The notes beneath the pieces are model-generated. The model ran no database searches. It saw only the letters and a program-made list of their open reading frames with translations, and was not told where the DNA came from. A program made the position numbers and the translations under genes. A DNA stretch of 34,427 bases, taken from contig MGXX01000059.1 of assembly GCA_001801515.1 (NCBI GenBank), positions 110,286 to 144,712 of the forward strand. The letters run 5' to 3'. Source of the stretch: Gammaproteobacteria bacterium RIFCSPHIGHO2_12_FULL_38_11. Lineage in GTDB: Bacteria > Pseudomonadota > Gammaproteobacteria > Coxiellales > Coxiellaceae. This document shows, in pieces, positions 1 through 34,427 of the stretch (positions are counted from its first letter, which is position 1; each line of letters opens with the position of its first letter).

Positions 1-1
1 T

Positions 2-238
2 ATGGAAATTCATTTGGATCGCCGTATTGCAGAAAAACGCGTATTTCCTGCGATTAACATTAATCGTTCAGGTACGCGTCGTGAAGAACTAATTACGAAA
101 CCTGATGAACTCAAAAAAATGTGGATTCTTCGCAAAATATTGCACCCAATGGATGAATTGGCTGGCAGTGAATTTTTACTCGATCGTTTAAAATTAACGA
201 AAACAAATGCTGAGTTTTTTGATAGCATGAAAGGATAG
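2..238 (+). CDS. rho: Transcription termination factor Rho, C-terminal part (cut by window edge)
   Basis: The last 78 residues of Rho, the hexameric RNA-dependent ATPase that ends transcription at Rho-dependent sites. The segment contains the highly conserved stretch [16 protein letters not shown], followed by the [13 protein letters not shown] region and the usual ending with TKTNAEFF and a short basic tail. The reading frame is open from the left edge, so the start and the RNA-binding and Walker regions lie outside the window. The stop at 236-238 is followed within a few bases by the target site of the IS66-like element. Identification is by recognition of the conserved C-terminus. Confidence 0.95.
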
Positions 239-251
239 TATACCCAGCTCA

Positions 252-392
252 GTAACAGCCACCCCCTTTAAAAAGACGTCGTCGCATTAATCGCGAACTT
301 GATTTCCCCCTTTGAAAAAGGGGGTCGGTTTTCGGACGCAGCAAGTAACTCAATGTTCGATAAATTATCGCGTCCGTAAACCGGGGGGATTT
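252..392. repeat. Left terminal inverted repeat of the IS66-like element
   Basis: The first about 80 bases are almost identical to the reverse complement of the right end. The match weakens but resumes near the inner border, where TATCGCGTC and CCGGGGGGATTT recur. The repeat contains a CCCCCTTT-GA-AAAGGGGG hairpin (around 305-323) and a second internal inverted pair, CGGACGC with GCGTCCG. Most IS66 ends are far shorter, so this length is unusual. Confidence 0.8.
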
Positions 393-476
393 ATTTTAAC
401 CCACGCAATAAATCCCCTTGAAATTTCCACAGAATAATGTACATTCTGCACAGTCAAATTTACCATGTAGAAATGT

Positions 477-1212
477 ATGAATAAATTTCCCGATACAATT
501 GAAGAATGTCATCAGATAATGCAAGTATTGATGAATACACTTGATGATTTATCAAAGCGTTTTGAAGTTATCGAAGCAGATAATAAAAAATTAAGAATCG
601 AAAACACAGAGCTAAAAGAACGTTTAAATAACAATTCATCAAATTCATCGTTGCGACCATCAAGCGATTTCAAAAAGAAGAAAAAGAAAAATAATCGTCA
701 ATCAAGCGGCAAAAAGAGTGGCGGGCAACCTGGCCACAAAGGTCACCACCGAGAATTATTACCGCGTGATCAAGTTAATTTTTTTCAGAATTGTGCACTA
801 CCCAAAAACTGCTTATGTGGTGGAAAAATAAAATCTTCAGGCAATTATATGCGACACCAGGTGCATGAATTCAGATGAGACAGGTCATAATCGTGATGGT
901 AAAAACCAATGGATGTGGGGATTTATTTCAAATACGGCCGCTCATTTTTCTATTCACGCGTCACGCGGCAAAAAAGTATTGCGTGCAATAATGGGTGATT
1001 TTAAAAATATCGTTGTTTCTGATCGATATGCTGCCTATAACATCTTTGATAGCGATCAGCGACAAATGTGTTGGGCACACTTAAAGCGAGATTTTACGAA
1101 GTTATCAGAAAAAGAAAATAAAATAATCGCTCGGATAGGAAAAAATTTACTTAAAAGTGAATCTGCCATTTTTAAAATGATGAATACATCAGTCCTCTCG
1201 CTTACAATATAA
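477..1212 (+). pseudogene. IS66-family transposase (TnpC-like), disrupted
   Basis: Two fragments in different frames. The first (477-878, 133 aa) has an N-terminal coiled segment, the NNSSNSSLRPSSD and GGQPGHKGH motifs and Cys residues (FQNCALPKNCLCGG) of the IS66 transposase N-terminal and zinc-finger region. The second (865-1212, 115 aa) starts at the catalytic-core motif DETG, then has WMWGF, the RG turn, VVSDRYAAY with the second Asp, and CWAHLKRDF. The middle of the protein (estimated 100-150 residues) is missing, with a +1 frame change at about 855-872. The C-terminal part with the catalytic Glu is also missing after about residue 110 of the second fragment. IS66 TnpC proteins are normally near 500 residues. 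The copy is dead. Confidence 0.9.
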
Positions 1213-1229
1213 CACCAGGCCATTTCGAC

Positions 1230-1372
1230 AAATCCCCCCGGTTACGTGACGCGATAGTTTATTGACTATTTAAATACATTACAGCGTCACATAACCGACC
1301 CCCTTTTTCAAAGGGGGAAATCAAGTTCGCGATTAATGCGACGACGTCTTTTTAAAGGGGGTGGCGTGTTAC
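1230..1372. repeat. Right terminal inverted repeat of the IS66-like element
   Basis: Reverse-complement counterpart of 252-392, differing by a few bases in the outer 80 and more in the middle. It ends GTGTTAC directly before the second CCAGCTCA target duplication at 1373-1380. Confidence 0.8.
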
Positions 1373-1416
1373 CCAGCTCATGCTCGGCACATAACCGTTC
1401 ATGAGCGATTTTACTG

Positions 1417-2586
1417 TTATGAAAAATATTTTTTAACGCCGATTTCCCATGGATAAACGGTTATCCCATTTAATTTTTTAGTATAAGGATCGCGGCTTAA
1501 ACAAATCGCTTCGCAATCACCAAAATCCTTCGAAAATGATTTCAGGCTTGATAAATGTCGTTCTTCAATATTGTCTGAGCTTTTTATTTCAATAAATAAT
1601 ATTTTTCCCCCTGGCCTTTCAACAACCAAATCAATTTCAGCATCGTCTTTTGTTTCTAAATAAGTAAAACGATAATTGCGATGTCGATAGCTTGCTAATT
1701 GTATGCATTGATTAATAATAAAATGCTCAAATGCATTGTCAAACGCATTTGTTTTTTCAGGCAATGGAATTTCAATTAGGCGCATTAGTGTTCTAACAAC
1801 GCCCGTGTCAAAAAAGTAAAATTTAGGCTTTTTGCTTAAGCGTTTACGAAATGAATGTTGAAACGGCTGTAAAAAATAACCAATGAGTGTATCTTCTAAA
1901 ATAGAAAAATAATCTTGCACGGTATAATCAGAGACGCCAACCTCTTTTGCGATTTTCGAAAAATTAATTTTCTTTCCGTTTGCTTGTGCTGCCACCTCTA
2001 AAAAATAGCGAAAGGGCTCTAAATCACGCACATATTTTTCTGCCCACACTTCTTCTTTCAAATATAAATTAACATAAGCTTCTAAAAAAAGTTGTTTATC
2101 ATGATCACTGGTAAATTCAAAGAGTTTAGGCAGCATCCCATAATGAATGGCATGCAATAAATTAAATTTATTGCCAGCTTCTAAATAAGTGAGTGGATAA
2201 AGATGATAAAGCAATGCTCTTCCTGCTAATAAATTAGCGCCGCCATGCCTTAATTTTTTTGCGCTTGAGCCTGTTAGAATAAATTTTTTATCGGTAGTTT
2301 CGATGAGATTGTGCACTATATCTAATAGTTTTGGTAGCTTTTGAATTTCATCAATCACAATATGGGTTTGTTTTTCAGGCATTGCGTTAACGATTTCACT
2401 GAGCGTATCTGGGTTGCTTGCAAAGCGGTTTTCTGTTTTTGCCTCCAGTAGATTGATCATTATGGCTTCTTTTAACCAAGGTGTAGATCGTAGCAAGGTT
2501 GTTTTTCCAGTCCCACGCGCCCCAAAAAGAAAAAAACTTTGTTTTTCATTAAGTTGAATAAATCTGGGAAACATACTTGACGCCAT
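1417..2586 (-). CDS. AAA-family ATPase with C-terminal DUF4143 domain
   Basis: A 389-residue protein of the AAA_14/DUF4143 type, a widespread family of unknown biological role. The P-loop GARGTGKT lies at residues 22-29 and Walker B VIDEIQ at about 78-82 (Asp79, Glu80), followed by the LTGSSAKKL sensor-like motif. The C-terminal domain carries a nuclease-like D-x(n)-E-x-K pattern (Asp319, Glu333, Lys335 in AEIDLVV...FIEIK). That pattern resembles PD-(D/E)XK folds, but activity is not demonstrated. The start is either ATG 2586, which lies inside a repeated element, or ATG 2574. No convincing Shine-Dalgarno precedes either. The gene runs convergently toward the IS66-like element and diverges from the ATPase gene at 2738. 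Confidence 0.88.
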   Translation of the reverse strand: MASSMFPRFIQLNEKQSFFLFGARGTGKTTLLRSTPWLKEAIMINLLEAKTENRFASNPDTLSEIVNAMPEKQTHIVIDEIQKLPKLLDIVHNLIETTDKKFILTGSSAKKLRHGGANLLAGRALLYHLYPLTYLEAGNKFNLLHAIHYGMLPKLFEFTSDHDKQLFLEAYVNLYLKEEVWAEKYVRDLEPFRYFLEVAAQANGKKINFSKIAKEVGVSDYTVQDYFSILEDTLIGYFLQPFQHSFRKRLSKKPKFYFFDTGVVRTLMRLIEIPLPEKTNAFDNAFEHFIINQCIQLASYRHRNYRFTYLETKDDAEIDLVVERPGGKILFIEIKSSDNIEERHLSSLKSFSKDFGDCEAICLSRDPYTKKLNGITVYPWEIGVKKYFS

Positions 2587-2646
2587 TTTCTAATTGATAT
2601 TTAGAAATTGTACGCCATTTTCTAAACGCGGTAAAGAAAATGGCGT
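2580..2646 (-). promoter_or_regulatory. Direct repeats at the start of the AAA/DUF4143 gene (candidate operator)
   Basis: The 14-mer ACGCCATTTTCTAA occurs at 2580-2593 and 2612-2625, a period of 32 bp. An inverted copy (AGAAAATGGCGT) lies at 2635-2646. The copy nearest the gene contains the start codon at 2586, so a bound protein would cover translation start and probably the promoter. Confidence 0.55.
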
Positions 2647-2707
2647 TTTCAAGTAATATAACACCTATTTTTATTGATTATCTTAAATTGTTTACGTAAA
2701 TTAATAA

Positions 2708-2736
2708 GTATTAAATCAATTACTACTTTTTAATAC
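2708..2736 (+). promoter_or_regulatory. Inverted repeat before the ATPase start codon
   Basis: GTATTAAA (2708-2715) and TTTAATAC (2729-2736) form an 8-bp inverted pair that ends one base before the ATG at 2738. The same two half-sites occur before the truncated copy (6252-6259 and 6301-6308), though further apart there. It could be an operator or an RNA hairpin; the role is inferred. Confidence 0.35.
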
Positions 2737-2737
2737 C

Positions 2738-3823
2738 ATGAAAAAAATATTACCAGATTGGCATTATGCACGACCTGAATTGGCAAAAAAATACTTAGCC
2801 CTTTTTGCATTGGGGCTTGTGTCCGCTCGATGTTTATTTGCGCGTCGTAGAATGGGGAAAACAGAATTTCTAGAAAAAGATTTTATTCCTGCTGCAAAAA
2901 ACGAAGGATATGCCACAGTTTATGTTAATTTGTGGAAATTAGAAGTGGATCCTGCAACAGCAATTATCACGCAATTATATAAAACTATTGCGCCAAAACG
3001 GTTTGAAAAAATTAAAGTTAAAGTGTCTGGTAAACTTCCTGGTATTGCAGAAGGTTCAATTGAAACTGAATTACATTCTCATAAAACTGTATCAGGGTTA
3101 GCCTTGATGCAGGTAATGGATGTTTTTGACAAAACAAAATTGACATTGATGTTTGTGATTGATGAAGCACAGGTGTTAGCGTATGCGGAAAATTCAAGCT
3201 TTGCGCACGCCTTGCGTGCTGAGTTAGATAGCCGCAAAGATCGTATTAAGGTTATTTTTGCAGGGAGTTCAGAAACAACGTTGAGACGCATGTTCGGCAT
3301 TCCTTCTGAGCCATTCTATAATTGGGCGCCAATGGAACCTTTTGTGTTGCTTGGTAATGAATTTGTTGCTGCAATGGTGCAGCGCGTAAATAAAATTTGC
3401 AAATTTCCAATGTCTTTGGACGATGCATTAGCGGCCTTTTCAGCATTAAAATATACTCCTGAGTTTTTTCGTAGATATATTGAGTATTATTTAAATAATC
3501 CGGAGCGTGGTTCAGCTGGCATATTGCAAGAAGCAAAACAAAGTGTATTGCATGATGATCGCTTTAAAAAACAGTGGCAATCTCTTCTTGTTGCAGATCA
3601 ATTTGTATTAAAAATGATTGCAGGTGGTGTTAGAGATTTACACGGAAAATCAGCTGTACAACAATTGGGAAAAGCGTTGGGAGTTGAAGACAGCGCGAAT
3701 AAAAATATGGCACAAAATGCCTTGCGTCGATTAACAGAGAAAAATATTATTACTCGTATAGAACACGGCATTTACCAATTCGAAGACGAAGCATTTGAAG
3801 ATTGGGTAAAACATCAGGATTAA
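2738..3823 (+). CDS. P-loop ATPase of the archaeal-ATPase-like (AAA) type
   Basis: A 361-residue ATPase unlike the DUF4143 type. The P-loop-like motif RRRMGKTEF puts Lys41 and Thr42 in the nucleotide site. Walker B is LMFVIDEAQ (Asp142, Glu143), followed by an FAGSSETTL sensor motif. The C-terminal about 100 residues look like a winged-helix region (NALRRLTEKNIITRIEHGIYQF), as in many ATPases of this class. No membrane segment or signal peptide is visible. Function is unknown; such proteins are often single-gene accessory elements. The ATG at 2738 has no clear Shine-Dalgarno, but an inverted repeat GTATTAAA/TTTAATAC (2708-2715, 2729-2736) sits directly before it. A truncated second copy lies at 6310-6444. 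Confidence 0.8.
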   Translation: MKKILPDWHYARPELAKKYLALFALGLVSARCLFARRRMGKTEFLEKDFIPAAKNEGYATVYVNLWKLEVDPATAIITQLYKTIAPKRFEKIKVKVSGKLPGIAEGSIETELHSHKTVSGLALMQVMDVFDKTKLTLMFVIDEAQVLAYAENSSFAHALRAELDSRKDRIKVIFAGSSETTLRRMFGIPSEPFYNWAPMEPFVLLGNEFVAAMVQRVNKICKFPMSLDDALAAFSALKYTPEFFRRYIEYYLNNPERGSAGILQEAKQSVLHDDRFKKQWQSLLVADQFVLKMIAGGVRDLHGKSAVQQLGKALGVEDSANKNMAQNALRRLTEKNIITRIEHGIYQFEDEAFEDWVKHQD

Positions 3824-3847
3824 AAACAAGGCAAGCCTGTTGCCTTG
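3823..3847 (-). terminator. Rho-independent terminator of the 649-residue orphan gene
   Basis: An 8-bp stem CAAGGCAA (3827-3834) / TTGCCTTG (3840-3847) with a 5-base loop. Read on the minus strand it is followed by TTTTTAAT, the layout of an intrinsic terminator for the minus-strand gene ending at 3863. On the plus strand no T-run follows, so it probably acts mainly on the minus strand. Confidence 0.55.
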
Positions 3848-3862
3848 CTATTGCCTTGTTCT

Positions 3863-5812
3863 TTATTTCTTGCCTGGCCGATTTCCATCGTTTGGCTGTG
3901 CTTCTTCTTGCGTACCTGTTGTTGGGTCTCTATATCGTGCAAACAATCCAGTGCTGGTAACGCTTGACTGAGGATGTGTCGCTGTTGGCTCCTTTTCTGT
4001 GTAAAGTTCAATGCCTAGTCGTTCAACTTCGGCAGCATCACGCAATACACGAGTAATTTCAGGTTCTTCAAGACCAGCCAGTTCACAGCACAGCTCACAT
4101 AACATAACTTGATGTTGCAATAAGTTTGTCAGATCGCCATTAGCAAGAAATTTTTCTAATAACACATCTGAAAATTCCTTGCAAAACACCTCAGGCGTTT
4201 TGTTTTTTAGATTTTTTAGTAAATCATCTTTAAATTGATCAAACGCATTTTTTTCTTCCAATGAAAAGCTTTCTGGAGACGCGTAATCAATAATAGTGAT
4301 GTTTAATAAAATTTTAGTATTTTCACTTTGTATTGTTGTTAGTGTTTCAGAATAAAGTTTTTCTGTGTGTTGGTTATTTAGGCCAGAAACACAATAAGCA
4401 CGGAGCATATATAGTTCATGAAGCAGTTGTTCAAAAGATCTGGTAAAGTCGGCCGAAGCTAGACCGGACAACTGAAGAAATGTGATCAAAAGTTTAAAAT
4501 GCATCATCAGAAAATCAACCTGTTTCGCTTCTGATGGTTTAAAGCTTTTGAAAGCATCGCAAAATTCGTTAAACAAAAGCTTAGAAAACACAGCGGGCGA
4601 TTCTGCTTCATTGAGTGAGGAAAACAAGTGCTCTTTAAATTTGTCGCGAAATTCTATTGCTATCGGATCAACGCAGTTTGCTGGTTCATATTGGTTAATG
4701 AGATTGAAAGCAAAGCCCTTGAAAATAAGATCGAAGTTCTCATCTGCTTTAAAACGATTATAAAATGCCGTGTTTAGCGCGCAAGTTTTCTCAGCTCGGC
4801 TTGATGATTCATCAAGCAAAGCAATTTTCTTTTCTATAAGATGATACAGTTCAAATGCTGCTTCTGGCGTTGCCATTTTTTCAAATGCTGATTTCAAATA
4901 ATCATAAGTGCGTGAACCTGACATTGCTCTGCGAGCAAAAAAATCCAATACACTGTTATCTAATGAAAATAATTCTGTCACTTTTTCAGCAGAAAATTTT
5001 TCAAACGCCATTTGGGGATTATTTTTTAATACCAACCATTCCACTTGTTTAAGATTGGGATGGTCTGCGTAATCGGATAAAGCCTGTTCAAAAGGTTTGT
5101 CGATTCGCGCAGCGATGTTTGTTCGGTCAGACGTGCGCCATTCTCCAAGACCGTCCTCTTCTCTTTCATCGCTCGAGTCAAGATCATATTCTGTATCAGA
5201 ATCCATGGTGTGCATTTTCATTATCCATACTGGTTTTGCACATTTTTGAAGTGCTTGATCCTCAATATTTTTTCTTTGAGATGTTTCTGTGGCTTCAACT
5301 GTTGCGCGTTGATTTGCTTGTAGAAGTGCCGATGATGCTTCGTTCGCCAATTTCGCTTGCTGACTCTCTTGAACACGAAGATAACTTTTTTCCATGGTTA
5401 GTAACATAAAATCCTCCAAATATCCTGATCTACACAACGTAAAATTATTATTCAATTTTTTTGCAATATTAGGATATATACTTTCAATTTTTTTATATGC
5501 ACGAGGTATGGCCATCACCTTAGCAACCGAATCGTTAAGGTTTGCTGGGTTTTCTTGAAAAATTTCTTGCAGCATCAACAACGCAAAAAAACGATTTGCT
5601 TCTAGTATTAAATTTTCTTCAATCTTTGAAAACCCAGACCAATATTCTGCACTTGTAGCAAATAAGTCACCTATTTTTTGCTTAAAAGTTGGAGTCAATC
5701 CAGATTCCAGTGTGGTTACGAAACCCTGTAATTCATTATGTGTTAAACCTACTTTTGCATAATCCGCATCAAACAAATTCGTCGTTGCTACAGGTTTATC
5801 ATTACTTTTCAT
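3863..5812 (-). CDS. Large hypothetical protein (649 aa), unrecognised
   Basis: I do not recognise a family. ATG 5812 is preferred over the upstream TTG at 5824 because GGAG stands 6 bases before it. The protein appears soluble and largely helical, with no signal peptide or clear membrane segment. An acidic, low-complexity tract lies at about residues 203-221 (DSDTEYDLDSSDEREEDG). A helical C-terminal half is followed by a polar, likely disordered tail rich in Thr, Gln, Glu and Pro. Such architecture is common in secreted effectors of intracellular Legionellales, but no secretion locus for them is in the window, so this is speculation. A terminator follows at 3823-3847. A 14-bp direct repeat (3833-3846, 6229-6242) brackets the gene. 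Confidence 0.75.
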   Translation of the reverse strand: MKSNDKPVATTNLFDADYAKVGLTHNELQGFVTTLESGLTPTFKQKIGDLFATSAEYWSGFSKIEENLILEANRFFALLMLQEIFQENPANLNDSVAKVMAIPRAYKKIESIYPNIAKKLNNNFTLCRSGYLEDFMLLTMEKSYLRVQESQQAKLANEASSALLQANQRATVEATETSQRKNIEDQALQKCAKPVWIMKMHTMDSDTEYDLDSSDEREEDGLGEWRTSDRTNIAARIDKPFEQALSDYADHPNLKQVEWLVLKNNPQMAFEKFSAEKVTELFSLDNSVLDFFARRAMSGSRTYDYLKSAFEKMATPEAAFELYHLIEKKIALLDESSSRAEKTCALNTAFYNRFKADENFDLIFKGFAFNLINQYEPANCVDPIAIEFRDKFKEHLFSSLNEAESPAVFSKLLFNEFCDAFKSFKPSEAKQVDFLMMHFKLLITFLQLSGLASADFTRSFEQLLHELYMLRAYCVSGLNNQHTEKLYSETLTTIQSENTKILLNITIIDYASPESFSLEEKNAFDQFKDDLLKNLKNKTPEVFCKEFSDVLLEKFLANGDLTNLLQHQVMLCELCCELAGLEEPEITRVLRDAAEVERLGIELYTEKEPTATHPQSSVTSTGLFARYRDPTTGTQEEAQPNDGNRPGKK

Positions 5813-5824
5813 AAAAATCTCCAA

Positions 5825-6251
5825 AATTTTATCTAAAAACGCAGTGAATTACTGACCAAAAAGATTATTGAAAAAATTATAGTCGAAAAACAAAAAAAAA
5901 CCGAAATAATTTTATGTTCTAAAACAGGGGATTAACGCACATACCCTTTTTTAATTTATATTATGCAATAGATTTTATTCTCTAATGGTTAAGGAATTAT
6001 TAACATTGACAAAAAATGTAAAAAAACCCTTTGCGCGAAACCTGAATATTCAGTAAATAAAATTTAATGTGACGCGCTGCACGTTATAACTTGTGTTAAA
6101 AAAAAGCATACTGAAGCGCAAAGTTTCACGGTCGCTGGCGCTCTCGTTTCCATTGGCACTGTTAAAATCCACTGTAAACGTTAAAAATATCGTCGTTTTG
6201 TTCAAATTTTAATGCGGGAGCCCTGGGTAAGCCTGTTGCCTTTTATTGACG
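5825..6251. other. Intergenic stretch without a recognisable gene
   Basis: A-rich, with no supported ORF or RNA gene. CTTTGCGC (6029-6036) and GCGCAAAG (6116-6123) form a long-range inverted pair, and AAGCCTGTTGCCTT at 6229-6242 repeats 3833-3846. I see nothing else convincing. Confidence 0.5.
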
Positions 6252-6309
6252 GTATTAAAAGTTATCTGTAAATTAGGAATTCTTAAAATCATTAAGATTT
6301 TTTAATACT

Positions 6310-6444
6310 ATGCTCAAAAATTACCTAGTTGGTACTATGCGCGGTCTGAATTGGCGCAAAAATACCTTGGGCTTTTTCGTCTTGGGTTGCTGTCTGCGCG
6401 TTGTTTATTTGCGCGACGCAGAATGGGTAAAACATCAGGATTAA
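6310..6444 (+). pseudogene. Remnant of a second copy of the ATPase at 2738-3823
   Basis: About 110 bases match the 5' end of the ATPase gene at 2738. In one frame they read ...WYYARSELAQKYLGLF...ARCLFARRRMGKT, close to the intact protein's residues 8-42. The sequence then jumps, at the shared bases TGGGTAAAAC, to the extreme 3' end of that gene (ACATCAGGATTAAAAAC). About 1 kb has been lost. A 1-base loss near the start puts the initial ATG in another frame, giving a 44-codon ORF that ends with the parental WVKHQD. The upstream sequence, including TTTTTAATAC before the ATG, is also related to that of the intact gene. It ends 4 bases before the next start codon. Confidence 0.85.
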
Positions 6445-6448
6445 AAAC

Positions 6449-7453
6449 ATGGTCAAAGTCATCACCGTTTCAGACATTAAAAAATTAATTGATCAAATTG
6501 GGTTGAAAAACTTTTTTTCTGGATTAATCGCATCACTAGAAAAAGAATATTCACGCTGGGAAGAATTTGAAAAATCACCGCGTCATGCCATTCATACTCA
6601 CGACGGTGTAATTGAATTAATGCCGACTGCAGATGACGACTATTATTCATTTAAATATGTAAATGGCCATCCCAACAATGCAAAGCAAAAAAAATTAACG
6701 GTTATTGCGCTGGGGCTATTGTCTGATGTGAATAATGGATATCCTTTATTGTTAAGTGAAATGACATTGTTAACTGCATTGCGCACAGGTGCAACCTCTG
6801 CATTGGCCTCAAAATACCTTGCAAAAAAGAATTCAAAAGTAATGGGAATCATTGGAACCGGTGCGCAATCTGAATTTCAAATTTTAGCGCATAAAACAGT
6901 ATTTCCTATCGAAACTGTGAAATATTTTGATATTGATCCTGAAGCCATGAAAAAATTTCAGCATAATTTAAAAGATCAGGATCTTAAATTAATTGCTTGT
7001 AATAATGCGGAATCAGTGGTTGACAGCTGCGATATTATTACCACTGCAACAGCAGCAAAAGGACATGTTGATATTCTCAAAAATGAATGGATAAAAGCGG
7101 GCATGCATATTAATGGTATTGGCGGTGATTGTCCTGGAAAAACAGAGTTAGATAAAAATATATTGTCTCGCACAAAAATCGTTGTTGAATATTTCCCACA
7201 ATCAAAAATTGAAGGCGAAATTCAACAGACTGATGATGAAGTGTATGCTGAATTGTGGGAATTAATATCCGGAAAAAAAACGGGGCGTAATGACAATGAT
7301 GAGATAACCTTGTTTGATTCCGTTGGTTTTGCATTAGAGGATTTTGCGATATTAAAATTGATTCATGAATTATCAGTTAAAAATAATATTGGTTCTGAAA
7401 TGGATTTAATTCCCGCGTTAAAAGATACTAAAAATTTGTTTGGTGTTTTATAG
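6449..7453 (+). CDS. Ornithine cyclodeaminase (OCD/mu-crystallin family)
   Basis: A 334-residue member of the OCD/mu-crystallin family, most like true ornithine cyclodeaminase, which converts L-ornithine to L-proline and ammonia using bound NAD. The Rossmann motif IIGTGAQSEF is at about 134-143 and TALRTGATSALA at about 109-120. The motif INGIGGDCPGKTEL (221-234) includes the catalytic-type Asp227, and its GGDCPGKTEL form is typical of genuine OCD rather than of the broader family. Length is normal. The only Shine-Dalgarno is AGGA at 6437-6440, inside the last codons of the ATPase remnant. The gene stands alone, with no other arginine or proline gene nearby. Substrate could still be another amino or imino acid. 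Confidence 0.88.
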   Translation: MVKVITVSDIKKLIDQIGLKNFFSGLIASLEKEYSRWEEFEKSPRHAIHTHDGVIELMPTADDDYYSFKYVNGHPNNAKQKKLTVIALGLLSDVNNGYPLLLSEMTLLTALRTGATSALASKYLAKKNSKVMGIIGTGAQSEFQILAHKTVFPIETVKYFDIDPEAMKKFQHNLKDQDLKLIACNNAESVVDSCDIITTATAAKGHVDILKNEWIKAGMHINGIGGDCPGKTELDKNILSRTKIVVEYFPQSKIEGEIQQTDDEVYAELWELISGKKTGRNDNDEITLFDSVGFALEDFAILKLIHELSVKNNIGSEMDLIPALKDTKNLFGVL

Positions 7454-7473
7454 GTTATTCCGTGCACAGCTCC

Positions 7474-8037
7474 TTAGGGATCGAGCGTAAAACTTTCCAT
7501 GGAGGAACTGCTCATTGAAAATGTTTTGTTAAGAATTGAGTCGCCAAAAAAAGTGTTGCGTGATCTTGGTGTCAGTGTCACCTCTAGTTTGTTTGGTGAA
7601 ATGGGAGAGGTGGGTGATGTTGTTTTTTTTATGGCAGGTGTTGGTAGGTTATCTAAGAAGGTGACTCTTCGTCGAGCAAGGGGCATTGTTGGTAAAGCAT
7701 TTATGCTGCCCGCTGTAATAATTTCCGGATTCCCACCGTAGTTAATTAATTTTTCTGCTGAATGGTGGTCATGAATGATCATGAAACCAATACCCAATTC
7801 GTTGGCAAGGTTAGGTAATAATTGCGGATTTTTTTTTAGTAAAAATTCCGCGTAATCCCAGTTCCCGCTTTCGCCAACAGCACGTGCCATTTCCATTACT
7901 GAAGCACCTAAGCGGCGATATTTTTCTGCGCGATTAAAATTATTTAAAAGAATGGCTTCTCGAGCAGCCATATTAAATTGATTGAGTTGTTGTTGGGTGG
8001 GTAAGATGTGGCGACTTTGTTTTTGATTTGAGCGCAT
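7474..8037 (-). CDS. Hypothetical protein (187 aa), possibly ankyrin-like helical repeats
   Basis: I do not recognise a named family. The first about 110 residues look like paired helices with ankyrin-like spacing (AAREAILLNNFNRAEKYRRLG, then WDYAEFLLKKNPQLL, then SAEKLINYGGNPEI), but the ankyrin consensus is weak. The last about 70 residues are Ser/Thr/Pro-rich and probably disordered. ATG 8037 is supported by AAGGAA 8 bases upstream on the minus strand. No signal peptide or membrane segment is seen. The gene converges on the ornithine cyclodeaminase gene with only 20 bases between stops and diverges from the glucanase gene. A host-directed function is possible but unsupported. Confidence 0.7.
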   Translation of the reverse strand: MRSNQKQSRHILPTQQQLNQFNMAAREAILLNNFNRAEKYRRLGASVMEMARAVGESGNWDYAEFLLKKNPQLLPNLANELGIGFMIIHDHHSAEKLINYGGNPEIITAGSINALPTMPLARRRVTFLDNLPTPAIKKTTSPTSPISPNKLEVTLTPRSRNTFFGDSILNKTFSMSSSSMESFTLDP

Positions 8038-8135
8038 AAGATTCCTTCCTGTTAGTTTTATGCTAACGCATCCTGTTGATTTTTTAAACAGATTATAAGC
8101 AGATCAAAACTATATGATATTTAAGTGAATATATT

Positions 8136-8211
8136 TTGTAAATTACCCAAAATTGGTGATATATGGTGCTATAGTACAGATAGAGGAGGAAAATAGTAAA
8201 GTAATTGGAGG
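8136..8211 (+). promoter_or_regulatory. Possible promoter and strong ribosome binding site of the glucanase gene
   Basis: TTGTAA (8136-8141) and ATATAT (8159-8164) are 17 bases apart and could be a weak -35/-10 pair. GGAGG at 8207-8211 lies 5 bases before ATG 8217 and fixes that codon as the start over the in-frame TTG at 8205. The promoter call is weak; the ribosome binding site is clear. Confidence 0.4.
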
Positions 8212-8216
8212 TGGTT

Positions 8217-11200
8217 ATGAGTATTATCACATTAGGTTTGGGGAGTTATACAACAGCGCTTCCGTTAGGCGAAACTGGGGTTTTGACCTTTCAAGGTCAA
8301 GTTGTTTCACCCTTAATTGCAAGCAATTTTTCGGACGTTGTTCCTACAAATGACTGGATTAGTTCAGTTATTTTTCCTTATTTTGGTAATCAATATTCAG
8401 CGCCGATTTTTGCGCAACCTCTTAATATGCAAGCAGATTCATCAGGTTTAAATTTAGGCTATACTGCAACGCCGACATTTTTTTATGATGGATCAGGTCG
8501 ACAAGTTAAATTTGAATATACTTATCATGCTGATTTAAATATAAGCTTAGCAGGAATGAATTCAGCTAATACCGTTTTAGAAAATACATCAGCTTATTTC
8601 AATAAAACATTATGGCAAGACAGTGATTCAAGTAATCAGTTACATGCAACCTTTGGCCATGGCTCACCCTTTACTTATTTTGAACGCACAGGTGATGCAG
8701 ATGTTGTCATTAATTTAACCGCACACAATAGTAATACTATTGGTCAACCCAATGCAAGTAACGAAGTTTTTAAAATCGATCACGTCAATGGGACTTATAA
8801 TGGTGGACAATTGACGATGGATTTGTTGGTTAATGCCGTTGATGGGCAAGGCAGTCATATTGCTAATGCAGTTGAAGCGCGTATTTCAATTGATACCAAC
8901 GGCGATGGAAAATTTGATTATGTTAAAACCATGAATTATTTACCAGTGGATGGTGATGCGAATAACACTGAACATTACACACAAAATGAAGCACGCGGGC
9001 TGGGCGCAAGTGAAACGGGCCAATTACAAAATTTAAATAATGCAACAATTCAAGTGGAAGTGTGGAAAGCTTTTGGTACGGGAGACATTCAAGTACAAGT
9101 GGGTATGTCTAATGTGGTGTTACCTTTTAATAATTTAACTGATTCAAATGGCGTATTAGCAAATACATTATATTTGGCAAATGATGGCACGCAAAATTTA
9201 TTAAGCACGCATCAACCAGCTGTTGAATCTATTGTATTGGGTGCAGCACCTGTGGAAGAAGCGGTACAGTGGGATGGTGTTGGTACTATTTACTATTACG
9301 ATCATAATGTATTGGGTCTGACGATCAATGGTAACCATTATGGATTGTTTGCACCCGTCGGCAGTGAATGGCATGTTGATAATGGTGTTATTACTTCAGA
9401 TTTAAATGGTAAAGATTATTTCTCAAGCGCTTTACTACCTGATCAATCAATTGACACATTGCAATATTTTTATCAACACGCTTATGCCTTTGTCACAGAT
9501 AGTCAAGCAACATTTTCATATGACGCTGAGAACTCACAAGTAGTGACGAATTTTTCAGTCACAACTGATTTAAAAGAATCAGATTTCTCGGCTGATGCAT
9601 TAACATCGCTATATCCGCATCAATGGTTACATTCAAATGATTCATTAACACAATATACTTATCAAGCACCTCAAGGAGAAATGAAGTTGCACGAAGGTAA
9701 TACCTTTAGTACGGCCATTCCTTATACGGGGATTTTGCCGGTATTACCCAATTTTTTAGATGCAGCAGAAACACAGCAATTGGCGAATATGATTCAAGGT
9801 GAATATCAATATATGAGTGCATTACCCATTGTTATTCCCGGAAAAGATAGTTATTGGGCGGGTAAAGCAATGGCACGTTTGGGAGAATTAGCGGAGTTAG
9901 CGGATCAAGTGGGGAATGTTGATGCGAAAACATTTTTTGTTAATGCAATAAAAGCGGAATTACAAGACTGGTTTACTGTGAGTAACACGGAAGGTGATAA
10001 GCAATTTTATTACAATGAACAATGGGGGACACTTCAAGCTTATCCTGCTAGTTTTAATTCTGATTCAGAAATTAATGATCACCATTTTCATTATGGTTAT
10101 TTTATTAAAGCGGCTTCTGTGGTTGCACAATTTGATCCACAATGGGCAAATGAATGGGGTGGAATGGTTGAGTTATTAATTAAAGACGTCGCAAATACAG
10201 ATGAAACAAATACTTTGTTTCCTTATTTGCGAAATTTTGATCCGTATGCTGGACATTCATGGGCATCAGGTCATGCTGCCTTTTTTTCTGGAAATAATCA
10301 TGAATCTTCTTCTGAAGCCTTAAACTTTGCTAGTGCTGTGACATTTTGGGGTGCGCAAACGGGTAATGCGGCATTACTTGATTTGGGAAATTATTTATAT
10401 TCGACCGAAGTATCTGCAGTGCAACAATATTGGTTTGATATTAATAATATGAATTTTCCGGATGAATTCAATCACAGTGAAGTCGGTATGGTATGGGGGG
10501 ACGGTGCAGTTTATGGCACTTGGTTTTCAGGTGAGCCTGAAATGATTCATGGTATTAATTTTCTGCCTATCACAGCAGCGTCTTTGTATTTGGGTTTATA
10601 TCCTGAATATGTTGCAAAAAATTATGCAGAAATGATACAGGTGAATGGAGGTGTTCCTACTGAATGGAAAGATATTATGATGGAATATCAAGCATTATTT
10701 AATCCGGCTGCAGCAGTGGCTTCGTTTACCTTAAATTACACGCCAGAAGAAGGCGAATCGTTGTCACATACTTATAGTTGGATTAATAATTTAAATGCTT
10801 TGGGTCAAGTTGATAGAAATATTACAGCAAATACCCCTTTTTTTTCAGTATTTAATAAATCAGGATTGATCACATATGTTGCGTATAATCCAACAGATGT
10901 AGCGCAAGAAATTATTTTCTCAGATGGAACCCATTTCACTTTGCAGGCAGAAGAAATATTGGCGATGAATATCGATCGCACATGGTCATCTATTACAGGC
11001 AGCATTGCGCATGATCCAGTGTCTGATCCAGTGCCAGTGCCTGATCCTGTGATTCCGCTACCCGATCCAGTGCCAGTGCCTGATCCTGTGATTCCGCCAC
11101 CTGATCCAGCACCAGAACCCACTCATCCTGATTCTCAAATCACAGGTACAATAAATAGCGAAATAATAACAGGGACAATGGCCAGTGATGTGATATATGG

Positions 11201-12179
11201 ATTAGCGGGAGATGATCAATTACATGGATTAGACGGTAATGACGTGCTGTATGGTGGTGATGGAAATGATGCATTGTATGGTCGTGAAGGTGATGATGTG
11301 TTGATTGGGGGTGCTGGTGCTGATTTTATGAATGGAGGTGCGGGAAATGATGTATTTAAATATCTCGCGTTATCTGACTCAGAAAAATCATCACCGGATT
11401 TTATTCAAAACTTCGAACAAGGCAACGATAAAATTGATTTGTCTGCATTTAATATTGGATTTAATCAACTGGCTTTTAGGCAAGAGAATGGTTATAACTT
11501 TGTGGATGTTATCGGTACGGATTTTTCAATTAAAATCGGGGATGGTTATAAAACATTTACGGCAAATGATTTTATTTTAACGGGGTCGTCATCAGATCCT
11601 GCGCCACAACCTGTTCCAACACCCATCCCCACACCAACACCTGTGCCCGCACCAACACCAACACCTGCTCCAAGTGCTGCTGATATTATGGGTACTGCCT
11701 CGGGAGAAACATTAATGGGAACGGTGAATAATGATGTTATTTATGGATTAGGGGGTAATGATATATTGCATGGTAACGTAGGTGATGATGATCTGTATGG
11801 TGGTGAGGGTAATGATACGATACATGGCAATGAAGGTAATGACACATTGTATGGCGGTGCGGGTAATGATCACTTATACGGCAATATTGGTGACGATATA
11901 TTAATTGGCGGAAGTGGCGCTGATTTTTTGGTAGGGGGTGATGGAAAAAATACTTATAAATATGAAAATTTACTTGATTCTACAGACGATCAACGCGACA
12001 CCATTGAAGCATTTCATCACGGTGTAGACATATTAGATTTAACATTATTACACGTGAATGTAGATGATATTCATATTCAAGCGCATAATGGTATTCAAAC
12101 TATTAGCATCACAAACACAAACTTTGCAGTGGATTTAATTGCATCTGATCCTATTTCACATAGTGATATTGCAGTATAG
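8217..12179 (+). CDS. Secreted endo-beta-1,3-glucanase, glycoside hydrolase family 81, with two RTX modules
   Basis: A 1320-residue extracellular enzyme predicted to cleave beta-1,3-glucan (laminarin, callose, fungal or oomycete wall glucan). There is no N-terminal signal peptide. Residues up to about 480 form the beta-rich N-domain. The catalytic part carries GH81 signatures: NDHHFHYGYF with Asp621, FDPYAGHSWASG, and GNNHESSSEALN with Glu696 and Glu700, the expected acid/base candidates. A Pro/Asp linker (about 930-970) leads to RTX block 1 (about 977-1048), a beta-roll cap and a Pro/Thr linker. RTX block 2 (about 1160-1245) and a cap follow, and the protein ends SDIAV. The acidic residue plus hydrophobic tail matches PrtD-type export signals. 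The secretion genes follow directly. Confidence 0.93.
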   Translation: MSIITLGLGSYTTALPLGETGVLTFQGQVVSPLIASNFSDVVPTNDWISSVIFPYFGNQYSAPIFAQPLNMQADSSGLNLGYTATPTFFYDGSGRQVKFEYTYHADLNISLAGMNSANTVLENTSAYFNKTLWQDSDSSNQLHATFGHGSPFTYFERTGDADVVINLTAHNSNTIGQPNASNEVFKIDHVNGTYNGGQLTMDLLVNAVDGQGSHIANAVEARISIDTNGDGKFDYVKTMNYLPVDGDANNTEHYTQNEARGLGASETGQLQNLNNATIQVEVWKAFGTGDIQVQVGMSNVVLPFNNLTDSNGVLANTLYLANDGTQNLLSTHQPAVESIVLGAAPVEEAVQWDGVGTIYYYDHNVLGLTINGNHYGLFAPVGSEWHVDNGVITSDLNGKDYFSSALLPDQSIDTLQYFYQHAYAFVTDSQATFSYDAENSQVVTNFSVTTDLKESDFSADALTSLYPHQWLHSNDSLTQYTYQAPQGEMKLHEGNTFSTAIPYTGILPVLPNFLDAAETQQLANMIQGEYQYMSALPIVIPGKDSYWAGKAMARLGELAELADQVGNVDAKTFFVNAIKAELQDWFTVSNTEGDKQFYYNEQWGTLQAYPASFNSDSEINDHHFHYGYFIKAASVVAQFDPQWANEWGGMVELLIKDVANTDETNTLFPYLRNFDPYAGHSWASGHAAFFSGNNHESSSEALNFASAVTFWGAQTGNAALLDLGNYLYSTEVSAVQQYWFDINNMNFPDEFNHSEVGMVWGDGAVYGTWFSGEPEMIHGINFLPITAASLYLGLYPEYVAKNYAEMIQVNGGVPTEWKDIMMEYQALFNPAAAVASFTLNYTPEEGESLSHTYSWINNLNALGQVDRNITANTPFFSVFNKSGLITYVAYNPTDVAQEIIFSDGTHFTLQAEEILAMNIDRTWSSITGSIAHDPVSDPVPVPDPVIPLPDPVPVPDPVIPPPDPAPEPTHPDSQITGTINSEIITGTMASDVIYGLAGDDQLHGLDGNDVLYGGDGNDALYGREGDDVLIGGAGADFMNGGAGNDVFKYLALSDSEKSSPDFIQNFEQGNDKIDLSAFNIGFNQLAFRQENGYNFVDVIGTDFSIKIGDGYKTFTANDFILTGSSSDPAPQPVPTPIPTPTPVPAPTPTPAPSAADIMGTASGETLMGTVNNDVIYGLGGNDILHGNVGDDDLYGGEGNDTIHGNEGNDTLYGGAGNDHLYGNIGDDILIGGSGADFLVGGDGKNTYKYENLLDSTDDQRDTIEAFHHGVDILDLTLLHVNVDDIHIQAHNGIQTISITNTNFAVDLIASDPISHSDIAV
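11025..11102 (+). repeat. 39-bp tandem duplication in the glucanase linker
   Basis: Two adjacent 39-bp units (11025-11063, 11064-11102), differing only near the end, encode DPVPVPDPVIP(L/P)P twice. They lengthen the Pro/Asp linker between the catalytic part and the first RTX block. Such units expand and contract by slippage. Confidence 0.85.
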
Positions 12180-12210
12180 CAACATGTTTCATAACAAGGA
12201 TTCGTTTTTT

Positions 12211-13563
12211 ATGCGTTTTTTTAGGGATGGCATTATTTTATTTTTACTTTTTTTAAATAGCCTTGGCGTTATCGCTGCAAATCCCGTTGCCAATCTCTGG
12301 GATGCCTATCAAGATGCTGTTAAAAACGACCCAGTTTTTCAGCAGCAAAAAGCAACGCTTCAAGAAACTGAGCAACAAATTCCGACGGCGAGGGCAACTC
12401 TGCTACCGCAACTTGTTTTAAATGCGCAATTAGCACATACCTATCAAAATTCAGAATTACTGGGTGATGTTGACTATAATAGTAATCAATATACTATCAA
12501 TTTCAGTCAAGCACTTTTTAATGCGTCTGCATTTAATCAGTTATATCAAGCAAGATTATCAGTGCGAGCAGCGGTTGCCTTATTTTCCTGGCAAACGCAA
12601 GATTTAATTGTGCGTTTTGTTCGTGGTTATTTAAATGTGCTGCAAGCTCGCGATATGATGGATTATACGCAATCTCAAAAATTATTTTCTAAAGAATTCT
12701 TACGTGTTATGACAAGGCAACGACAATTAAAATATGCAACAGTCACAGAATTTGAGCAAGCAGAACAGCAATATCAATTATTAAATGGTCAATATGAAAC
12801 GGCAAAAATTACGTATATGCAAGCATTACAAAGCTTAAGTAATATAACGGCCGTTGTTTACTCAGCCTTTCCAAAGTTAAAAAGTAATTTTATATCGATT
12901 AAATTAAATCCCAATTCAGTCCAGCCCTGGGTTGCGCTAGCAAAACGGCAAAATTTATTGTTGCAATCAGCGCGATTAACCATGCAGTCGGCAGAACAAA
13001 AAATTAGAACAAAAAAAACAGACTTTTTGCCGACTGTCTCCGAAATAACAAATTATTCAGATATTAATGAATTAAGCACGCAAGCTGCCGGCGGATCAGA
13101 AGAAGCAGTGCGTTCAACGGAAGCGGGCATTTCAGCTTCGTGGAATTTTTCGCAGGGTGGACAAACGCTATCTGATATTGCAACAGCAAAAGCACAGTAT
13201 GCTAAAGCCAGTGCCGATATGGCGCAACGTTATTTAGAAGCAGTTACCAATGCTAAAAATGCATTTATCGGCGTGCATGACGGGTTGTTCAGTGTTAAAT
13301 CGGCGCGGGAAGCAATGAAGGTTGGCGTATCTGGCTTAAATCACATGAATAAGGGATTTAAAGCGGGCGTACAAAATATTTTTGATTTGTTGCAAGCACA
13401 AAATCGTTTATATGAAGCACAAAAACAATATACACTATTTTTTTACACCTATGTTTTAAATACGATTTTATTAAAACAAGCAGCGGGAACGCTATCGCCG
13501 CGTGACGTATATACATTGAATAATTATTTATATGGAAAAACAGATGATAACAGAACAAAATGA
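12211..13563 (+). CDS. TolC-family outer membrane protein of the type I secretion system
   Basis: Predicted outer membrane channel-tunnel that lets the glucanase leave the cell. With ATG 12211 (AAGGA 10 bases upstream) the protein has a clear signal peptide (basic RD, then IILFLLFLNSLGVIAA) and about 450 residues, normal for TolC/PrtF. It starts its mature part with NLWDAYQDAVKNDPVFQQQKATL and has TARATLLPQL and the repeated halves with helical hairpins (ARDMMDYTQSQKLF; GVQNIFDLLQAQNRLYEAQKQY) typical of the family. The frame is also open further upstream, but the longer start overlaps the glucanase end and spoils the signal peptide. The gene overlaps the ABC exporter start by about 30 bases, indicating one operon with translational coupling. 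Confidence 0.9.
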   Translation: MRFFRDGIILFLLFLNSLGVIAANPVANLWDAYQDAVKNDPVFQQQKATLQETEQQIPTARATLLPQLVLNAQLAHTYQNSELLGDVDYNSNQYTINFSQALFNASAFNQLYQARLSVRAAVALFSWQTQDLIVRFVRGYLNVLQARDMMDYTQSQKLFSKEFLRVMTRQRQLKYATVTEFEQAEQQYQLLNGQYETAKITYMQALQSLSNITAVVYSAFPKLKSNFISIKLNPNSVQPWVALAKRQNLLLQSARLTMQSAEQKIRTKKTDFLPTVSEITNYSDINELSTQAAGGSEEAVRSTEAGISASWNFSQGGQTLSDIATAKAQYAKASADMAQRYLEAVTNAKNAFIGVHDGLFSVKSAREAMKVGVSGLNHMNKGFKAGVQNIFDLLQAQNRLYEAQKQYTLFFYTYVLNTILLKQAAGTLSPRDVYTLNNYLYGKTDDNRTK

Positions 13564-15211
13564 TTTGCTTCGCTCAATTATATTGCGCTGTCGTTCAGCA
13601 TTTTGGTCTGTTATTTTCTTTAGTTTTTTAGTTAATTTATTAATGCTAACAGTGCCACTATTTACGTTACAATTATATGATCGCGTGCTGGTTAGTCAAA
13701 GTGCTGACACACTGTTTTATTTAACGTTTATTGCTATTTTTTTTATAGCAGTTTATGCGGCGCTTGAATTTTTGCGAAGTCGTATTCTAATAGAAGTCGC
13801 ACATTGGCTCGATAATCAATTAAGCCCAATTATCTTAACTAACAGTATTGATCGACTATTGCTTGGAAATCGGTATGCTTACCAATCACAACATGATATT
13901 GGCGTGATAAAAAATTTTTTAAAAAGCCCATCGTTTTTTTCTTTTTTAGATATGCCTTGGTTTCCGATTTTTTTAATTGCCATTTTTTTTATTTCAGGGA
14001 TATTAGGGCTGATTACATTGATGGGGGCAATTATTTTATTTCTCTTCGCCTATTTTAATCAAAAAATATCAGCACATGATTTACAGGCAGCTTCAAAAAT
14101 AACTGAGCATAATCTATATGATGTAGATACTATCTTAAATAATGCTGAAACTGTGCAAGCAACAGGGATGTTGCATGCATTTATTGAGAAATGGATAATT
14201 AAAAATAATAAAGTGATGGTGTTTCAATCTGCTTCTGCAAAACACGTTGGTTTTATTTCCGCTAGTAGTAAATTTCTCCGCATCTTGATACAAATTATTT
14301 TGCTAGCCGTGGGCGCCTATTTGGCAATGCAAGGTGAGTTAACGGGAGGTGCTATGATTGCCGCCTCTATTATTGCAGGTCGCGCATTAGCACCTGTTGA
14401 GCAATTTATTTCAGCATGGAAAGAATTCTTTTCTGCTAAAGAATCTTTAATTCGTTTGCGAAATTTCATTCAATTGCCTGAGTTGCGCACAAAACATATA
14501 GCGTTGCCCAAGGCGCTGGGTAATATTGAATGTGATAATTTAATTTATATGCCAGTGGGAATTGAACAGCCATTGTTGCAAAATATTAATTTTAAATTAA
14601 GTGCTGGAGAAGGGCTTGCAATTTTAGGGCCATCCGGTGCTGGTAAATCAACTTTAGCGCGTATGATGCTAGGTGTGTTTAAGCCCACGCGAGGTGCAGT
14701 TCGTTTAGATGGTGCGGATGTTTATAGCTGGGATAGAGCCGATTTTGGGAAGCAAGTAGGTTATTTGCCGCAAGATAATGGATTAATTGAAGGATCAATT
14801 AAAGATAATATTGCTTGTTTAGAAACAAATTATTCAGACGAAGATGTGATTGCTGCTGCCAAAATGGCAAATGCGCATGATATGATTTTACATTTGCCCA
14901 AAGCATATAATACATTAGTTAATGAATTTCAGTTATCAGGTGGACAGGCAAAACGCGTTGCGTTAGCACGTGCATTTTACAAAAATCCTTGTTTTATAGT
15001 ATTAGATGAACCAGAAACGCATTTAGATGTGGAAGGTGAGCGTGCCTTGTTAAATGCCATTGAGAAAATAAAAGCAAAACAGCAGGCGACATTGATTATT
15101 GTAACAAGGCATTTGAAATTAATTCAATTAATGGAAAAAACACTGGTATTGCGAGAAGGTAAGATTCAAGCCTTGGGTGCAACACCTGAAATATTAGCTA
15201 AGATGCAATAA
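13532..15211 (+). CDS. Type I secretion ABC exporter, PrtD-like (membrane and ATPase domains)
   Basis: A 559-residue inner-membrane exporter with fused membrane and ATPase domains, powering export of the RTX glucanase. Membrane helices occupy about 22-300. The ATPase domain shows Walker A GPSGAGKST (366-374), the LSGGQ signature (468-472), Walker B FIVLDEP (Asp492, Glu493) and switch His527. There is no N-terminal C39 peptidase or C39-like domain, which fits the PrtD group that exports RTX proteases and lipases rather than the HlyB group. The start may be ATG 13532 or ATG 13544; both overlap the end of the TolC-like gene, so translation is probably coupled. Confidence 0.93.
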   Translation: MEKQMITEQNDLLRSIILRCRSAFWSVIFFSFLVNLLMLTVPLFTLQLYDRVLVSQSADTLFYLTFIAIFFIAVYAALEFLRSRILIEVAHWLDNQLSPIILTNSIDRLLLGNRYAYQSQHDIGVIKNFLKSPSFFSFLDMPWFPIFLIAIFFISGILGLITLMGAIILFLFAYFNQKISAHDLQAASKITEHNLYDVDTILNNAETVQATGMLHAFIEKWIIKNNKVMVFQSASAKHVGFISASSKFLRILIQIILLAVGAYLAMQGELTGGAMIAASIIAGRALAPVEQFISAWKEFFSAKESLIRLRNFIQLPELRTKHIALPKALGNIECDNLIYMPVGIEQPLLQNINFKLSAGEGLAILGPSGAGKSTLARMMLGVFKPTRGAVRLDGADVYSWDRADFGKQVGYLPQDNGLIEGSIKDNIACLETNYSDEDVIAAAKMANAHDMILHLPKAYNTLVNEFQLSGGQAKRVALARAFYKNPCFIVLDEPETHLDVEGERALLNAIEKIKAKQQATLIIVTRHLKLIQLMEKTLVLREGKIQALGATPEILAKMQ

Positions 15212-15222
15212 ATAGACGAGTA

Positions 15223-16539
15223 ATGAATATGTTAAATGACACCCCTATTCAAAATAGTCCATCCACACATTCCATTACGCGCTTGGGTTGGATTGTTATT
15301 GCGATTTTTATCAGTGTTTTATTCTTATGGGCATTTTTTTCAGAAATTGAAAGTGCTGCTATTGCTTCGGGAAAAATTGTGGTTGCAGGAAATCGTCGTG
15401 TTGTTCAACATTTAGAAGGAGGGATTATTGCTGCAGTGAGTGTAAAAAATGGCGATATAGTTAAAAAGGGGCAGGTATTAGTCAAAATTGATGATACGCA
15501 ATCTGCGACTAAATTTGAATTAGAGCACGGTCAACTATTACGACTATTGGCGGATGAAGCGCGATTGATTGCGTTGATTAATGATCATGAGCAGGTGACT
15601 TTTCCTGATCTTGTTTTGTCTGTGGCAAATGCAGCGAATATGCATAAAATTTTGGATAATCAAAAAGCCAGCTTTGATGCGGAACGAGCTGCTAAAATGG
15701 GTAGCTTAAAAATTTATAAGCAACGTATTTTACAACTTGAAGATCAAATTCAAGGTGCAAATGCGCAATTGATCGCATCAGATCAGCAGTTAAAATTGGT
15801 GCGTCAAGAAGTGGCCGCAATTTTGCTATTAGCGAAAGAAGAGTTAATTGATCGCAGCCGCGTGTTATCCATTCAACGAGATGAACAACAATTACAAGGC
15901 CAACGTGGCGAATATCAGGCAAATATAGCAAATTTAAAAGAAAAAATTGGTGAAACTGAATTGTTGGTTATTGCAGAGCAAGATAAATTAAATAAAGAAT
16001 GGACTCAGGAGTTGCGCATTGTGCGTGAAAAATTAGCACAATCTGAAGACCGTGAAAAAGCAGCGAAAGATATTTTTAAACGTACAACAATTATTGCCCC
16101 TATAGATGGAACGGTGATGAATCTGGCGGTATCAACATTGGGTGGTGTGGTTAAATCGGGTGAAACATTATTGGAAATTGTGCCAAGCCATGAAGAATTG
16201 GTAGTAGAAGCAAAAATAAATCCCTTGGATATTGATGTTGTGCATGAAGGACTAAAAGCGAAAATAACATTGCCAGCACTAAAAACTCGAACAACGCCGA
16301 CATTGTTGGGTAGGGTGAGCTATGTTTCAGCTGATTCTCAACTAGATGAGCGTACGCAAAACCATTATTTTCAAGCGCGTATCCATATTGATTCAGATGA
16401 ATTAAAAAAATTGGGCGATAAGAAAATAATGCCGGGTATGCCAGTAGATGTGATGATTATCACCGGGAAGCGTTCACCATGGGGGTACTTTATGGACCCC
16501 GTTGAACGCAGTTTTAAGCATTCATTTCGTGAGGATTAA
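15223..16539 (+). CDS. Type I secretion membrane fusion protein, HlyD/PrtE family
   Basis: A 438-residue periplasmic adaptor linking the ABC exporter to the TolC-like channel. It has a short cytoplasmic N-terminus and one membrane helix (about 23-43, WIVIAIFISVLFLWAFFS). Next comes the lipoyl half-motif VVQHLEGGIIAAVSVKNGDIVKKGQVLVKI, a long coiled-coil hairpin (about 100-285), then the second lipoyl half with IIAPIDGTVMNL and a beta-barrel domain. The length matches PrtE/HlyD. It starts 11 bases after the exporter stop, with ATG 15223 or 15229 possible, and is the last gene of the cluster. It converges with the ATPase gene ending at 16556, and I see no clear terminator between the two. Confidence 0.93.
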   Translation: MNMLNDTPIQNSPSTHSITRLGWIVIAIFISVLFLWAFFSEIESAAIASGKIVVAGNRRVVQHLEGGIIAAVSVKNGDIVKKGQVLVKIDDTQSATKFELEHGQLLRLLADEARLIALINDHEQVTFPDLVLSVANAANMHKILDNQKASFDAERAAKMGSLKIYKQRILQLEDQIQGANAQLIASDQQLKLVRQEVAAILLLAKEELIDRSRVLSIQRDEQQLQGQRGEYQANIANLKEKIGETELLVIAEQDKLNKEWTQELRIVREKLAQSEDREKAAKDIFKRTTIIAPIDGTVMNLAVSTLGGVVKSGETLLEIVPSHEELVVEAKINPLDIDVVHEGLKAKITLPALKTRTTPTLLGRVSYVSADSQLDERTQNHYFQARIHIDSDELKKLGDKKIMPGMPVDVMIITGKRSPWGYFMDPVERSFKHSFRED

Positions 16540-16555
16540 TATTGTTTAAACATAA

Positions 16556-17905
16556 TTATGGAAAGTTGATATGGAAAGAAAGGTAATTCTTCAGCTCGCT
16601 TGCCAAATAATACGGTAAATTTAATAATCGAAATGATTTTCCAGAAGGCGTTTTTAGCGTATCCCATTGTATTTTTCCTGCATACAACCGTATTGCAATA
16701 TCATGATCTACCATTTCCATAAATTGCATCAATGATTTTAATTTTCCGCTCACGCCTGATTTCACTTCAACGGGAATTAAATATTTTTCAAATGGAATAA
16801 TATAATCTACCTCTGCATTGGATTGTGGTTTTTCTCTTACCCAAAATTTAAGCGGTTGCTGACTGTATGGATTAATTGTTAGAAATTCTTGTCCCACAAC
16901 ACTTTCGATTATTTTCCCCTGATAAATTGTGTTTAAATCGCCAACGTTAAAATAATATTCCTGCAATCCTGCAATATGATTTACTATACCAATATCTAAA
17001 AATTGCAGACGCGGTGATTTTTTATGATTCGTTTCGGCGGGCGGAGTGGTTTGTGTTGTCGGATAAATTAATTTTAACAGCATTGCATTTTCTAAAGTGC
17101 GTAATGCTTCGCTCATTTCACGCGATTTATAATTTGAATTACCAAAACCATGAAAATGAATTCGTTCACCTGATGCTAATGGCGCATGCGCAATGGCGTG
17201 CCGAATAACTTGCGCCATTGTTTTATTGCTGGCATATTTTTCAACGTCATCCATGAAGGAAATCATCAAATTTTCATATACTCTGTTTGCCGCTAGAATA
17301 TCCTTTTCTGCTAAAAATGCTGTAATAGCAGCAGGCATGCCGCCAATCAAAGTATATTGATGAAATAAATTTAATAATTTATTGTGCGCGAAATCGGGGC
17401 AAGGCATTTTTTTTATTATTTCATGTGCTTCACTCTCATTTGCAGCCAATAAATATTCTGAAAATGAAAAGGGATACATAAATAAATATTCAACACGTCC
17501 GACAGGAAAACTGATGTGCTTATCAATTAATGTTTCTAATAAAGAACCGGCAGCAATAACGTGAATGTCATTTCGTACTTCGTAAAAATAACGCAGATAA
17601 TTCGCAGCGCGTGGGCAGCTTTGTATTTCATCGATAAATAATAAAGTGGTTTCTGATTTTTGAATGGGCTTTTTTAAATGAAAATGAATGGCGGAGATTA
17701 AATTATCAATAGAATAATCTTGTTCAAACAAATCGCGATCCGCTTTGATTTCCAAATTGAGTTTTAAAAATTGCGCATAGGATTTCCCGAGATTTTCAAC
17801 AAGGGTTGTTTTACCGATTTGTCTAGCGCCACGCAAAATCAAGGGCATTCGATCTTTCTTTTGTGACCATTCCATAAGCGGTTGATTTATAGTGCGTTTA
17901 TACAT
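16556..17905 (-). CDS. AAA-family ATPase with C-terminal DUF4143 domain
   Basis: A 449-residue AAA_14/DUF4143 protein of unknown role. The P-loop GARQIGKT is at 26-33, Walker B LLFIDEIQSCP has Asp92 and Glu93, and VIAAGSLLE is the following sensor-like motif. The C-terminal domain has AEVDYII...PVEVKSG with Asp367, Glu380 and Lys382, a nuclease-like D-ExK pattern. ATG 17905 is chosen because AGAG lies upstream and the protein then begins MYKRTI, as relatives do. An in-frame ATG at 17917 would add four residues. Direct repeats with 33-bp period lie immediately upstream (17918-17990). It is divergent in sequence from the paralogues at 18011 and 22573 but of the same architecture. Confidence 0.9.
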   Translation of the reverse strand: MYKRTINQPLMEWSQKKDRMPLILRGARQIGKTTLVENLGKSYAQFLKLNLEIKADRDLFEQDYSIDNLISAIHFHLKKPIQKSETTLLFIDEIQSCPRAANYLRYFYEVRNDIHVIAAGSLLETLIDKHISFPVGRVEYLFMYPFSFSEYLLAANESEAHEIIKKMPCPDFAHNKLLNLFHQYTLIGGMPAAITAFLAEKDILAANRVYENLMISFMDDVEKYASNKTMAQVIRHAIAHAPLASGERIHFHGFGNSNYKSREMSEALRTLENAMLLKLIYPTTQTTPPAETNHKKSPRLQFLDIGIVNHIAGLQEYYFNVGDLNTIYQGKIIESVVGQEFLTINPYSQQPLKFWVREKPQSNAEVDYIIPFEKYLIPVEVKSGVSGKLKSLMQFMEMVDHDIAIRLYAGKIQWDTLKTPSGKSFRLLNLPYYLASELKNYLSFHINFP

Positions 17906-17917
17906 ATTTACTCTCAT

Positions 17918-17990
17918 TTGTAACAGAATAAGGGTTGTTTATAACAATTATTGTAACAGAATAAGGGTTGTTTGGAACGAAATTTGTAAC
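17918..17990 (-). promoter_or_regulatory. Three direct repeats with 33-bp period before the AAA/DUF4143 gene
   Basis: Two identical 23-bp copies containing TAACAGAATAAGGGTTGTTT lie at 17918-17940 and 17951-17973. A degenerate third copy begins TTGTAAC at 17984, again 33 bp further. About three helical turns separate successive copies, as expected for a protein binding one DNA face. The nearest copy is 12 bases from the chosen start codon. This probably covers the promoter; the bound protein is unknown. Confidence 0.65.
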
Positions 17991-18010
17991 GGATATAAGT
18001 TTATTGAAAT

Positions 18011-19396
18011 CTACGCGCTAAAACAGCACTTATTATTTTGTTGTAGCAATCGATGTAATTGCTCAGTCAAGTAAAAGGGGATGGATAATAATGCGTAGTG
18101 AATGTGTTCACCATTATGAGATTTTGCATTAACATCCACTAAGCTCGGTAAATCTGAATTAATTCGGACAGCAAGTTTTCTTTTTTTAAGATGCATGAAC
18201 AATTGTAGTGATTTCATGCTGCCAGTTGCACCTGATTTTACTTCAATGGGAATGATGTGATGAGCATGCTGTAATATATAATCAATTTCGGCGTTCGAGC
18301 TTTTTTCTTCTCGATGCCAGTAGAAATTATTGGGTTCAATAAAACTAGGTTCAATACATCGCAATAATTGGCCAACAACTTGTTCTGATAGTGCCCCTTG
18401 ATTTACTAAATTGATGTCACCAATTAATTCCAGTTGATCTAAGCGTAATCCCAAAAATGTAGAAACTAACCCAACATCGATAAATCCAACTTTAAAGCGT
18501 TTATCATCTACTTCAGCTAATAATGGTAAACCATTTGCTGCTGTTGCTTTTATTTTATAACACAGTCGTGCTTTGCATAATAAATTGAGCGCTTGCTTTA
18601 ATGTTGCAATTTTTACATCATTATTTACGCGTGTGAAAACAAATTTCTGTCCTAGTGATTTAGGAATGGCCGTCATGATTTCTTCTAGGTGTTGCGTTGA
18701 AATTTTCCCTGCGTATTTCGCAAAATCATCGCGATAGGTTAATAATAATTCATTGTGTGCACGTGATACTTTTAATAATGAGTTGGTTTCTATCCAGGTT
18801 GATACGGCATAAGGTAAACCACCTACAACTAAGTATTCATAAAATAAAGTCATTAATTTTGTGTGAATGCCAGATGATATTGTTTCCATTAATTGAAAAT
18901 CCTGAAGAAAATTAACCAGTTTTTCCAATCCTTTTGCTAATAAAAATTCTTCAAATGACAATGGTTCAATATGCAAATAGGAGACACGACCCACTGGCAT
19001 GCTGAATTCGTGTTCTGCTAATGTAAAATCTAACAAAGAGCCTGTTACGACAACGGGAAGCGCTGGAAGTAATTCATAAAACCAACGTAATTTGGCGAGT
19101 AATTCTGGGAACGCTTGAATTTCATCTAAAAATAAAATGGATTCATTCAGGTTAATCGTTAAATTCATTTTTAATTCAAGGTCGCGTAAAATTTTCTGTG
19201 GATCATTACTGTTAAAAGATGAGCGAAGCTCGGGATTTTGTTCTAAATTGATTTCAATTAACTGTTTGCCTGTTATTTCAGCAAGCTTACGTACCAGCCA
19301 GGTTTTACCAACTTGTCGTGCACCGCGCACGATCAGTGGCTTACGTCGTGAATCTGTAATCCAGTCTTGGAGGTCTTGTGTCGTATATCGTCTCAT
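18011..19396 (-). CDS. AAA-family ATPase with C-terminal DUF4143 domain
   Basis: A 461-residue AAA_14/DUF4143 protein. The P-loop GARQVGKT is at 25-32, Walker B ILFLDEIQAFP has Asp91 and Glu92, and VVTGSLLDF follows. The C-terminal NAEIDYIL...PIEVKSGATG carries Glu385 and Lys387 of the nuclease-like ExK pattern. It is a close paralogue of the protein at 22573-23955, sharing GARQVGKTWLV and the order and length of all domains, including the final PFYLTEQLHRLL. ATG 19396 has only a weak AAGA before it. It lies downstream of prmA on the same strand but has its own repeat-bearing leader (19419-19476), so it is probably a separate unit. Biological role unknown. Confidence 0.9.
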   Translation of the reverse strand: MRRYTTQDLQDWITDSRRKPLIVRGARQVGKTWLVRKLAEITGKQLIEINLEQNPELRSSFNSNDPQKILRDLELKMNLTINLNESILFLDEIQAFPELLAKLRWFYELLPALPVVVTGSLLDFTLAEHEFSMPVGRVSYLHIEPLSFEEFLLAKGLEKLVNFLQDFQLMETISSGIHTKLMTLFYEYLVVGGLPYAVSTWIETNSLLKVSRAHNELLLTYRDDFAKYAGKISTQHLEEIMTAIPKSLGQKFVFTRVNNDVKIATLKQALNLLCKARLCYKIKATAANGLPLLAEVDDKRFKVGFIDVGLVSTFLGLRLDQLELIGDINLVNQGALSEQVVGQLLRCIEPSFIEPNNFYWHREEKSSNAEIDYILQHAHHIIPIEVKSGATGSMKSLQLFMHLKKRKLAVRINSDLPSLVDVNAKSHNGEHIHYALLSIPFYLTEQLHRLLQQNNKCCFSA

Positions 19397-19418
19397 ATCT
19401 TATTGATTATACGTAAAC

Positions 19419-19476
19419 TGGTAAAAAACACAAGGGTGTTTTTGACTGTTTTGGTAAAAAACACAAGGGTGTTTTT
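19419..19476 (-). promoter_or_regulatory. Two direct repeats with 33-bp period before the AAA/DUF4143 gene
   Basis: Two 25-bp copies containing GGTAAAAAACACAAGGGTG begin at 19419 and 19452, exactly 33 bp apart. They fill most of the gap between the prmA stop (19490) and the ATPase start (19396). On the coding strand the core reads CACCCTTGTGTT, resembling AACCCTTATTCT of the repeats at 17918. Candidate operator. Confidence 0.65.
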
Positions 19477-19489
19477 TATCACTGCAGCC

Positions 19490-20383
19490 TTAATGCATGT
19501 ACTTAAGTTCCATGAGTACCCACCCTTCTTTGCATTGTGTGTCGATACGCGTGAAATGCTTTTGATAGGCAGAAAAAACACGATCGGCATCTATTTCTAA
19601 AACACCGGATAAAATTAATTTCCCATGGGACGATAATAATTCTGTTAATGTGGGTGCTAATTGAATTAAAGGATTTGCCAAAATATTTGCGAGGACAATA
19701 TCGGCTTTTATCCCATTCATTTCACCTGTTTTTTTAACATGTAATTTTTGATTATTAAAATTATTATATTTCGCATTATTTGAAGTTGATTCTAATGCTT
19801 GATTATCATGATCAGTTGCATGCACAATTTCAGCACCCATGGCTAATGCACCTAAGGCTAAAATGCCTGATCCACAGCCATAATCAATCACAGATCCGTG
19901 TGAAATATTATTTGCAATCCATTCTAAACAGAGTTGTGTTGTGGGATGTGTTCCCGTTCCAAAAGCTAAACCAGGTTCAATAAAGACAACTTTTTTATTT
20001 TGATGTGATATTAAAAATTGCTCCTTTTCCCATTGTGGGCAAATCCACAAGCCATTAAATTCCTGTGCGTGAAAATGTTTTTGTGTTTCCGCCACCCAAT
20101 TTTTATCATCTATTTTTTCAATATTAAAATGTGTTTTTTTCAATTCAGAATAATTATTTTTTATTTCAGCAATCATATTTTCAGGCATGCAATTTTCGTC
20201 AAACAAAGCATGTATGGTTGTTTGTTGCCAACAAGGCTGATCTTCGGGTGATAATTGAAATAACGGTTCATTTTTTGCATCCGTCATGGAAACAGCATCA
20301 GCACCCCATTCCATGAAAATATCGGATAATAAATCAATTTTGTCAGGTTCAACAGTGACGGAAATTTGGAAGTGGGTTGGCAT
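19490..20383 (-). CDS. prmA: Ribosomal protein L11 methyltransferase
   Basis: A 297-residue SAM-dependent enzyme that trimethylates ribosomal protein L11 in the cytosol. It has the PrmA N-terminal substrate-recruitment domain (ISVTVEPDKIDLLSDIFMEWGADAVS). After it come FIEPGLAFGTGTHPTTQLCLE, then SAM-binding DYGCGSGILALGALAMGA, and NILANPLIQLAP as the catalytic-type NxxA/P motif. Length is normal. AAGGAAT precedes ATG 20383, and AAGGA overlaps the stop of the ATPase fragment at 20392. In related bacteria prmA usually follows accC; here about 4.5 kb of accessory genes separates them. Confidence 0.96.
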   Translation of the reverse strand: MPTHFQISVTVEPDKIDLLSDIFMEWGADAVSMTDAKNEPLFQLSPEDQPCWQQTTIHALFDENCMPENMIAEIKNNYSELKKTHFNIEKIDDKNWVAETQKHFHAQEFNGLWICPQWEKEQFLISHQNKKVVFIEPGLAFGTGTHPTTQLCLEWIANNISHGSVIDYGCGSGILALGALAMGAEIVHATDHDNQALESTSNNAKYNNFNNQKLHVKKTGEMNGIKADIVLANILANPLIQLAPTLTELLSSHGKLILSGVLEIDADRVFSAYQKHFTRIDTQCKEGWVLMELKYMH

Positions 20384-20391
20384 AAAATTCC

Positions 20392-20871
20392 TTAGGCGTA
20401 TTTTTTCAATGCAAATGATAAAAGCGGATCCAGCACTCTAACTTGATTTAATTCCCATTGCGGTACAGCAGGATCTACTTTTTTTATTTTAAATGCCATA
20501 TCTTTTTCGAGCAGTGTTTTTATGGTTTGATTAATGCTGGATGCAGATGTTTTTGAAACTTGCGTAAAATGCTGACCCGTTGGCTCAATTGTCGGATTAA
20601 TTGCTAACATTTTTAAAATATTTTTTTGTTTTGCGGTTAATTTTTCGAGATCAGCAATTAATCTGTCTTCATGTGTTTCATAACAAATTTTCCAGCAATG
20701 CAAAACATCTTCTAATTCAGGTTGTTTTTCGATTTTCCAAATTTCGTGGCACAATAAATTGACATAATATGGATGTAGTTCTGTTAATGACATAATTTTT
20801 TCAAATACAACAGAAGATAATGCGCCACCCCAGTTTTTTGATGAATTCGCAAGTACTCTGTACGCACAGAG
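20392..20871 (-). pseudogene. C-terminal fragment of a P-loop ATPase related to the one at 28907-30022
   Basis: The frame is open from 20871 to the stop at 20392, and homology to the ATPase at 28907-30022 covers most of it. LTELHPYYVNLLCHEIW matches LTENHPYYLNALCRRLW. The C-terminal winged-helix part and the ending LDPLLSFALKKYA match LDPAMAYFIRKYAA. An ATG at 20793 could start a 133-residue product, but related sequence continues upstream of it (VVFEKIMSLTE). The nucleotide-binding half is absent. A small inverted repeat CTCTGT-acgc-ACAGAG (20856-20871) marks the truncation border. The stop lies 8 bases before the prmA start. Confidence 0.85.
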
Positions 20872-21096
20872 CTAACGCATCTTAATTCAATGCATATTCA
20901 AACGATTAAGCCTCCGCAGCAGGTTTCAACTGTCGAATCTAGGTTAAATAAAGAACCGCTCGTCAAAGTGAAATTATTACAAATTATATTCTTATTGCAT
21001 AATATACATATTTTATATGTTTTTTGCACTTATTTTATAACTTATTATTGAAATAATTATAATTATAATTATAATTTAGATTTATAATATTGAAAT
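20872..21096 (+). promoter_or_regulatory. AbiE operon upstream region with palindrome and AT-rich promoter
   Basis: The strongly AT-rich leader contains a perfect palindrome ACATAT-ttt-ATATGT (21006-21020) and a (ATTATA)-like short tandem repeat (about 21054-21077) with several TATAAT-like boxes. AbiEi antitoxins repress their own promoter by binding inverted repeats, so the palindrome is a fair candidate operator. The exact promoter cannot be fixed by eye. Confidence 0.4.
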
Positions 21097-21954
21097 ATGA
21101 CAAATATTTTGCACATCAATAGTAATTATATGAAGACGCTTGGCCCAACAACTGCTCACTTAGTGGTGACGCTTTATGATCGCAATCGCCCTATTTTCCA
21201 CTTTCAAGAAGCTTCTGATATTTTGGGCGGGCGGGCATCGGCCGCCAATGCCCTATCTCAACTTGTTCGAAACGGAGTAGTAACACGACTAAAGTCTGGA
21301 ACATTTAGTCTAGTTCCATTTGAGCTTGGGTTTGAACGAGAATATTTAGGAAACCCTTATGTTGTTGCACGCGAATTAATATCTAGTGGGCACAATGCAA
21401 AAATTCAATATTATCTCTCGCATGGATCTGCTTTTGATCTCCATCAGATGGTAACACAACCACAATTGGACATTTATGTGTGCTCACCAAGAATGATGCG
21501 TCCACAAAATATTTTGGGTTCTCAATTTCACTTCGTTCGCTGTAAAACAAAAGATCTTTTTGGTATCACTGAAATGTGGGTTGATAAAAATGAAAAGGTT
21601 TTTGTGAGTGATTTGGAACGCACATTGTTAGATGGATTAAAGCAACCTGGTTATTGCGGAGGATTTTCAGAAGTTGCAAAAGGTTTCTCTATAAAACATG
21701 ATGCAATTGATCCACAAAAAATAATTGATTACGCAATGAAGCTTTCTGTGGGTGCAGTCAATCGCAGGCTGGGTTATTTAATGGAGCTATATAATATTGG
21801 CTCGCGAATTCACTGGGAATTTTTGCAACAAACATTAACATCGACCTACCAACTGCTTGATCCAGAATTACCATCTGAAGGGCATCACACCGCAAAATGG
21901 CGATTACGATTAAATATCCCGCAAGAAGAATTGCTTGCGATTGGAGGAACATAA
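21097..21954 (+). CDS. AbiEi-type antitoxin/transcriptional regulator (type IV toxin-antitoxin)
   Basis: A 285-residue AbiEi-family antitoxin. In AbiE systems this protein represses its own operon through an N-terminal winged helix and opposes the AbiEii nucleotidyltransferase. The winged helix covers about residues 28-75 (FHFQEASDILGG, ALSQLVRNGVVTRLKSGTFSLVP). The remainder has the AbiEi body with LISSGHNAKIQYYLSHGSAFDLH and KVFVSDLERTLLDGLKQPGYCGG, the latter strongly typical. ATG 21097 has a poor Shine-Dalgarno; ATG 21130 is an alternative. It ends 3 bases before the toxin gene, and its last codons provide GGAGG for that gene. The antitoxin is intact while its toxin is broken. Confidence 0.88.
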   Translation: MTNILHINSNYMKTLGPTTAHLVVTLYDRNRPIFHFQEASDILGGRASAANALSQLVRNGVVTRLKSGTFSLVPFELGFEREYLGNPYVVARELISSGHNAKIQYYLSHGSAFDLHQMVTQPQLDIYVCSPRMMRPQNILGSQFHFVRCKTKDLFGITEMWVDKNEKVFVSDLERTLLDGLKQPGYCGGFSEVAKGFSIKHDAIDPQKIIDYAMKLSVGAVNRRLGYLMELYNIGSRIHWEFLQQTLTSTYQLLDPELPSEGHHTAKWRLRLNIPQEELLAIGGT

Positions 21955-21957
21955 AAA

Positions 21958-22442
21958 ATGATTTTACAAAGCCAAATTTCTAAATTATCTAATCGACTAT
22001 TTAAAGAAGAAGGTGGTAGACGTATACCGGAAAATGTGCTTGAACGTGATTATTGTATTGCGTGGTTTTTAGTTGGATTATCGCGCACCGCACTTCGAGA
22101 TTGCATTGCATTCAAAGGCGGAACAGCGTTAAAACGTTGTCATTTTTCTGATTATCGTTTTTCAGAAGACCTAGATTTCACATTGCTGCAACCATTGAGT
22201 TTTGAGCAGGTAAAGCAACAACTCGAAGCAGTTTACGATGAAATAAAAAAAGCATCGAATATCACATTGGAAAAATATTGGATGATGTCAAATTCGAATT
22301 TCATAAAAAAGAAGCAAGATTAAAAAAGACTTGGGAAACACGACTGGCAGCACAAATGGCTAACCTATTTGAATTTGATCATGTCTACCGCGCAGTAAAA
22401 AGGTCCCTTAGGCAGGCAAAAATCATACCTGAAAAACTCTGA
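21958..22442 (+). pseudogene. AbiEii-type nucleotidyltransferase toxin, internally deleted and frameshifted
   Basis: The intact first part (21958 to about 22270, about 105 codons) contains ERDYCIAW, FKGGTALKRCHF and the catalytic SEDLDFTL of DUF1814/AbiEii nucleotidyltransferases. The frame then runs off to a stop at 22323. In another frame (22278-22442) the sequence reads LDDVKFEFHKKEARLKKTWETRL and AAQMANLFEFDHVYRAVKRSL, which looks like the authentic AbiEii C-terminus and ends at its own stop. Family members are near 290 residues, whereas here about 105 and 55 codons remain. The central region of roughly 130 residues was therefore removed with a frame change near 22270. The toxin should be inactive. 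Confidence 0.82.
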
Positions 22443-22469
22443 GGTCATGGACCCTGCTGAAGTCAACAA

Positions 22470-22517
22470 AACAGATCTCTGTTTTCTGTAGAAGAAACAG
22501 ATAACAGATATCTGTTA
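22470..22517 (+). promoter_or_regulatory. Two palindromic repeats with 33-bp period before the AAA/DUF4143 gene
   Basis: AACAGATCTCTGTT (22470-22483) and AACAGATATCTGTT (22503-22516) are 33 bp apart; the second is a perfect palindrome and the first deviates at one position. A further CTGT...ACAG pair lies between them. They end 56 bases before ATG 22573. Strong candidate operator sites for a dimeric regulator. Confidence 0.7.
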
Positions 22518-22572
22518 TTTTGACATAAACTTTAATATATTCTATTATATATAAAAATCATAAGGTTATATT

Positions 22573-23955
22573 ATGCATAGAAACGCTCTTTTTTACCTTG
22601 AAAATTGGCTAACAAAACACGCCCGCAAACCACTTGTTTTGCGAGGTGCCAGGCAAGTTGGCAAAACTTGGTTGGTTCGACAATTTGCAAAAACAATGAA
22701 CCTGACACTTATTGAGATAAATTTTGAAAAGCGCCCCGACAGAGCAGATCTTTTTAAGAGTAATAATCCAGAACAAATTTTATTGGAATTAAGCAGCGCA
22801 TTGGATCACTCCATTGATCCTAAACGATGCCTATTATTTTTAGACGAAATACAAGCCGCACCTTCTGTTTTCAGTAAATTGCGATGGTTTGCGGAAGACT
22901 GTGCAAAATTACCTGTTATTGCAGCAGGATCATTATTGGAATTTTTATTGCATGACCATACGTTTAGCATGCCTGTCGGTCGTATTACTTATATGCATTT
23001 AGAGCCATTATCATTTGAAGAATTTTTATTGGCGCACGATAAAAAAACATTGCATGATTACCTGCAAAAATTTAATTTTATCAATACAATTCCGCAGTCA
23101 ATTCATGATGATTTATTGTCGTTATTTAGAGAATATGTTGTGGTGGGTGGATTGCCTGCCGTTGTTTCAAGCTGGATTGCCACAAAATCGTTACAAGATA
23201 TTTCGATAATTCAACAAGACTTGCTTGAAACTTACCGTGATGATTTTTCAAAATATCGAGGAAGAATTGCAGTTGATCGACTTTACGAAACAATGTGTTC
23301 TGTGCCAAAATTGTTAGGAGAAAAATTTGTATATAGTCGCGTTAATCCAGATGCGCAAGCGAACAGTGTAAAACAGAGTTTTGAATTGCTGTGTCGCGCG
23401 CATGTATGTCATCGTGTTTCTGCGTGTTCTGCCAATGGTGTGCCACTGACTTCTGAACTTAAAGAAAAATATTTTAAAGGCATTTTTTTAGACGTAGGAT
23501 TGTGTAGCGCGTCATTAAAATTAAATTTTTCAAATATTGCGTCTCCCAATGATTTAATGCTTATTAATCAAGGTGGAATAGCAGAACAAGTAGTTGGGCA
23601 ATTATTAAGAACAATTGATCCATTTTATATGGAACCCGCATTATTTTATTGGGTACGAGATGAAGCGGGATATAACGCTGAAGTTGACTATGTAATACAG
23701 CATGGTAACAAGGTTGTTCCTGTTGAAGTAAAGGCGGGTAGCACAGGTGGGTTGAAGTCATTACATGTATTGATGGAATTAAAAAATTATCAACTGGCTG
23801 CACGAGTGAATGGAAATTTACCTAGTAAAACTGAGGTTTCTGTAAAAAGTCGCACAGGAAATGAAGTGAGATACACCTTGGTATCCATTCCATTTTATCT
23901 GACCGGGCAGATTGAACGATTGCTGAGTGTTAATGGCTACCTAAATTCGGCATAA
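22573..23955 (+). CDS. AAA-family ATPase with C-terminal DUF4143 domain
   Basis: A 460-residue AAA_14/DUF4143 protein, close paralogue of 18011-19396. The P-loop GARQVGKT is at 25-32, Walker B LLFLDEIQAAP has Asp91 and Glu92, and VIAAGSLLEF follows. The C-terminal NAEVDYVI...PVEVKAGSTG includes Glu385 and Lys387 of the nuclease-like pattern. ATG 22573 has AAGGTT 7 bases upstream. It lies inside the accessory island between a broken AbiE module and a HEPN/MNT pair. A short in-frame open stretch after the stop (23956 to about 24054) has no recognisable content. Cellular role unknown; the setting fits a defence or selfish-gene context, but the family is not established as defence. Confidence 0.9.
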   Translation: MHRNALFYLENWLTKHARKPLVLRGARQVGKTWLVRQFAKTMNLTLIEINFEKRPDRADLFKSNNPEQILLELSSALDHSIDPKRCLLFLDEIQAAPSVFSKLRWFAEDCAKLPVIAAGSLLEFLLHDHTFSMPVGRITYMHLEPLSFEEFLLAHDKKTLHDYLQKFNFINTIPQSIHDDLLSLFREYVVVGGLPAVVSSWIATKSLQDISIIQQDLLETYRDDFSKYRGRIAVDRLYETMCSVPKLLGEKFVYSRVNPDAQANSVKQSFELLCRAHVCHRVSACSANGVPLTSELKEKYFKGIFLDVGLCSASLKLNFSNIASPNDLMLINQGGIAEQVVGQLLRTIDPFYMEPALFYWVRDEAGYNAEVDYVIQHGNKVVPVEVKAGSTGGLKSLHVLMELKNYQLAARVNGNLPSKTEVSVKSRTGNEVRYTLVSIPFYLTGQIERLLSVNGYLNSA

Positions 23956-24115
23956 TGTCAAAGCAAGCTGCTTTCTGAAAAGGTTGCACATGTGCGCAAA
24001 AAAATTGAAGAGAAAATTGAGCAGGAAAATAGCCGGCAAAAAAACAAGCTTTCGTAGAAATACCGTGTATTCGTATTCGTCTAAATTTCAGGGTGATATC
24101 GATATCATTGTAAAT

Positions 24116-24430
24116 TCAACCGCGAGTTTCGTCGCGTTCATAAAATACTTTCCCGACCCGCTCAATATGCGCAATTAAATTGGGGTTTTCAATTTTCGAC
24201 AGTAGAGATAAATCGAAGGTATAAGGCGTGAGTAAATCATCGAGATCAAAATAGATTTTTGTCCACTCTGAATCGGAAATTTTTCCAATAAATGTTAAAT
24301 CAATGTCTGAACCATTTTTATAATTTCCTTTTGCGCGTGAACCATAAATAATAACTTTTTCAATGCTGGCGTATTTTTTAAATACGGCATTGACTTTATT
24401 TATCGTGTCGTCGGGCAATCCAAACTTCAT
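24116..24430 (-). CDS. MNT-type nucleotidyltransferase (antitoxin of a HEPN/MNT pair)
   Basis: A 104-residue minimal nucleotidyltransferase. The signature GSRAKGNYKNGSDIDL gives GS-x10-DxD with Gly30, Ser31, Asp42 and Asp44. A third acidic residue, Asp73 in YTFDLSLL, completes the catalytic set. In HepT/MntA systems this enzyme neutralises the HEPN ribonuclease partner by adding AMP units to a tyrosine. The start codon overlaps the stop of the HEPN gene (ATGA at 24427-24430), so the two are translationally coupled. All visible catalytic residues are present, so the enzyme is likely active. Confidence 0.9.
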   Translation of the reverse strand: MKFGLPDDTINKVNAVFKKYASIEKVIIYGSRAKGNYKNGSDIDLTFIGKISDSEWTKIYFDLDDLLTPYTFDLSLLSKIENPNLIAHIERVGKVFYERDETRG

Positions 24431-24837
24431 GTTTTTTTATTTTCCAGTTTTTGGTGTAGCGCAATAAATTCAGGATAATATGCATCGATGATTTTTTTCG
24501 CAACTATGGTCGCCATTTCTTTGTTATAAGTGTATGAAGTTGAAATCCGGCTTTTAATCATTTCCATCCATGTTTTTCCGTTTTCAATTAAGCCTCTTTT
24601 GAAAGCCAAACGAATAGCATCGCGACTGCCAGCAATTTCTACGTCGCCTTGATTTTCATAGAAATCTTTAATGCAGTTCCATGCCAGTTCATAATTATAT
24701 TCGAAGGATTGAATTAATCCTTGTTCTTCTAATTTTGATAATTTTCTTTTATGTGCAATTGTGATTGCATCGGTTAATTCAGATAAGGCTAATGTAAAGT
24801 TAGCAAGGCGTTGGTGCCAGCGAATGTCGTTTTTCAT
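24427..24837 (-). CDS. HEPN-domain protein, HI0074-like partner of the nucleotidyltransferase (HepT-type toxin)
   Basis: A 136-residue all-helical protein of the HI0074/nucleotidyltransferase substrate-binding family (TIGR01987-like): LANFTLALSELTDAI, FEYNYELAWNCIKDFYENQG, AGSRDAIRLAFKRGLI, and WMEMIKSRISTSYTYNKEMA. ATG 24837 is chosen because AGAGG lies 5 bases upstream; a longer frame to 24903 lacks such support. HEPN toxins of this pair type carry R-x4-H-x-Y. Here the motif reads R97-ISTS-Y102-T-Y104, with Tyr in place of the catalytic His but the modifiable Tyr retained. Predicted loss or change of ribonuclease activity is inference. The MNT gene overlaps its end. Confidence 0.88.
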   Translation of the reverse strand: MKNDIRWHQRLANFTLALSELTDAITIAHKRKLSKLEEQGLIQSFEYNYELAWNCIKDFYENQGDVEIAGSRDAIRLAFKRGLIENGKTWMEMIKSRISTSYTYNKEMATIVAKKIIDAYYPEFIALHQKLENKKT

Positions 24838-24943
24838 GAATGCCTCTAAAAAATCATTTTTAAAATAGCTTTGACACTTTGCTTTTACAAAATAATGACG
24901 CACTTATTACGCTCGCAAGCTCGCTTCATGCGTGCTTCCGATT

Positions 24944-26284
24944 CTATTTTTTAAGTTTCTTTTCAAGATAATGAATATTCTGCGCCGTCTTTTTAAAATT
25001 TTCATCATCCATTAATTCCTGATGTAGGGGAATATTTGTTTTTATGCCCTCAATTGCCGTTTCGTCTAAGGCATTTTTCATACGTGCAATGGCATTTTCA
25101 CGTGTTAAGGCATGCACAATTAATTTTCCAATTAATGAATCATAATATGGCGGCACTTTATAACCTGTGTAAATATGAGAATCCATGCGCACACCCATGC
25201 CGCCAGGCGCGTGATAAACGCTGATCGTTCCGGGTGATGGCATAAATGTGAAAGGATCTTCTGCGTTAATGCGACATTCTATTGCATGACCATGCCATTT
25301 AATGTCTTCTTGCTTGAATAATAATTTTTGTCCTGCTGCAATACGCAATTGTGATTTCACAATATCAACGTCGGTCACCATTTCGGTAACGGGATGTTCG
25401 ACCTGAACCCGCGTATTCATTTCGATAAAATAAAATTCGCCATTTTCATATAAAAATTCAAATGTGCCCGCACCGCGATAATTAATATTAACACAAGCTT
25501 TTACGCACAAATCACCGATCTTTTTGCGCTGTGCCATTGTGATGCCAGGTGCAGGTGCTTCTTCAAGAATTTTTTGATGACGACGTTGCATAGAACAATC
25601 GCGTTCACCTAAATGAATGGCGTTGCCTTGTCCATCGCCTAACACTTGAATTTCAATATGACGTGGATTTTCTAAAAATTTCTCCATGTAAACTTCATCA
25701 TTATTAAAAGCAGCGTTCGCTTCTGTTTTTGTCATTGCGATGGCGTTAATTAATTCGTCTTCTGTGTGTACAACACGCATGCCTCGACCACCACCGCCAC
25801 CTGATGCTTTAATAATTACGGGTAGGCCAATACTTTTTGCCATTTTAATATTTAATTCTGCGTCATCGGTTAATGCACCGTTAGATCCGGGAATGCAAGG
25901 TACACCTGCTGCACGCATGGCAGCGATTGCGGATACTTTATTTCCCATTAATCGAATGGTTTCTGCCTTTGGACCGATAAACGTAAACCCACTTTGTTCA
26001 ACACGTTCTGCAAAATCGGCATTTTCAGCCAGAAAGCCATAACCAGGATGAATAGCGTCGGCATGAGAAATTTCCGCGGCGCTAATGACCGCAGGGATGC
26101 TTAAATAACTTAATGTTGAGCTAGCAGGGCCAATGCAAACTGATTCATCTGCCAATTTAACGTGCATTAAATCTTGATCGGCCGTTGAATAAACGGCAAC
26201 GGTTTTAATGCCTAATTCTTTGCATGCGCGATGAATGCGTAATGCAATTTCGCCACGGTTGGCGATGAGGACTTTTTTGAGCAT
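24944..26284 (-). CDS. accC: Acetyl-CoA carboxylase, biotin carboxylase subunit
   Basis: A 446-residue ATP-grasp enzyme that carboxylates the biotin on AccB, the first half-reaction of malonyl-CoA synthesis for fatty acids. ATG 26284 gives the standard start [16 protein letters not shown] and has AGGAAAG upstream; the longer frame to 26320 is not supported. Visible motifs are [10 protein letters not shown], the Gly-rich ATP loop [22 protein letters not shown] with the bicarbonate/biotin site residues, and [14 protein letters not shown]. Length is normal. It follows accB on the same strand after about 83 bases. Confidence 0.97.
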
Positions 26285-26367
26285 GGCTTCTTTCCTGAAA
26301 ATAATTTTCTTGCGAGTCAACGCTTGTTACGTGTTGAGTACAACACTTCACGCGCGTCTCAGCCCTG

Positions 26368-26826
26368 TTATACTTCAATAATAAATAATGGTTGATCATA
26401 TTCAACTGGCTGACCATTTTCAATTAAACGCGCGCTAATTGTGCCGCTGACATCTGCCTCAATTTTATTAAACATTTTCATCGCTTCAATTAGGCATAAT
26501 GTGTCACCGGGTTTAACTTTTTGCCCGACGCTAACAAAAGAGGGGCTGCCAGGTGTGCCAGACAAATAAACTGTGCCAACCATGGGTGATTTAACGTGAT
26601 GGCCTTCTGGGGGCGCGCTTTTTGCTGCAGGCACTGTTATTTCATTCGCAGTTGGTGCAGCAACAACAGATGCTGTGCTGGGCGCTGGAATTTGCTGTGT
26701 GTAGGTAGGTGTCGCATTGGCTTGACAACTGATACGAACGGAATCGTCACTTGATTTTACTTCCAATTCGCCGATCCCCGTTTCTTTGACCAATTCAATT
26801 AGTTTTCTTATTTTTCTGGTGTCCAT
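26368..26826 (-). CDS. accB: Acetyl-CoA carboxylase, biotin carboxyl carrier protein
   Basis: A 152-residue carrier that bears the biotin shuttled between AccC and the carboxyltransferase. The N-terminal [23 protein letters not shown] helix-strand segment, an Ala/Pro/Thr-rich linker (about 37-75) and the lipoyl-like biotinyl domain are all present. Biotin attaches to Lys117 in EAMKM. ATG 26826 follows aroQ by only 9 bases, so aroQ, accB and accC probably share a transcript. Confidence 0.97.
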
Positions 26827-26835
26827 TTGTTCCTC

Positions 26836-27279
26836 TTATTTTGTTTTTAAATAATCATTTGCTGCGATTAATGCCAATTGATAGCTGTTAATGCCGAATC
26901 CACTGATAGTACCTATAGCAATATCTGAAAAATAAGAGTGGTGACGAAACGATTCGCGCGCCATCACATTTGATAAGTGAACTTCAATAAAAGGAATCGC
27001 AACAGCCAATAATGCATCGCGAAGAGCAATGCTGGTGTGGGTAAAAGCAGCGGGATTAATGATGATAAAGTCTGTTTTCTCATGTAAGGCTTGTTGAATG
27101 TGTTCAATGAGCTGGTGTTCAGCATTGCTTTGAAAGCAACCTACGGCATGGTGGTTATCAAGCCCTTGCTGGATCAATCGATTGTTGATATCCTCCAGGC
27201 GATCGTTGCCATAGAGATCAGGCTCGCGTTGACCTAGCAAGTTCAAATTGGGTCCATGAATTATCAAGATTTTTGCCAT
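26836..27279 (-). CDS. aroQ: 3-dehydroquinate dehydratase, type II
   Basis: A 147-residue type II enzyme converting 3-dehydroquinate to 3-dehydroshikimate in the shikimate pathway. Motifs are [17 protein letters not shown] (with the active-site Tyr at its end), [28 protein letters not shown] and [18 protein letters not shown] 27279 starts the usual [14 protein letters not shown] 27303 would add eight unlikely residues. It lies between dsbD and accB on the same strand with short gaps, an order seen in related gammaproteobacteria. Confidence 0.96.
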
Positions 27280-27311
27280 TTGTGTATTATGGCGTACTTG
27301 CATGATGTTGT

Positions 27312-28898
27312 CTAGTTCGATGCAGTTATCTGCACGTTAGCGCTAATTACATCCAAGTGCTTCAGGAATTTTTGGGGGGGTAGATACCCAATGACACGTG
27401 AATTTGCAATTTCCTGCCCGTTATAAAAAAAGAGTATGGTGGGGGGCGCCACGACGCCATAATTCTTTTCAATTATTTGATTTTCAACAGAATTATCAGT
27501 TACGTCCGCCCGTAAAAGGATGAAATCGGCTAGTTTTCGTTTAACGGATGGGTTAGAAAAAGTAAGTGAATCAAATTCCTTGCAAGCAATGCACCAATTA
27601 GCTGCGAAATCGAGCATTACCGGTTTATTTTCAGTTGAAGCGGTATCTATTGCGGTTGTGATATCAGCAACTGAGTGGACTGCTTGAAAAGGAAGCGCTG
27701 AAGTTGATTTTTTAAAGTGTGGTAATGTGCGTTGTATCATCATGGCAGCAATCACCAATAGTAAAATACCCAAAATATATTTAATAATATTCATCCATTT
27801 TCCAGGTTTGGGTAAAATACGCGTTCCTAACGCGCCAATTAATAGTAAAGGTGCGCCCATGCCGATACCGATTGAAAATAAAGCAGCGCCGCCCAGCAAG
27901 GCATTTCCACTTTGACTGATAAATCCGAGCACTGCCACTAGCGGAGGCGTAACACAGGGCGACAAAATTAATGTGGATAAACATCCCATGATGGCAACAC
28001 CAAAATAGCTGCCGCTCTTTTGGTGATAGCTTTTTTCAGCGATATAAGCACGCCATTTTTCGGGCAATTGAATGGTGAAAAATCCGAATAATGACAATGC
28101 CATTAAAATAAATAAAAAACTAAAACATATAATAATCCAAGGTTGTTGAAAAACAATTTGAACATTACTGCCTAAAATAGCGAATAAAACACCGGCAATT
28201 GCATAAGTGATTGCCATTCCTAAAACATAAAATAATGATAATAAAAAAGTATGTGAATGCGCTTTATTTTTTTGACCGACAATGATACTGGATAAAATGG
28301 GGATCATCGGCAAAACACAAGGCGTTAATGATAATAAAAGCCCAAATCCTAAAAAGCCTATCATCATGAGGGAAAATGAATGCTTTGCAAGTAACGTTTC
28401 AAATTTATTGGGCGTAATTGATTTTATGTTTGGCGCAATATCGATATTTAATGCGGAAACAGGTTGCATATAATTGGCACTTAAATTAATGGAAATTAAT
28501 TTTGTTATTGGCGGATAGCAATAGCCTGTTTTTGAGCAACCTTGATAATGCACCTGTAAAAGAATATTTTTTTCATTGGATTGAATAATGGGGATGGGAA
28601 TCATTAAAGTATTTGCATATACATCAAAATTACCTAAGCTTGTTTTAAATACTTGGGTGTTAGATGGAAATAATGGGTTACCCAATTGAGCATTTGCTGG
28701 TTTTATCGCGCGAAATGAAAAATGTTTTTGATATAAATAATAATTTGGCGCTATTTTCCATGTTAATAAAACTGTTTGGTAATCCTTGGCTGTTCCTGAA
28801 AATTGAAATGCCTGTTCGGGAGACAGGGGAGCTATTGCTGCAAAAGCAGGAGAAATAGCGCTAAAAGTAAGCGAAATGAGTAAGAAAAGTGTTTTCAT
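27312..28898 (-). CDS. dsbD: Thiol:disulfide interchange protein DsbD
   Basis: A 528-residue inner-membrane protein passing electrons from cytoplasmic thioredoxin to periplasmic disulfide isomerases and cytochrome c assembly. A signal peptide (about 1-20, ending AFA) is followed by the alpha domain with Cys121 and Cys127. Eight or so membrane helices carry Cys194 (LTPCVLPM) and Cys315 (LSPCVTPP). The C-terminal thioredoxin-like domain has Cys436 and Cys439 (NWCIACK). All three Cys pairs are present. The Shine-Dalgarno AGGA overlaps the stop codon of the ATPase gene upstream (28907), so expression is likely coupled to that accessory gene. Confidence 0.96.
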
Positions 28899-28906
28899 AC
28901 ATGTTC

Positions 28907-30022
28907 CTAAGCAGCATATTTCCGTATGAAATACGCCATTGCTGGATCTAGCACGTGATAATATTTATTTTTGTCCACAAAAATCATATCTAGCTTGTCT
29001 AAATCCTCTAAACATTTTTTAATGCCCGATGGATTTAAATCAACCCTACTAGAAAATTCTCGTCCTTGAGGTTCATGTGTTGTTTGAAAGGCTAGCGCTG
29101 TTATTACTTTTTTCCTGTTTAATGTAAGACGACTTAAATCATCTGTTATCCAAATACTTTGTTTTTCGACATAATCATCCCATGCATTTCTAACATCATA
29201 AATAGTGGGAATATCATTTGAACGCCACAAACGTCGACAAAGTGCGTTAAGATAATAAGGGTGGTTTTCAGTAAGATGAATGATTTCAGAAATAGTGTCA
29301 TCGTCTAAGTGTTTTTTCCATTTATCTTTTGCAAATTTATTTAAAAATGGAAAATAACAAGCGGTGTCAATGCGATCAATCGTCATTAAATCACACAAAT
29401 GATAAAGCGGGCGTGATTTATCTGTAAACATTTCATTTAATAAATGGCGTTTACTACCACAAAAAATGTAGCTGACGTAATTGCTGCGTTCTACGGCGTG
29501 ACGAATTGCTGCTTCTACCGCATGATTTTCCTTTAATTCACCAATCTGTTGAAATTCATCAAAAACAATAACGCAGGATTTTTTAGTTTTTTCTGCAAAT
29601 TGATCGAGTGTTAATAATAATTCAGAAATACTTTTTTCTGTTGTTTGGCGCGTGCTGATTTCTAATTTTTGACCGAGTATATTAAAGATTATTTTTGGGT
29701 TGAGTGTTGCAATAGAATCAATTAATTTATGTGCCAATGGTTTTGTTTTGGGTAATAGCGCATTGATAATTTTGGATACGCCTTCGGTAATGGCTTTGCG
29801 CACTTCTGCTTGTGCGAGCACAAAAAAGAAATCAATACTAACACTAGGGGTATCAATTTCCTTGAGTACCTGCGTAATCAAACTGGTTTTTCCGTATCGT
29901 CTGGGTGCAACTAAAACAATATGCTCATGTTCGTCGATGCTTGTCTTGAGCGCATTTCTTTCTTTGTTTCTGTTACAAAACACGTTGTCTCTTGCAAGGC
30001 CCTGTGGGAAATAACGTCTCAT
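28907..30022 (-). CDS. P-loop ATPase of the archaeal-ATPase-like (AAA) type
   Basis: A 371-residue ATPase. The N-terminal RDNVFCNRNKERNALKTSI is typical of this class. The nucleotide loop APRRYGKTSL has Lys45 and Thr46, Walker B is VIVFDEFQQI (Asp155, Glu156), and IFCGSKRHLL is the sensor-like motif. The C-terminal region has LTENHPYYLNALCRRLW and a winged helix, ending DPAMAYFIRKYAA. It is related to the fragment at 20392-20871 and more distantly to 2738-3823. An inverted repeat lies just upstream (30035-30067). The stop is 8 bases before the dsbD start, and dsbD appears to be translated from a Shine-Dalgarno overlapping that stop. Cellular role unknown. Confidence 0.85.
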   Translation of the reverse strand: MRRYFPQGLARDNVFCNRNKERNALKTSIDEHEHIVLVAPRRYGKTSLITQVLKEIDTPSVSIDFFFVLAQAEVRKAITEGVSKIINALLPKTKPLAHKLIDSIATLNPKIIFNILGQKLEISTRQTTEKSISELLLTLDQFAEKTKKSCVIVFDEFQQIGELKENHAVEAAIRHAVERSNYVSYIFCGSKRHLLNEMFTDKSRPLYHLCDLMTIDRIDTACYFPFLNKFAKDKWKKHLDDDTISEIIHLTENHPYYLNALCRRLWRSNDIPTIYDVRNAWDDYVEKQSIWITDDLSRLTLNRKKVITALAFQTTHEPQGREFSSRVDLNPSGIKKCLEDLDKLDMIFVDKNKYYHVLDPAMAYFIRKYAA

Positions 30023-30034
30023 CTCTGAATCCTC

Positions 30035-30067
30035 ATCACACCATTAGTGTCACACAATTGGTGTGAT
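30035..30067 (-). promoter_or_regulatory. 33-bp palindromic element before the ATPase gene
   Basis: ATCACACCA...TTGGTGTGAT with perfect 8-bp outer arms (30035-30042, 30060-30067) and inner GTGT/CACAC pairs. On the coding strand it can also be read as two adjacent 14-mers, ACACCAATTGTGTG and ACACTAATGGTGTG. It ends 12 bases before the start codon at 30022. Likely operator; the regulator is unknown. Confidence 0.55.
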
Positions 30068-30102
30068 AAGGCAATGTCTTGCGCGGCTACCATATTCAAG
30101 AT

Positions 30103-30130
30103 GCATACAGGCGCAACAGCGCTTGTATGC
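30103..30130 (-). other. Strong hairpin downstream of acnA
   Basis: GCATACAGGCGC-aaca-GCGCTTGTATGC forms a 12-bp stem with one G-T pair and a 4-base loop. No T-run follows on the minus strand, so it is not a classic intrinsic terminator for acnA. It could be a processing or stability element, or a Rho-associated 3' hairpin. Confidence 0.45.
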
Positions 30131-30218
30131 TTCAATGAAATTGAAATAATGTTACTAAATCAGGTAGTTCATTGTGATGAATCAATGGCAGTGAAGCTGT
30201 TGCAGCCTTGGACAGAGG

Positions 30219-32876
30219 CTATTTAAGGCTCCGTAACACATACTGCAAAATTCCGCCATTCAAATAATAATTTAATTCGTTGATAGTATCGATGCGGCAT
30301 AACACATCAATGTTTTCTGATTTCCCATCCGCACACGTAATTTGCAATTGCAATTTTTTGCCGGGTTTTAAGCCTTGATCAACGCCGGTTATGTTAATGG
30401 TTTCCGAGCCATTTAAATTAAGTGTTTTGCGTGTTGTGCCTTTTAGGAATTCCAATGGCAGCACACCCATGCCAATTAAATTTGAGCGATGAATACGTTC
30501 AAAACTTTCGGCAATAACCGCTTTAACGCCCAATAATAAAGTGCCTTTTGCAGCCCAGTCACGTGAAGAACCGGTGCCATATTCAGCCCCTGCGAAAATC
30601 ACGAGCGGAATATTTTCTGCTTGATATTGCATTGCGGCATCATAAATGGATAATTGCTTTTTATCAGGATAATGCAAGGTATAACCCCCTTCAACACCGT
30701 CTAACATTTCATTTTTAATGCGAATATTGGCAAAAGTTCCGCGCATCATTACTTCGTGATTACCGCGTCGCGCACCATAAGAATTAAAATTTAAGGTTGA
30801 AACTGAATGTTCTTTTAAATAAAGACCAGCAGGACTGTCTGGTTTAATTGAGCCGGCAGGCGAAATATGGTCAGTTGTTACGCTGTCACCCAAAATCGCT
30901 AAAATACGTGCATTTTCAATATTTTTTGGTGCTTCGGGTGTGGGTTTAATGCCATCAAAAAAAGGCGGCAATTTAACGTAGGTAGATTTGTCATCCCAAT
31001 TATATGTTTCAGTTGCGGCAACTTTAATAGATTGCCAAGTGTCATCGCCCTCAAAAATTTCGCTGTATTCTTTTGCAAACATGTTTCGTGTGACATCCTG
31101 CAATGCTTTCGTTATTTCTTCAGTTGTTGGCCAAATATCTTTTAAATAAATTTTCTCACCTTTTTTATTGGTGGCAATAGCATCCTTATTTAAATCAATA
31201 TTCATTGTGCCTGCTAATGCATAAGCAACAACGAGTGGTGGAGAAGCTAACCAGTTTGCACGTACCTGCGGATGGATGCGGCCTTCAAAATTTCTATTAC
31301 CTGATAATACTGCACAAGCCACTATTTTATTGTCGTTAATGGTTTTTGCGATTGGTTCATTAAGTGGACCTGAATTACCGATGCAAGTTGTACACCCATA
31401 ACCCACCAAATAAAACCCTAATTGTTCAAGCGAAATCAATAAATCTGCTTTTTTCAAATAATCTGTTACAACCTTTGAGCCAGGCGCTAATGATGATTTC
31501 ACCCAGGGTTTTGCTTCTAGACCCTTTTCCAAAGCTTTTTTTGCTAATAATCCAGCCGCTAACATGACAGAGGGATTAGATGTATTTGTGCAGCTTGTAA
31601 TGGCTGCGATAACCACATCTGCGTGATGCAAATCAAAACCAGCGTCAGTTGAAAATGATTTTGTTTTATCAGCTATTTTATTTAAATCAAGAAAATCTTG
31701 AACCGCTTTTGGCAATAAATTTACGGGTACTTGATCCTGTGGACGTTTTGGCCCCGCAACACTTGGAACAACGGTTGATAAATTTAATGATAATGTATCG
31801 GAGAATTCAGGTTCAAGTGCATGTTCACCATTGAACATGCCTTGCGCTTTCATGTAAGTTTGCACAAGTTCAATTGTTTCGGGGGGGCGATTAGTGAGCG
31901 TCATGTATTTAATCGTTTCTGCATCAATTGGAAATAATCCGCAAGTAGCGCCATATTCGGGCGCCATGTTGGCAATCGTTGCGCGATCGGCCAGTGGCAA
32001 ATATTTTAATCCAGGACCATAAAATTCAACGAATTTTCCGACAACGCCCTTGAGTCGTAACATGTGTGTAATGGTTAACACCAAGTCAGTTGCAGTGATT
32101 CCCTCGTTTAATTTCCCATCTAAACGAAAACCCACTACATCAGGAATTAACATGGAAACAGGTTGGCCAAGCATCGCTGCTTCTGCTTCAATGCCACCTA
32201 CACCCCAACCCAAAACGCCTAAGCCATTAATCATTGTGGTGTGACTGTCGGTTCCAACCAATGTGTCTGGAAACGCTTGTTTTTCGCCATTTTTTTCGTT
32301 GCTCCAAACACCTTTTGCCAAATATTCCAAATTTACTTGATGGCAAATACCGGTGCCGGGTGGGACAGCTTGAAAATTATTGAAAGTTTGTTGGCCCCAT
32401 TTTAAAAACTGATAACGTTCGTGATTACGATCCATTTCAATTGTGACATTTTGAATAAAAGATTCATCCGTCCCATATTTATCAACTTGTACGGAGTGAT
32501 CGATGACCAAATCAACCGGGCACAATGGATTGATTTTTTCAGGGTCGCCACTTAATGTTTTCATGGCATCGCGCATCGCTGCTAAATCAACAACGGCAGG
32601 AACACCTGTAAAATCCTGCATTAAAACACGTGCAGGGCGGTAAGCAATTTCATGTTCGGAATGTTTTGTATCAAGCCATGCTGCAAAAGCATCGATATCT
32701 TTTTGTGTTGTTGTTTCGCCATCTTCAAAACGCAATTGATTTTCCAGTAATATTTTTAGCGAAAAAGGTAATTTTTTAATTTGCGGGAATTTTTTTTCTA
32801 ATTCGGGGATACTAGAATAGTGGTAGGTTTGGCCGTTAACGATTAATTGGCGACGGGTTTGGTAGGTGTCCTTCAT
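30219..32876 (-). CDS. acnA: Aconitate hydratase A
   Basis: An 885-residue [4Fe-4S] enzyme isomerising citrate to isocitrate in the TCA cycle; E. coli AcnA is of similar length. Cluster ligands are Cys429 in TSCTNTSNPS and Cys495 and Cys498 in GCTTCIGNSGPL. Also visible are TGVPAVVDLAAMRDAM, DSHTTMINGLGVLGWGVGGIEAEA, and in the swivel domain GAEYGTGSSRDWAAKGT and RIHRSNLIGMGVLP. ATG 32876 has GAGG 5 bases upstream. It is monocistronic as far as seen. A candidate promoter on the minus strand has TATACA (about 32910-32915) with TTTGAA 16 bases upstream; this pair is only tentative. Confidence 0.97.
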   Translation of the reverse strand: MKDTYQTRRQLIVNGQTYHYSSIPELEKKFPQIKKLPFSLKILLENQLRFEDGETTTQKDIDAFAAWLDTKHSEHEIAYRPARVLMQDFTGVPAVVDLAAMRDAMKTLSGDPEKINPLCPVDLVIDHSVQVDKYGTDESFIQNVTIEMDRNHERYQFLKWGQQTFNNFQAVPPGTGICHQVNLEYLAKGVWSNEKNGEKQAFPDTLVGTDSHTTMINGLGVLGWGVGGIEAEAAMLGQPVSMLIPDVVGFRLDGKLNEGITATDLVLTITHMLRLKGVVGKFVEFYGPGLKYLPLADRATIANMAPEYGATCGLFPIDAETIKYMTLTNRPPETIELVQTYMKAQGMFNGEHALEPEFSDTLSLNLSTVVPSVAGPKRPQDQVPVNLLPKAVQDFLDLNKIADKTKSFSTDAGFDLHHADVVIAAITSCTNTSNPSVMLAAGLLAKKALEKGLEAKPWVKSSLAPGSKVVTDYLKKADLLISLEQLGFYLVGYGCTTCIGNSGPLNEPIAKTINDNKIVACAVLSGNRNFEGRIHPQVRANWLASPPLVVAYALAGTMNIDLNKDAIATNKKGEKIYLKDIWPTTEEITKALQDVTRNMFAKEYSEIFEGDDTWQSIKVAATETYNWDDKSTYVKLPPFFDGIKPTPEAPKNIENARILAILGDSVTTDHISPAGSIKPDSPAGLYLKEHSVSTLNFNSYGARRGNHEVMMRGTFANIRIKNEMLDGVEGGYTLHYPDKKQLSIYDAAMQYQAENIPLVIFAGAEYGTGSSRDWAAKGTLLLGVKAVIAESFERIHRSNLIGMGVLPLEFLKGTTRKTLNLNGSETINITGVDQGLKPGKKLQLQITCADGKSENIDVLCRIDTINELNYYLNGGILQYVLRSLK

Positions 32877-32944
32877 GATGGCCTCGGTATCTGTGTTTCT
32901 GATGCATCATTGTATACTGGGGACTGGGTGGATTCAAATTTCGT

Positions 32945-32975
32945 TAACTCGGTGTCGAGTCGATAAATACCGAGT
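32945..32975. promoter_or_regulatory. Inverted repeat in the region upstream of acnA
   Basis: AACTCGGT (32945-32952) and ACCGAGTT (32968-32975) form a perfect 8-bp inverted pair, and TCGAGT and CAAGTCG sit nearby. It lies just beyond the tentative acnA promoter, between acnA and the divergent ATPase gene at 33119. Function inferred only from position. Confidence 0.35.
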
Positions 32976-33071
32976 TGTCAAATACCAAGTCGAAAGATTA
33001 CGAGATGAGCCTCAAAGCTGAAAATTCTCCAAGATTCGGGTTCAGCTCCTAAATTAAGTTTATGTTGACAG

Positions 33072-33114
33072 CATAAGGATATTGCCATATCCTTATGTTT
33101 ATAACATAAGGATG
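33072..33114 (+). promoter_or_regulatory. Direct and inverted repeats with 33-bp period before the AAA/DUF4143 gene
   Basis: CATAAGGAT occurs at 33072-33080 and again at 33105-33113, exactly 33 bp apart. Between them lies an inverted copy ATATCCTTATG (33087-33097), which forms a perfect 11-bp inverted pair with the first. The last copy includes AAGGA, the Shine-Dalgarno of the gene starting at 33119, so binding would block both transcription and translation starts. Confidence 0.65.
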
Positions 33115-33118
33115 AATC

Positions 33119-34393
33119 ATGCTTCGAACACTTTTGCGAACCATTATTTTAGAATGGCAAACACCCAAGGTCGTCAAACCTGATGTGTCTCGCGTCTTGA
33201 CGATTAACTTAGATACGATGCTAAATAATGAGCATATTGTACTGCTTACTGGTGTTCGTCGCTGTGGAAAGTCGACTTTATTGCAGCATATTCGCCAACA
33301 ACATAATGAAAAACATTATTACTTAAACTTTGAAGATGAGCGTCTTATTGATTTTACAGTGGATCATTTCCAGATGATGATGGAAATCTTTGCTGAATTG
33401 TTTGGTGAAGAGAAAACCTTTTACTTTGATGAGATTCAAAATATAAAAGGGTGGGAGCGATTTGTTAGGCGCTTGTATGAACAAGGGTATAAAATTTTTA
33501 TCACTGGTTCAAATGCAAAAATGCTGAGCCAAGAAATGGGAACGCATTTAACGGGACGTTATATTAAAATTGAATTATACCCCTTTTCTTTTTGTGAATT
33601 TCTGGACTTTAAAGGTGTAAAAATTAATGTGCAACATGCGACAACGGCTGTAAAAGCGAAACTGAATAATTTAATAAAACAATACATTACGGTAGGTGGA
33701 TTTCCACAATATGTCAAAGATGAAATGTTAGAGTATTTACAGGCGTTATACGAAAGTATTTTATATCGCGATATTATCTCTCGTTATAAATTACCCAGTG
33801 AAACAGCTATTCGTCAGCTTGCTTTTTATTTTGCAAGTAATGTCGGAAAAGAAATAACATATAATTCACTTAAAAAGCAGTTGAATTTGGGTTGTGCAAA
33901 TACAGCGGCTGAATATTGTCAATATTTAGAAAATTGTTATTTATTTTTTTTGGTAAAGCGTTTTAGTTATTCGCTGAAGCAACAATCGAATTCACCTAAA
34001 AAAGTTTATGCAATTGATTCGGGACTTGCGCATGCAATTGGGTTTCGTTCTAGTCAAGATGCTGGGCGTATGCTTGAAAACATTGTTTTCATTGAATTAA
34101 AACGCAGAAATTTTGAAATTTATTATCATCATGAAAAAAAAGAATGTGATTTTGTTGTGTGCAAGAAAAATAAAATCCAAGCGTTAATACAAGTTTGTTT
34201 TGATTTGGGCGATTTAGAAACCAAAGAGCGAGAAATAAATGGAATAATCGATGCAATGCAAACTTATAAAATTAAACAGGGCACAATTATTACTTTAACT
34301 GAAGCAGATGAAATGATTGTGACTGTGGATGCAAAAAAATATCGCATTGACATTGTTCCAATTTGGTTATGGTTAGTCGCTGTGCAAAAATAA
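33119..34393 (+). CDS. AAA-family ATPase with C-terminal DUF4143 domain
   Basis: A 424-residue AAA_14/DUF4143 protein from a different branch than the others. The P-loop GVRRCGKS is at 45-52, Walker B FYFDEIQNIKGW has Asp104 and Glu105, and FITGSNAKML follows. The middle has LTGRYIKIELYPFSFCEFL and YITVGGFPQYV, typical of the family. In the C-terminal domain the acidic pair is present (KECDFVV), but the usual ExK is replaced by LIQVCFDLGD, so nuclease chemistry is unlikely here. ATG 33119 is supported by AAGGA 6 bases upstream. It diverges from acnA. The remaining 34 bases of the window hold nothing recognisable. Confidence 0.9.
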   Translation: MLRTLLRTIILEWQTPKVVKPDVSRVLTINLDTMLNNEHIVLLTGVRRCGKSTLLQHIRQQHNEKHYYLNFEDERLIDFTVDHFQMMMEIFAELFGEEKTFYFDEIQNIKGWERFVRRLYEQGYKIFITGSNAKMLSQEMGTHLTGRYIKIELYPFSFCEFLDFKGVKINVQHATTAVKAKLNNLIKQYITVGGFPQYVKDEMLEYLQALYESILYRDIISRYKLPSETAIRQLAFYFASNVGKEITYNSLKKQLNLGCANTAAEYCQYLENCYLFFLVKRFSYSLKQQSNSPKKVYAIDSGLAHAIGFRSSQDAGRMLENIVFIELKRRNFEIYYHHEKKECDFVVCKKNKIQALIQVCFDLGDLETKEREINGIIDAMQTYKIKQGTIITLTEADEMIVTVDAKKYRIDIVPIWLWLVAVQK

Positions 34394-34427
34394 CTTACCC
34401 TTTTTAGCATCTCATTGTTTCGGCAGA

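Follow-up and report, generated by a model that had tools for sequence, protein, structure and literature searches.

Gene-specific leader sites with a 32–33 bp step suggest that AAA_14/DUF4143 proteins each recognise and control their own gene

Results

Five AAA_14/DUF4143 genes with repeats in their leaders

The whole stretch of DNA analysed here (34,427 nt, hereafter the window) holds 36 open reading frames of at least 80 aa, and a Pfam domain scan of 20 of their products found AAA_14 together with DUF4143, above the curated cut-offs, in exactly five genes (genes 1–5; Table 1). All five also match the PADLOC models of PDC-S01, with best E-values ranging from 5.9e-61 (gene 5) to 1e-175 (gene 1). 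In the relevant passages of one survey, PDC-S01 carries a PD-(D/E)XK label and, with 39,480 detections, is placed fourth in abundance among prokaryotic defence systems, most such candidates still awaiting validation (PMC12988326). We regard it as a candidate, unvalidated phage-defence family. Among the matches listed, the closest organism-named homologue of gene 1 comes from a gammaproteobacterial metagenome-assembled genome (MAG; 81% identity).

Table 1. Genes, leader arrays and palindrome in the window (positions on the forward strand)
Feature	Position	Strand	Description	Source
Gene 1	16556..17917	-	AAA_14 + DUF4143 (PDC-S01), 453 aa by the ORF list	Pfam, PADLOC, AF2 model
Gene 1 array	17918..17993	-	Identical 23 bp sites 17918–17940 and 17951–17973, AACAACCCTTATTCTGTTACAA in gene sense; degenerate third site 17984–17993; 33 bp steps	
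Gene 2	18011..19396	-	AAA_14 + DUF4143 (PDC-S01), 461 aa	Pfam, PADLOC
Gene 2 array	19419..19481	-	Identical 25 bp sites 19419–19443 and 19452–19476, 33 bp apart, with dyads, AAAAAACACCCTTGTGTTTTTT	
Gene 3	22573..23955	+	AAA_14 + DUF4143 (PDC-S01), 460 aa	Pfam, PADLOC
Gene 3 array	22462..22524	+	AACAGATCTCTGTT / AACAGATATCTGTT common to 22470 and 22503, 33 bp apart, inside an inverted repeat with 28 bp arms	
Gene 4	33119..34393	+	AAA_14 + DUF4143 (PDC-S01), 424 aa	Pfam, PADLOC
Gene 4 array	33060..33113	+	TTATGTTGACAGCATAAGGAT (33060–33080) and TTATGTTTATAACATAAGGAT (33093–33113), 86% match, 33 bp apart	
Gene 5	1417..2586	-	AAA_14 + DUF4143 (PDC-S01), 389 aa by the ORF list	Pfam, PADLOC
Gene 5 array	2580..2646	-	Two TTAGAAAATGGCGT-like sites, 32 bp apart; 2580–2610 and 2612–2642 match at 74%	
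Gene 6	28907..30022	-	ATPase_2 (PF01637), 371 aa; related AAA ATPase with no DUF4143 match	Pfam
Gene 6 palindrome	30031..30071	-	41 bp, CCTTATCACACCA...TGGTGTGATGAGG; no 33 bp array; 8 nt before the gene 6 ATG; 0/200 shuffles	

A sequence-only reading of the window had described two identical 23 bp copies at 17918 and 17951 and a partial third at 17984 before gene 1, with the same layout before the other four genes of this architecture. The gene 1 copies are all present as described, and repeats at 32–33 bp were found in all five leaders; the 33072/33105 repeat reported for gene 4 falls within the longer 33 bp match of Table 1. Three of the five genes do share a CCTT(A/G)T core, as had been proposed (CCCTTATT in gene 1, CCCTTGTG in gene 2 and ATCCTTATG in gene 4). 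That reading included neither the palindrome before gene 6 (Table 1) nor the dyads in the sites of genes 2–5: the second site of gene 4 lies within a dyad with 11 bp arms (ATCCTTATGTT...AACATAAGGAT) and the distal site of gene 5 inside one with 12 bp arms (ACGCCATTTTCT...AGAAAATGGCGT). The start codon of gene 1 is probably the in-frame ATG at 17905, and that of gene 5 probably the in-frame ATG at 2574, which would put its array upstream of the gene.

When each 170 bp leader was compared with 1000 dinucleotide shuffles, scoring the best self-match at any lag from 15 to 80, the chance of an equal match was 0 for genes 1 and 2, 0.001 for gene 4, 0.008 for gene 5 and 0.023 for gene 3. With the lag fixed at 32/33, the values in the same order were 0, 0, 0, 0 and 0.002.

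Other features of the window are recorded here for completeness. A 15 bp tandem repeat (CGAGTCGATAAATAC / CGAGTTGTCAAATAC) occupies 32956–32985, between aconitase and gene 4. At 21097–22323 an AbiEi-like gene precedes an AbiEii-like ORF of 121 aa whose match is confined to the initial part of its models, so that the toxin partner looks truncated. A 361-aa protein with a C-terminal AbiEi_4 domain (2738–3823) is encoded divergently from gene 5, with which it has a common intergenic region. The segment 8205–16539 carries a 1324-aa ORF with 54 bp/27 bp repeats, which, read from their consensus, would encode glycine-aspartate-rich repeats, followed by OEP, ABC and HlyD genes; we take this to resemble a type I secretion cluster that includes its substrate.

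The 32–33 bp period recurs across the family

Relatives were drawn from eight loci found with gene 2 and the DUF4143 matches listed for the eight genomes of those loci; from DUF4143 matches listed for three groups of genomes, namely the class of a Bacteroidales MAG (60 genomes), the phylum of a Dependentiae MAG (86) and the class of a Christensenella MAG (196); from gene 3 relatives among the matches listed for 395 genomes of the class of the Bacteroidales MAG; and from additional stretches of DNA. (L and G numbers below denote loci and genomes.) To select family leaders we relied on a Walker A/Walker B pattern together with a guessed start codon, a procedure that misses relatives with other letters; it missed three of 12 fetched named records, and these three were tested by hand.

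In the first set, self-repeats reached P ≤ 0.01 in 34 of 94 family leaders, the lag being 32, 33, 64 or 66 bp in 29, whereas 15 of 213 other genes of the same loci were significant, one at 32. In a further set (L118–L187), 52 of 68 leaders were unequalled in 50 shuffles (P = 0), each with a lag of 32, 33, 65 or 66 bp, and a Clostridia-centred set gave nine of 53 at P < 0.02, six at 32/33. Pooled, and with lags free between 15 and 80, family leaders passed P ≤ 0.01 in 109 of 231 cases, the lag being 32/33 in 89 and 64–66 in nine (98 together), against 21 of 396 other genes of the same loci, of which one (L075:2853) was at 32 (98/231 versus 1/396, Fisher 2e-48). The 231 leaders combine best hits per genome, one gene 3 search, chosen paralogue-rich genomes and viral and plasmid relatives; the sample is therefore non-random, and 98/231 is a contrast with the controls and not a prevalence. 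Restricting the comparison to intergenic leaders left a repeat at 32/33 bp or its double in 83 of 192 family members and in none of 182 controls. One control with a lag of 34 (L023) shares its repeat with family gene L008 and seems to be a family member that de-duplication failed to remove from the controls.

The large 32–33 bp excess over shuffles and other-gene controls is what the sequence-only reading had predicted for related genomes. Its broader suggestion of a device common to the ATPase family stands as a general excess but has to be qualified by subfamily: no significant 32/33 array was found in two clades, of 29 and 27 members, and many members of 385–425 aa carry one long palindrome instead (see below).

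Named mobile elements were represented by 10 fetched records of 61 plasmid records with a match and two of 11 phage records. Nine of these 12 have 32/33 bp repeats at P ≤ 0.02 (Criblamydia, Segatella copri HDE06, Segatella hominis, Fusobacterium animalis, Ruminococcus albus 7, Acinetobacter towneri, Acinetobacter junii and two phage scaffolds); no significant repeat was found in the other three (Segatella copri DSM 18205, Vibrio coralliilyticus and Fusobacterium vincentii). Among eight viral loci, four have significant 33 bp arrays (L258, L259, L260 and L265), L261 and the second gene of L262 are significant at 20 and 40 bp, and the remainder are non-significant or have no separate leader. In loci filed as viral or phage (L258–L260, L265, L276 and L277) the family gene travels with its own 33 bp array. 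Other steps, of 22–23 bp and 51–55 bp, occur in family leaders L063, L210, L088, L089, L105 and L211, and correspond roughly to two and five helical turns.

Conserved cores and spacers of fixed length

Copy number and step were taken from a pass in which only steps of 31–35 and 62–69 were allowed; since these lags were preselected, its counts serve for step and copy number only, the headline counts above being those with free lags. It found arrays in 92 of 161 leaders, with two copies in 38, three in 29, four in 15 and five to 10 in 10, the single count of 10 (L142) being doubtful on account of an AT-rich core. The 190 steps comprised 122 at 33 bp, 58 at 32, two at 31, one at 34 and seven doubles, and the last site ended a median of 31.5 bp ahead of the guessed start codon. 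Single steps average 32.7 bp. The earlier proposal that the sites lie on one face of the helix needs a correction here: a mean of 32.7 bp makes three turns only if each turn takes about 10.9 bp.

The clade of gene 1 (CCCTT, 29 genes) has ACCCTTATTTTGTTACAA-like sites, with most information in CCC and TGTTACA. Positions 0–16 carry 0.2–2.2 bits and positions 17–32 only 0.02–0.22, although spacer length is fixed; because the clade sites were located by their likeness to a typed 17-mer, the bits of the site are inflated and those of the spacer are not. Over the 54 arrays with at least three copies, identity between copies was 0.72–0.90 in an 18 bp core, picked as the most alike window between copies, and 0.31–0.72 outside it. 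Array units are mostly non-palindromic (15 of 98 palindromic at P ≤ 0.05).

Could the arrays be no more than tandem duplications on which selection does not act? A few arrays do repeat nearly the whole 32–33 bp unit (L055 and L027). A conserved core joined to an unconserved spacer of fixed length is nevertheless the trace to be expected of a protein ruler and not of neutral duplication; the spacers keep a constant length between species while their sequence is not conserved, and the step stays at 32–33 in distant clades and phyla. We consider neutral duplication scarcely credible. Nor are these CRISPR arrays: the spacers are about 10–16 bp long, most arrays have two to seven copies, and no cas domain was found among the 20 ORF products scanned.

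One leader departs from the regular layout. At G482:C22:19905–20172, two blocks of three sites precede a single gene, 121 bp apart, which is no multiple of 32–33; the gap is either a phase break or holds weaker sites between the blocks.

Long palindromes form a second layout

Inverted repeats at P ≤ 0.01 were found in 42 of the 133 family leaders that have no significant 32/33 array, compared with 16 of 396 controls (Fisher 7e-16), and in 21 of 98 array genes. By protein length, the array-less leaders with an inverted repeat divide into 33 of 76 at 385–425 aa, seven of 43 above that range and two of 12 at 330–385 aa. Many of these array-less repeats are palindromes of 33–49 bp that differ in each gene. 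Their similarity rises with protein identity (rho 0.26, uncorrected for relatedness). The long palindromes, too, are probably private to their gene. The family has two gene-specific site layouts, direct arrays and single long palindromes.

The palindrome before gene 6 in the window (Table 1) has counterparts elsewhere. From 15 of 30 fetched loci examined for ATPase_2 relatives, seven gave a leader; the inverted repeat was significant in five of the seven, which suggests that this related ATPase family may use a similar device. A GCCAAA half-site occurs in four of the seven.

Sites are private to a gene and follow its protein

Whole-genome scans were made with four motifs. For that of the gene 1 clade, at one mismatch or fewer, the scan covered 15 genomes, of which eight had been chosen as holders of such genes and seven had not: 28 of its 30 hits fall in the cognate leader and come from seven of the eight holder genomes. 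The two others are single stray hits in G011 and G020, both without a DUF4143 match, and the motif gave no hit in G321, which had been included as a holder of related genes. Each of three other motifs (two mismatches, six genomes) had all three of its hits in the cognate leader. Backward-read control patterns of the four motifs gave 1, 0, 1 and 0 hits. The earlier proposal of private sites for each gene is thus upheld, with 37 of 39 hits in the cognate leader. No site of the four motifs was found downstream of its cognate gene.

The sites might instead serve replication or transposition of a mobile element, in the manner of Orc/Cdc6 boxes or transposon ends. Orc/Cdc6–DNA structures are among the fold matches of the protein (see below), relatives occur on plasmids and viral contigs, and haloarchaeal orc/cdc6 genes have adjacent boxes, as passages of PMC3528665 describe. 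The four scanned motifs, however, lie on one side of the gene only, and 23 DUF4143 matches in one 1.3 Mb genome are too many for origins, so we consider such a role very unlikely. For Tn7-like transposon ends, which would be found at both ends, the one-sided position of the four motifs, upstream of the gene apart from the two strays, led us to reject the assignment.

We then compared site and protein sequences among 91 arrays (4095 pairs). Motif similarity climbs with protein identity (Mantel rho 0.28, reached in 0 of 500 permutations), its mean being -0.18 below 20% identity (779 pairs), 0.06 at 40–50% (478), 0.17 at 50–60% (139), 0.50 at 60–80% (37) and 0.81 above 80% (four). Similarity in the reverse orientation is flat, and the sites therefore keep one orientation relative to the gene. 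The array motif of gene 1 recurs in relatives from the class of the Bacteroidales MAG; gene 1 and one such protein (L140), 45% identical, have ACCCTTATTCTGTTACA in common almost letter for letter.

A hand-compiled genome map of 16 genomes allowed paralogues within a genome to be set against pairs across genomes. At 45–60% identity, same-genome paralogues were no more alike (eight pairs, 0.005, versus 374 cross-genome pairs, 0.13). Below 25% the two classes were equal (27 and 1761 pairs, both -0.18), at 25–35% same-genome pairs were more alike (26 pairs, -0.08, versus 1500 pairs, -0.17), and at 35–45% slightly less alike (six pairs, -0.08, versus 352 pairs, -0.04). In G370, four paralogues have four different motifs. 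As judged from these sequence comparisons, the site follows protein identity across phyla and not the host genome.

These results bear on whether a regulator of the host reads the sites and controls the genes. A DNA-binding factor of that kind would account for sites at a fixed step, and the somewhat greater likeness of same-genome pairs at 25–35% identity points the same way. Against this, paralogues of one genome differ in their sites, homologues in different phyla share them, and the four scanned motifs are absent elsewhere in the scanned genomes, barring the two strays. Control by a host regulator is highly improbable.

Arrays lie on or beside promoter-like elements

The -7 box of Bacteroidota promoters has the consensus TAnnTTTG. 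Searching the 120 nt nearest the gene in 98 array leaders with this consensus, we counted 59 boxes, where shuffles gave 12.7 ± 3.3. Of these, 46 lie 10–40 nt before the start codon and 37 lie within the array. Such a box may occur in any Bacteroidota promoter, and what counts is its place relative to the array. In ten array leaders with promoter-like strings of the form TTGAC-N-TA...T, the TTGAC hexamer is within 6 bp of the array end in six, including gene 3, where TTGACA begins 3 bp past the repeated stretch, and inside the array in four. Read by eye, gene 2 has a TTGTGT/TATAAT promoter-like pair whose first hexamer falls within the gene-proximal site, and on the Acinetobacter plasmids a -10-like box closely follows the last of the palindromes spaced at 32 bp. 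A sigma-70 scan of 17880–19560 found six matches where 6.9 were expected and is uninformative.

The array sites, then, sit in the promoter of their own gene, promoters being defined here by consensus matches. A position on or beside promoter elements speaks more for a DNA operator than for an RNA element, and more for repression than for other roles. An array end that adjoins TTGAC from upstream, as in six of the ten leaders, would also fit activation.

If the repeats acted instead within the 5' leader transcript, their ending near the start codon (median 31.5 nt) and their single orientation relative to the gene would be readily understood. Promoter-like elements inside or downstream of many arrays mean, however, that much of the array would go untranscribed, and in the window every Rfam family stayed below its gathering score, so that a known RNA family was rejected for the window and an RNA-level element in general appears very improbable.

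The predicted protein

An AF2 model of gene 1, built from an alignment of 67 of 120 listed homologues and three window proteins, has a pLDDT of 90 and a pTM of 0.89. It comprises a nucleotide-binding domain, a helical lid and a winged helix, in that order; where STAND/NLR-like ATPases have C-terminal sensor repeats, only about 145 residues of mixed helix and strand follow, within or after the DUF4143 match. For residues 1–313 the best alignments are to 2qen and 2fna, both archaeal ATPases, and to structures of NLR proteins and CED-4, with Orc/Cdc6–DNA complexes lower, and the predicted fold is that of a STAND/NLR-like ATPase with a winged helix. The structure matches span residues 1–348; the C-terminus is taken as nuclease-type from its motif. 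Reading of the five-gene alignment shows AExD...ExK kept in genes 1, 2, 3 and 5, whereas gene 4 reads ECD...IQVC. Gene 4 lacks ExK yet has a 33 bp array, so the array seems not to need an intact nuclease motif.

Pfam found DUF4143 in three of four winged-helix segments and otherwise weak HTH matches below the cut-off or unrelated ones, and a PDB sequence search with the five-gene alignment matched the ATPase core of distant proteins and elsewhere gave weak matches (E above 0.1). When motif similarity was regressed on four regions of the protein, the coefficient was largest for the AAA part (0.28), ahead of the nuclease (0.20), the winged helix (0.14) and the lid (0.04), with overlapping bootstrap intervals. 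A sliding-window version pointed to residues about 250–330 and parts of the C-terminus. The two results disagree, and neither was therefore used to place the reading domain.

Discussion

As far as sequence comparison and a predicted fold can indicate, the gene-specific leader sites at a 32–33 bp step point to proteins that each recognise and control the gene encoding them. We think that each array is probably a private autoregulatory operator read by the product of the adjoining gene. Binding by the gene's own product is supported indirectly, by sites that appear to follow the protein rather than the host and by the predicted winged helix. According to this proposal the product, a P-loop ATPase with lid, winged helix and PD-(D/E)XK-type C-terminus, would bind a site of about 17–20 bp every 32–33 bp, presumably through the winged helix. 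A step of about three helical turns would align protomers or dimers on one side of the DNA, where they could cooperate. Since the array overlies or abuts the core promoter, binding would most likely repress the gene, and so hold a potentially harmful ATPase-nuclease at a low level until its state changes. Release may be tied to defence, for example through nucleotide-driven oligomerisation during infection.

Alternatively, the product may bind its own array mainly to park and assemble a STAND-like ATPase-nuclease at one address, from which it would be released or fired on infection, transcriptional control being secondary. The NLR/STAND-like fold match, the single genomic address in the genomes scanned and the retention of ExK in four of the five window genes all suit such a platform, as do arrays of five to seven copies (nine of 92, apart from the doubtful 10), which exceed the need of a simple operator. 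Most arrays have two or three copies, however (67 of 92), and a platform does not require a position on or beside promoter elements; we regard it as unlikely, although less so than the other alternatives considered above.

More tentatively than the operator reading itself, we entertain a wider possibility, that tens of thousands of PDC-S01 genes are self-addressed. Each ATPase-nuclease would read one private word, in its own promoter and nowhere else in the genome, by way of a three-turn ruler or a long palindrome; the leader would then be a readable record of specificity, and the array a switch that arms and disarms defence.

We found no description of such leader arrays in the literature searched, outside which lay bioRxiv and most subscription papers. 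PDC-S01 itself has the same domains, and the passages that describe it name no cis elements or regulation; the arrays and palindromes are the feature added here. Iterons are tandem sites at a fixed helical step that are bound by the product of the adjacent gene. They are spaced by about two turns and serve replication control, unlike the present arrays, which have a step of about three turns and lie on the promoter.

A precedent for such an operator is ParA of the F plasmid (type Ia), an ATPase with a winged HTH that, in the parts of PMC8465637 concerned, binds several repeated motifs of its own promoter cooperatively. The likeness lies in the combination of ATPase, winged HTH and repeated own-promoter motifs, although here binding by the product is proposed and the sites are known from sequence. 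ParA is a partition ATPase whose primary site is described there as a pair of hexamers spaced by 28 bp, together with a degenerate hexamer that overlaps. The present genes differ in their STAND/AAA fold match, nuclease-type C-terminus, 32–33 bp step, greater number of copies and site sequence that changes gene by gene.

A second precedent, AbiEi of the type IV toxin–antitoxin systems, is linked to defence and autoregulates through inverted repeats in its promoter, according to passages of PMC7319586. It is, however, an antitoxin with a partner toxin, whereas here one protein has all the domains and many members have tandem arrays. Haloarchaeal origins adjacent to orc/cdc6 resemble the present leaders in placing sites beside the gene of the presumed reader; as portions of PMC3528665 relate, their boxes are diverse within each genome and a few are shared between genomes. 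Those boxes belong to replication origins, whereas the arrays here are proposed operators.

If each protein does read the sites in its own leader, the recognition code of this very large, uncharacterised family could be worked out from genes and leaders taken in pairs, which would amount to a large natural set of protein–DNA pairs with the site written beside the gene. The leader signature offers a handle on what PDC-S01 proteins may touch, predicts a specific ligand for every array-bearing member, and provides a way to find and classify members of the family. It may also help to explain what restrains ATPase-nucleases that are encoded by a single gene. Paralogue-rich genomes should be good material for decoding site specificity, among them G118, a genome of 1.3 Mb with 23 DUF4143 matches.
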